A stretch of 44,519 nt of DNA from Acidimicrobiia bacterium (lineage in GTDB: Bacteria; Actinomycetota; Acidimicrobiia; Acidimicrobiales; Poriferisodalaceae): assembly GCA_022824805.1 (NCBI GenBank), contig JAJDZE010000150.1:1-44519 (forward strand), in the 5' to 3' direction. The notes beneath the pieces are model-generated. The model was not told where the DNA came from, ran no database searches, and saw only the letters and a program-made list of their open reading frames with translations. Shown here piece by piece: positions 1 to 44,519 of the stretch. Each line of letters opens with the position of its first letter. Position 1 is the stretch's first letter. The translations under genes and the position numbers were made by a program.

Positions 1-419
1 GGCAAGGCCGTCACCGCCATGACCGCCCGCCACCGAAGCGAGGAGTTCCCCAAGTTCTTGAACCAGATCGACCGCGAGGTCCCCGACGGGCTCGACGTCC
101 ACATCGTGCTCGACAACGTGTCCACCCACAAGACGCCGACCATCAAACGCTGGCTCGTGCGCCACCCCCGCTTCCACCTGCACTTCACTCCCACCTACAG
201 CTCATGGATGAACCTCGTCGAGCGCTGGTTCTCAGAGCTCACCACCAAATGGCTCAAACGAGGCACCCACCTCTCCGTCTCCGAACTCCAGGAATCGATC
301 AGACACTGGATCGACACCTGGAACGACAACCCCCGACCGTTCGTGTGGCACAAGACCGCCGACGACATCTTCGACATCATGGCCGCAAATATGCAACAAA
401 TTACCCACTCAGGACACTA
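1..419 (+). mobile_element. Right end of an IS630-type insertion sequence
   Basis: IS630/Tc1 elements insert at TA and duplicate it. The transposase gene ends at 418-420, and the only sensible outer boundary is the TA at 418-419, with a right terminal repeat reading inward from the edge GTGTCCTGAGTGGG. The left end lies outside the window, so the inverted repeat and target duplication cannot be confirmed. The boundary is inferred from the tight junction with the neighbouring gene. Confidence 0.5.
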
Positions 420-420
420 G
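1..420 (+). CDS. IS630-family transposase, C-terminal part (5' end outside window)
   Basis: The reading frame is open from base 1, so the gene begins outside the window. The visible part is the second half of a DDE transposase catalytic domain. It has the strand carrying the second Asp (HIVLDNVSTHKT), the spacer with 'HFTPTYSSWMNLVERWF', which supplies the third acidic residue (Glu), and the usual 'W...WNDNPRPFVWHKTADDI' tail of IS630 transposases. Such enzymes cut and paste the element into TA dinucleotides. The stop TAG (418-420) sits in a CTAG that also gives the stop of the convergent phosphotransferase gene, so the right end of the element lies here. There is no sign of decay in the visible part. 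Confidence 0.9.
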   Translation, partial: GKAVTAMTARHRSEEFPKFLNQIDREVPDGLDVHIVLDNVSTHKTPTIKRWLVRHPRFHLHFTPTYSSWMNLVERWFSELTTKWLKRGTHLSVSELQESIRHWIDTWNDNPRPFVWHKTADDIFDIMAANMQQITHSGH

Positions 421-1430
421 TAGCCGAGTTCCGTAGCGGCGCGTTCGAGTGCCACGGTGACCGACCAGTGGGTGCGGGCCAGTCGCAGGTCGCTGTTGGA
501 ACCGTCGGCATACAAGCCGGCGGCGCTCATCCAGAACGCGGCGGAGCGCATGGCATAGAGCAGCTGGTAGTACGCGCAGCGCTCCTCGTCGATATCGATG
601 CCGGTGGCCTGCTGGTAACGCTCGAAGAACAGCTGCCGCGGCACCACGTTCGAGAGCAGCTCGGTGCCCTCCCGGTTGAGCTCGGTGAGCACATAGGCCA
701 CGTCGTACATCGGGTCGCCGATGACCTGCAGTTCCCAGTCGAGGACCGCCGACACCCGATCTTCGTGGATCAGCACATTCCCCGTCCGGTAGGCGCCGTG
801 CACGAGCGTGAACTGCTCCGTGACGGGTGCGTGGTGGCGCAGCCAGCCGATCAGGTCAGCGAGGATCGGGTGGCCGGGATGGCCGGAGTCATCGATGAGT
901 GCTTCCCACTTGGCGATCTCACGCAACGCGAAATCGGTGCCTCCCGAGGGCACACCCAGGAAGTCGAGACCTGCCGCCCGCCAGTCGACGTTGTGCACGG
1001 CAACGAGCGCGTCGGTGAAGCTGGCCGGCAGCACGCCCCTCCTGGCCGCTGCGGCGTAGTACTCGCGGCCGGCACGGCGCCACGGGCTCGGGCATTCGCC
1101 GGGCACCCGTTCCATCACGATGGCGGGCGCGCCGAGAGCCTCTGGGTCGGGTTCGTACCAGTACGCACGCGGGGCAGGCACATCGGTGTGTTCGAGGCAC
1201 TGCAGAACACCGAACTGCTCGCCGAGATCAGATTCCTGCCGCAGCAGGGCGTTACCGGGATCGCGTCTCAGGCAGAACGCCTGGCGCTGCTCGTCGGCGC
1301 CGTCGGACCACACGGCCTCGAACAGCCACGTCTCGTGCGACCAGCCCACAGCGATGCGCTCAGCGTCCCGGATGTGAACGGTACCGCTGGCGCCGAGGCG
1401 CTCACGCAGATAATCGCTGAGCGCTCCCAT
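417..1430 (-). CDS. Phosphotransferase (APH/ACAD10-like) family protein with altered catalytic loop
   Basis: This 337-residue protein has the aminoglycoside-phosphotransferase / acyl-CoA-dehydrogenase-10-like kinase fold. The N-lobe has 'AFCLRRDPGN' (ATP-binding Arg/Lys strand) and 'VMERVPGECP' (hinge), and the C-lobe has the metal-binding Asp in 'VLDWELQVIGDP'. The Brenner motif normally reads HGDxxxxN, but here it is HGAYRTGN: residue 213 (codon 792-794) is Ala instead of the catalytic Asp. It may be a pseudokinase or a dead copy. Start 1430 is chosen because 'MGALSDYLRERLG' begins the family's homology; a longer frame to 1568 would overlap the upstream gene. The stop lies exactly at the IS630 boundary, so the C-terminus may be clipped. 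Substrate unknown. Confidence 0.8.
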   Translation of the reverse strand: MGALSDYLRERLGASGTVHIRDAERIAVGWSHETWLFEAVWSDGADEQRQAFCLRRDPGNALLRQESDLGEQFGVLQCLEHTDVPAPRAYWYEPDPEALGAPAIVMERVPGECPSPWRRAGREYYAAAARRGVLPASFTDALVAVHNVDWRAAGLDFLGVPSGGTDFALREIAKWEALIDDSGHPGHPILADLIGWLRHHAPVTEQFTLVHGAYRTGNVLIHEDRVSAVLDWELQVIGDPMYDVAYVLTELNREGTELLSNVVPRQLFFERYQQATGIDIDEERCAYYQLLYAMRSAAFWMSAAGLYADGSNSDLRLARTHWSVTVALERAATELGY

Positions 1431-1518
1431 CAGGGTGCCTTCGCCCGACCGCGACCCCGATGTCGCCCCTGCGCTCACAAGGCAACCCTCATTCGCCCGC
1501 GGCGCCGTGTCCGTGGAC

Positions 1519-1947
1519 TCACTGGGCGACCTCCATGCGGCGGTCAATGTCGCGACGCAGCACCGCACGGATCTCGTCGAGTGCTGCGACCACAGGGTCC
1601 CTGTCGGGACCCCAGCGATAGAGCACCTCCACCAGCGGCGCCAGCGACGTCATGCACGGTTCGCCCCGCAGTCCGGCCAGTGCAGTGCGGACGTCTTCGG
1701 GTGCAACGGGTGACGACGTCTCCTCGCTTCCGATGATCTCCTCCAAGCGTGAGACCAGCGCTTCGACATCGGCAATCTCGGCGGCCCGGTGCCGCGCTCC
1801 CAGTGCAACCTCGCGTGCAAGTCGCTGCAGGATCACACCGGCCATGTGGGTCTGCGTACGCTGGTAGTCGTCATCGACGGCCGGCGCGATCTCGCGACGC
1901 ATCTGGCCGGCGAGGCGCTCGAGCCGCTCGTGGATCTCGAAGCTCAT
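1519..1947 (-). CDS. Hypothetical helical protein
   Basis: This is a 142-residue, mostly alpha-helical, charged protein with no signal peptide, membrane segment or recognised catalytic motif. The start at 1947 overlaps the stop of the upstream gene in an ATGA, so the two are translationally coupled. It sits between a CrtC-like protein and an APH-family phosphotransferase on the same strand, which suggests one transcription unit 2915-417. I recognise no family, and the function is unknown. Confidence 0.7.
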   Translation of the reverse strand: MSFEIHERLERLAGQMRREIAPAVDDDYQRTQTHMAGVILQRLAREVALGARHRAAEIADVEALVSRLEEIIGSEETSSPVAPEDVRTALAGLRGEPCMTSLAPLVEVLYRWGPDRDPVVAALDEIRAVLRRDIDRRMEVAQ

Positions 1948-2915
1948 CGGCGACTGCCGACCGTCCAGTCGCCGCTGCGCTTGGCTGCAGCGAAGCGGTG
2001 GGTGGGCCACATGTCCTGATCCTCGCCCCACCACTCGCCCACACCGTCGACCTCCCAGCGGATCAGGCTGTTGATGTCGATGAAGCTGTGGCGGTTGATG
2101 ACGATGCGGCTCACCGCGTTGCCGGTCGCCACGAAGCGCTCGCCGGCAGCGTCGACCGCATCGATGCGTATCTCGGAAATCCAGCCATCGGGGCTCCGGC
2201 GGACTGTGCGCTCACCGTCGACGAGGCTCGCCTGGGCATCGCCGTGCTGCACGAACCCGTACGCGACACGGTCGACCCCGTCGCGGGTGTTGGTGACCGC
2301 CAGGAATCCCGAGCCGTCATCGCCCGCGCCGGTGACGTATGCAGCTTGGCGGGGACGGTCCTCTGGCCGCCGGCCCCACGTTCGGTCGCGCATCGACCAG
2401 CAGTCGATGTCGATGTCCTCGCCGTGGAGCTGGATCCGGCCGGTGACCCGTCCGATCTGGTCGAAGTGCGCCGAGCGGCCGAACGTGGAGCCACCCGCCG
2501 TCAGCGGCCGCGGCGCCACGACGGCCTCGAAACGCAGATCGGCACTGAGGCGGCCAGGGTCGTCGTAGCCGAGCCGGTACGCCATGGTCGGGATCTCGGC
2601 GCGGACGCTGACGCCGTTGGGCAATGTCGCGTCCCGCAGGTCGAGCTCGGGCGGGAGATGCAGGGCTGTGAGATTGGAGCTGTAGGGCACCTCCCACGGC
2701 AGGTGCGCGGTGTCGTCCCACACCCAAGCCCCGCCCGAGATCGTGCCGATGTTGTGGCGAGCCAGCGTGTACAGCCAGCCTCCGAGCCGTCGCTCGCGTT
2801 GATGGAACGAGAACCAGGCCGTCTCGGTGAACCACCAGTCATCGCCCCGCAGATGAGCGTGAAAGCCGTCGTCCTCGGCAGTGAAGACCGGGGCCCCGCC
2901 AGATGCCTGACTCAT
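1944..2915 (-). CDS. CrtC-like / DUF7064-type beta-rich protein
   Basis: This 323-residue protein is rich in Trp and beta-strand-like segments, with 'RDRTWGRRP' and 'SMRDRTWG' in the middle and 'DQDMWP' near the end. This pattern is typical of lipocalin-related hydroxyneurosporene-synthase (CrtC)-like proteins that actinobacteria encode beside APH-family phosphotransferases. I recall these as the Pfam DUF7065/DUF7064 families, which I could not check. It has no signal peptide. It is the first gene of a three-gene minus-strand unit. A TACGCT box ends 7 bases before the ATG, so the message may be leaderless. The biochemical role is unknown; a hydrophobic or acyl substrate is only a guess. Confidence 0.65.
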   Translation of the reverse strand: MSQASGGAPVFTAEDDGFHAHLRGDDWWFTETAWFSFHQRERRLGGWLYTLARHNIGTISGGAWVWDDTAHLPWEVPYSSNLTALHLPPELDLRDATLPNGVSVRAEIPTMAYRLGYDDPGRLSADLRFEAVVAPRPLTAGGSTFGRSAHFDQIGRVTGRIQLHGEDIDIDCWSMRDRTWGRRPEDRPRQAAYVTGAGDDGSGFLAVTNTRDGVDRVAYGFVQHGDAQASLVDGERTVRRSPDGWISEIRIDAVDAAGERFVATGNAVSRIVINRHSFIDINSLIRWEVDGVGEWWGEDQDMWPTHRFAAAKRSGDWTVGSRR

Positions 2916-2991
2916 GAGGCGCAGCGTAGGCCCACGGGTGGCGTGAGTTCACACGCCGAGCGGCACAGAATCAAGAACCCAGTTGACGAGC

Positions 2992-3028
2992 GTTTTCAAT
3001 ATTTTTCATTTAATTCAGTTGATTTCAT
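2992..3028. promoter_or_regulatory. AT-rich patch in a divergent intergenic region
   Basis: In an otherwise GC-rich segment, 2992-3028 is almost entirely A/T (for example CAATATTTTTCATTTAATTC). It lies between divergently transcribed genes starting at 2915 (minus) and 3107 (plus). It is a plausible shared promoter or UP-like region, but no clear -35/-10 pair was identified on either strand. Confidence 0.3.
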
Positions 3029-3106
3029 CCGGCCGATCTGTTGATGTGGCCGCATGACACTTCCAACACAGGACATGCACGCGCTGCGCACGGCTGGAGC
3101 CGGATC

Positions 3107-3574
3107 GTGACGGCGGCCCACGTCTCGCTGCTCGCGGCAGGCGTCCCCAAGCCGATCTTCTACGCCTGGACTGCGATCTTCCTGGCCCTGTACATCGTGT
3201 GCCACATGCGCAATGTGCGCCGCCTTCGCCGGCTGGCCCGCGATACCGAGGCCAAGCTGCAGCGCCTCGAACAGCGCATGGACGACTACGAGCGCAGGGT
3301 CGATGCAGAGATGGCGCAGATGCGCGCCGAACTCGACGCCTACGGCGTGTGGAGCGACGCGAACGACCGCTTCTTCCACCACGGCCTCGTGGCTGTCTCG
3401 CACATGATCGGAGCGAGAGCGATGCCCGCACGCCGGGCGTGTGCCTCGGAGCGGCAGCGCAGTCGCGAGGGACGATCAACCCAGACTGCCTGGCGCCCCA
3501 AACCTGCCCGCGCTGCACACTCCGTTTCAGTCCGGCCCACCGCTCCGCGGGCGCAGCGCCGTTCCTGTGCTTGA
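3107..3574 (+). CDS. Small membrane-anchored coiled-coil protein, unknown
   Basis: The predicted product is 155 residues. The N-terminal part has one hydrophobic segment (about residues 14-31, 'IFYAWTAIFLALYIVCHM'), followed by a long charged helix with heptad-like spacing ('LQRLEQRMDDYERRVDAEM'). That predicts a single-pass protein with a cytoplasmic coiled coil. The GTG at 3107 is preferred over the upstream ATG at 3041 because GGAG lies 7 bases before it. The last 50 or so residues are Arg/Ala/Pro-rich and low in complexity, so the true C-terminus could be frameshifted. No family was recognised. Confidence 0.5.
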   Translation: MTAAHVSLLAAGVPKPIFYAWTAIFLALYIVCHMRNVRRLRRLARDTEAKLQRLEQRMDDYERRVDAEMAQMRAELDAYGVWSDANDRFFHHGLVAVSHMIGARAMPARRACASERQRSREGRSTQTAWRPKPARAAHSVSVRPTAPRAQRRSCA

Positions 3575-3587
3575 TTGCGTCAACGCG

Positions 3588-3593
3588 TACTGT
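3588..3593 (+). promoter_or_regulatory. -10 box (TACTGT) for a leaderless start of the dioxygenase operon
   Basis: TACTGT matches the actinobacterial TANNNT -10 consensus and ends exactly 6 bases before the ATG at 3600. This puts the expected transcription start on the start codon itself. No Shine-Dalgarno sequence precedes this ATG and no convincing -35 is visible. Confidence 0.4.
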
Positions 3594-3599
3594 TGACAC

Positions 3600-4475
3600 A
3601 TGGCCGAGCTTGCGCGTTTCACCCTGGACACACCAGACGAGGAGATCGTGGAGGTCGTGCGGATCGACGGCGGCGCGATCATCGAGGACGCCGTCGATGT
3701 CGACCTGCTGAACCGGCTCGAGGCCGAGCTGCGGCCATGGATCGACCGCACTCCGGGCGGGCTCGACAATTTCTCCGGTCAGAACACCACCCGCACCGGG
3801 GCGCTCGTCGCACGCTCGCCGGCGTGCCGTGAGCTGGTGATGCACTCCAAGGTCATCGACATGGCCAACCGGTTCCTCGGCCCCTACACCAACAAGATCC
3901 AGCTGCACCTCACCCAGGTCATCAACATCAAGCCCGGCCAAGGCACCCAGCCGCTGCACCGCGACCGGCTCGCATGGGGTGGCTACATCCCCGCCGAGAT
4001 CGACCCGCAGTTCAACACCATGTGGGCGCTCAGCGACTTCACGCCGGAGAACGGCGGCACCCGGATCGTCCCGGGCAGCCCAGGATGGGACGACGACCGC
4101 CGGGCTACCGATGACGAGAAGACCCAGGCTGCGATGGGTGCCGGCTCGGTGCTGCTGTACTCGGGCTCGGTGATCCACGGCGGGGGCGAGAATCGCTCCG
4201 ACGCCGACCGCACCGGCATCAACATCACCTACACGCTGGGCTGGCTGCGCACCGAGGAGAACATGTACCTGTCGTGCCCGCCCGAGGTCGCCAAGGACCT
4301 CGACCCCGAGCTGGCCGACCTGATGGGCTACTCAATGGGCAACTACGCACTGGGCTACTACTCCGACCCCGAGGGCATGCCCGGACCGGTCGACCTGCTC
4401 ACGCCCGAAATAGTGCTCGGCCGCAAGCCGACCTCGAAGCACGACAACTCGGGCTTGCTGGTCCCAGCGGAGTGA
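3600..4475 (+). CDS. Phytanoyl-CoA dioxygenase (PhyH) family Fe(II)/2-oxoglutarate oxygenase
   Basis: This 291-residue protein matches the PhyH family of non-haem iron oxygenases, which hydroxylate small molecules or acyl-CoAs using 2-oxoglutarate and O2. The metal triad is visible: H120 and D122 in 'PLHRDRLAW' and the distal H193 in 'VIHGGGENRS', with R204 placed to bind the 2-oxoglutarate carboxylate. The double-stranded beta-helix strands around 'MWALSDFTPENGGTRIVPGS' are typical. It is the first gene of a cassette; its stop overlaps the GTG of the PLP enzyme. The context (PLP phospho-lyase plus small-molecule kinase) suggests it hydroxylates an amine or amino acid that is then phosphorylated. 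The substrate is inferred, not shown. Confidence 0.9.
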   Translation: MAELARFTLDTPDEEIVEVVRIDGGAIIEDAVDVDLLNRLEAELRPWIDRTPGGLDNFSGQNTTRTGALVARSPACRELVMHSKVIDMANRFLGPYTNKIQLHLTQVINIKPGQGTQPLHRDRLAWGGYIPAEIDPQFNTMWALSDFTPENGGTRIVPGSPGWDDDRRATDDEKTQAAMGAGSVLLYSGSVIHGGGENRSDADRTGINITYTLGWLRTEENMYLSCPPEVAKDLDPELADLMGYSMGNYALGYYSDPEGMPGPVDLLTPEIVLGRKPTSKHDNSGLLVPAE

Positions 4476-5749
4476 GCGAGTCGCTCAGGGCACGCCGCGA
4501 TCAAGCGCTCGGCGCCGGCGCCCAGCTCTTCTATTCCGAGCCCTTGCACATCGTGCGGGGAGACGGCGTCGAGCTGTTCGACGCCGACGGCCGCCGCTAC
4601 ATCGACATGTACAACAACGTGCCCTGCGTGGGCCACGGCAACGCCCGGGTCGCCGAGGCGATGGCCTCCCAGCAGGCCACGCTCAACGTGCACAGCCGGT
4701 ACCTGCACGAGGGCATCGTGAGCTTCGCCGAGCGCCTGGTGGCGCTGCATCACGACGGCATCGACAGCGCTGTCATCAGCTGCACCGGCACCGAGGCCGT
4801 CGAGGTCGCCATGAACATGGCCCGCATCGCCACCGGTCGCCGAGGTGTCGTCGCCACCGACGCCACCTACCACGGCAACACCGAGGCGGTCATCGCGCTG
4901 CGGCAGGCGGCATCGCGGCCCAGCGATCATCCAGACGTCGCGACCTTCCCGTTTCCCCAGCAGTTACGGCCGATCCGGGAGGGACTCGATGAGCACGCGC
5001 TGGCCGACGCCTATCTCGACGAGCTGGCCGCCGCCATCGGGCGGCTGGAGTCCTCCGGTGCGGGCGTGGCGGCCATCATCCTGTGCTCGATCCAGGCCAA
5101 TGAGGGCCTGCCCGACATCCCCGGCAACTTCATGGCGCAGGCCGCGCGGCTGGCACGCGAGGCAGGAGGCCTCGTGATCGCCGACGAGGTGCAGGCTGGC
5201 TACTGCCGCACAGGCCGCTGGTGGGGATATGAGGTCACCGGCTTCGAGCCGGACATCGCGGTGATGGGCAAGCCCATGGGCAACGGGCTCCCCTTGGCGG
5301 CCACCGTCGCCAGCAAGCATTTGGTGGACCGTTTCCGTGCGGCCACCCGCTACTTCAACACCTACGGCGCCAGCCCGCTCCAAGCCGCAGTCGGCCACGC
5401 CGTCATCGACGAGATCGAGGATCGGGAGCTGGCCGCCAGCGTCACCGAGCTCGGCTACGGGCTGAAGGCTGCGCTGGCGGAACGGGCCGAGCGCTGCGAG
5501 TGGATGGCCGATGTCCGCGGCCACGGGATGTTCCTCGGCGTGGAGATGGTGTCTGGAGACGACCAGGCGCCCGATAGGGCACGAGCTGTCGAGTTCACCG
5601 ACAGGCTCAAAGACCACGGCATCCTCGCTTCGCACGCCGGCGCATTCGCCAACGTGCTCAAGGTGCGCCCGCCGCTCGTGCTGCAGCAGTCTCACGCAGC
5701 GGAGTTCCTGTCAGCTTTCGACGCGGTGCTGCACGAGCTCGATGGCTGA
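4472..5749 (+). CDS. Class III PLP enzyme, AGXT2L-type phospho-lyase-like aminotransferase
   Basis: This 425-residue, full-length class III (fold type I) PLP enzyme has the cofactor-binding Asp238 in 'LVIADEVQAGY' and the Schiff-base Lys267 in 'IAVMGKPMGNGLPLA'. Several stretches ('NNVPCVGHGN', 'NVHSRYLHEGIV', 'KPMGNGLPLA', 'YFNTYGASPLQAAVG') resemble the AGXT2L1/AGXT2L2 subfamily. Those enzymes eliminate phosphate and ammonia from O-phosphoethanolamine or 5-phosphohydroxylysine instead of transaminating. The start is GTG 4472, overlapping the previous stop in GTGA. It overlaps the following kinase gene by 8 bases. The neighbouring kinase supports a phospho-lyase role, but a plain omega-aminotransferase remains possible. 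Confidence 0.85.
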   Translation: MSESLRARRDQALGAGAQLFYSEPLHIVRGDGVELFDADGRRYIDMYNNVPCVGHGNARVAEAMASQQATLNVHSRYLHEGIVSFAERLVALHHDGIDSAVISCTGTEAVEVAMNMARIATGRRGVVATDATYHGNTEAVIALRQAASRPSDHPDVATFPFPQQLRPIREGLDEHALADAYLDELAAAIGRLESSGAGVAAIILCSIQANEGLPDIPGNFMAQAARLAREAGGLVIADEVQAGYCRTGRWWGYEVTGFEPDIAVMGKPMGNGLPLAATVASKHLVDRFRAATRYFNTYGASPLQAAVGHAVIDEIEDRELAASVTELGYGLKAALAERAERCEWMADVRGHGMFLGVEMVSGDDQAPDRARAVEFTDRLKDHGILASHAGAFANVLKVRPPLVLQQSHAAEFLSAFDAVLHELDG

Positions 5750-6758
5750 CCGGGCGGGTGCCCCGTACGAGACACCCGCTCGCACGGCCCTGCAGCAGTT
5801 CGGCATCGGATCGGCACGCTTGCAGCTCATCGGCATCAGCGAGAACGTCACATTCCGCGCAGACGACGACCGCTCGGGTCACTCCTACGTGCTGCGACTG
5901 CACCGGCCCGATTACCACACCCTCGAAGAACTCGACTCCGAGCGCGTGTGGCTCGAGGCTCTGCGCAGCAGCGGCATCTCGGTGCCGACACCGGTCGCGG
6001 CACCCGACGGCCGTTACTTCGTTGCGGTCGATGTCACCGAAGGCGAGACCCGGCAGGTCGGCCTGAATCTCTGGGCACCCGGCGAGATCGTCGGCGAGCT
6101 GCTCACCGCGCACGACAAGAGCCCCGATACAACCGGGCCGACCGAGATCGCCGAGCCATTCGCGCAGCTCGGCGGACTGATGGCGGCAATGCACAACCAG
6201 GCGGCTGGCTGGACGCCGCCGCCGTCATTCCGGCGCCATCGCTTGGATCTGGCCGGATTGCTCGGCGAGGCGCCCTTCTGGGGGCCGTTCTGGGAGAGTC
6301 CGGTGCTCGATGAGCGCGAACGGGAACTGCTGATCACGGCTCGCGACCACTGCCGCGAGCGGCTCCGCCGCTACGGGGAACCACGCCAGACCTTCAGCAT
6401 GATCCATGCCGATCTGCACCTCGCGAACCTGCTCACCCACCACGGGAAGCTGAGCGTGATCGACTTCGACGACGCCGGCTTCGGATGGCACCAGTACGAC
6501 ATCGCGGTGGCCATGTTCCACTCGCGCGATACGGCAGACTTCCGTGCCGCGCGGCGGGCGTTCCTGCACAGTTACCGGTCTGTGCGCCCGATCAGCGATG
6601 ACGACCTGGCGCTGGTGCCGATGTTCGAGCTCATCCGCGGCATGGCAATCCTCGGCTGGCGGGCCGACCGACCCGAAGTTCGGTGGCCCGACGGTCAGAT
6701 CGAGATGTTTCGCAGCGGCGTGGTCGCCGGTTGCGAGCGTCTGCTCGACGGGGGCTAG
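5742..6758 (+). CDS. Hydroxylysine-kinase-like / APH-family phosphotransferase
   Basis: This 338-residue kinase of the APH/choline-kinase superfamily has an intact catalytic loop, 'MIHADLHLANLL' (Asp224, Asn229), and the metal-binding Asp241 in 'VIDFDDAGFGW'. The 'FSMIHADLHLANLL...VIDFDDAGFGWHQYDI' region resembles the AGPHD1/HYKK (hydroxylysine kinase) and homoserine-kinase-II-like group. It begins inside the end of the PLP-enzyme gene (ATG 5742, upstream stop 5749). In other bacteria, kinases of this group sit beside or are fused to AGXT2L-type lyases. The predicted role is ATP- or GTP-dependent phosphorylation of the hydroxyl that the upstream oxygenase may install. The exact substrate is unknown. 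Confidence 0.85.
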   Translation: MADRAGAPYETPARTALQQFGIGSARLQLIGISENVTFRADDDRSGHSYVLRLHRPDYHTLEELDSERVWLEALRSSGISVPTPVAAPDGRYFVAVDVTEGETRQVGLNLWAPGEIVGELLTAHDKSPDTTGPTEIAEPFAQLGGLMAAMHNQAAGWTPPPSFRRHRLDLAGLLGEAPFWGPFWESPVLDERERELLITARDHCRERLRRYGEPRQTFSMIHADLHLANLLTHHGKLSVIDFDDAGFGWHQYDIAVAMFHSRDTADFRAARRAFLHSYRSVRPISDDDLALVPMFELIRGMAILGWRADRPEVRWPDGQIEMFRSGVVAGCERLLDGG

Positions 6759-6803
6759 CGTCGGCGGTTGCTGCGGTGGCGGGCCGGGGGCAGGAGAGGT
6801 GCC

Positions 6804-7874
6804 GTGTGGGAGATCACTGAGCCCGACCTCGCACCGATCGCCCTGGGAGCTGCGGTGCTGGGCACCGGCGGCGGAGGCAATCCCTATCTCGGGCGGCTCC
6901 GGGTGCTGCAGGTGATGCGCAACGGCGGTCGGGTGCGGGTCATCGAGCCCGACGAGATCGCCGACGACGATCTGCTGGTGGCGGTCGGCGGCATGGGCTC
7001 GCCGATGGTGAGCCACGAGAAGCTCGCCGGCGGCGACGAGGAGACCGTTGCCGCCCGGGCGCTCGAAGGTCACCTGGGCCGGAAGTTCGACGCGATCGCA
7101 CCGTTCGAGATGGGCGGCAGCAACTCGATGGTGCCGATGGTGGTCGCCGCAGCGATGGACATTCCCATCGTGAACGGCGACGGCATGGGCCGGGCCTTCC
7201 CCGAGTTGCAGATGATCACCTACCTCATCTACGGCGGCAGCCCCTACCCGGCCGCCATTGCCGATGAGCGCGGCAACCAGGTGATCATTTCCGACGTGCT
7301 CGATGCCAAGTGGCTCGAGCGCATCGCCCGGGCTGCGACTGTCGAGATGGGCGCGCACACCGGGCTGGCGTCGGCCGTGATGGACGGTGCGTATTGCCGC
7401 CGCTCGATCATCCCCGACACGCTGCGGCTGGCCAGCGAGATCGGCCATGCCGTGCACCGTGCGCGCGACGTGAAGGACGATCCCGCCGAGGCGATCCTGG
7501 GTGTCGCCGGAGGGAAGCGGTACCTGCGCGGCAAGGTCACCGATGTGCACCGCCGCAACGCAGCCGGATTCGCGAGAGGCCAGATGACCGTGGCTGGCAT
7601 CGGCGACGACGCAGGGCGCACCATCCGCATCGACTTCCAGAACGAGAACCTCGCCATCTACGAAGACGGCGAGCCCCAAGTGATGGTGCCCGATCTCATC
7701 ACGCTGGTCACGACCGATACGGGCGAGCCCATCACCACCGAGCTGCTGCGCTTCGGCGTGCGCGCCGATGTGCTGGTGCTGCCTGCGCCCGATTTGCTGC
7801 GCACACCCGAGGCACTGGCCGTTGTCGGCCCGCACGCCTTCGGCATCGACGCCGAGTACCAGCCCGCTGTTTGA
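6804..7874 (+). CDS. DUF917 (S-methyl-thiohydantoin desulfurase-like) family protein
   Basis: This 356-residue protein begins with 'LGAAVLGTGGGGNPYLG', the glycine-rich opening of DUF917 proteins, and contains 'EMGGSNSMVPMVVAA' and 'VNGDGMGRAFPELQM', all family hallmarks. Pfam now names the family after a thiohydantoin desulfurase; members usually neighbour hydantoinase/oxoprolinase genes. Start GTG 6804 is chosen because AGGAGAGG lies just upstream. It is the last gene of the plus-strand cassette and converges on the operon that carries a hydantoinase-type gene, so the two units may serve one pathway for a cyclic ureide or imidazole-derived compound. That link is inference. Confidence 0.85.
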   Translation: MWEITEPDLAPIALGAAVLGTGGGGNPYLGRLRVLQVMRNGGRVRVIEPDEIADDDLLVAVGGMGSPMVSHEKLAGGDEETVAARALEGHLGRKFDAIAPFEMGGSNSMVPMVVAAAMDIPIVNGDGMGRAFPELQMITYLIYGGSPYPAAIADERGNQVIISDVLDAKWLERIARAATVEMGAHTGLASAVMDGAYCRRSIIPDTLRLASEIGHAVHRARDVKDDPAEAILGVAGGKRYLRGKVTDVHRRNAAGFARGQMTVAGIGDDAGRTIRIDFQNENLAIYEDGEPQVMVPDLITLVTTDTGEPITTELLRFGVRADVLVLPAPDLLRTPEALAVVGPHAFGIDAEYQPAV

Positions 7875-7884
7875 AGAGTCACAA

Positions 7885-8016
7885 GTAAGCGCCGGCGGAG
7901 CCTTGGCGCCTTCTCGGGTGAGCGCCGGCGGAGCCTTGGCGCCTATTCGGGTGAGCGCCCGCGGAGCCTGGGCGCGTATTCGGGTGAGCGCCGGCGGAGC
8001 CTTGGCGCTCGCATAA
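7885..8016. repeat. Four tandem copies of a 33-bp repeat between convergent genes
   Basis: Units start at 7885, 7918, 7951 and 7984. The consensus begins GTGAGCGCCGGCGGAGCCTT and continues to a GGCGCCTATTCGG-like end; units 1, 2 and 4 are closely similar and unit 3 carries several substitutions. Each unit contains AGCGCC and GGCGCT/C arms that can form a short hairpin. There are no variable spacers, so this is not a CRISPR. It fills the gap between the stop codons of the DUF917 gene and the opposing LLM gene and could act as a bidirectional transcription stop. Confidence 0.85.
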
Positions 8017-8021
8017 GTCAG

Positions 8022-9011
8022 TCAGACCTGGGGCAGGACTTCGGTCGCGGTGAGGTCGATGATCTCCGAGATCCGGTCGGTCGCGATGGGCGCCAGCGCC
8101 ACCGAGTCGGCGCCACCGGCAAGCAGCGCCCTGATCTTGGCGGCGCACTCTTCGGGGGTGCCGGCGACGGTCAAGTCTGCGACCCACTGGTCGGGCATGC
8201 CGTCTCGCACGGCTTCGTAGCCGCCCTGGTCGATCAGCACCTGCAGCTCGTCGGAGATGCCGTACACGTCGGTGAGGGCATTGGGGCCGTGCTGGCGGTA
8301 GAAGGCCAGCGACGCTCGCGCAGAGTCGCGCGCCGCTTGGCCGTCTTCGTCCACGGCATACAGCGCGAACACGGTGATCGGGTGCGGATTGGTGCGGCCG
8401 GCGATCTCGCGCCCCTCGTTGATGCGTTCGGTGGCCCATTCCACGTAGCGCAAGCTCGAGCACACCGACAGGATCGTTCCGTCGGCGATCTCGCCGCCCA
8501 GCCGCAGCATGTTCGGCCCTGACACGCCGAGGCGGACCGGCATCGGCGGTCCCGTCTCGGGAAAGGTCAGCCTGACGTTGTCGAACTCGAACAGACCCCC
8601 GTGGCGGTCCAGCGTGTCGCCGCCGAGGAGCGCCTTGACCGCAGTCACGCATTCCCGCACCGCCTGCAGCGGCGAGCGGGGATGCAAGCCCATCTGGCGG
8701 ACCCATGCCGGCACTCCGAGGCCCACACCTGCGATCAGCCGCCCGGGCGACGAGCGGCTCAGGGTGGCCAGCTCCATCGCCAGCACCGAGGGATGGCGCG
8801 CCACCGCCGACACCACGCCCAAGCCCACGGTGATCTCGCTCGTGGCCCCGAGCACCACCGAGGCACCGGAGATGCCGCCAGTGAAGAAATAGTCCTCCGC
8901 CAGCCAGATCTCGTCGAAACCACTCTCCTCGGCCTGCGCGGCAGCGCCTGCGATGTCCTCTGGGGCGATCGCGCTGCCCAGGATGAGGCCGATCTTGCCC
9001 TGAGCGCTCAT
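8022..9011 (-). CDS. LLM-class (luciferase-like) F420/FMN-dependent oxidoreductase
   Basis: This 329-residue, bacterial-luciferase-like TIM barrel has 'GFDEIWLAEDYFFTGG' at the N-terminus and 'GRLIAGVGLGVPAWVRQMG', the characteristic glycine-rich phosphate site, followed by 'VRLGVSGPNMLRLGGEIADG'. It most resembles the methylene-tetrahydromethanopterin-reductase-like, F420-using branch common in actinobacteria. Start ATG 9011 overlaps the hydantoinase stop (ATGA), so it is the last gene of the molybdenum-hydroxylase operon. Its substrate is not evident; oxidation or reduction of an intermediate in that pathway is inferred from position. Confidence 0.85.
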   Translation of the reverse strand: MSAQGKIGLILGSAIAPEDIAGAAAQAEESGFDEIWLAEDYFFTGGISGASVVLGATSEITVGLGVVSAVARHPSVLAMELATLSRSSPGRLIAGVGLGVPAWVRQMGLHPRSPLQAVRECVTAVKALLGGDTLDRHGGLFEFDNVRLTFPETGPPMPVRLGVSGPNMLRLGGEIADGTILSVCSSLRYVEWATERINEGREIAGRTNPHPITVFALYAVDEDGQAARDSARASLAFYRQHGPNALTDVYGISDELQVLIDQGGYEAVRDGMPDQWVADLTVAGTPEECAAKIRALLAGGADSVALAPIATDRISEIIDLTATEVLPQV

Positions 9012-10636
9012 GTGCCCACTCCCCCGCTGGCTGCGCCATTGCCTGCGGCGAGGTCGCCGACTGCCTTCACCCGGATCCGTATGGCATTCGACGGCAGGTA
9101 GGTCAGCGGGATCTCGTCGATGTCGGTGATCTCGACGGTGGCCGGGTCGGCGCCCGCGTCGACAGCGCGCTGAGAGGTGACCGAACGAGCCTCGGCCATT
9201 GCCTCGTCCCGGGTCATAGACGCCATCGAGTACACGCGGTCGGTCTCGGCGCCGACCTGCGCGATAGCTGCGCCGATGGCGCTGGCCACCGAGAAGTAGT
9301 CGGCGCGGATCGTCTCCGATGCACCTGCCAAGCCGTCTCGCACCAGCACTCCCCCGCCGCCTACCACTACGACGGGAACCGGGTCGGCAGAGGTCTTCAT
9401 CTGTTCGACTGCGGTGGCCAGCATGTCCTGCATGCATTCGACCGCATCACCCACCAGACCAGCGTCCATGTCGCTGACCCTCGCTCGGTCGCCGATGTCG
9501 GCCATGCCGGCAGCGGCAGCAATGTCGGTGGCGGTCATCTCGCCGCCACCGAACACCAACGCCCGCTCGGTGAGCTCGTAGCCGACGCTGTCGGGCCCCA
9601 CCGTCACGTCTCCAACATCTCCACCAACACCGTTGCCGGAGCGCACCAAACTCCCGCCGCCGAGTCCCAGCGAGAGTACGTCGGGCATCCGGAAGTTCGT
9701 GCGCACTCCCGCCACCGAGACCGCAGTCGAGGCCTCTCGCGGGAAGCCGTGCACGAGCACGCCCACATCAGACGTCGTGCCGCCCACGTCGATGACCACG
9801 CCATCGCGGATGCCGCTCAGGAATGCCGCTCCCCGCATCGAGTTGGTGGGTCCCGAGGCAAACGTGGCCACCGGGTAGCGGCGGGCGAAGTCGGCGCTCA
9901 TGAGCGTGCCGTCGTTCTGGCTGACGTGCAGCGGGCAGTCGAGGCCCAGCTCGACCAATGCCCCGATCAGCCCGGACACCGTGCGCTCCGCCAGCGGCCG
10001 CAAGCATGCATTCACGACGGCCGCGTTCTCACGCTCGAGCAACCCCAACCGGCCGATCTCGCTGGACAGGCTGATGTCGAGTTCCGGAGCTGCATCTGCT
10101 AGGACATCGCGGGCCTCGGCTTCGAAGCTGTCGTCGACGGGTGAGAACACCGACGCCACCGCCACGGAGCCCACGCCCTTGGAGACAATGTCCTGCGCTG
10201 CAGCCCGCAGCTCGCCGTGATCGATGGGGCTGATCAGCCGACCGTCGAACTCATGGCCTCCATGGCAGAGATACACGTGGTCGCCGAGCACTGCTCGCAG
10301 CCGCTCGGGCCAGTCGATGAACGGCGGCAGTCCCCGCGTGGCAGGGAGTCCGAGTCGAACGACTGCGGTGGGCACGAGGCGGCGACCCTCTACCAGCGCG
10401 TTGGTGAAGTGCGTTGTGCCGATCATGACCGCACCGATCGCATCGCGCGACGCGCCGCAGTCGTCGAGCACCGCCCGGACTGCGGTCACGATGCCCTCGG
10501 TCACGTCCGGCGTCGTGACCGCCTTGGACCACCCCACCACCTCGTTGCCGGACATGGCGACCGCGTCGGTATTGGTGCCGCCCACGTCCACGCCGATGCG
10601 CAACGTTCCGAGCGCGGGCGGCTGCGTTGAACTCAC
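9008..10636 (-). CDS. Hydantoinase/oxoprolinase (HyuA-type) family protein
   Basis: This 542-residue protein has the ASKHA-type ATP-binding opening 'IGVDVGGTNTDAVAM', then 'GTTHFTNALVEGRRL', 'ASGPTNSMRGAAFL' and a second phosphate loop, 'VVIDVGGTTSDVGVL'. These are standard for the HyuA N-terminal subunit of ATP-dependent hydantoinases and oxoprolinases, which open five-membered cyclic amides. No HyuB partner is visible in the window. The GTG start at 10636 overlaps the stop of the molybdopterin subunit gene. Together with DUF917 and a molybdenum hydroxylase this suggests breakdown of an N-heterocycle. Confidence 0.9.
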   Translation of the reverse strand: MSSTQPPALGTLRIGVDVGGTNTDAVAMSGNEVVGWSKAVTTPDVTEGIVTAVRAVLDDCGASRDAIGAVMIGTTHFTNALVEGRRLVPTAVVRLGLPATRGLPPFIDWPERLRAVLGDHVYLCHGGHEFDGRLISPIDHGELRAAAQDIVSKGVGSVAVASVFSPVDDSFEAEARDVLADAAPELDISLSSEIGRLGLLERENAAVVNACLRPLAERTVSGLIGALVELGLDCPLHVSQNDGTLMSADFARRYPVATFASGPTNSMRGAAFLSGIRDGVVIDVGGTTSDVGVLVHGFPREASTAVSVAGVRTNFRMPDVLSLGLGGGSLVRSGNGVGGDVGDVTVGPDSVGYELTERALVFGGGEMTATDIAAAAGMADIGDRARVSDMDAGLVGDAVECMQDMLATAVEQMKTSADPVPVVVVGGGGVLVRDGLAGASETIRADYFSVASAIGAAIAQVGAETDRVYSMASMTRDEAMAEARSVTSQRAVDAGADPATVEITDIDEIPLTYLPSNAIRIRVKAVGDLAAGNGAASGGVGT

Positions 10637-13086
10637 GATGCCCGCCCTGTTGTTTCCCGCTCTTGTTCCCCGTCACGATTCACTACGGGCTCACGGGCCG
10701 CTCGGGCCACGGTTTCGCCATTCGGTTCAGCCTCCAGGGCCTCCAGCACCGCTTCGGGCGTGATCGGCAACGTGTCAAACGGCACGCCGATGGCATCGGA
10801 GACGGCATTGGCCACCGCCGCTGCCACCGGGACGATCGGGGGCTCGGCAGCGCCCTTCGCGCCGTACGGTCCTGCTGGATCGGCGTGTTCCATCACGATC
10901 ATCTCCACCTTCGGGACATCTTCCGCCAGTGGCAAGCCGTGTGCCTTGAACGTGCGCTGGACATAGCGACCGTGATCGAGATCGACGCGCTCGCTCAACG
11001 CAAAACCCAAGCCCTGGGCAACTCCGCCCTGGATCTGCCCAGCGATGGCGTCGGGGTGAATGGCGCGGCCCACCTCCTGGCACACCACGTACCGGTCGAC
11101 GGTGACCCTGCCGGTGACCGTGTCGACGCTCACCTCGGCCTGGTGCAGGTGGTAAGTGGGCGTGGGCCATCCCTTGATCAGCATGCCGGTGGCGCACGCC
11201 GGATCGTGCGGAGGTGTCGGCGTGACATACGAAGCGCCCGCAGTGATTGGCCCGTCGGACCAGGTGGCCGCCTGCGCGACAGCACCGAGCGTCAGGCTGG
11301 CAGCGGGCACGCCTGCAACCGTCACGACGCCGTCGGTGATCACCAAGTCCTCCGGTGCGGCTTCCAGCATCCGGCTTGCGCGGTCCAGCACCTGGGTGCG
11401 AACGTCGGCTGCAGCGTCGGCGATGGCCCGGCCGACGACGTGGGTGGTGCGGCTGCCTTGCGACCCGGCGTCGTAGCCGGTCGCGTCGGTGTCGGGCATG
11501 GTGATCGTCACGGCGTCAGCAGCAAGACCGAGAGTCTCGGCCGCGATCTGCCGCAAACCAGTGGCCACCGCGCCCGAGCCGTTCTCGGTTGCCGACGTGA
11601 TCACCGTGGCAGTGCCGTCCTCGTTCAGCTTGACCGTCGCGTGGCCGGGCATCGGATTCGTCAGCCAGATCGCCGCTGCCTGTCCCGCACCGCGAAGCAC
11701 ATCTGCGTCGCTCTCGGCCGGCTGCGAAGTACGGGCACCGGCATCGCGCTGTGCTTGATTGCGCGACACGATGCCGCGCTGCGCTTGATTGCGCGACACG
11801 ATGTCGCGCCAAGGCGCCAGCTCATCGACTCGGTCGAAGGCTTCTCGCAGGATCGACGCCTCGGTGAGCGGTTGGCCGTTGCGCATCAGATCACCGTCTC
11901 GCGCCAACGACGCCAGCCTGAAGTCCCGACGGTCGCGGCCGAGCGCGTCCGCTATTGCGTCCATGTGCCGCTCATTGGCGAACACCAGCCACGGTCCGTT
12001 GACGCCCCGGTACGCGCCCGTCGGCGCCGTGTTCGTGTACACGTTGCGTGTCCGGATACGCGCTGTGCCCACCCGGTAGATCGACCCGAAGACGAACATC
12101 GGGATCGACGACAGCGCCGGGCCGTTGTTGGCGTAAGCACCGCTGTCGGAGACGATCTCCACATCAGTTGCCAGGATCGTGCCATCGCGCCGCACGGCCG
12201 AACGCACCGCCACGATTGCATTGGCCCGGCACGGTGCCACCAAACGTTCTTCGAGCGCAGTGTGCTGCATGCGCACGGGGCGTCGAAAGCGCCGGGCCAG
12301 CAGCGCGACGAACGCTTCGAGGCTCACGTCGAGCTTCGCCCCGAAGCCTCCGCCGATGTGATGACCCACCACCCGCACCGCTGACGGTGCGACACCGGTG
12401 ATCTGCGCCACCCGGTCTCGAAGGCGGAACGGGTACTGGTGGGACACCTCGATGGTGAAGCGGCCCGATTCGTAGGTGGCGAGCGCCATCTTGGGTTCCA
12501 GGTGCGCCTGGTACTGCCGGGGCGTGCGGTAGGTGCCCTCCACGACGATGTCGGCCGCGGCGAACGCCTCATCGAGGTCGCCGGGATCGTGCACGACTTC
12601 TGCGACCACGTTGCCGTTGCGCCCGATGTCCTCGCCGCCAGCCACTGCGAAGCGGTTCCAATCGGGATGCACTAGGCGCGCACCGGGCTCGAGGGCCTGC
12701 TCGGGCGTGGAGACGGGTTCGGCTGTCTCGATGTCGAGTGCCACAGCGCGGGCGCCAGCCTCGGCAGCCGTTCGGCTCTCGGCAACCACGATCGCAACGG
12801 GCTCGCCCTCGTAGGCCACAGAGCCCGCGGCTAGCAACGGGGTGTCCGACACGATCACGCCGGTTCGCCAGTCCGGCACGTCCGCCGACGTCAGCACCTC
12901 GAGCACACCGTCGCCCCTGAGCGCGGGCGCTGGGTCGATCGCCCGGATCCGGCCCGCCGCAACCGGCGACCGCGCCAGCGCCGCCCACAGCATCCCGGTT
13001 CTTGACAGGTCAGCACCGAAGATCGCCTGGCCGCGCAGCTTCGCGTCGGCGTCGCTGCGCTCGGGGCTGGTTCCCAGGACGCTCAT
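10633..13086 (-). CDS. Xanthine-dehydrogenase-type molybdopterin-binding large subunit
   Basis: This 817-residue large subunit of a three-component molybdenum hydroxylase (CoxL/XdhB/CutL type) opens with the domain 'KLRGQAIFGADL', then 'LPKMALATYE'-like cofactor strands, 'GHHIGGGFGAK', 'PTGAYRGVNGPW' and, near the C-terminus, 'GAKGAAEPPIVP', whose Glu is the expected base of the active site. It lacks the AYRCSFR Cys of CO dehydrogenase, so it is a purine/aldehyde/N-heterocycle-type enzyme. A 10-residue in-frame duplication (11746-11805, unit 'IVSRNQAQR') sits in the middle. The start overlaps the 2Fe-2S gene stop (ATGA). It probably forms a complex with the two following subunits. Confidence 0.92.
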   Translation of the reverse strand: MSVLGTSPERSDADAKLRGQAIFGADLSRTGMLWAALARSPVAAGRIRAIDPAPALRGDGVLEVLTSADVPDWRTGVIVSDTPLLAAGSVAYEGEPVAIVVAESRTAAEAGARAVALDIETAEPVSTPEQALEPGARLVHPDWNRFAVAGGEDIGRNGNVVAEVVHDPGDLDEAFAAADIVVEGTYRTPRQYQAHLEPKMALATYESGRFTIEVSHQYPFRLRDRVAQITGVAPSAVRVVGHHIGGGFGAKLDVSLEAFVALLARRFRRPVRMQHTALEERLVAPCRANAIVAVRSAVRRDGTILATDVEIVSDSGAYANNGPALSSIPMFVFGSIYRVGTARIRTRNVYTNTAPTGAYRGVNGPWLVFANERHMDAIADALGRDRRDFRLASLARDGDLMRNGQPLTEASILREAFDRVDELAPWRDIVSRNQAQRGIVSRNQAQRDAGARTSQPAESDADVLRGAGQAAAIWLTNPMPGHATVKLNEDGTATVITSATENGSGAVATGLRQIAAETLGLAADAVTITMPDTDATGYDAGSQGSRTTHVVGRAIADAAADVRTQVLDRASRMLEAAPEDLVITDGVVTVAGVPAASLTLGAVAQAATWSDGPITAGASYVTPTPPHDPACATGMLIKGWPTPTYHLHQAEVSVDTVTGRVTVDRYVVCQEVGRAIHPDAIAGQIQGGVAQGLGFALSERVDLDHGRYVQRTFKAHGLPLAEDVPKVEMIVMEHADPAGPYGAKGAAEPPIVPVAAAVANAVSDAIGVPFDTLPITPEAVLEALEAEPNGETVARAAREPVVNRDGEQERETTGRAS
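11746..11805. repeat. In-frame 30-bp tandem duplication inside the molybdopterin subunit gene
   Basis: Two 30-bp units (11746-11775 and 11776-11805) differ at two positions and together encode a duplicated 10-residue stretch ('IVSRNQAQR' plus one residue). The insert lies between conserved blocks, next to an Ala/Ser/Glu-rich linker, so it probably lies on a surface loop. Recent slipped-strand duplication is the simple explanation. Confidence 0.8.
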
Positions 13087-13574
13087 GGCTGCACCGACGC
13101 CGCGGCATCCAGTGCCGCTTCGACGATCTGCTGGTACCCGGTGCAGCGGCAGATGTTGCCTGCAAGCGCCCGGCGGATGTCGGACTCGCAGGGGTCCGGA
13201 ACCTCGTCCAGCAAAGCGGTGAGCACCATGAGCACGCCAGGCGTGCAGTAACCGCACTGCACTGCCGCGTGGCGCACGAATGCCTGCTGCAGCGTCGTCA
13301 GCTCGGCCGCTCGAGCAAGCCCCTCGACGGTGCGGACGGCCCGACCGCTCATCGAGCCGGCCGCCAGGATGCATGACGCAACCGGTCCGCCGTCCACCAG
13401 CACGGTGCAGGCACCGCATTCGCCTTCGTAGCAGGCCTCCTTCGGCCCCGTGAGCCCCAGCCGTTCCCGCAGCGCTCCCAACAGCGTCTCGCCCGCATCC
13501 ACGTCGAACTGGTGTGCGCGATCATTCACCACGAGCCGGATCGTCACGTCTCGCTCTGAGGGCTGCACCAGCAT
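13083..13574 (-). CDS. 2Fe-2S subunit of the molybdenum hydroxylase (CoxS type)
   Basis: This 163-residue small subunit carries two iron-sulfur clusters that pass electrons from the molybdenum centre to FAD. The plant-ferredoxin-like cluster ligands are C48, C53, C56 and C68 (in 'ACYEGECGACTVLVDG' and 'ASC'). The alpha-helical-domain cluster ligands are C107, C110, C142 and C144 ('QCGYCTPG', 'ICRCTGY'). All eight are present. ATG 13574 overlaps the FAD-subunit stop and the gene's stop overlaps the large-subunit start, so all three subunits are translationally coupled. Confidence 0.95.
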   Translation of the reverse strand: MLVQPSERDVTIRLVVNDRAHQFDVDAGETLLGALRERLGLTGPKEACYEGECGACTVLVDGGPVASCILAAGSMSGRAVRTVEGLARAAELTTLQQAFVRHAAVQCGYCTPGVLMVLTALLDEVPDPCESDIRRALAGNICRCTGYQQIVEAALDAAASVQP

Positions 13575-14440
13575 CAGCCGCTCGCCCCTGGAATCTGGGC
13601 AGTGCAGCGTCGGGCCAACCGGTCGAAGAGGCCCCGCAGCACTCGCCGGCGGTAGTGCGCTTCGGGAGACACTGCAGGCCCCACAGCACGGGCCAACTCC
13701 TCGCCGACAGCACCGAACACGTCGATATCGCCGCTGAGCTGGCTGCCCAGCAGCAGCGACTCCGCTGTCGGCACCCTGTGTGCGGCGCGGGCGCCGCCGC
13801 ACAACGCGATGCGAACACCGCTGATCACCCCGCTCGGCGTCACCGACAGCCGGAGTGCCAAGCCCACCACCGCAAGATCCATGGCACTGCGACGACTCAC
13901 CTTCACGTACCCCTCGGCGCCGCGTTCTCCGAGCGGCTCCACCTCGACGGCCCGCAGCAGTTCGGTCGGCCGCAGGGCCGTCACACCAGGGCCCTCAAGT
14001 AACTCCTCAAGGCTCACGCGTCGCCGGCCCGATTTCGACACCAGCATCAGCTGCGCATCGGCGACGAGCAGCGCAGGCAGCGTGTCGGCTGTTGCCGCTG
14101 CCGAGCAGATGTTGCCGCCCAACGTGGCCACGGTCTGGGTCTGCCACGCCCCGACCAACGCAGCCGCCTGTGCCAGCGCCGGGTACCGCAGCTGAACAAG
14201 CGAGGCCGTGGCGAGGCGGCGCATCGTGACCAGCGCGCCGATGCTGGTGACCCCGCCGACCTCAGAGATGCCCTGCAGGCCGTCGATCCCGCTGATGTCG
14301 ATCAATGCAGCCGGTGACTGCTCGCCCCGCAGATACTGCGGCATCACATCGGTCCCGCCCGCCAGGATCCGGCCCTCGGTGCCCCAGCGACTCAGCTCAT
14401 CGACCGCCTCGGCGACGCTGCGGACCCTGCAGAACTGCAC
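13574..14440 (-). CDS. FAD-binding subunit of the molybdenum hydroxylase (CoxM type)
   Basis: This 288-residue medium subunit shows the PCMH/VAO-type FAD motif 'ILAGGTDVMPQYLRGEQ', the second FAD site 'VATLGGNICSAAATADTLP' and the C-terminal CO-dehydrogenase flavoprotein domain. It delivers electrons from the 2Fe-2S subunit to an acceptor. The start is GTG 14440, with GAGGGAAG upstream. It begins only 15 bases after the MazF-like toxin stop, so the toxin-antitoxin promoter may read into this operon. Confidence 0.93.
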   Translation of the reverse strand: MQFCRVRSVAEAVDELSRWGTEGRILAGGTDVMPQYLRGEQSPAALIDISGIDGLQGISEVGGVTSIGALVTMRRLATASLVQLRYPALAQAAALVGAWQTQTVATLGGNICSAAATADTLPALLVADAQLMLVSKSGRRRVSLEELLEGPGVTALRPTELLRAVEVEPLGERGAEGYVKVSRRSAMDLAVVGLALRLSVTPSGVISGVRIALCGGARAAHRVPTAESLLLGSQLSGDIDVFGAVGEELARAVGPAVSPEAHYRRRVLRGLFDRLARRCTAQIPGASG

Positions 14441-14455
14441 CGCTGCCGACTTCCC

Positions 14456-14764
14456 TCAGCAGCCCAAGGCGTAGGCAACTGCTCGGCAGACCGACCCTAG
14501 GGTCGTCTCGTCCACTTCGCCGACGCGTTCACCGAACGCCGACCGTCGAATTGTGTGCAAACCGTCACAGTTGACGACCGCGTGCGACGGAAGTCCGATC
14601 TCCGCAGCGTCGAGGGGAACCTCGACCGCGAGTCCTCGAATGGTCGTGGTGATCTCGGCCACCGTCACCAGCTCACGCACATCGATCACCTCTGGGCGTG
14701 TCAGCACAAGTACGGGTCGACTCTTGGTGCCGACATGGGCCCACCTCACCTCACCTCTGGTCAC
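14456..14764 (-). CDS. MazF/PemK-family toxin
   Basis: This 102-residue PemK/MazF-fold protein shows 'GEVRWAHVGTKSRPVLVLTRPEV' at the N-terminus (the RPVLV strand is typical), 'VVNCDGLHTIRRS' in the middle and 'AVAYAL' at the end. Members are sequence-specific mRNA interferases restrained by an adjacent antitoxin. Start GTG 14764 overlaps the antitoxin stop in GTGA and is preferred to a TTG four codons upstream. The family's usual GE-P pairing is partly changed (GEVRWA), so activity is likely but not certain. Confidence 0.8.
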   Translation of the reverse strand: MTRGEVRWAHVGTKSRPVLVLTRPEVIDVRELVTVAEITTTIRGLAVEVPLDAAEIGLPSHAVVNCDGLHTIRRSAFGERVGEVDETTLGSVCRAVAYALGC

Positions 14765-14970
14765 TTGCTGCCCCAAGCCTCGGCGTCATCCCAGAAATCG
14801 TCAGGTTCTTCCGGCAAGCGTTCGTAAGCCGCCCGGTCGGATTCGCCGAGAGCTCGCTTGACGGCGGCCGTCACACCCTCTCTTGCAGCAGCAGAAATGT
14901 TGACGCTCAGTCGGTGAGCTTGCTCGGCCAGTTCACGCTCCAACGTGAATGTCGTCCTCGTGGTTGCCAT
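14761..14970 (-). CDS. Ribbon-helix-helix antitoxin partner of the MazF-like toxin
   Basis: This 69-residue protein has an N-terminal beta-strand 'TTRTTFTLERELAEQAHRL', followed by two helices, as in MetJ/Arc DNA-binding domains. Its acidic C-terminal tail ('EEPDDFWDDAEAW') would wrap the toxin. ATG 14970 is preferred to the GTG one codon upstream because a -10 box ends 6 bases before it. It is the first gene of the pair; the stop overlaps the toxin start. It should repress its own promoter. Confidence 0.75.
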   Translation of the reverse strand: MATTRTTFTLERELAEQAHRLSVNISAAAREGVTAAVKRALGESDRAAYERLPEEPDDFWDDAEAWGSK

Positions 14971-14976
14971 CACTTA

Positions 14977-15000
14977 GTTATAGCACTAGTAGCTAGCATC
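14977..15000 (-). promoter_or_regulatory. Leaderless promoter and likely operator of the MazEF-like pair
   Basis: On the minus strand, TATAAC (14982-14977) ends 6 bases before the antitoxin ATG. Just upstream, CTAGCTACTAG (arms CTAG/CTAG) gives a short palindromic array of the size bound by ribbon-helix-helix dimers. The -35 region is not recognisable. Confidence 0.5.
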
Positions 15001-15081
15001 GGCGGTCGCTTGTCGTCAGCGTCGTGACGCAGCCGCTACGCGACGTCGAGTGCCGTCTTCCCCGCCTGCGTCGTGGGGTGC

Positions 15082-15765
15082 TCAGTCGGCGGCGACCGGG
15101 GGCGTGGTTTCGCTCATCCGGTCCCACACCACCTGATCGGGCAGGCTCATCACCATGTCGTAGTGGTCTTCGGGCATCAGCCGCGGCATGCCGGTGCCGC
15201 CCGAGGGCTGGGGCACTGGCTCGGCGGGACGGCGGTATTCCGCCGGGTACTTCAGCTGCTCCAGCTCGGCGGCGGAGATCCCGCACAGGTCCTGGACCTC
15301 AGGGTCCACCCACTGCTCGACGGGGATGGCCGACCCGCAGGCCACTTCGAGCGCCAGGCCCTCCGGACCGGCGAAGTAGATCGACTGGATGAAGCCGTGG
15401 TCGATCGGGCCGAACACCTGCACGCCCCGGTCGCGGATGCGGTCCCTCAGAGCCATCAGGTCCTCGAAGGTGTCTACGTTGAAGGCCACATGCTGCATGG
15501 TGCCCGCGGTCACCGGCTCGCCCGGGCCGCCGGCATGGGTGACGCCCAGCTCGATGTCCTTGGCGTTGTCGGGGTGCTGGACGAATGCCACGTAGCTGTC
15601 GGGTGCCAGTTCCACGAAGCCGTGGTAGGTGCCGTCTACGCCGTGCATCCAGTAGAGCGCCTTCAGCGGCAGCCCCAGCACATCGCACCAGAACTCCAGT
15701 TGGCCCTTCATGTCGCGGGTGGACAGCGCGAGATGGTTCACACCATTGGGATGCAGTGCAGTCAT
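15082..15765 (-). CDS. VOC-family (glyoxalase/extradiol dioxygenase superfamily) protein
   Basis: This 227-residue protein has a single pair of VOC betaalphabetabetabeta modules. The three metal ligands expected of an active member are visible: His in 'GVNHLALS', His in 'MQHVAFNV' and Glu in 'LALEVACG'. A long C-terminal extension ('YPAEYRRPAEPVP...MPEDHYDMVMSLPDQV') resembles glyoxalase-like proteins of catabolic clusters. Start 15765 has AGGGGG upstream; the frame extends further but without homology. It lies 72 bases downstream of, and in the same direction as, an LLM oxidoreductase gene, so the two may act on one substrate. Substrate unknown. Confidence 0.8.
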   Translation of the reverse strand: MTALHPNGVNHLALSTRDMKGQLEFWCDVLGLPLKALYWMHGVDGTYHGFVELAPDSYVAFVQHPDNAKDIELGVTHAGGPGEPVTAGTMQHVAFNVDTFEDLMALRDRIRDRGVQVFGPIDHGFIQSIYFAGPEGLALEVACGSAIPVEQWVDPEVQDLCGISAAELEQLKYPAEYRRPAEPVPQPSGGTGMPRLMPEDHYDMVMSLPDQVVWDRMSETTPPVAAD

Positions 15766-15795
15766 TCGAGCGGCCCCCTGCTGTGGTTCCCTGTG

Positions 15796-15801
15796 ACTAT
15801 A
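15796..15801 (-). promoter_or_regulatory. Possible -10 (TATAGT) for the VOC gene
   Basis: TATAGT on the minus strand would start transcription about 24 bases before the ATG at 15765, leaving room for the AGGGGG ribosome-binding site (15775-15780). The box lies inside an imperfect hairpin with GGTTCC/GGAACC arms. No good -35 was seen. Confidence 0.35.
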
Positions 15802-15837
15802 TGCCTCGCGGAACCCGCACTCCGGATCTGAGCGCAC

Positions 15838-16854
15838 TCAGGAAGCTTCGGCCGCCAGCGGCGCCATCACGTGCTCGGCGAAGAGGTCGAACGACCGGTC
15901 CACCTCATAAGCAGACAGATCGCCCCAAGCGAACACTCCAACGAAATAGTCCGTGCCGGCTTCCTCGGCGAACTGCTCGCAGTGCTCACGCACGGTCTCG
16001 GGCGAACCCACGACCACGGCTTGGAATTGCTTGGCCTTGTCGTAATCGCCGCCGAGGGTCGGGTCGTTCGGCGGAGTCATCTCGTAGCGGCGGAACAGAC
16101 GTGTCAGGTGCTCGGTGAACGCGGCCCACGTCCGTCGGCCGATCTCGTCCGCCTCGGCATCGCTGGGGGCAACGATCAGCCGCCGCAGCCCCCCGATCAT
16201 CGGCGTGTGGTGCCGGCCGATGCCGCCGTCGCCCAGAAGCTCGTGGTAGCGCGCAGTGCTCGCAGCCACGGCGGCCAGCGGCCCCGCGGCCATGGTGCGC
16301 ACGCCCATCTCGGCGGCCGTCTCGAGCTGGCCGGGACGCCACAGCGGCGGGTAGGGCTTCTGGTAGGGCTCGAATTCGATCGGCACATCACAGAACTCGT
16401 AGAACTGGCCCTCGAAGCTGAAGTTCCCTGCGGTCTGGATGGCCGCCAGGATCAGATCGAGCGACTCGTCGGTCTTCGCGACGCCGTCATCAGGGTCGAG
16501 ACCCCACAGCAGGTGCTCGGGCACGCTGATGCCCTTGCCAAAGCCGAACTCCAGCCGTCCTTCAGAGAGCTGGTCGAGCATGCACAACTCCTCGGCCAGC
16601 CGGATCGGGTGGTAGAAGGGCAGCAGGTGGACCAGCGAGCAGATGCGGATGCTGCTGGTGCGCTCGATGGCGGCAGCCAGGAACACGTTGATGCTCGGCG
16701 CTGCGTCCAGCGGGATCAGGTGATGCTCGGACTTGTGCCATCCCCACACGCCGGCTTGCTCGGCCCGTACCAGCAGGTCCAGGCGATGGCGGTAGAGCTC
16801 ATGCCACGGCACTTCGCCGGGTTGTTCGAGCTGGTCGAAGATGCCGAACCGCAT
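15838..16854 (-). CDS. LLM-class flavin-dependent oxidoreductase (bacterial luciferase-like)
   Basis: This 338-residue protein is of the alkanal-monooxygenase-like type: 'MRFGIFDQLEQPG', 'AGVWGWHKSEHHLIP' (the 'EHH' signature of this branch), 'LVHLLPFYHPIRLAEELCMLDQLSEGRLEFGFGKG' and 'YPPLWRPGQLETA'. This branch usually uses reduced FMN from a separate reductase to oxygenate small organics, whereas the enzyme at 8022 belongs to an F420-like branch. It is upstream of, and co-directional with, the VOC gene. A TACTCT box 6 bases before the ATG suggests a leaderless message. Confidence 0.88.
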   Translation of the reverse strand: MRFGIFDQLEQPGEVPWHELYRHRLDLLVRAEQAGVWGWHKSEHHLIPLDAAPSINVFLAAAIERTSSIRICSLVHLLPFYHPIRLAEELCMLDQLSEGRLEFGFGKGISVPEHLLWGLDPDDGVAKTDESLDLILAAIQTAGNFSFEGQFYEFCDVPIEFEPYQKPYPPLWRPGQLETAAEMGVRTMAAGPLAAVAASTARYHELLGDGGIGRHHTPMIGGLRRLIVAPSDAEADEIGRRTWAAFTEHLTRLFRRYEMTPPNDPTLGGDYDKAKQFQAVVVGSPETVREHCEQFAEEAGTDYFVGVFAWGDLSAYEVDRSFDLFAEHVMAPLAAEAS

Positions 16855-16860
16855 GGGGCG

Positions 16861-16866
16861 AGAGTA
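16861..16866 (-). promoter_or_regulatory. -10 box (TACTCT) for the LLM oxidoreductase
   Basis: TACTCT fits TANNNT and ends 6 bases before the ATG at 16854. No ribosome-binding site is present, which is consistent with leaderless translation. Confidence 0.4.
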
Positions 16867-16922
16867 GTGCTGTCGGGAATAATGGCTCGCGGCAGCGACG
16901 CTGGTTGACGGGGAGGTCTGGC

Positions 16923-17693
16923 ATGAGACTGCAGGGGAAGGTGGCGTTGATCACCGGGGCCGGCAGCGGCATCGGGCGTGCTACGGCTCTGCGCTTCGCT
17001 ACGGAGGGAGCGCAGATCGTGGCGGTCGACATCGCCGGCGCCGTCAATGACACAGTGGCCGAGGTGCTTGCGGCCGGCGGCGACGCCATCGCTGTGCACG
17101 CCGATGTCTCGGTCGAGTCCGACATCGCTGCCGCATTGGGCCGGGCCGAAGAGCACTACGGCGGGCTGGACGTGGCGTTCAACAACGCCGGAATCATGCT
17201 CGACGACGACACAGACGCCGTCGCTACCGGCGACGAGACCATCGACCGCACCTTCGATGTCAATGTCAAGGGCGTGCTGTACGGGTGCAAGTACGCCGTG
17301 GAAGCCATGCGGCGGCGCGGAGGCGGCTCGATCATCAACACCGCCTCGTTCGTGGCTTCGGTGGGCGCGGCCACGCCGCAGATCGCCTACACCGCATCCA
17401 AGGGCGCGGTGCTCTCGCTGACCCGGGAGCTGGCGGTGGTGCACGCCCGGGAGAGCATCCGCGTCAACGCGCTCTCCCCCGGGCCGTTGCGCACCGAGCT
17501 GCTGATGTCATTCCTGGACACGCCCGAGAAACGTCAGCGACGCCTCGTGCATGTGCCGATGGGCCGCTTCGGCGAGGCAGAGGAGATGGCCTCCGCAGCC
17601 CTGTTCCTCGCATCGGACGATGCGTCGTATATGACGGGCGCCAACCTGCAGGTCGACGGGGGCCTCACCGCCGCCTACGTCACGCCTGAGTAG
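16923..17693 (+). CDS. Short-chain dehydrogenase/reductase (classical SDR)
   Basis: This 256-residue classical SDR has the cofactor motif 'TGAGSGIG' near residue 12, 'NNAGIM' after beta-4, a catalytic Ser in 'NTASFVASVG', YxxxK in 'AYTASKGAV' and 'LSPGPLRTELL' after beta-6. The Asp in 'IVAVDIAG' at the end of beta-2 indicates NAD(H) preference. ATG 16923 is chosen because GGGGAGG lies 6 bases upstream. It stands alone before the CoA-transferase gene on the same strand. The alcohol or ketone substrate is not predictable. Confidence 0.9.
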   Translation: MRLQGKVALITGAGSGIGRATALRFATEGAQIVAVDIAGAVNDTVAEVLAAGGDAIAVHADVSVESDIAAALGRAEEHYGGLDVAFNNAGIMLDDDTDAVATGDETIDRTFDVNVKGVLYGCKYAVEAMRRRGGGSIINTASFVASVGAATPQIAYTASKGAVLSLTRELAVVHARESIRVNALSPGPLRTELLMSFLDTPEKRQRRLVHVPMGRFGEAEEMASAALFLASDDASYMTGANLQVDGGLTAAYVTPE

Positions 17694-17804
17694 CACGGGG
17701 TCGGGCAGCGTCAGGAGGACAAGCGGCTTCTCGCATCCAGGCACGCTGGCGGTCACCGAGGCAACGAGACAACCAACGTGGCGAAAGTAGTGTCCGTGCG
17801 AACG

Positions 17805-17826
17805 GCGGCGGAACTCTGGCCGCCGC
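17805..17826. repeat. Perfect 7-bp inverted repeat in the CoA-transferase upstream region
   Basis: GCGGCGG (17805-17811) pairs with CCGCCGC (17820-17826) around an 8-base loop. It lies 24 bases before the start codon and upstream of the GGGGGCGGG ribosome-binding site. It could be an operator or an mRNA hairpin; there is no T-run to make it a standard terminator. Confidence 0.5.
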
Positions 17827-17849
17827 ACGGTCAATAGATCGGGGGCGGG

Positions 17850-20201
17850 ATGCTTGGTCCGTATCGGGTGCTGGATCTGACTGACGAGCGCTGCTGGTTC
17901 GCCGGCAACCTGCTGGCCCAGCTCGGCGCCGACGTGGTGATGGCGGAACCGCCCGGCGGGTGGCCACGCGGCTTCGCCCATGACGCCTACAACCGGGGCA
18001 AGCGCTCCGTGGCAGCAGCCAGCGCCGATGAGGTGGCCGCGCTGGCGGCAACGGCCGACATCGTGCTCCACAACGACGCGACGCCATTCGATGTCGACTT
18101 GGACGCACTGCGCGACGCCAACGAAGGGCTCGTCACGGTGCACATCACCCCGTGGGGCGAGACCGGCCCGAAAGTCGGCTGGAGCGCCACTGATCTGACG
18201 CTGTTCGCTTCCAGCGGCCAGCTGGCGGTGACCGGTGACAGCGACCGCCCGCCGGTGCGCATCAGCATTCCCCAGGCATGGCTGCACGCCAGCGCGCAAG
18301 CCGCCGTCGCAGCGACCGTGGCGTTGGAGCATCGTGCCCGCACGGGCCGCGGCCAGCACGTCGATCTCTCGGCGCAGCAGGCAGTCTGCGAGACCGCCCT
18401 GTCGGCAATCTTGTATGCACCGGCCGGCTTGGCCGAAGTGCAACGCGAGGCGGGCGGTGTGCGCTTCGGCGACTTGATGCTGCGCACGATCTACCCCTGC
18501 AAGGACGGATACATGATCGTCACCGTCGCCTTCGGACCGATGATCGGTCCGATGGTGCAGCGGTTCGTGTCCTGGATGCACGCCGAGGGTTTCTGCGGCG
18601 ACGACATGCTGAACAAGGACTGGGTGAACCTCGCCCTGCTCTTGCAGAGCGGCGAGGAGAGCATCGACATCATCGAGCAGCTGATGGAGAGCATTGCCGC
18701 CTTCTGCTTCACCAAGACGAAATCCGAGATGATCGAACGCGGCCTGCAGGACTCTCTGCTGGTGTGCCCGGTCAACACGTTGGGCGATGTGCTCGACAGT
18801 CCGCAGCTGGCGGCTCGGGACTTCTGGGACGATGTCGGCGACGTCCGGCTGCCCGGGCGCTTCGTGCTTGCCACGGGTACGCCGCTCGCGCCGCTCAGCC
18901 AGGCGCCCGAGGCGGGTGCCCACACGGCAGAGGTGACCGACGACTGGGCCGCCGCCGATCCGGCGCCCTCACCCAGCGAGCCACTGCCTGAAGGCGCACC
19001 TGCGGACCGGCCGCTGGCCGGGCTCAAGGTGGCCGACCTCGCCTGGGTCGCGGCGGCCCCGCTCGCCACGAAGATCCTCGCCCACTGGGGTGCCACGGTG
19101 GTGCGGGTCGAGACGCAGAACCGGCCCTGCCTGTTGCGGGGCGCGTTGGGCCATCGCGATGACGTGCCCGATCAGGAGAATGCCATCGCCTGGCATTCCA
19201 CCAATGCCAACAAGAAAACAATCTCACTCGACTTGTCCAAGCCCGAGGCTCGTGAGGTCGTGCGTGATCTGGCTGCCTGGGCCGACGTTGTCGTCGAGTC
19301 GTTCACCCCGGGCACGATGGCTGCCTGGGGCTTGGGCTACGACGACCTCCGGGAGCTCAATCCGGATCTGGTGATGGTCTCGAGCTGCGTGATGGGCCAG
19401 ACAGGTCCGTTCCGGCAGTTCGCAGGCTTCGGGAACATGGCGGCGTCGATCGCCGGGTTCTTCGACATCACCGGCTGGGCCGACCGCGGCCCGGCAGGGC
19501 CGTATCTGGCCTACACCGACTACTGCTCGCCGCGGTTCACCGTGTGCGCGCTGCTGGCGGCGCTTGATCACCGCCGCAGAACTGGCGAGGGCCAGCACCT
19601 GGACTTCTCCCAGATGGAGGCAGCCGTACACCTGCTGGCACCGGCGATAGCCGAGATGCAGGCCACCGGGGCAATGCGCAGCCGCCGCGGCAATGCCGAC
19701 GACGAGATGGCGCCCCACGGCGTCTACCCGACGATGGGCGACGACGAGTGGATCGCCATCGCGGTGGATGGTGACGAGCAATGGCGCTCGCTCGCGATCG
19801 AGATGCGCCAGGAGGAACTTGCCGATCTCGACAGCGCTGCCCGGCGAGAGCGCCAAGCTGAGCTGGATGAGATCGTGACCGAGTTCACCTCCCGCCAGAA
19901 CGGGCCGGGCCTCACGCATCGCCTTCAAGCGCACGGCATCGCCGCGCACCACGTGCAGAACTCCGGCGCCTGCCTCAACGACCCGCAGCTCGCCCATCGC
20001 GGCCACTTCCAGTGGGCGCCGCACGGCTACGCACGCCGGACCGTCGTCGACGCGATCCCCTACACGCTGTCCGCCGCGCACAACGGCTTTTCCTGGGCCG
20101 GTCCCACCTACGGCGAGCACACCATGGAAATCCTCGAGGATCTGCTGGGCTACGACTCCGACCGCATCGCAGAGCTGGCAGTGGCCGAGGCGCTCGAATG
20201 A
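17850..20201 (+). CDS. Fused tandem class III (CaiB/BaiF) CoA transferase
   Basis: At 783 residues this is twice the usual family length (about 400) and consists of two CaiB/BaiF halves (about 1-375 and 388-783) joined by a Pro/Ala/Glu-rich linker. The second half has the full set: '[16 protein letters not shown]', '[16 protein letters not shown]' and Asp557 in 'LAYTDYCSP', the position of the catalytic Asp that forms the acyl anhydride. In the first half the equivalent position is Trp144 ('PQAWLHAS'), so that half is probably inactive and structural. Class III enzymes move CoA between carboxylic acids and usually work as interlocked dimers; a fusion could make a pseudo-heterodimer. The acyl substrate is unknown. 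ATG 17850 follows GGGGGCGGG; the stop overlaps the macrodomain start. Confidence 0.92.
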
Positions 20202-20719
20202 GCGGAGATCAGCCGCCCTCGCCGCGGCTTGAGCTGGCTGTCGGCGACATCACGGCTGAACAGGTCGACGCGATCGTGAACGCTGCCAATGAGACGCTGC
20301 TGGGAGGCGGCGGCGTCGACGGGGCCATCCATCGCGCTGCCGGCCCTGACCTGCTCAAGCACTGCCGGACGCTCGGCGGCTGCCCCACCGGTCAGGCCAA
20401 GATCACGCCCGGTTTCGGGCTGGCCGCCCGATGGGTCATCCACACGGTCGGTCCGATCTGGCACGGCGGCGACCAGCAAGAACCCGAGCTGCTGGCCTCG
20501 TGCTACCGGCAATCGCTGGCCCGCGCCGACGAGGTCGGCGCCCGCTCGGTCGCATTTCCGGCAGTCTCGACCGGCGTGTACGGCTACCCCATGGATGCTG
20601 CCACACAGATCGCCGTCGAGACTGTCCGCAGCACACCTACCACTGTCGAGCTGATTCGCTTCATCTGTTTCAACGACGAGGCGTTGAGCGCATACCAAGG
20701 CGCTCTCGGTGCCGGATGA
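20198..20719 (+). CDS. Macrodomain protein, O-acetyl-ADP-ribose deacetylase-like
   Basis: This 173-residue single macrodomain of the YmdB/MacroD type has '[22 protein letters not shown]' (ADP-ribose-binding Asn/Asp and glycine loop), '[14 protein letters not shown]' and '[12 protein letters not shown]', all diagnostic. These enzymes hydrolyse O-acetyl-ADP-ribose or remove ADP-ribose from proteins. ATG 20198 overlaps the CoA-transferase stop (ATGA), and the gene's own stop overlaps the cytochrome start, so the three are translationally coupled. Why a macrodomain is tied to a CoA transferase is not obvious. Confidence 0.93.
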
Positions 20720-21156
20720 CTAGGAACCGGCTGTGCTTGGTTGTAGCGCTCGTTGCTGCGGCAATGACCCTTGCGTGCGCTGCTGATGCCGTCGATGCGG
20801 GCGGCGCATCGTCAGTCGAAACGGCACCCACGGTCACATCGGACGCACCTGCGCCTCCGACGACGGCTGCTGCCCTGGCTATTCCAGACGGCGCTGCGGT
20901 GTACCAGCAGTACTGCGCGGAGTGCCACGGTGTCGACCTGCGCGGCACCGACAAGGGTCCCTCGCAGCTCTCGATCATCTACGAGCCCAACCATCACGGC
21001 GATTACGCATATCGCGTGGCCATCCGTGAAGGAACTCGGGAACACCACTGGTGGTTCGGCGACATGCCGCCCGTGGAGGGCATCACCGATCTTGAGATCG
21101 AGAAGGTGATCAGCTACATCCGTGCCGAGCAGGAGCGCCTTGGCTTCGAACAGTGA
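20716..21156 (+). CDS. Exported mono-haem c-type cytochrome
   Basis: This 146-residue protein has an N-terminal export segment (about residues 1-24) ending in 'MTLACAADA', which may be processed as a lipoprotein at Cys21, although the lipobox is imperfect. A Thr/Pro/Ala-rich tether follows. The haem motif is C67-A-E-C70-H71, and Met117 in '[11 protein letters not shown]' is the likely distal ligand, as in class I cytochromes. The C-terminal helix '[17 protein letters not shown]' is typical. It would carry electrons outside the membrane. It is coupled to the macrodomain gene by an ATGA overlap. Confidence 0.88.
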
Positions 21157-21266
21157 GCCGACCTCACTGCTGCGGGGCCGGGACTCGACGGGCTTCGTGG
21201 GCCTAATCTCACGCCACTCGGCCGAGCCGAGTGCTCGCACGTGCGACAAGGAACGGAGACAACAAC

Positions 21267-22079
21267 ATGTCCAAGCGAATCCTCCTCACTGGAGCATCGA
21301 CGGGAATCGGGAATGCCACCTTGCAGCGGCTCGTCGCTGCCGGTCACGAGGTCGTGAACCTCGACATCAAGGACGCTCCTGACGGGGCCGCTGAGCACCA
21401 TCACTGCGACCTTTCGGATCCGGCATCGATCGAGAGCGTGGTCGCCGGTCTTGAGGGCACGTTCGACGGGTTGGGCAACATCGCCGGCGTGGCCGGAAGC
21501 ATGGGCGCCGAGCTGGTGCTGCGGGTGAACGTGTACGGGCTGCGGCACATCACCGAGACGCTGCTAGCCGCAGGCAAGCTCAACGATGGAGCTTCGATCG
21601 TGAACATCGCCTCGCTCGCCGGCATGGTGTGGGATCGCCACCGCGACCGCATCGCGGAGCTAGATGCAGCCGAAGACTTCGCGGCGGGCATCGAGGTTGC
21701 GCAGGCATATGACCGGGGCGGGCCCAACGCCTACACGCTGTCGAAGGAATGGGTGGTGTCGTACACCAAGCATCTGGCGGGACAGGTGCTCGACCGTGGC
21801 ATCCGGGTGAACTCGGTCAGCCCGGGCCCGGTGAACACTCCTCTGTTCCCGTACTTCGAACAGGACGCGGGAGTCGAGCAGATGGCGTGGCTGAACGAAC
21901 AGGTCGGCAGGGTCGCCACGCCCGAAGACCAGGCTGAGGTGGTGACCTGGCTGCTGGTCGGCGACTCTGGCTGGGTCAATGCGGTGGACCTGCCAGTGGA
22001 CGGCGGCCTCTCGGCCGGCATGACGGTGGGATGGGCCAACCCCAAGGACTCGCCTGCGTCACGTTCGCGCCGCTCGTGA
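21267..22079 (+). CDS. SDR of the 3-alpha-hydroxysteroid / coniferyl-alcohol dehydrogenase type
   Basis: This 270-residue SDR has 'LLTGASTGIGNATLQRL' at the N-terminus, Asp at the end of beta-2 ('VNLDIKDA', so NAD preferred), a shortened region before 'NIAGVAG', catalytic Ser in 'NIASLAGMVWD' and YxxxK in 'AYTLSKEWV'. The long insert between the Ser and the Tyr ('RHRDRIAELDAAEDFAAGIEVAQAYDRGGPN') is characteristic of the Comamonas 3-alpha-HSD/coniferyl-alcohol dehydrogenase group. ATG 21267 follows GGAACGGAGAC. The substrate could be an aryl or alicyclic alcohol. It is separated from the cytochrome by 110 bases. Confidence 0.88.
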   Translation: MSKRILLTGASTGIGNATLQRLVAAGHEVVNLDIKDAPDGAAEHHHCDLSDPASIESVVAGLEGTFDGLGNIAGVAGSMGAELVLRVNVYGLRHITETLLAAGKLNDGASIVNIASLAGMVWDRHRDRIAELDAAEDFAAGIEVAQAYDRGGPNAYTLSKEWVVSYTKHLAGQVLDRGIRVNSVSPGPVNTPLFPYFEQDAGVEQMAWLNEQVGRVATPEDQAEVVTWLLVGDSGWVNAVDLPVDGGLSAGMTVGWANPKDSPASRSRRS

Positions 22080-22121
22080 TCGCTGCAATGCTGTAGCTCG
22101 ACTCGTGACCGCACCACACAC

Positions 22122-22673
22122 ATGACTTCCGCAACTGGGCTCGTTCTCACTGAGCCGCGATCGTTCGAGCAGCGCAGCTTCGAGCTGCCGGACGTCGGCG
22201 CCGACTTGACAGTGGACGTCGCCGAAACCGACCCCAACCGGGCGCTTCGGGATGCCGCCGGCGCCAAGGCCGATGTCGTGGTCGATGTCACGGCCAAGGC
22301 ACCCGCTGCTCTCGCACAAGCGGTCCAGCTTGCTCGCCCCGGCGGCACGATCGTGCTTGCGGGAACCCGCGGCACTTCCGAAGCGCCGGGCTTCGCCCCC
22401 GACCACTTCGAAGCCTTCAACCAGGAGTGGGCCGACAAGGTGCTCGGCCGGGTGTCGCGCAGCGGCATCGACGGCTACCTGGGCATCGAGGCCACCGAGT
22501 TCAAGATCAACCTCCTCGCCCCGGTCACCGGCGGCACCTGCGTCGCTGCTGCCGAGATCATCTCCATGAGCAAGCGGCTGGCTGTCGTGCGCGTCGAGAT
22601 CGCCAACGGCGATCGCATGGTCGCCGTCGCTCAAGGCACCACCACCATCGTCGCCCCCAAAAACGCCAGCTGA
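22122..22673 (+). pseudogene. Chimeric remnant: zinc-alcohol-dehydrogenase pieces fused to a PaaI-like thioesterase piece
   Basis: The frame is intact (183 residues) but the protein is a patchwork. Residues 1-28 read like the first strands of a medium-chain alcohol dehydrogenase ('GLVLTEPRSFEQRSFELPD'). Residues about 29-93 jump to the far part of its Rossmann domain ('ADVVVDVTAKAPAALAQAV', 'RPGGTIVLAGTRGTSEAPGF'). From about 95 the sequence is a hotdog thioesterase ('GIDGYLGIEATE' and 'EFKINLLAPVTGGT...RLAVVRVEI'), itself missing its central helix at about 125/126. The Zn-binding domain and the thioesterase active-site helix are absent, so neither activity is expected. Successive in-frame deletions are the likely origin; misassembly is possible. 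Confidence 0.65.
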
Positions 22674-22699
22674 GGCTGCCTACCGAAGGACTGCCCCCA

Positions 22700-23119
22700 A
22701 TGCCCGAACAGAGCAGACTCTCGTACATCCAGCATATGGTCCTGATGATGGTGATCGCTGTCGTCGGGTGGGCCGTGTTCCTGGGGCTGTTCCTGCTGAT
22801 CTTCACCGACAGCTACGAGCCGTCGGTGTCGCGCACGGTGTGGTGGGTGTGGCTGATCGTCGGCACCGTCGTGACGGTCATCACCATGTTCGTGTGCTTC
22901 CGGGTGCTGCAGACGCCCCGGCAATGGCGCAGCTCAGCCGCGATCGCCCTGTTCGCACCGGCGATGTGCCTGGACGCCCTGACCACCACCTATTACAACG
23001 ACTGGTTCGACCAGGGCATCCACGACGACACCGCCTACTCGGCGCTCATTCTCGGCGCTGCTGGCATCGGATTGCTGCTGGCCATGTTCATCAACAAGCC
23101 CACCGCCGACAAGTCCTGA
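22700..23119 (+). CDS. Small four-helix membrane protein, DUF5367-like
   Basis: This 139-residue protein has four hydrophobic segments (about residues 11-35, 45-68, 80-97 and 112-132). 'AIALFAPAMCLDALTTTYYNDWF' resembles the 'PGMLLDA..F' core of small DUF5367-type membrane proteins, though I could not check this. ATG 22700 follows GAAGGA. It is the last gene before the restriction locus. Function unknown; integral to the cytoplasmic membrane. Confidence 0.7.
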   Translation: MPEQSRLSYIQHMVLMMVIAVVGWAVFLGLFLLIFTDSYEPSVSRTVWWVWLIVGTVVTVITMFVCFRVLQTPRQWRSSAAIALFAPAMCLDALTTTYYNDWFDQGIHDDTAYSALILGAAGIGLLLAMFINKPTADKS

Positions 23120-23191
23120 TCCCGTGCAATACATGAACGTGAAACACTTCAGCGTTCCCGACCAGAATTGCGGATCCACCAAGGGGCATCG

Positions 23192-23350
23192 ATGAGCGAG
23201 ACAATTCCACCACAGGTCGAGGCGAACGCCGACGAGATCACGCTTACGCCATCCGCGACCCGCGGGATGCGTCGTGAGGACATCGACCTCACTTCGTTGA
23301 GTTTGCCGTTCGCCAATACCCCCCCCCCCCGAATCGGATGTCACATCTGA
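23192..23350 (+). CDS. N-terminal peptide of the type ISP gene, ending after the poly-C frameshift
   Basis: ATG 23192, with AAGGGG 5 bases upstream, opens a Pro/Asp/Glu-rich 52-codon frame that enters the C run as '...ANTPPP' and stops at 23348-23350. With one C fewer the frame would continue as 'PESDVTSEPPVEAL' into the nuclease domain. As it stands only a short peptide is made. Confidence 0.7.
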   Translation: MSETIPPQVEANADEITLTPSATRGMRREDIDLTSLSLPFANTPPPRIGCHI

Positions 23351-25253
23351 GCCACCTGTAGAAGCACTAGTCACGGTCGGCGAGGTCATCGAGCGCATTC
23401 GCACAACCAGCCGTGACGAGTCCGAGAAGGGTCGGTGGTTCGAGGAACTCGTCAAGATCGTCTTCCTTGACAGTCCCGAGTACGAGATCGATGAGATCGA
23501 ACACTGGGCACGGTGGCGCGAACGTCAGCAACTGATTGGCCTCAGCGCCAAGGACACCGGCATCGATCTCGTCGCACGCCACCGCGACGGCAGCTGGGTC
23601 GCCATCCAATGCAAGTGCTACGCACCGAAGCGGCGGGTCGCCAAGTCTGACATCGACTCCTTTCTGAGCGCGTCGCAAGCCGTCGAGGCATCCGGCCAGC
23701 CGGTCTTCGCCATGCGGTGGGTCGTCACGACTTCTCCGTGGAGCGAGAACGCGCTCACCCAAGTCGACAGCCTCGGCGCCGCAGTCCGGCGGATCGACTT
23801 CCTGCGCCATGAATTCGAGAAGATCAGCGAGAAGCTGCAGGAACGACCAGTTCGCCAGCCCTGGCAGCGTCAGAAGGAGGCCATCGACAAGGTCGTCGAA
23901 GGCTTGTCGCACCACGACCGCGGTCGGATGATCATGGCCTGCGGCACAGGCAAGACCTTCACCTCGCTGCGCATCGCTGAAAGCGTGGTTCCGGACGGCG
24001 GGCGCATCCTCTTCTTGGCACCGAGCATCGCACTGGTTGCGCAGGCACGCCGCGAATGGCTGCTGCACACCACGAGGCCGCTCAGCTGCGTTGTCGTCTG
24101 CTCCGACGACTCGGCTGGCGGACGCTCCGAGAGCGCCACGGAGATGCGCGTTTCTGAGCTGGAGTGCCCGGTGACGACGTTGTCCCAGCGGCTGGGCGAA
24201 ATGCTGAACCCCTCTTTCAACACCGATGAGACCCGCGTGGTGTTCTGCACCTATCAGTCGCTGCATCGGGTCCGTGACGCACAGTCCTCGCACGGCGCTG
24301 GTGTCTTCGATCTGATCGTTTGCGACGAGGCGCATCGCACGACAGGTGTCGTCTCAGACCAATCCGGCATCAGCCGCGACAGCGGCTTCCAGATGGTCCA
24401 CGACAACGAGCGCCTGCGGGGACGCAAGCGGCTCTACATGACGGCCACGCCCCGCATCTACACCGCGGCATCCAAGAAATCGCTGTCGGGCCGCGGCATC
24501 GAGACCGTCGACATGGATGACGGCGACACGTACGGCCCGGAGCTGGAACGGCTCTCGTTCAAGGAGGCGGTCGAGCAGAACATGCTCACCGACTACCGCG
24601 TCATCGTCCTGGGCATTCACGCCGGCGCAGTCACGGCCGGTGTGCGCAAGCGGCTCCTTGCCTTGGGCGATGAATCGACCGGCTCGCAGGCACAGCAAGG
24701 CAGCGCCAAGCCGCTGGTGGTGAGCAACGAAGATCTCCAGCGTCTGCTCGGCACCTCGCTCGCCATCAACGGCATGGCCGAAGGTGATGACCTCGAAGTG
24801 CCGCAGCGGCTGGATCGCACCATCGCATTTGCCAACTCCATCGCTCGGTCCAAGTTCTACGCGCAAGGGCTTCAAGATCCACAGTTGCGCAGCCTGATCA
24901 CCCGCCGGCGGCGGCGCCGCGGTGACGAAGCAGGAGCGGTGCCCGTCGAAGCGAGTCACCTCGACGGCACAGCACCTGCGTTCGAGCGCAACGAGGAATT
25001 GCGCAAGCTCGCACGTGCGAGCACAGACCGGTGCGCACGGGTGATCTGCAACGCGAAGCTGCTTACCGAAGGAGTGGATGTGCCGTCGCTCGATGCCGTC
25101 GTGTTCATGGAGCCGCGGGACAGCCACGTCGACATCGTCCAGGCCGTCGGACGGGTCATGCGCCGCGCCGACGGCAAGCGCCTCGGCTACATCGTCATCC
25201 CCGTGCCTGTGCTGCCCGGGGAAGACATCGCCGCTGCCCTAGGAGACCGCTGA
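23301..25253 (+). CDS. Nuclease-helicase part of the type ISP enzyme
   Basis: The open frame (no start codon of its own before ATG 23712) encodes an Mrr-like PD-(D/E)xK nuclease ('GRWFEELVKIVFLD', Asp in 'DTGIDLVAR', then 'WVAIQCKCYAP' with the Q-x-K strand). An SF2 translocase follows: Walker A 'MACGTGKTFTSLR', Walker B 'LIVCDEAHRTTG', 'MTATPRIYT' and motif VI 'QAVGRVMRRADGK'. Translocases of this type pump DNA until two enzymes collide and cut. The frame ends at a TGA supplied by the inserted element (25251-25253). Starting at 23712, a helicase without nuclease could be made, but no ribosome-binding site is evident. Confidence 0.8.
   Translation, partial: VCRSPIPPPPESDVTSEPPVEALVTVGEVIERIRTTSRDESEKGRWFEELVKIVFLDSPEYEIDEIEHWARWRERQQLIGLSAKDTGIDLVARHRDGSWVAIQCKCYAPKRRVAKSDIDSFLSASQAVEASGQPVFAMRWVVTTSPWSENALTQVDSLGAAVRRIDFLRHEFEKISEKLQERPVRQPWQRQKEAIDKVVEGLSHHDRGRMIMACGTGKTFTSLRIAESVVPDGGRILFLAPSIALVAQARREWLLHTTRPLSCVVVCSDDSAGGRSESATEMRVSELECPVTTLSQRLGEMLNPSFNTDETRVVFCTYQSLHRVRDAQSSHGAGVFDLIVCDEAHRTTGVVSDQSGISRDSGFQMVHDNERLRGRKRLYMTATPRIYTAASKKSLSGRGIETVDMDDGDTYGPELERLSFKEAVEQNMLTDYRVIVLGIHAGAVTAGVRKRLLALGDESTGSQAQQGSAKPLVVSNEDLQRLLGTSLAINGMAEGDDLEVPQRLDRTIAFANSIARSKFYAQGLQDPQLRSLITRRRRRRGDEAGAVPVEASHLDGTAPAFERNEELRKLARASTDRCARVICNAKLLTEGVDVPSLDAVVFMEPRDSHVDIVQAVGRVMRRADGKRLGYIVIPVPVLPGEDIAAALGDR
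23319..23330. repeat. Homopolymeric tract of 12 C
   Basis: Twelve consecutive C lie within the coding region of the restriction gene. Eleven (or 8 or 14) would join the N-terminal frame to the nuclease frame; twelve does not. Such tracts change length by slipped-strand mispairing, and they are also prone to sequencing error. Confidence 0.9.
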
Positions 25254-25342
25254 GCAATTGCCGGATCTTCGTCTTCGGCCAGGTAAAACCGCAGGTCAGA
25301 AGCTTGCGGCAGTCGCCGAAATCGGATAAATCAGCAGTCTCC
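25242..25342. mobile_element. 101-bp MITE (TA-flanked, Tc1/IS630-like) inside the restriction gene
   Basis: The segment has terminal inverted repeats GGAGACCGCTGA (25242-25253) and TCAGCAGTCTCC (25331-25342), 11 of 12 matching, and is flanked by TA at 25240-25241 and 25343-25344, the target duplication of IS630/Tc1-mariner elements. It has no coding capacity. Deleting the element plus one TA (103 bp) restores one frame reading 'GEDIAAALEEGGSGYEAVG' across the junction, which is how the helicase and methyltransferase parts should join. Mobility would need a transposase in trans. An IS630-type transposase lies at the left edge, but its visible terminus is only weakly similar. Confidence 0.8.
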
Positions 25343-27525
25343 TAGAGGAGGGCGGCAGCGGATACGAAGCCGTCGGGCAGGTGCTTCGGGCGTTGCAAGC
25401 CCACGACGGCCGGCTGGCCGAGTCACCCGTCAGATTCGTCACGATCGGCGAGGTCAAGCCAGTACCCCAGTCGAAGGGCGACGCTGACGGCAGTGATGGA
25501 TTCGAAAGCGACGTCACCCAATTGGAATTCGACCTCCGAGGCGCCGGGGATTCGATCTTTGCTCAGGTCGTCGCCGCATCCGGTTTGGGCACCGCTGGCA
25601 AGCTCGTCGCTGACGAATTGGGAGCCACGGTCAGCTTCGCCGGTGCGCGGTTCAGCGACGGCGATCTCGCCGAACCCTTGGCGGCGGCGCTCGGCAGCCT
25701 CGCCGTCACTGACGCCAACAAGGCCGACATCTGCAAGGTTGCATCGCTCGTGCTCATCAACGCCTGCCTGCTGCACCGCCGGCTGCGCGAGGTGGCTCGG
25801 TTCGGCGACGTCGCGGACCTCGCACGAGTCTCAGGCGCCGAGGACCCCGCCGCGGTGCTGACCACTGCTTGGCAGCGCATCCTCGAACACGACTACGAGC
25901 CAGTGTTTGCGCCTGCCCTCAGCGTGCTGGCAGCGTTGCCGCAGCGGCCCTTTGCGGCAGGCGCGTTGCGGAGCCTCGCAGAATGCGCGAACCGCACAGC
26001 CGATTCGCTCAGCGAGATGGGCTACGACCACGCCGGCCCGCTGTATCACCGCATCCTGCCCAATGCAGAGTCATACGGCGCCTTCTACACCAAGAATCTG
26101 TCGGCACTCATGCTGGCACGGCTGGCAATCGATGAGAGCTTCGCCGACTGGACGGATCCTGAGCACATAGCCCGACTGCGGGTCATGGACCCTGCCTGCG
26201 GCACCGGGACGCTCCTCATGGCAGCGCTACGAGTGCTCAAGCAACGCGTCCACGAGGCTGGCCACCACTCGGACGGTGATGATGCCGACCCCGACGGTGC
26301 CGAGCTGCACAAGACCATCGTCGAGAACGTGCTTCACGGGCTCGACATCAACCTGCCGGCCATCCAGTTCGCTGCATCGAACTTCACCTTGGGAGCTCCG
26401 ACTGTCGACTACCGCAAGATGAACCTGTTCACGCTCAAGCACGGCCCGCAGCCTGACGGAACGATGAAGGCCGGAACGCTTGAGGTGCTCGGCTTCGCCG
26501 ATTCCGAGGCGTCGCTGCGCAACCTGGTGCGGCACACCAACGCAGGGAGCGTGGGTACCCAGCTGACCGATTCCGGCGCGGAGTTCCCGATACGGGACAT
26601 CGATCTCGTGATCATGAACCCGCCGTTCACGAACAACGTCAAGAAGAACTCGCAGTACTCACCCGCTCAGAAGAAGGCCATGCAGCAGCACGAACTTGGG
26701 CTCCGCGATGTGTTGCTGCAGTCCGATCCGGCTGCCGGTGCCATCATCGACGCCAACAGCATCCGCACCTATTTCACACCGATCGTGGAGCGAATGTCGG
26801 CGTCTCGCGGCGCAACCGTCGCTTCCGTGGTCCCCACGACCGCATGCACCGCTTCGTCAGGGCAGAAGGAGCGTCGCTTTCTCGCAGAACGGCTCTACAT
26901 CGAGACGGTCGTCACATCACACGACCCGAAGAACATCAATTTCTCCGAGAACACCGGCATTCACGAGTGTCTGCTCGTCACCCGGCGTCGAGATGATTGG
27001 CCAACGTCCCCCGCGGACGACCCGCCGACCCGATTCGTGTCGCTTCGCAAGATGCCATCGAGCCCCGAAGAGGCCCTCGCTGCGGCAGATGCGATTGCGA
27101 ACGGCGATCCTGGCGAGTGGGGCAATGTCACGCTGTGGCCGGCCGAGCGCGTGCGCGAGGGCGATTGGACACCGGTTCAGTGGTTCGACGGCGAACTGGC
27201 GGGTCTCGCATTGTCACTGGAGACCGGCGACCTCGCATCGTCCGGTGTCGGCGATCTTTTCCGGGGGGGTGCGGACCTTCAGGCCAAGCAATCAGAGGCG
27301 CCTTCGTCCCTTCCGCGCACACCAACGACTCGAATCAGCCGACTACCGACGAACAGTCGGACCTGGGGGTCAGCGAATACAGGACGCCTTCCAGAAGCGA
27401 GTTCTGCAATGACTCGGTCAGGGCATCTGTCACAGAATCGACTCGAGCGAGTCTCCCAAAGACGGAACATCGGCCCATCGGGTCGTCGCATTCAAGACGG
27501 CTTCAAGCCAGCGGTTCAGCCATGA
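25330..27525 (+). CDS. N6-adenine methyltransferase part of the type ISP enzyme
   Basis: The frame is open from inside the right end of the inserted element; a GTG at 25381 is the first possible start. After the linker helices ('GYEAVGQVLRALQAHDGRL'), a gamma-class N6-adenine methyltransferase follows. The SAM-binding motif I is 'VMDPACGTGTLLMAAL', the catalytic motif IV is 'IDLVIMNPPFTNN' and the acidic loop lies between. It modifies the host strand so that the nuclease ignores it. From about 27262 the frame leaves homology at a run of seven G; the remaining codons to the TGA at 27523 are out of frame apart from a late 'GPSGRRIQDGF'. Confidence 0.75.
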   Translation: MSSLLEEGGSGYEAVGQVLRALQAHDGRLAESPVRFVTIGEVKPVPQSKGDADGSDGFESDVTQLEFDLRGAGDSIFAQVVAASGLGTAGKLVADELGATVSFAGARFSDGDLAEPLAAALGSLAVTDANKADICKVASLVLINACLLHRRLREVARFGDVADLARVSGAEDPAAVLTTAWQRILEHDYEPVFAPALSVLAALPQRPFAAGALRSLAECANRTADSLSEMGYDHAGPLYHRILPNAESYGAFYTKNLSALMLARLAIDESFADWTDPEHIARLRVMDPACGTGTLLMAALRVLKQRVHEAGHHSDGDDADPDGAELHKTIVENVLHGLDINLPAIQFAASNFTLGAPTVDYRKMNLFTLKHGPQPDGTMKAGTLEVLGFADSEASLRNLVRHTNAGSVGTQLTDSGAEFPIRDIDLVIMNPPFTNNVKKNSQYSPAQKKAMQQHELGLRDVLLQSDPAAGAIIDANSIRTYFTPIVERMSASRGATVASVVPTTACTASSGQKERRFLAERLYIETVVTSHDPKNINFSENTGIHECLLVTRRRDDWPTSPADDPPTRFVSLRKMPSSPEEALAAADAIANGDPGEWGNVTLWPAERVREGDWTPVQWFDGELAGLALSLETGDLASSGVGDLFRGGADLQAKQSEAPSSLPRTPTTRISRLPTNSRTWGSANTGRLPEASSAMTRSGHLSQNRLERVSQRRNIGPSGRRIQDGFKPAVQP
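27264..27523 (+). repeat. Three out-of-frame copies of a 'GPxGxxIxxxF' segment in the decayed recognition region
   Basis: Related segments begin at 27273 ('GPSGQAIRGAF', frame 3), 27359 ('GPGGQRIQDAF', frame 2) and 27472 ('GPSGRRIQDGF', frame 1), 86 and 113 bases apart. Each is in a different frame, so no single reading gives all three. Only one such segment is expected ahead of the recognition domain. Internal duplication plus indels is the likely history. Confidence 0.55.
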
Positions 27526-27531
27526 GCTACC

Positions 27532-28118
27532 ACGCCTTCTGGTCGGCGTCCGCGAAGCTCCGTCGCACCATGCGTGCCTCACCGGAGCAGCCGATCGAAC
27601 CTCGGCCCGGCAAAGAACAGCTGGCGGCGCGCTACTGGGCCCAGCGCAGCAAGCTTCTCGTGTCCAGTCGGCACCGAACGACCAATGCACTGCTGACCGC
27701 TGTGTACAGCGAGACGCCAGCGGTTGGATCGGCGTGGGTCCCAGTTGCCGTCAGGGAAGACGACGAAGCAAAGTCGCTTTGTGCTTGGTGGAACAGCACG
27801 CCTGTCAGATTGATGCTCTTCAATCGGCGATCAAAGACACTCGACTATCCGTCGTGGTCGTTGGATCAGCTGAGAAGCGTCCGTGTGCCTTCGCCCGTCA
27901 ACCCTGGTTGGGGTGGCTTGCTGGCGGCCTACGAGGAGGCCTGCGACATTGAACTTCTGCCGCTGCGGGACGGCGAGCAATGTGAGGGGAGGCGCATCAT
28001 CGACCGCGCTGCTGCACAGGTCCTCGGCATTCCCGAAGCCACGATCGCTGACTGGCGCCGGCGGCTCGCGTGCGAACCCACCATCTCCAATCGCCCCGCC
28101 GGCGTGAAAGGCGCATGA
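27532..28118 (+). CDS. C-terminal (target-recognition) part of the type ISP enzyme
   Basis: In a frame different from the methyltransferase, codons from about 27525 encode 'SYHAFWSASAKLRRTMRASPE', 'KEQLAARYWAQRSKLLVSS', 'AVYSETPAVGSAWVPV' and 'LCAWWNSTPVRLMLF', the usual C-terminal recognition domain of these enzymes. A downstream helix-turn-helix-like end ('AAAQVLGIPEATIADWRRRLA') follows. The stop is at 28116-28118. The domain looks intact but cannot be joined to the methyltransferase without a frameshift at about 27515-27530. Confidence 0.65.
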
Positions 28119-28187
28119 GCGCAATGTCATCCCTAGCCAGTCGGGCGAGCCGCGCTGAGCCACCAGGCTCGTCGCGCGTCCGAGTCC

Positions 28188-28283
28188 CTATCCACGCAGG
28201 CCGTTGATGCCGAGCCGGGCTGCATCGGCGAGCTCAGCTATGAGGCCGCGCGGATAGGTGGAGCAGATTTCAGCGCATTTCAT
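28188..28283 (-). pseudogene. Relic of a PIN-domain (VapC-like) toxin C-terminus
   Basis: A 31-codon frame ends '...YPRGLIAELADAARLGI', closely parallel to the last residues of the intact PIN toxin at 30160 ('DPHDIAALADAARLDI'). The Asp before Pro, the fourth acidic residue of the active site, is Tyr here. Nothing homologous remains further upstream. It is a decayed copy of the same toxin family. Confidence 0.5.
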
Positions 28284-28568
28284 GCTGAGCAAGGACCTCG
28301 GCCGCGAACTTGCAGGTCAGAGGATCGGCTAGCGAGTCAGCGGTCACAGCATTTCCGCAGATCAGCGCCTATCCGCTCATCCTCTATGTCGCGAGGATCG
28401 GATGTCGCTAGCCGGCCACTTGGGCTGCGCGGCGTTACAGCAGCGACATCGACGGGATCAACGAAGCCTGATCGTGCCAACAGCGCACCCGCACGCCGAC
28501 CACAACGCCAAGGAATGCTCGGGACCCGATCGCCTACCGCGGGATCGCGTTGTGTCACACCCCTCGCA

Positions 28569-28574
28569 TACGGT
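28569..28574 (+). promoter_or_regulatory. -10 box (TACGGT) for the HNH gene
   Basis: TACGGT fits TANNNT and ends exactly 6 bases before ATG 28581, which has no ribosome-binding site. This suggests a leaderless transcript. The same hexamer and spacing precede the gene starting at 37601. Confidence 0.4.
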
Positions 28575-28580
28575 TGTTCT

Positions 28581-29990
28581 ATGTCGAAAAACGGCTTCGA
28601 GGCCAGCCAGCGGGAGCGCACCGCACACGCCGGGGCTGTTCCGCAGGCAGCCAATCTGGCGGGCAGCGCCGAGGCCGGATCGGAGCGCGAGAACTCACCT
28701 GTGCGAGCGACACTCCCCGCCAACAACATGACCGACAGCGCCGAGACCCGCCCTGGGGCTAACCGTAAGTCGGATGGTGTTTGTGTAGACGCAGTGGACG
28801 TGGTCGGGCTTTGCGGGCCGGGTCTGCGAGCTCGTCTGGGTGAGATCGCTCGGGCCGAGTCGCGGCTGGCTGTGATGAAAGCCGACGCGCTGGGGGAGAT
28901 CGCCCGCCGCAGCGGCGACGGCGCTGCTGCGCATGCCGCGGTGAATGAGATGGCGGTGTCGGGCCGTAAGGCACGCGGCGAGGTCCGCGAGGCCGTGCGA
29001 CTGGGCGAGCTGGACGCCACTCGGGCCGGGCTCGCCGCGGGCACGGTGCCGGTAGGCCACGCACAGCTGATCGCCCGCGCCACCGGCGACGCCCCGATCG
29101 ACGAGGCGATGCTGGCCACGCTGGCACCCCGGGAGGGCTATGACGAATTCCGCCGCACCGTCGCGCGCCATGTCGCCGAGGTATCCCGCAACGACGGCGC
29201 ATCAGTGCTCGAACGCCAGCGGCAGGCACGCACCGGCACGATCCGCACCCGCCACAGCGACGGCATGACTGTCGTGCACCTCGAAGTCGACCCCCTCACC
29301 GGCGCACGGCTCGGCACCGTGATCGCGGCTGCTGAGCGGCGGCTGTTCCGCAACGAGGAGCGTGCTGAGCGACGCACTCCCCCACAACGCACCGCAGACG
29401 CCATCACCGAACTCATGTTGGACCCCGATGCGAAACGTCCTGCGGGAGCGTCGCTGATCGTGGTCGCCGACTACGACATGGTGAACCGCGAGCTTGTCAA
29501 TGGCCGGCTCGCTGACGGCACGCCGATCCCGATCGGCGAGATCGCCAAGATCGCCGCCGACGCCCAACTGCTGCCCACCATCTTCGAGGCAGCCACCGGG
29601 GACCTGCGCATGGGACGCACCACCCGCACCGCCACCGATACACAGCGCGCAGCCCTCGCGCTGCGCGACAAGGGCTGCGTCGGCTGCGGCATTCCGCCCG
29701 AACGCTGCCAACACCACCACATCAAGTTCTGGCGACACCAAGGACCCACCGACTACTGGAACCTCGTCACCGTCTGCGCCGACTGCCACAACGACAAGAT
29801 CCACCAAGAAGGCTTCACCGTCGAATGGAACCCCGACCCCCACACCCTCGGCTTCGGACTCAAACCGCCAGATCAGTCGCCGAGCGGCCGACCACTGGCC
29901 GCACCGAGAGGCCAGCAAACAGGCCAGCCATCAGGCCGACCGAGTGACGGAGCCCACCGCCGCAACGGGCCTCGGGCGCCCCCGCGTTGA
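28581..29990 (+). CDS. DUF222 / HNH endonuclease signature protein
   Basis: This 469-residue protein has a variable Ala/Glu-rich N-terminus, then a DUF222 helical domain ('LGEIARAESRLAVMKADAL', 'VRLGELDATRAGLAAGTVP' and 'ASLIVVADYDMV'), and a C-terminal HNH domain. C366 and C369 ('GCVGCGIP'), 'CQHHHIKFW', 'NLVTVCADCHNDKIHQEGF' provide the zinc knuckle and the His-Asn-His residues. The tail is Pro/Gln/Arg-rich. Such proteins are a large multicopy family in actinobacteria, often near mobile DNA, with unproven roles. Start 28581 is chosen because upstream codons lack homology. Confidence 0.88.
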   Translation: MSKNGFEASQRERTAHAGAVPQAANLAGSAEAGSERENSPVRATLPANNMTDSAETRPGANRKSDGVCVDAVDVVGLCGPGLRARLGEIARAESRLAVMKADALGEIARRSGDGAAAHAAVNEMAVSGRKARGEVREAVRLGELDATRAGLAAGTVPVGHAQLIARATGDAPIDEAMLATLAPREGYDEFRRTVARHVAEVSRNDGASVLERQRQARTGTIRTRHSDGMTVVHLEVDPLTGARLGTVIAAAERRLFRNEERAERRTPPQRTADAITELMLDPDAKRPAGASLIVVADYDMVNRELVNGRLADGTPIPIGEIAKIAADAQLLPTIFEAATGDLRMGRTTRTATDTQRAALALRDKGCVGCGIPPERCQHHHIKFWRHQGPTDYWNLVTVCADCHNDKIHQEGFTVEWNPDPHTLGFGLKPPDQSPSGRPLAAPRGQQTGQPSGRPSDGAHRRNGPRAPPR

Positions 29991-30003
29991 ACACCGCGGG
30001 GCG
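29977..30003. terminator. GC-rich hairpin at the end of the HNH gene
   Basis: CGCCCCCGCG (29977-29986) pairs with CGCGGGGCG (29995-30003) with one bulged C around an 8-base loop that contains the stop codon. There is no T-run, but strong U-less hairpins are common terminators in actinobacteria. It lies between convergent genes. Confidence 0.45.
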
Positions 30004-30159
30004 ACCCGCAGCCGGCAAGACCATCGCCACCTCACGGAACCGCCACTCAGCAGAAATGTGTACGGATCAGCGAGCGGGCGGATCGACGCTTCAGCTTGCA
30101 CACAGACCAGGCGGTCAGCCGAGCCGATGGGGCCGACAGGCTCGCCTTGGCCACAACCG

Positions 30160-30540
30160 TCACGCCAACAGGATGTCGATGTCGAGTCGTGCTGCGTCGG
30201 CAAGCGCCGCGATGTCGTGAGGGTCCGAGGTCACAATCTGGTCGCCGCTGCTGCACATCGCGACAAGAGCCGCATCGATGGCGTCAAACCTGCCGGCCAG
30301 CGCTTGCAAGACACCGGCCCGGCGTCCGAGGGTCTCGTCGAGAGGTACGACGATGGTGCCGAACAAGGCTCTCGCCAGCCGGAACTGGCGACCTGAGCCA
30401 CCACGCCAAACCTGCGCCACAACGCCACCATGAGTCAAAGGCGGGTAGCCGACCCGGTGAGCTTGCTCCATGCGCTCCCAGAGCGCCGACGCATCGCGTT
30501 CCAAGGCGATGAGCGCCCCAGCATCAAGCACCAAGCTCAC
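30160..30540 (-). CDS. PIN-domain toxin (VapC-like)
   Basis: This 126-residue PIN nuclease has Asp6 in 'LVLDAGALIALERD', the central pair in 'FDAIDAALVAM' and a final Asp in 'IVTSDPHDIAAL'. The usual second acidic residue (Glu of the '..E..R' helix) is Gln in 'THGGVVAQVWRGG', which I believe is the normal form in this actinobacterial subfamily. PIN toxins cleave tRNA or rRNA. Start GTG 30540 overlaps the end of the antitoxin gene by 17 bases. It converges on the HNH gene. Confidence 0.85.
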   Translation of the reverse strand: MSLVLDAGALIALERDASALWERMEQAHRVGYPPLTHGGVVAQVWRGGSGRQFRLARALFGTIVVPLDETLGRRAGVLQALAGRFDAIDAALVAMCSSGDQIVTSDPHDIAALADAARLDIDILLA

Positions 30541-30823
30541 GCTCGGCCTTCTGTCGCTGCCATTCCTTGCGGAATTGGTCTGCTTCTTCGCAATCAAGCC
30601 GACGGCGCTCTTCCAGCTCTTCGTCGGTGATCTTGCCGAACTCTGCTTCGTAATCTGCAATTGCCTCTCCGAGCGCCTTGAGGCGACGCCGGTGCTCGGT
30701 CTTGTCGGCAATCGCCTGGTTCACCCACGCGCTCACCGAAGAGGCGTCGCCATCGCTCACTGCTGCGCTGGCTTCATCGAGGAGGTCCGCATCGATCGTC
30801 AAGGTAATCCGACGCTTGCTCAT
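30524..30823 (-). CDS. Ribbon-helix-helix antitoxin (VapB-like)
   Basis: This 99-residue protein opens with 'KRRITLTIDADLLDEASAAV', a ribbon-helix-helix DNA-binding domain. A long charged helix follows ('ALGEAIADYEAEFGKITDEEL'), which would bind the PIN toxin, and an Arg/Glu-rich end. ATG 30823 is chosen because the homology begins there and a -10 box ends 6 bases before it. First gene of the pair; likely autorepressor. Confidence 0.8.
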   Translation of the reverse strand: MSKRRITLTIDADLLDEASAAVSDGDASSVSAWVNQAIADKTEHRRRLKALGEAIADYEAEFGKITDEELEERRRLDCEEADQFRKEWQRQKAERELGA

Positions 30824-30829
30824 ACCTTC

Positions 30830-30835
30830 ATCGTA
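30830..30835 (-). promoter_or_regulatory. -10 box (TACGAT) of the VapBC-like pair
   Basis: On the minus strand TACGAT ends 6 bases before ATG 30823, the same arrangement as in the MazEF-like pair at 14977. No clear -35 or ribosome-binding site is visible. It predicts a leaderless antitoxin message. Confidence 0.45.
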
Positions 30836-30977
30836 TTCTGGGAGCGCGACCGCACACGTGCAACGCATCGGCGTTCTGGGCCGACTTTCGGGTCCCCGTC
30901 ATGCCCAACGCCTACCCCGACGGCGTCGCGACCGATCGGAGGTGCGAGGCGCTGGCACACGCCAGTGACAGTGGCAG

Positions 30978-32147
30978 TCAGGCTGTGCTTGGCGCCCGGC
31001 GCAGGAGGCGCTTGAGGCGGTTGACGGCTGGCGTCCAGAACCATTCGGGCTCGGTGAAGCGTCGATGGTTCTCGCCGGGCAGCTCCATCGGGTCGTAGTA
31101 GTTCTTGTCGGTCTTCTTGCGCAGGTACGCCGATTTCTTCAGCACCTGCAGGTACGCGTAGAGGGTGCCCTTGTGCGTCCAGCCTTGGCGGTGGTAGTTC
31201 CAGTTGTCGGGCGCGAGACGCTGCGCAGCTTCGAAGTGCCGAAGCGCACGCTCGCTGTCACCGGCCGATTCGAAATGCAGTGCGAGCTTGAACGTGGGCT
31301 CGGCCAGCAGCGTTTCGTCGTCGACGGGCTTGAGATGCGCCGCCAGCTCTTCGGCAGACCAGACGAACTCGCTCTCGGGCCCTCGCTCGATCCAGTCCCG
31401 AGTCGCATGGGCGAAGGCGTCGTTGCCGAGGCGGACCTTGCCGAGCCCGAACTTGATCGTGGTCTCATCGGGGAAGACGCCCTCGTTGCTGCGGACTATG
31501 CGTCCATCCTCGTCGATCCACGCACCAGAGGGCACGTTGACCCAGCCGAACAGCGAGCTGATCCGATGCGTCGGGTCGACAATGCACCGAAACGTCGGCT
31601 TGGCCTTGTCAAACCACTTGCCCGCCGCAGCCTCGCCTTGGGAGTCCTCTGCAACGCTGATCAGCTCGAACCGGTCTGGCCCGATCGATTCGTACAGCTC
31701 CTGCCACACGGGCAGGTTCACCCGGCAGCCTCACCACGACGCCCAGGTGAACAACACCACCTTGTGGCCCCGCAGGTCGGACAGTCGCACTGTGTCGCCG
31801 TTGCGGTCGGTCATCTCGAAGTCGGGAGCGAGCCCCGACTCCAGCCCTATCCGGCGCACTTCGGGCACCGAGCCGAGACTCCACACGTCGCCGTCGCGCA
31901 CGTGCTTCTGGCCGATCTTGTCGGCAAAGGCCGAGTAGCAGAACCACACCCGGTCATCGGCATCGGCGATCCACGCCTCTCGCTCGGGCTCGAACAGCGG
32001 CACGCAGATCTCGCCGAGACACACGCCCTCAGGCTTCAGCTGCCAGCCGGTGGCCTGCTCGAGCTGGTCCACCCGCACCCACAGGCTGTCGGTGTCATCA
32101 CTTCGCTGAGCGATGTCACTGCTGCTGTCACTCGTCAGGACGATCAC
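30978..32147 (-). CDS. Thioredoxin-like (ResA/TlpA-type) probable selenoprotein
   Basis: Two adjacent frames, separated only by a TGA at 31733-31731, together make a single 389-residue protein. Residues about 105-260 are a thioredoxin-fold redoxin domain ('GLAPDFEMTDRNGDTVRLSDLRG', 'VVLFTWASW-TGA-GCRVNLPVWQELYE', 'CIVDPTHRISSLFGWVNVPSG'). The TGA (codon 139) sits where the redox-active Cys should be, giving W-U-G-C-R, so selenocysteine is the natural reading. A fitting SECIS hairpin follows. The N-terminal 100 residues are a separate Cys-containing domain ('GVCLGEICVPLFEP'), and the C-terminus holds a TPR-like unit ('ALHFESAGDSERALRHFEAAQRLAP'). GTG 32147 follows AGAGGA; a GTG at 32189 is less likely. 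No signal peptide. A plain nonsense mutation remains possible. Confidence 0.8.
31700..31733 (-). promoter_or_regulatory. Sec-TGA codon and candidate bacterial SECIS hairpin
   Basis: After the TGA (31733-31731), the minus strand forms a perfect 6-bp stem CCTGCC (31716-31711) / GGCAGG (31705-31700) with the 5-base loop CGTGT. The first G of the loop is the 22nd base after the TGA. That meets the general bacterial SECIS rules as I know them: a short stem, a small apical loop with G in the first two positions, and a 16-37 base spacing. Confidence 0.65.
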
Positions 32148-32205
32148 GGTTGTCCTCTGCTCTCGTGCCCCTGTCTCAGCCGACGGCACCCCCGGGGGGG
32201 AGGAC

Positions 32206-33378
32206 CTAAGGAAGCGCTCCGCCTTCGGTCATGCCGAGCAGTATCTGACCGTACTGCTCGTAGACGACGGCCGACACCATCAGGTGCGACTGCACGGTGT
32301 AGATGTCGCGCAGGATGCGCTGCATCTCGCTGCCGTTCATCACCGCGCTCCCGCCGGTGAGGCGAAACAGCTCGCCCACGAGGTCGATCGCCTCGTCGGT
32401 GCACCACACCGCCGCCGCCTGGGCCTCGGTGACCAGCGCCGGGTCGGGCGGGCCCGCAGCGGCCGAGTCGAACATGCGCTCCATCGCATCGGCCATCGCC
32501 AGCGCACACGCGTTCATGCGAATCGTGCCCTGGCCGACGGTGCGCTGGAAGACCTGCCGGTCGGCCAGGCTGACACCCCCGACATATCCCCGCCGCTTTT
32601 CCATGGCGCTCTCGCTCGCCGTGCGCAATGCCAGCCGTCCGAGCGCATAGGCAAAGCTGCCGTGCTCGTTCACAACGAAGGCGGGCAGTCCCAGGCGCAT
32701 GAGCGCTCCGCCCTTCGGCGGCTCGCCTGAGAACACGTCCACCGCGAAGCTGTCGGGGACGAACACGTCGTCCAGCTCGTAGTCGCAGCTGCCCGTGCCG
32801 CGCATGCCGAGGGTGTGCCAGTTGTCGTGCACGATGACATCGCCGGTCGGCACCACCGCCCTGACGATCGGCGGACCGTCGCCTTCGCAGAACACCGGCA
32901 CCGTCACCCAATCGGCATGCTCGACGCCGCTGCCCCACGCCCACCGACCCGACACCCGGTAGCCGCCCTCGACGCGGCGGGCTGCACCACCGGGACGCAG
33001 CGACGCCGCCATGAACGGGAAGCCGCCGGCCAGGATGCTCTCGGCGGTCTCGTCTGCCAGCACCGACAGCGTCGCCCCGGTCGCCGAGGCGGTGATGAAC
33101 ATGCACCATGCCGCCGCAGGGTCGATCATCGTGACCGCCTCGATCACGTCCATCTGGGTGACCGGGTGCGCTTCGGCGCCGCCCAGAACCCTCGGCGACT
33201 TCAGCTTGAACAGGCCCGAGGATCGCAGCGCCTCTACCGAGGTCGGCGACAAACGCCGCAACTGCTCGGACTCGTCCCGGCCGGCTGCCAGCGCATCAGC
33301 GGCCGAGTCGACCGCTGCCAACAGGTAGGCCCGGTTGGCTTCCCGGTCCTGCGGGAACTCGTTCTCGTGAGCGCTCAC
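32206..33378 (-). CDS. Acyl-CoA-dehydrogenase-fold flavin monooxygenase (HsaA-like)
   Basis: This 390-residue protein has the acyl-CoA dehydrogenase fold: N-terminal helices 'LSPTSVEALRSSGLFKLKSP', beta-domain 'VSGRWAWGSGVEHADWVTVP' and 'WHTLGMRGTGSCDYELDDVFVP', C-terminal helices ending 'RILRDIYTVQSHLMVS'. The absence of the dehydrogenase catalytic Glu context and the 'W(A/S)(W/F)GSG' strand are typical of the group D two-component flavin hydroxylases such as HsaA, which hydroxylate phenols with FMNH2 from a reductase. GTG 33378 lies 7 bases after the extradiol-type gene. A sequence hydroxylase plus ring-cleaving dioxygenase is a standard aromatic catabolic pair. Confidence 0.85.
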   Translation of the reverse strand: MSAHENEFPQDREANRAYLLAAVDSAADALAAGRDESEQLRRLSPTSVEALRSSGLFKLKSPRVLGGAEAHPVTQMDVIEAVTMIDPAAAWCMFITASATGATLSVLADETAESILAGGFPFMAASLRPGGAARRVEGGYRVSGRWAWGSGVEHADWVTVPVFCEGDGPPIVRAVVPTGDVIVHDNWHTLGMRGTGSCDYELDDVFVPDSFAVDVFSGEPPKGGALMRLGLPAFVVNEHGSFAYALGRLALRTASESAMEKRRGYVGGVSLADRQVFQRTVGQGTIRMNACALAMADAMERMFDSAAAGPPDPALVTEAQAAAVWCTDEAIDLVGELFRLTGGSAVMNGSEMQRILRDIYTVQSHLMVSAVVYEQYGQILLGMTEGGALP

Positions 33379-33385
33379 TGCCCGC

Positions 33386-34615
33386 TCAGATCGCGTCGAC
33401 GATGTGCTGGAGCTCGCTGAGATCCCGAGAGATCACCGAGGCGCGAACCTCGTCGGGCTGATCGGCGAACTTGGCGTCGCAGTGAGGCCCACTGAGGTTG
33501 TGGATTCCGGATTCCTCCACGGTCGGACCCCATTGGTTCCCGCCGTTCTCGCCGAACTGCCCCGGATCGGTCATGTCGATCAGGTTGGGGCCATAGCTGG
33601 CATCCACCCGGTCGCCGTCGCACATGTGCTCGTGCACGTGTCCGAAGGGGTCGTGCCAGTAGTCGTAGACCTGCGAGCCGTAGACGTGCCGCCCGATGCC
33701 CCATGCCAGCGAGTACGGCGCTCCCTCGGCTGCCCGCTCCCGGAAGTGCATGTGCCCCCGGAAGACGTCGTCCATGCTGAACACCTCGAACGCTGCGTGG
33801 CTGAACTGTGCCTCGGGAGTTCCGTCCATGAGCGGCAGCACCAGCATGCTGTGGTGATCGGTCTCCGCCTCGCCCCGGTCCATCCGCATGAACTGGATCA
33901 TCACGTCCGAGCCGGTGGCCTTGATCAGCTCCACCAGCGGTGGCGGGAAGTGCTCTTCCGCGCCAGGAGGGATGATCATCCGGCCCACATCGCTCACGAG
34001 AATGCCGAAGGTGGCTTCGAGGAACTTCATGAAGGCCTGATGCGCGCCGGGCGGCACGGCCGCCACGACGTGACCCAGCCGGTACACCTCAGGCGGGCCG
34101 GGATCCTTCTTGATCGGGTAACGGTTCCCGGAGACATCCTGCTCGACACCGACACGATCGTCCACGCCGGCATGGTTGTAGGTGTGGCGGTCGCGCCTGG
34201 GCGCGAGCGGCTCGGCCTGCTGGCCGTGCACCGCTTCGAGCACGAATCCGCTGACCGGCTCGACGAAGTGGACCCGCTTGCCGCCGCCGAGTTGGCCTTC
34301 GACACCGCCGATGTCGTGGACCGGCGAGCAGCCAGGCACTGCGGCAGCGATCGCTGCAAGGTCGTCCTCGGTGTCGACATCGAATGCGAAGCCGATGAAC
34401 TTGGCAGGTCCCCGGTGCACGACATGGAGGAAGGGCATCGGCTCGAGGCCCCGTGAGATCAGCACCTCGTCGTCACGGTGGGCGACGACGAGTCCGAAAT
34501 CGTTGACGAACGCCTCCATGGCGTCGAGATCGGGCGCAGAGAACCGGATGTAGGCGACGTCTTTCGCTTTCACGATCGGCGCCGCTGTTTCGGGCAGGGT
34601 CGCAGTGTCGGACAT
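33386..34615 (-). CDS. Two-domain VOC protein, extradiol-dioxygenase-like
   Basis: This 409-residue protein has two VOC domains. The first lacks the metal His ('AYIRFSAPDLD'). The second has His in 'YRLGHVVAAV', His in 'FSHAAFEV' and Glu in 'DPFGHVHEHMCDGD', the 2-His-1-Glu iron site of type I extradiol dioxygenases (2,3-dihydroxybiphenyl 1,2-dioxygenase type). It probably cleaves a catecholic ring. ATG 34615 follows AGAGGTGAC. Its position just before an HsaA-like hydroxylase supports a shared aromatic pathway. The length exceeds the usual 290-300 because of inter-domain and C-terminal extensions. Confidence 0.82.
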   Translation of the reverse strand: MSDTATLPETAAPIVKAKDVAYIRFSAPDLDAMEAFVNDFGLVVAHRDDEVLISRGLEPMPFLHVVHRGPAKFIGFAFDVDTEDDLAAIAAAVPGCSPVHDIGGVEGQLGGGKRVHFVEPVSGFVLEAVHGQQAEPLAPRRDRHTYNHAGVDDRVGVEQDVSGNRYPIKKDPGPPEVYRLGHVVAAVPPGAHQAFMKFLEATFGILVSDVGRMIIPPGAEEHFPPPLVELIKATGSDVMIQFMRMDRGEAETDHHSMLVLPLMDGTPEAQFSHAAFEVFSMDDVFRGHMHFRERAAEGAPYSLAWGIGRHVYGSQVYDYWHDPFGHVHEHMCDGDRVDASYGPNLIDMTDPGQFGENGGNQWGPTVEESGIHNLSGPHCDAKFADQPDEVRASVISRDLSELQHIVDAI

Positions 34616-34758
34616 GTCACCTCTTCGTCGGCGCAAGTACGGTAACCCAGCGGCCTGATCTCATCCGATGCGACGCCGAGCGGTCGAGTGCACACAGAAC
34701 CTCCAGCTCGACGGCGGCAGTTACGGCGGGGTCTTCTGAGCCACTGCTGAGCAGCGCC

Positions 34759-36147
34759 TCAGCTCGCCGACGGGGGCGGCACGGCGTCGTCGGGCACCCA
34801 GTTGCCGTGAAAGCCGTAGGGCACGCGTTGGGGCAGCGGCACCCGGGCCACCGGTGAGCGGCTGAGGTCGCGGGCATCGAGAATGACCAGTTCGCTGCCG
34901 TCGACCGTCTCGTCGTAGACGTAGGACATCAGCCAGCCGTCGTCCTCGGCGCTGCCGTCGGGATCGGGCACGAACACGGCCTCGGCGCTGCCCCGGCCGG
35001 GGCCGTGGTCGTGGTACTCGGCCGTGCCGCTGTCGTAGTCGAACTTGTAGTTGGCCCCCGGAATGAGGCCGTCACCGACGCCGACCGTGTATCCGAACCG
35101 ATGCTTGCGGGCGGTCCGGTCGGCGCGGACCTGGGGGAACTCGTGGAACCGGTCGTCGACGCGCTCCTCGCTGGCCCGGCGGCTCACCGGGTCGATGGTC
35201 CAGCGGTCGAGCGTGGGCCGGGAATCTCCGGCGGGTCCCAGCTTGTCGCGGTCGAACATCTTGTCGTAGCGGCACAGGTCGATCACCACGCGCCCGTCGT
35301 CGTCCTCGTAGGCATTCAGCGGGTGGAAGACGTAGCAGAGCCCGACATCGCACCAGATGATCTCGTCGGCCGTGCCTTGGCGGGGCAGCAGGCCGACCCG
35401 CGCGCCGTAGTCGGGGTCCCAACGGAACGGGAAGGTCGCCTCCTCGCTGAGCGCGAGATCCAGATCGAGCGTGACCGGCAGGTCGTAGATGACGGCGTAG
35501 TTCTCGGTGAGCGACATGTCGTGGATCATCGACATGCCCGGCAACGGCACATCGACCGTCTTGCGCACCCGACCGTCGGCGCCCACCACGACGTACTCGA
35601 CGTGATCGAACAGGTCCTGCCACGCATAGCAGACCGCGTGCAGCTCGCCGCTGCTGGGATCCAGTTTCGGATGTGCCGTGAATCCGGTCTTCAGCGTTCC
35701 GGAGAAGTCGTTGCGACGCACCGTCTCGAGCTCGTAGCCCATCTCCACCGGCACCACGCCCGCTTCGACGAGCGCCCACGTCGTGCCCGCAAAGCCCCAG
35801 ACGCTCGTATTCGCGGAGAAGTCGAGCGAGCCGACAGGCCCCGGCACCGCAGGTTCGCCCAACGCCTCCACCACGTCGTGGCCACGCACCCAGCGGTTGC
35901 GGTACCACTCTGCACGGCCGCCGCGCAGCCGCACCCCGTGCACCATGCCGGTGCCGACGAACCAGTGGCTCGTGGCCGGATCGGTGGGCACGATCGGGTT
36001 CGGGCCGTTGCGCAGGTAGCGGCCTTCGAGCGCTGCGGGTATCTCCCCGATCACGTCGAGGTCGAACGCCGTGACCTCGGTGGAAACCGGGGCGAAGTTG
36101 CCCTCGCTGTAGGTGTTGGTCTGCTGCGTCTGGGCAGTATCGGTCAT
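34759..36147 (-). CDS. Carotenoid oxygenase (RPE65/lignostilbene dioxygenase) family protein
   Basis: This 462-residue seven-bladed propeller is of the carotenoid cleavage oxygenase family. The four iron-binding His are all present: H159 ('FTAHPKLDP'), H209 ('MIHDMSLT'), H275 ('VFHPLNAYE') and H447 ('YGFHGNWV'). The N-terminal 'LEGRYLRNGPNP' and 'WFVGTGMVHGVRLRGGRAEWYRNRWV' are classic. Members cut a C=C bond of carotenoids or of lignin-derived stilbenes with O2. The aromatic catabolic neighbours favour a stilbene-type or other aryl-alkene substrate, but apocarotenoid cleavage is equally allowed by sequence. It starts 5 bases after the stop of the dimethylformamidase-like gene. Confidence 0.93.
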   Translation of the reverse strand: MTDTAQTQQTNTYSEGNFAPVSTEVTAFDLDVIGEIPAALEGRYLRNGPNPIVPTDPATSHWFVGTGMVHGVRLRGGRAEWYRNRWVRGHDVVEALGEPAVPGPVGSLDFSANTSVWGFAGTTWALVEAGVVPVEMGYELETVRRNDFSGTLKTGFTAHPKLDPSSGELHAVCYAWQDLFDHVEYVVVGADGRVRKTVDVPLPGMSMIHDMSLTENYAVIYDLPVTLDLDLALSEEATFPFRWDPDYGARVGLLPRQGTADEIIWCDVGLCYVFHPLNAYEDDDGRVVIDLCRYDKMFDRDKLGPAGDSRPTLDRWTIDPVSRRASEERVDDRFHEFPQVRADRTARKHRFGYTVGVGDGLIPGANYKFDYDSGTAEYHDHGPGRGSAEAVFVPDPDGSAEDDGWLMSYVYDETVDGSELVILDARDLSRSPVARVPLPQRVPYGFHGNWVPDDAVPPPSAS

Positions 36148-36152
36148 GCGGC

Positions 36153-37601
36153 TTAGATTCGCAGATCGACGTAGCGACCGATGACGTTACGAGTCACGGC
36201 CGACACGTCGTCGTGCTCGAGCCCATATGCCCAGTCGGTGCAGCCAGTGGTGAACACCTCGCCGCTGCCTCGCTCGAACCAGCCCATCACGGCCGCGCCG
36301 TACGCGAAGCGCTCCCGGTTCTCAGGCGTGTCGCCGCCGCCGAGGCGCTCGGTCACCCAGTTGAGCTCGCCGATGTAGCTGTCGGGCATCCCAGGCGGCG
36401 CTTCGGCGGTCTCCCACAGGTGGGCCGGCGCGGTGCCCAGCACCTCGAAGTTGGCCGGCGTTCCGCCGGTGGGCTTGGCGACCGGCAGCCCGTCCATCAG
36501 CTCGAGCTCGCAGCCGTCGCACTCGTAGCCCACCACGACCGGTTCGCCGCCCAGCACGTCGCCGGCGATCAGCCTCAAGCCGTCGAATGCCCAATGGCCC
36601 GGCCGCCAGATCGTGTACCCGCCGGATCCCTTCGGGGCACGGCGGCAGTGGGCGTAGCCACCGCGGGTGAACGAGACGCCGGTCATCTCGTTCTCCGGCC
36701 GGCCGGTGAGCGGGTCGCTCCACATGGTGGACACGGTGTGCTGCTCGTCGGTGCCCATGACCGGGTCGAGATCGAAGTCGAGCTTGTAGCCGATCACCCG
36801 GTCGTCGCCGCCGAACCGCACCTGCCAGAACGACGTGTTGCCCGAGAAGAACGCAGCCGCGCCCCCGCCGTCCACCCAGCCCTCGACGTGATCGCGCATC
36901 TCGGCCGACCAGTACTCGTCGTGGCCGACGCTGATGTACAGCCGTCGCCCGTCGAGCAGATCGGGCCGGGAGTGCAGGTCGAGACTGGTCGCGTAGTCGA
37001 GCGGCACGCCGTTGCGCTCGGCCCAGCTCACGAACAGCCGCTCCCAGTTCGCCCACCCCGCCGCAGCCGACCAGTAGGAGTAGTTGTCGAAGTACTCGTC
37101 GACCTCGCTGCGAGGCAGCTGGCCGAAACGGGCGACCCGGTAGCGGTGCGGGTCGGGCTTGTCCAGGAATCCCCGCGGCAGCGGCCGGTGCTGGGACGAT
37201 TCGTGCCCGCCGGTGTAGAAGCTGGGCCCGCCCCAGTCGTTGTAGGCAGCCCATGTCGAGGTGGACAGCACCAGCAGCGTCTCGGCGGGCTCGGCGGCAC
37301 GCACCACGAAGAACGCCTCGGCCACCTCGCCGTCGGTGCCGTGCAGGCGAACCAGGTAGAAGCCGGGCAGCCACGCCGGGTCGATGCTGAGCGACAGCGA
37401 AGGAGTCCAGCCGCAGCCCTCGGTGGCGCAGTCGTCGGGCACCGGCTGCTCGCCGACCGCCAGGTCCCGGGTCTCGACACGCTGCTCGGCGGCGCCGATC
37501 CGCAGCACCTCGACCCGGCACTGCCCGCCGTCGCCGCTGACCATCAGGTCGATGCTGTCCCCCGCCACGCCGCTCTGCGGCCAGCAGTACCCCGCGATCA
37601 T
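36153..37601 (-). CDS. N,N-dimethylformamidase large-subunit-like protein
   Basis: This 482-residue protein matches the C-terminal catalytic region of the dimethylformamidase beta subunit family: 'LLVLSTSTWAAYNDWGGPSFYTGG', 'YFDNYSYWSAAAGWANWERLFVSWAERNG', 'YISVGHDEYWSAEMRDHVEGWVDGGG' and 'AFFSGNTSFWQVRF'. In the characterised enzyme a mononuclear iron held by two Tyr and one Glu hydrolyses the amide; the Tyr/Glu-rich 'HDEYWS' motif fits. The N-terminal 100 residues form a beta domain with three Cys. No small subunit is seen. Many family members are uncharacterised, so the amide substrate is open. A TACGGT box lies 6 bases before ATG 37601. Confidence 0.85.
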   Translation of the reverse strand: MIAGYCWPQSGVAGDSIDLMVSGDGGQCRVEVLRIGAAEQRVETRDLAVGEQPVPDDCATEGCGWTPSLSLSIDPAWLPGFYLVRLHGTDGEVAEAFFVVRAAEPAETLLVLSTSTWAAYNDWGGPSFYTGGHESSQHRPLPRGFLDKPDPHRYRVARFGQLPRSEVDEYFDNYSYWSAAAGWANWERLFVSWAERNGVPLDYATSLDLHSRPDLLDGRRLYISVGHDEYWSAEMRDHVEGWVDGGGAAAFFSGNTSFWQVRFGGDDRVIGYKLDFDLDPVMGTDEQHTVSTMWSDPLTGRPENEMTGVSFTRGGYAHCRRAPKGSGGYTIWRPGHWAFDGLRLIAGDVLGGEPVVVGYECDGCELELMDGLPVAKPTGGTPANFEVLGTAPAHLWETAEAPPGMPDSYIGELNWVTERLGGGDTPENRERFAYGAAVMGWFERGSGEVFTTGCTDWAYGLEHDDVSAVTRNVIGRYVDLRI

Positions 37602-37607
37602 GCGGCG

Positions 37608-37613
37608 ACCGTA
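37608..37613 (-). promoter_or_regulatory. -10 box (TACGGT) for the dimethylformamidase-like / carotenoid oxygenase unit
   Basis: TACGGT on the minus strand ends 6 bases before ATG 37601, which lacks a ribosome-binding site. A leaderless start for the unit 37601-34759 is likely. No -35 was recognised. Confidence 0.4.
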
Positions 37614-37707
37614 GTTGGCCTGTCGCCATGGCGGTACGGGTGCGACAGAGTACGGCCAGGCGGCCGCGTCCCGCTGTTGTCGAGGCGGCAGATGGGGTGC
37701 TGTCGGC

Positions 37708-38631
37708 TCAGTTGGCGGCGATGAAGTCGACCAGCACCTGGGCCAGCTCGGGGCCCTTGTCCTCCTGCAGGAAGTGCGATGCGCCCTCGATGGTGACGTG
37801 GGCCTGGCCTTGGGCGCCGGGAACCAACTGGCGGAACGGCTTGTCGCCGCCTGCCGTCACCGGGTCCTGGTCGCTGAAGCAGCACAGGAACGGCTTGTCG
37901 AACTGCCGCAGCACCCCCCAGGCATCGCGGTTCGGCTGCGCCTCGGGATCGTCAGGCGATGTGCAGACGTGCGACGGCCAGGCGCGCGCCCCGGCCTTGT
38001 AGGAATCGTCGGGGAACGGTGCGTCGTATGCGGCGATGACCTCAGGCGCGAAGTCGGTGATGCAGCCGCCGTTGACGATGCCGCCGATGGGGAAGACGGG
38101 CGACTCCCGGGCGTACGTCTGCCAGTTCATGAAGGCGTCGCTGGGCGAGCGATCCCCGGTGGGCAGGCCGGTATTGGCGATGGCCACCCGGGCGAACCGG
38201 TCGGGCTGGGCGGTCACGAGCCGCAGGCCGATCAGCCCGCCCCAGTCCTGGCCGAAGAAGGTGATGTCGCTCAAGTCGAGCACGTCGAACACGAGGCTCG
38301 ACATCCACGTCACGTGGCGGGCGTAGGTGTAGTCGGACTGCTCGGCGGGCTTGTCGCTGCGCCCGAAGCCGATCTGGTCGGGCACGATCACCCGGTGCCC
38401 GGCTTCGGCGATGGGCCGGATCATGTGGCGGTACAGGTAGGCCCAGGACGGCTCGCCGTGCAGCAGCAGCACCAGGTCGGCATCGGGCGGCCCCTCGTCG
38501 AGGTAGTGGACCCGCAGCGAGCCGCCCTCGCCGCCGTCTCTGTCGGAAATCGGAATCTCGACGTAGTGCGGCTCGAAGTCGTATCCCGCCAGATCGGCAA
38601 AGCGCTCGTCGGGCGTGCGAAGGGTCTTCAT
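37708..38631 (-). CDS. Haloalkane dehalogenase (HLD-I type) alpha/beta hydrolase
   Basis: This 307-residue alpha/beta hydrolase matches the DhlA-type haloalkane dehalogenases (about 310). It has 'LLHGEPSWAYLYRHM' (Glu60, oxyanion and halide region), nucleophile Asp129 with Trp130 in 'FFGQDWGGLIG', a second halide-stabilising Trp170 in 'AFMNWQTYA', acid Asp254 or Asp256 in 'CFSDQDPV' and base His286 in 'GASHFLQED'. These hydrolyse carbon-halogen bonds. The gene starts at ATG 38631 after AGGAG and overlaps the unknown gene (ATGA). Dehalogenase activity is likely but some homologues act on other substrates. Confidence 0.9.
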   Translation of the reverse strand: MKTLRTPDERFADLAGYDFEPHYVEIPISDRDGGEGGSLRVHYLDEGPPDADLVLLLHGEPSWAYLYRHMIRPIAEAGHRVIVPDQIGFGRSDKPAEQSDYTYARHVTWMSSLVFDVLDLSDITFFGQDWGGLIGLRLVTAQPDRFARVAIANTGLPTGDRSPSDAFMNWQTYARESPVFPIGGIVNGGCITDFAPEVIAAYDAPFPDDSYKAGARAWPSHVCTSPDDPEAQPNRDAWGVLRQFDKPFLCCFSDQDPVTAGGDKPFRQLVPGAQGQAHVTIEGASHFLQEDKGPELAQVLVDFIAAN

Positions 38632-39167
38632 GGTGTTTGCTCCTGTGTTTCGATTTGGGCCAAGACGAGTTCTGGGTCGGCGTCGGGCGGTGCGAGCCGG
38701 CGCAGGCGGGCGCTGAAGCCGATGTAGTCCCACATCAGGTGCTGGCCGTCGCGCCACCGGCGAACCTCGATCGGGCCGGTGCCCAGGTCATGACCGTGGG
38801 GCCGCAGCACATGCACATCGGCCTCGAAGCAGGCAACGACGTGGATCTCGACCGTCTTGTCGAATTCGGCGACGTCGTGCACGCCATTGCGCAGCGTGCC
38901 GTCGCAGCGCATGTCGTGGATGATGCCCCCACCGGTCACCACCACCCGGTCGCCGGCTTGCTCGATGCGCTGCACCCCGCCCAGCGCGGGATGGCAGGGC
39001 TGCGCGACGCCGTCCTGGGTGACCTCCACGGTCTGCCAAAAGCCGCGCATGTCCGGCGCGCCGTCGCAGAGCGGCTGGGTGCAGCCGGCCAGAACCGGCG
39101 GCGGCCACCGTGTCCAGCCGCCCTCTGGCGTGTACGCGACAGGAATCGAATCGGCGGTGAGGGTCAT
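38628..39167 (-). CDS. Hypothetical beta-rich protein between sulfatase and dehalogenase genes
   Basis: This 179-residue protein is likely beta-barrel-like. Segments such as 'GFWQTVEVTQDGV', 'RVVVTGGGIIHDM' and 'TVEIHVVACFEADVHVLRPHG' alternate, and 'GPIEVRRWRDGQHLMWDYIG' follows near the end. I recognise no family; a lipocalin-like or calycin fold is a guess. ATG 39167 follows AGGGGAG. It lies 11 bases after the sulfatase gene and its stop overlaps the dehalogenase start, so it belongs to that operon. Four Cys near the N-terminal half ('GCTQPLCDG' and others) could be structural. Confidence 0.7.
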   Translation of the reverse strand: MTLTADSIPVAYTPEGGWTRWPPPVLAGCTQPLCDGAPDMRGFWQTVEVTQDGVAQPCHPALGGVQRIEQAGDRVVVTGGGIIHDMRCDGTLRNGVHDVAEFDKTVEIHVVACFEADVHVLRPHGHDLGTGPIEVRRWRDGQHLMWDYIGFSARLRRLAPPDADPELVLAQIETQEQTP

Positions 39168-39178
39168 CGGGTGCTCCC

Positions 39179-41461
39179 CTATTGGCGTGCCATCTCGGTG
39201 CGTGCTGTTGTCTCGGCTTCGGATCGCGACGCTCCGCCCCGGTCGATCTCGACAGCATGCAGGGCGCCGCTGAATGCGAATGGCGCCTCGTACCTCGGCG
39301 ACACGGCCTGCCCGTGGTCGAAGCCGACGCTGGAGCCGATCGAGGAGATGATGCGCATCATGTACGGAAGCTCTGCGCTCCCGCAGGGCTCGCCGTCGAT
39401 CGCCAGCTCGATGACGCCCTCGGCGCGGCTTGTGCGACGCAGCCGTGCCGTCAGGACGCAGTCGCCCGCGGGCACCTCGATGTCGGACTCGACGACCGTG
39501 TGCTCGCCGAATGAGTTGTAGTCCACGACGAGCCGGCCGCTTTGCACGAACACCGTCATGCCCGAGTTGGCGTTGCCGGTCGCCCACAGCACGCCGGCGT
39601 CGGCGTCTGCGCGACTCACGCGCGCAGTCAGTTCCCACGATCGACCCGACGGCGACGCCGAAGCCGACGAGGGGATCGGCGACAACGGCGGACGGTAGCG
39701 GTAGCGCCGGCTGGTCGGGTGCGGCGAGTGATCGTCGGGGCGGGCGACGAACAGCTCGATCATCCGTTCGTCCAGCGGCAGCACGCCGTGGCGCTCGGCC
39801 TCGGCCCACCACAGGCCGATCAATTCCTCCAGCTTGCCGGGATCAGTGGCCGCAAGATCGTTGCACTCGGAAAGGTCCGATGACAGCTCGTACAGCTCCC
39901 AGCGGTCGTCGTCGAAGGAATCGCCCTTGATGTGACGCGCCACCGCCTTCCAGGTGACACCGTCCTGCTCGGCCACGAGCGCTCGGGAACCGGATTGCTC
40001 GAAGTACTGGAGCGTGTTGGCGGCCGGGGCGTCCGCATCGGCGAGCACCGAGGCGAAGGAGCTGCCGGTCACCGGAAGCTGCGCGTAGCCGCCGAAGACC
40101 TCGGGTGGCGTGATGCCCAGCAGTTCGTAGATGGTAGGCACCACGTCGGACACGTTCACGAACTGGTCCCGGCGGGCGCCGTGCTGGTCAGCGGCGAGGC
40201 CGGCGGGCCAATGCATCACCAAGGGCACATGCACCCCGCCCTCGTGGGTGTTCTGCTTGTACCACTTGAAGGGGCTGTTGCCGCACTGGGCCCAGCCCCA
40301 CGGGTAATTGGTGTGCGAGTTGGGGCCGCCGATGTCGTCGAGCCTGCCTATCACGTCGTCGGGGTCGTCGAGGATGCCGTTGAAGTACTTCATCTCGTGC
40401 ATCACGCCGAACGGCCCGCCCTCCTGGGAGGCGCCGTTGTCGGCCAGCACGAACAGGATCGTGTTGTCGAGTTCGCCCAACTGGCGCAGTCCGTCAGTGA
40501 GCCGGCCGATCTGGTCGTCGGTGTGGTCCAGGAAGGCGGCGAAGGCTTCCTGCAGACGGCACGCGAAGCGGCGATGGCTCTCGGGCAGCTCGTCCCAGGG
40601 TTTCACGCCCGGATTGCGGGGCGCCAGCTGAGTGCCTTCGGGGATGATCCCCAGCGCGAGCTGTCGCTCGTACCAGCGCTGGCGAACCGCATCCCAGCCA
40701 TCGTCGAATCGTCCCCGGTACTTGTCGAGGTAGGCCTGCGGCGCCTGGTGCGGCGCGTGGGTCGCGCCGAAGGGCAAGTAGGCGAAGAACGGCCGATCCG
40801 GTCGCACGCCCTTGCTGTCGTTGATCATGCGCAGGAGCTGATCGACCAGGTCTTCGCTGACGTGGTAGCCGTCGTCGGGCCCTGCAGGCGGGTCGATGTG
40901 GTGGTTGTCCACCACCAACTCAGGATGGAACTGGTCGGTCTCGCCCTCGAGGAAGCCGTAGAAGCGATCGAATCCCCGTGCCAGCGGCCACTGGTCGTAC
41001 GGCCCGGCAGCTGAGATGTCCTCGGTCGGCGCCAGATGCCACTTCCCGCAGCAGAACGTGGCATAACCCTGCGCGCCGAGCACCTCGGCCACGGTCGCGG
41101 CGTGATTGGTGATGTGGCCGAGCTGGTGCGGGAAGCCGGTCCGGTGGTTCGACACCGAGCGCATGCCCACCGCGTGCTGGGATCGGCCGGTCAGCAGCGA
41201 CGCCCGCGTCGGCGAGCACAGCGGGGTGACATGGAAGTTGGTGAACTGCAGCCCGTCAGCCGCAAGCGCGTCGACATGGGGGGTGTCGATGTCGGAGCCG
41301 TAGCAGCCGAATTGGGCGAATCCCGTGTCGTCGAGCAGCACGATGACGACGTTGGGCGCATCGGGCCCGGGGTGCGGCCGGGAGGTGAAGTGCGGCTCGG
41401 ATTCGGCGAGCGTGCGGCCGATGCGGCCTTCGAACGCTGGCGGCTGTATCGGATGTGTCAT
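39179..41461 (-). CDS. Arylsulfatase (type I, formylglycine-dependent)
   Basis: This 760-residue sulfatase has the metal pair D44/D45 in 'VLLDDTGFAQFGCYG', the formylglycine site C82-S-P-T-R86 in 'TPLCSPTRASLLTGR' (CxPxR, modified by formylglycine-generating enzyme), 'CCGKWHLAP' and 'FVLADNGASQEGG', all hallmarks. A C-terminal extension from about residue 600 ('SWELTARVSRADADAGVLWATGN'), with a beta-sandwich look (LamG-like), may bind substrate. There is no signal peptide, so it is cytoplasmic. Alkyl or aryl sulfate esters are expected. ATG 41461 follows AGGAGC. It is downstream of the MBL hydrolase on the same strand. Confidence 0.93.
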   Translation of the reverse strand: MTHPIQPPAFEGRIGRTLAESEPHFTSRPHPGPDAPNVVIVLLDDTGFAQFGCYGSDIDTPHVDALAADGLQFTNFHVTPLCSPTRASLLTGRSQHAVGMRSVSNHRTGFPHQLGHITNHAATVAEVLGAQGYATFCCGKWHLAPTEDISAAGPYDQWPLARGFDRFYGFLEGETDQFHPELVVDNHHIDPPAGPDDGYHVSEDLVDQLLRMINDSKGVRPDRPFFAYLPFGATHAPHQAPQAYLDKYRGRFDDGWDAVRQRWYERQLALGIIPEGTQLAPRNPGVKPWDELPESHRRFACRLQEAFAAFLDHTDDQIGRLTDGLRQLGELDNTILFVLADNGASQEGGPFGVMHEMKYFNGILDDPDDVIGRLDDIGGPNSHTNYPWGWAQCGNSPFKWYKQNTHEGGVHVPLVMHWPAGLAADQHGARRDQFVNVSDVVPTIYELLGITPPEVFGGYAQLPVTGSSFASVLADADAPAANTLQYFEQSGSRALVAEQDGVTWKAVARHIKGDSFDDDRWELYELSSDLSECNDLAATDPGKLEELIGLWWAEAERHGVLPLDERMIELFVARPDDHSPHPTSRRYRYRPPLSPIPSSASASPSGRSWELTARVSRADADAGVLWATGNANSGMTVFVQSGRLVVDYNSFGEHTVVESDIEVPAGDCVLTARLRRTSRAEGVIELAIDGEPCGSAELPYMMRIISSIGSSVGFDHGQAVSPRYEAPFAFSGALHAVEIDRGGASRSEAETTARTEMARQ

Positions 41462-41510
41462 CGAAGCTCCTGGGACGATGCCGGGTACGAGTTGGCGTGA
41501 TCTCGCGGGT

Positions 41511-42332
41511 TCACAGCGTGACCGTGGTGAGGTCGTCGCCGATGATGACCTCACCGTCGAAATGTGCTGCCGCTAGATCGATCCACTCGGGGTATTGCTC
41601 GGGGGTGGGCGGGGGAACCATGTGCGTCAGCACCAACCGCTTTGCGCCGACTCTGGCGGCGGTCTGTGCCGCATCCACGACGCCAGAGTGGTAGTCGAGG
41701 ATGTCACGGAACATCTCGTTGGGGCTCAACTCGACAAGGTCGGTTCGGATCACGGTCTGCACGTAGGCGTCGGCCCCGGCGGCGAGCTGGTCGACACCAT
41801 CGCAGGGGATGGTGTCCCCGACGATTGCGGCGGTCACCCCTTCGTGGGCGAGGCGATAGCCGAGCGTGGGCCGGACAGGCGCATGCTCGGTTGCCGCTGT
41901 GCTCACGCTCACATCGTTGACCTCGAATGTCTCGCCAGGCTCAAGCTCGGTCACGGAAACCTGCGGTTCGTTCACGAGCATGTCGTGGTGCGCAGTGCGG
42001 TAGCCGATGTCTGCTTCGAGCGCTCCGAGCTGCCGTTCGACGAACTGGGCAGTGCCGGGCGGCCCGTACACCTGCAGCGTCGCGTTGCCCTGGCTCATGA
42101 TCCAGTGGGTGGTGATCACGTCGTTCAGCGCGCACACATGGTCGCTGTGCAGGTGGGTGATCAGCACGGCGCTCAGGAACATCGGCAGCGAACCAGCGCC
42201 GGCCATCCGCATGACGACGCCGCGGCCGGCATCGACGAGGATGTGCGTGTCGCCGGCCTTCACCAGCGTGGACGGCCCCGCCCGGTTGGCGTCAGGCAGC
42301 GGGGAGCCGGTTCCGGTCAGCACGATGTCCAT
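41511..42332 (-). CDS. MBL-fold metallo-hydrolase (RNase Z / arylsulfatase-like)
   Basis: This 273-residue metallo-beta-lactamase fold protein has 'LTGTGSPLPDANRAGPSTLV' (typical opening of the RNase-Z-like branch), the dinuclear zinc motif H60-x-H62-x-D64-H65 in 'ITHLHSDHVC', His in 'TEHAPVRP', Asp in 'VGDTIPC' and the final His in 'VLTHMVPPP'. The expected reaction is hydrolysis of an ester, sulfate or phosphate. ATG 42332 follows AGGGGAG. It probably heads the unit that continues with the sulfatase, about 50 bases further on. Confidence 0.88.
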   Translation of the reverse strand: MDIVLTGTGSPLPDANRAGPSTLVKAGDTHILVDAGRGVVMRMAGAGSLPMFLSAVLITHLHSDHVCALNDVITTHWIMSQGNATLQVYGPPGTAQFVERQLGALEADIGYRTAHHDMLVNEPQVSVTELEPGETFEVNDVSVSTAATEHAPVRPTLGYRLAHEGVTAAIVGDTIPCDGVDQLAAGADAYVQTVIRTDLVELSPNEMFRDILDYHSGVVDAAQTAARVGAKRLVLTHMVPPPTPEQYPEWIDLAAAHFDGEVIIGDDLTTVTL

Positions 42333-42386
42333 GACACTCCCCTGACGGCCCTGCCGGTCCAACTGAACCTCGGTGAATCGGTGGGC

Positions 42387-42395
42387 ACCATAGCA
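42387..42395 (-). promoter_or_regulatory. Extended -10 promoter element upstream of the MBL hydrolase
   Basis: TGCTATGGT on the minus strand contains an extended -10 (TGnTATGGT) in an unusually A-rich patch, about 55 bases before ATG 42332. The gene also has a strong ribosome-binding site, so a leadered message is expected. The -35 is not clear. Confidence 0.35.
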
Positions 42396-42493
42396 TTCTT
42401 TTGCCAGTTTCTGTGACACAACCTCGGGACGGTTGCGGCAGGGCCTCGCGGTATGGTCCGCCCACGTCCTACCGGCGCTGGAAGGCTGGCCGA

Positions 42494-44519
42494 ATGCGAG
42501 AACAGTCACTCCGTCGGCGCCGCTTGATCGCCGCATTGGTCGCTCTGGCCCTCGCCGCAGCCGGCTGCACGGATGCTGCCGACGACGGGACGCTCCCTGC
42601 CGCCGCGCTCGCGCCCGAAGCAACCTCGCCCGCCACGACAGCAGCCACGACGCCCGCTGCCAGCACTGTTCCGGCTGCCGCCGCTGCCGACGCGGCAACC
42701 GACGACGACGCCGAGACTGACCCGCGCGCCGCCTATTTCGCTCTCGACCGAGTGATGGACATCGGCATCGAGATCGATGTCGAGGACTGGGACACCCTGC
42801 GCCACCAGACCCGCACGCTCGCTGACGTGTTCGCAGAGATCGAGGAATACGACCTCTCGCGGCCGTTTGCCAGCATCTATATGTGGTTCAGCGCCACGGT
42901 GACGGTGGACGGCGAGACGCATGCCGATGTAGGGGTGCGCAAGAAGGGTTTCGTGGGCTCGCAGAGCTCCGCCAAACCGTCCCTCAAGCTGCGCTTCGAC
43001 AGGTACGTCGACGACCAGTCCCTTTCGGGAGGCATGAACCGGATGACGCTGAACAACAGCGTCCAAGACCCCTCGATGATCAACACTTGCCTGTCGTATC
43101 GGGTGTTCGCCGCGGCTGGCATCCCCGCACCGCGCTGCAACTTCGCCACGGTGTCGGTGAACGGCACCGATCTGGGGCTGTACGTGCACGTGGAGGAGTT
43201 CAAGGCGCCGTTCCTGTCGCATCATTTCGGCAACGCGGACGGCAACCTGTACGAAGGCACGGTCAGCGACTTCACACCGGAGTACCGCGGCACGTTCGAC
43301 AAGAAGACCAACGAGGACGCCGACGACTGGTCCGACATCGACGCCGTAGTCGCCGCCTTGGGCGACTCTTCCCCTGCCGGATTGACGGCGCTGGAATCGG
43401 TCGTGGACCTCGACCGGTTCCTCTCGTTCTGGGCGACGGAAGTGCTGGTGGGGCACTGGGACGGCTACGCCGGCGATCGGAACAACTACTGGTTCTATCG
43501 GGTGCCCGACGGTCGCTTCGTGTTCTTGCCGTCGGGCACCGACGGCACGTTCCACCTCTCCGATGACCCCAACCCGTTCGACAACATCTCCGACCCGCCG
43601 CCGTCGGTGCTGGCGCTCACCGCGATTCCCAACCGCCTGTACAACCACCCTGACTGGCGAGCGAAGTACGTCGCACGGCTGAAGCAGATTCTGGACGACG
43701 TGTGGCACGAGGCCGAGCTGCTGGCTGCGGTCGACGCCATGGCCGCCATCGTGCAGCAGCACGCCCTTCCGGCCGAGGCAAGAGCGGCCGACGCCGACAC
43801 CGAGCGGGTGCGGACGTTCATCGGCAAGCGCAGAGACGAGATCCTTGCGGACCTCTCTGTGGGGCCGCCCGAGTGGCCACAACCCGAGGCGGCCGCGCCC
43901 CCCTCCGCCGGGTCGGGAAGCCTCGAGGTCGCCTTCGAGACGACGTGGGGAAGCAGCTCGAGTCCCAATCCGCTCGGGCAAGGAACGGTCCACAGCCTGC
44001 AGATGAACGGCGCCCCCGAATCGCTCGAACGCGTCGGGGTCTTCGCCGGTCATGCCAGCCCCGAGGAGAGCGTGCTGTTGCGCAGCGTCGAAGGGCCGGC
44101 ATCCATCGTCGTCGCCGGGTTGGGTCCCGACGGCTCGGTCAACGGGATGTCGCTGGTTGTCGATCCCCGCGCGTTGGCTGCGGGAACGACGCTGGTCATC
44201 GGCGTGGATGCCCTCGCCGGGGGCATCTGGTCAATCCCGCCGGGAGCGTCGTCGCCGGAGAGCTTCTCGCCCTTCACCGAGGGGACATTGGAGTTGTCGA
44301 ACGGCGGGACAGCCGCCGGCGCTGTCATCGCCGGCACGTTCTCGGGCACCTACGGGTGGTCACCGCCTGCGTCCTACGACGACGCAGGTGTCGATGCCGG
44401 CGCGCCGGGCGACGAGGCATCGGCGGCGACGCTCGACGTCGGACTGGTCATCAATGAGGTGGCTGCCAACGGCGACCCGCTCGACTGGTTCGAGCTGCAC
44501 AACGCCTCGCGAGTGCCGA
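42494..44519 (+). CDS. CotH-kinase-family lipoprotein with lamin-tail-like domain (3' end outside window)
   Basis: The frame is open to the window end (675 codons seen). An N-terminal signal with Arg-rich start and 'LALAAAGC' gives a lipoprotein anchored at Cys25, followed by an Ala/Thr/Pro tether (to about 75). Residues about 80-455 match the CotH kinase domain: 'GVRKKGFVGSQSSAKPSLKLRFDRY', 'GLYVHVEEFKAPFLSHHFG', 'GNLYEG' and 'GYAGDRNNYWFYR'. The family's 'PWDxD' is altered to 'PSGTDGTF', so activity is uncertain. A spondin-like beta domain follows ('VAFETTWGSSSSPNPLG'), and at the end 'LVINEVAANGDPLDWFELHN', the opening of a lamin-tail domain. CotH kinases phosphorylate secreted proteins in spore formers; in actinobacteria the role is unknown. 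ATG 42494 has GGAAGG about 9 bases upstream. Confidence 0.87.
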   Translation, partial: MREQSLRRRRLIAALVALALAAAGCTDAADDGTLPAAALAPEATSPATTAATTPAASTVPAAAAADAATDDDAETDPRAAYFALDRVMDIGIEIDVEDWDTLRHQTRTLADVFAEIEEYDLSRPFASIYMWFSATVTVDGETHADVGVRKKGFVGSQSSAKPSLKLRFDRYVDDQSLSGGMNRMTLNNSVQDPSMINTCLSYRVFAAAGIPAPRCNFATVSVNGTDLGLYVHVEEFKAPFLSHHFGNADGNLYEGTVSDFTPEYRGTFDKKTNEDADDWSDIDAVVAALGDSSPAGLTALESVVDLDRFLSFWATEVLVGHWDGYAGDRNNYWFYRVPDGRFVFLPSGTDGTFHLSDDPNPFDNISDPPPSVLALTAIPNRLYNHPDWRAKYVARLKQILDDVWHEAELLAAVDAMAAIVQQHALPAEARAADADTERVRTFIGKRRDEILADLSVGPPEWPQPEAAAPPSAGSGSLEVAFETTWGSSSSPNPLGQGTVHSLQMNGAPESLERVGVFAGHASPEESVLLRSVEGPASIVVAGLGPDGSVNGMSLVVDPRALAAGTTLVIGVDALAGGIWSIPPGASSPESFSPFTEGTLELSNGGTAAGAVIAGTFSGTYGWSPPASYDDAGVDAGAPGDEASAATLDVGLVINEVAANGDPLDWFELHNASRVP

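What the first reader, a model, noticed from the sequence alone, without database searches (positions are those of the whole stretch)
30978..32147. Probable new selenoprotein: thioredoxin-like protein with TGA at its redox-active position
Seen: two frames in the same phase are split only by a TGA at 31733-31731, and the protein on both sides is one thioredoxin-fold domain (FTWASW before, GCRVNLPVWQ after). The TGA occupies the expected catalytic Cys of a WxxWCGC-type site. A perfect 6-bp stem with a 5-base loop (CGTGT) lies downstream, with its loop G 22 bases after the TGA, matching general bacterial SECIS geometry. Codon choice is normal on both sides and no frameshift is present. Inference: selenocysteine is inserted, giving a W-U-G-C-R redox motif, joined to a TPR-like tail and a novel N-terminal domain. 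I believe ResA-like selenoproteins of this kind have been annotated, but could not check.
Basis: partly seen in the sequence, partly recalled or inferred. Interest (0 to 1): 0.85.

Follow-up and report, generated by a model that had tools for sequence, protein, structure and literature searches.

The report
Selenocysteine-containing thioredoxin-like protein, Acidimicrobiia
This gene very probably reads one stop codon as the rare amino acid selenocysteine to build a redox enzyme of the thioredoxin kind; selenoproteins of this kind are already catalogued, so it is a solid new member rather than a surprise.

Summary
The frame 32147-30978 (minus) is interrupted by one TGA, at 31733-31731, inside W-A-S-W-U-G-C-R. 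In 93 homologous loci (window included) that position is TGA (78) or Cys (15), nothing else. The genome encodes tRNA-Sec, SelA, SelB and SelD. The downstream hairpin keeps its inner five pairs in 71 of 72 distinct TGA copies (28.6 expected from codon choice) and in 8 of 15 Cys copies. SelA was found in 54 of 56 genomes giving a TGA copy and in 1 of 12 giving a Cys copy.
It is not a new kind. NCBIfam NF041054, 'ResA-like WAxxUGC motif-containing protein', gives 278 bits against a cut-off of 300, and 'UGC-containing' Prx-like or TlpA-like selenoproteins have been in print since 2008. The window lies in a well-supported sister group.
Most likely role: a thiol-disulfide reductase or peroxidase with a shortened UxC motif, beside an N-terminal domain with a kept Cys pair (CxxxxC in 92 of 93). 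A redox relay between them is inference.

The parts
30978..32147 (-). selenoprotein gene, 389 residues with TGA codon 139 read as Sec; GTG start (an upstream GTG at 32189 is also possible), TGA stop
   Evidence: NF041054 278 bits
31731..31733 (-). Sec codon TGA (U139), aligned with the first Cys of the CxxC of ResA/DsbE-like proteins
   Evidence: alignment to 3kcm and 3gl3
31725..31727 (-). Cys141, partner in the UxC motif, invariant in 51 of 51 aligned
31700..31716 (-). SECIS-like hairpin: stem 31716-31711 with 31705-31700, loop 31710-31706, loop G at 31709 (+22 after the TGA)
   Evidence: against:
31863..32147 (-). N-terminal beta-rich domain (about residues 1-95); no significant Pfam or PDB match; weak lead to copper amine oxidase N-terminal domain
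32004..32021 (-). C43-x4-C48, Cys pair of the N-terminal domain (C43 at 32021-32019, C48 at 32006-32004)
31374..31853 (-). ResA/DsbE/TlpA-like thioredoxin domain (about residues 99-258), AhpC-TSA in Pfam
30981..31373 (-). C-terminal helical tail with a TPR-like hairpin (weak match, residues 286-315)

Best explanation
The gene encodes a selenoprotein. SelB with Sec-tRNA recognises the hairpin just after the UGA and inserts selenocysteine at codon 139 (inferred from conserved sequence and from the genome's machinery, not measured). The product has three parts: an N-terminal beta-rich domain with a conserved CxxxxC pair, a ResA/DsbE-like thioredoxin domain whose CxxC is shortened to UxC (U-G-C), and a TPR-like helical tail. 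Most likely Sec139 attacks a disulfide or peroxide, Cys141 resolves it, and the N-terminal Cys pair takes or passes on the electrons. The first two steps are inferred from fold and motif; the last rests only on the conservation of the Cys pair. It belongs beside the 'UGC-containing' Prx/TlpA-like selenoproteins, in a sister group of NF041054. The confidence given is for Sec decoding in a thioredoxin-fold redox protein; the relay alone I put at 0.3.
Against: No expression, selenium-labelling or enzyme data. The window's own hairpin is not in the minimum-energy fold and alone is not rare. In one TGA copy (L076) an inner pair is broken. Two TGA genomes, G292 and G188, show no SelA (drafts, 96% and 79% complete) and one Cys genome, G162, has one. 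Rows are related and were chosen by me from the table, with the stop-free rows taken on purpose, so the p values overstate independence. tRNA-Sec, SelB and SelD models also ring, mostly under cut-off, in all 14 control genomes; L002, over the tRNA-Sec cut-off at 47.6 bits, is a tRNA-Ser by ARAGORN. The distance between the N-terminal Cys pair and Sec139 was not measured: no coordinates were available.
Confidence: 0.93

Rival explanations
1. The TGA is a real stop: the gene is split or decayed, giving a short piece and a second protein started at an internal GTG (31721).
For: Under table 11 two separate frames are listed there; the hairpin alone is not rare; it is not in the minimum-energy fold.
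Against: TGA or Cys, nothing else, in 93 of 93 loci; coding constraint after the TGA against five relatives; complete sel machinery; stem pairing kept across the family.
Confidence: 0.02
2. UGA is decoded, but mostly as Cys or by near-cognate read-through, so the protein works as a thiol enzyme.
For: Cys forms of the same protein exist and look otherwise intact.
Against: No SelA was found in 11 of 12 genomes giving a Cys copy, and SelA was found in 54 of 56 giving a TGA copy; Cys copies keep the hairpin less often (8 of 15 against 71 of 72).
Confidence: 0.04
3. The enzyme is chiefly a peroxidase (peroxiredoxin-like), not a disulfide reductase.
Against: The nearest sequences and folds are thiol-disulfide oxidoreductases of ResA/DsbE type; the Sec aligns with the first Cys of their CxxC.
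Confidence: 0.35
4. The N-terminal CxxxxC binds a metal or cofactor, or is a structural disulfide, and does not exchange electrons with Sec139.
For: The pair is invariant whether the active site is Sec or Cys; the weak structural lead is to a domain of copper amine oxidase.
Against: Nothing direct. By eye (no predictor was run) the window protein shows no signal peptide, which makes a structural disulfide less likely.
Confidence: 0.45

Closest known systems
NCBIfam NF041054 WAxxUGC_long, ResA-like WAxxUGC motif-containing protein
   Same: Near full-length match (profile 6-322 of 354, spanning the N-terminal domain too), same WAxxUGC motif, TGA at the same place.
   Different: 278 bits, under the curated 300; another group on the tree (100/98 support for the window's 28 rows); longer N-terminus and another C-terminus.
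[quoted passage not shown]
   Same: AhpC-TSA/TlpA domain with a U-G-C motif and one Sec.
   Different: What I read gives names, domain and motif only; that these are the same family as NF041054 is my inference. The representative sequences were not compared.
ResA / DsbE (CcmG) / TlpA thiol-disulfide oxidoreductases
   Different: CxxC there, UxC here; additional N-terminal domain and C-terminal tail; Sec.
Copper amine oxidase N-terminal domain (E. coli enzyme 1spu/1oac; PF07833)
   Different: Not significant; a lead only.

Membership tests
Selenoprotein | In-frame UGA at a position that is Cys in homologues | tested here: met
   78 TGA, 15 Cys, 0 other of 93 loci
Selenoprotein | tRNA-Sec, SelA, SelB and SelD in the genome | tested here: met
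Selenoprotein | SECIS-like hairpin downstream of the UGA, kept in relatives | tested here: met
   against, for the window's own fold. Function of the hairpin not shown.
Selenoprotein | Selenium in the protein | not testable with these tools
   needs labelling or mass spectrometry
NCBIfam NF041054 WAxxUGC_long | Score at or above the curated cut-off of 300 bits | tested here: not met
   278 bits
NCBIfam NF041054 WAxxUGC_long | WAxxUGC motif | tested here: met
   WASWUGC
UGC-containing Prx/TlpA-like selenoproteins | pfam00578 (AhpC-TSA) domain | tested here: met
   61.1 bits, cut-off 26
UGC-containing Prx/TlpA-like selenoproteins | U-G-C motif | tested here: met
UGC-containing Prx/TlpA-like selenoproteins | Homology to the published representatives (MDE0950781.1, MBL6689828.1) | not tested
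   accessions seen; sequences not looked for
ResA (NF002854) | CxxC active site and curated score of 170 | tested here: not met
   UxC motif; 57.5 bits
Copper amine oxidase N-terminal domain (PF07833) | Significant sequence or structural match of the N-terminal domain | tested here: inconclusive

The most novel reading that the evidence does not exclude
A three-part seleno-oxidoreductase with a built-in relay: a so far unnamed N-terminal CxxxxC domain recharges the Sec-Cys (UxC) site inside one chain, with the TPR-like tail choosing the partner. The plan is kept from Acidimicrobiia to Planctomycetota through repeated Sec/Cys exchange.
Probability: 0.3. Interest if true: 0.5.

Novelty: new member of a known kind. 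Interest (0 to 1): 0.3.

Why it matters
A pipeline that reads TGA as a stop would give two broken pieces here, and the protein scores under the curated model meant to catch its kind, so members of this group may go unannotated (inference; no annotation was checked). The family, with at least six Sec/Cys changes forced by well-supported branches of one tree, is a natural comparison for asking why a lineage keeps or drops selenocysteine. The invariant N-terminal Cys pair gives a clear point to test.

Tried and rejected
Conserved gene neighbourhood: ORFs of the loci of the window's group were clustered. The HsaA-like flavin monooxygenase lies just upstream on the same strand in the window and in 6 of the 13 named loci L089-L101 (L089, L090, L092, L093, L094, L096) and in none of the 13 loci L049-L061. 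In L091, L099 and L055 too little upstream DNA is held to tell. Dropped as a functional clue beyond the nearest relatives.

Papers: searches for WAxxUGC and for selenoprotein with ResA-like and SECIS found no paper; NCBIfam with selenoprotein and selenocysteine listed one, not opened. Searches were listings that led to the papers cited. NF041054 is not named in the held main text of PMC13188914. PMC12013277 (deep-Sep), searched for ResA, UGC, TlpA and three taxon terms, holds none in its main text. PMC5029168, which the review cites for the UGC family, has no 'UGC' in its main text.

Full report
What is there. On the minus strand, 32147-30978 reads as one 389-residue protein if the TGA at 31733-31731 is decoded; the next TGA, 30980-30978, is the stop.

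Sampling. One search covered 296 genomes of the class with NF041054; by my hand count its table has 106 rows at E 1e-32 or better. Thirty came as loci (L019-L048), I fetched 40 more (L049-L088), and one is the window itself: 71 of 106. I took all rows of the window's own score range and, on purpose, the full rows without a stop. Three stop-free rows were left out (G031:C90, G238:C42, G212:C353) because their match begins after the Sec position; the other rows left out are all marked '1 TGA'. One search added 24 named loci (L089-L112). The Cys share is therefore not a natural frequency.

Is it selenocysteine? Four lines agree. (1) Of the window plus 94 loci (95 examined), 93 reach the position: 78 TGA, 15 Cys, no other residue; L107 and L112 are fragments. 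The 93 hold 87 distinct 60-base stretches, 72 TGA and 15 Cys. (2) The genome has a tRNA-Sec at 66.3 bits with anticodon TCA, SelA at 334 bits, SelB at 268 bits (cut-off 242) and SelD at 340 bits, the last with its own in-frame TGA in GAG-U-ACK. Controls: the tRNA-Sec, SelB and SelD models ring in 14 of 14 control genomes but over the cut-off in 5, 2 and 2; SelA rings in 2 of 14. A second tRNA-Sec hit over the cut-off (L002, 47.6 bits) is a tRNA-Ser by ARAGORN. (3) The hairpin: the inner five pairs stand in 71 of 72 TGA copies and 8 of 15 Cys copies; synonymous redrawing predicts 28.6 and 4.7. All six as Watson-Crick pairs: 63 of 72 and 3 of 15, predicted 14.9 and 1.5. L079 and L045 each show a pair re-formed by changes on both sides; L076 has an inner pair broken. 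(4) SelA is found in 54 of 56 genomes that gave a TGA copy and 1 of 12 that gave a Cys copy. Exceptions: G292 and G188 (TGA, no SelA found; drafts) and G162 (Cys, SelA found).

Against. For the window alone the hairpin is not remarkable: 38 of 1060 TGA triplets in the window have a hairpin of six or more pairs in the SECIS range, and with this protein and its codon usage all six pairs arise 39% of the time. The 50-nt minimum-energy fold uses other pairs. Related rows make the Fisher values too strong.

Sequencing error is made very unlikely by relatives: L089-L094, from records titled Acidimicrobiia or Acidimicrobiaceae MAGs, at 90-96% identity, keep the TGA. Differences to five of them fall mostly at third positions before and after the TGA, for example 35 of 50 before and 82 of 108 after in L094.

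Anatomy. The thioredoxin domain (about residues 99-258) matches AhpC-TSA and, by sequence and fold, ResA/DsbE-like proteins such as 3kcm, 3gl3, 4nmu and 1st9. HMMER's alignment puts Sec on the first Cys of the CxxC and C141 on the second, with one residue fewer between them; hence UxC. Residues 286-315 resemble a TPR, weakly in the window protein (17.9 bits, cut-off 27); TPR_2 is matched at E 1 or better by 38 of 51 members. The N-terminal domain is confidently modelled (mean pLDDT 92.7 for the whole protein, 88.4 for residues 1-101 alone) but has no significant match by sequence or fold; copper amine oxidase's N-terminal domain is a weak lead. Its Cys pair is present in 93 of 93 proteins, with spacing four in 92 and eight in L027. 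By eye the window protein has no signal peptide, while L103, L106 and L108 begin with a hydrophobic stretch; no predictor was run, and starts were chosen by rule.

Family and tree. In 83 proteins (10 of the 93 left out: three fragments L073, L078, L102 and seven copies or near-copies L089-L093, L098, L099) three groups stand out: one of 30 rows that are the best hits of NF041054, one of 28 with the window (25 Sec, 3 Cys; support 100/98) and one of 25. The root is at the midpoint, for drawing only. The window's group includes Planctomycetota, a Bryobacter record (Acidobacteriota) and a record titled Deltaproteobacteria. The label needs 9 changes on the tree; well-supported branches force 6.

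Comparison with the known. NCBIfam NF041054 is the closest family, and 51 of 51 proteins of the main alignment match it at E 0.001 or better. The window protein misses the cut-off (278 against 300), so I do not file it as an equivalog member. It meets the two features by which the literature names 'UGC-containing' Prx-like/TlpA-like selenoproteins, pfam00578 and U-G-C. These are listed from the Global Ocean Sampling data in 2008 (PMC2398784, passages), in 2022 (PMC9312934, passages) and in the 2026 review (PMC13188914: abstract, section 7 part 1, reference list part 2 and passages). That the published family and NF041054 are one is my inference; I did not compare with their representative sequences.

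Mechanism. Shown: conservation, the machinery genes, the pairing and the predicted fold. Inferred: Sec insertion itself, Sec139 attacking, Cys141 resolving, the N-terminal Cys pair relaying electrons, the tail binding a partner. No neighbour conserved beyond the nearest relatives points to a pathway.

Verdict: very probably a real selenoprotein; a new member of a known kind.

Noticed in passing
32206-33378 (-): Flavin-dependent monooxygenase of HsaA/acyl-CoA dehydrogenase type (141.5 bits to NF045629, under its cut-off of 450) directly upstream of the selenoprotein gene, 58 bases apart on the same strand; the order is kept only in the nearest relatives.
   Followed up: partly
34759-36147 (-): Carotenoid-cleavage dioxygenase of the RPE65 family; 533.8 bits to NF052295, under its cut-off of 675.
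   Followed up: no
36153-37601 (-): Protein with a DMFA2_C domain (N,N-dimethylformamidase beta subunit-like), 253.6 bits.
   Followed up: no
28386-29990 (+): DUF222 protein with a C-terminal HNH nuclease domain.
   Followed up: no
30160-30868 (-): Two small overlapping genes just downstream that look by eye like an antitoxin and a PIN-type toxin; no Pfam or NCBIfam match at the thresholds used.
   Followed up: partly
L018:1-33 (contig C36 of the window's genome): SelD itself has an in-frame TGA (GAG-U-ACK), so it is probably a selenoprotein too; the contig begins just before it.
   Followed up: partly
24003-28118 (+): Overlapping long frames that look like one DNA methyltransferase-type gene in pieces; judged by eye from the translations, not tested.
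   Followed up: no
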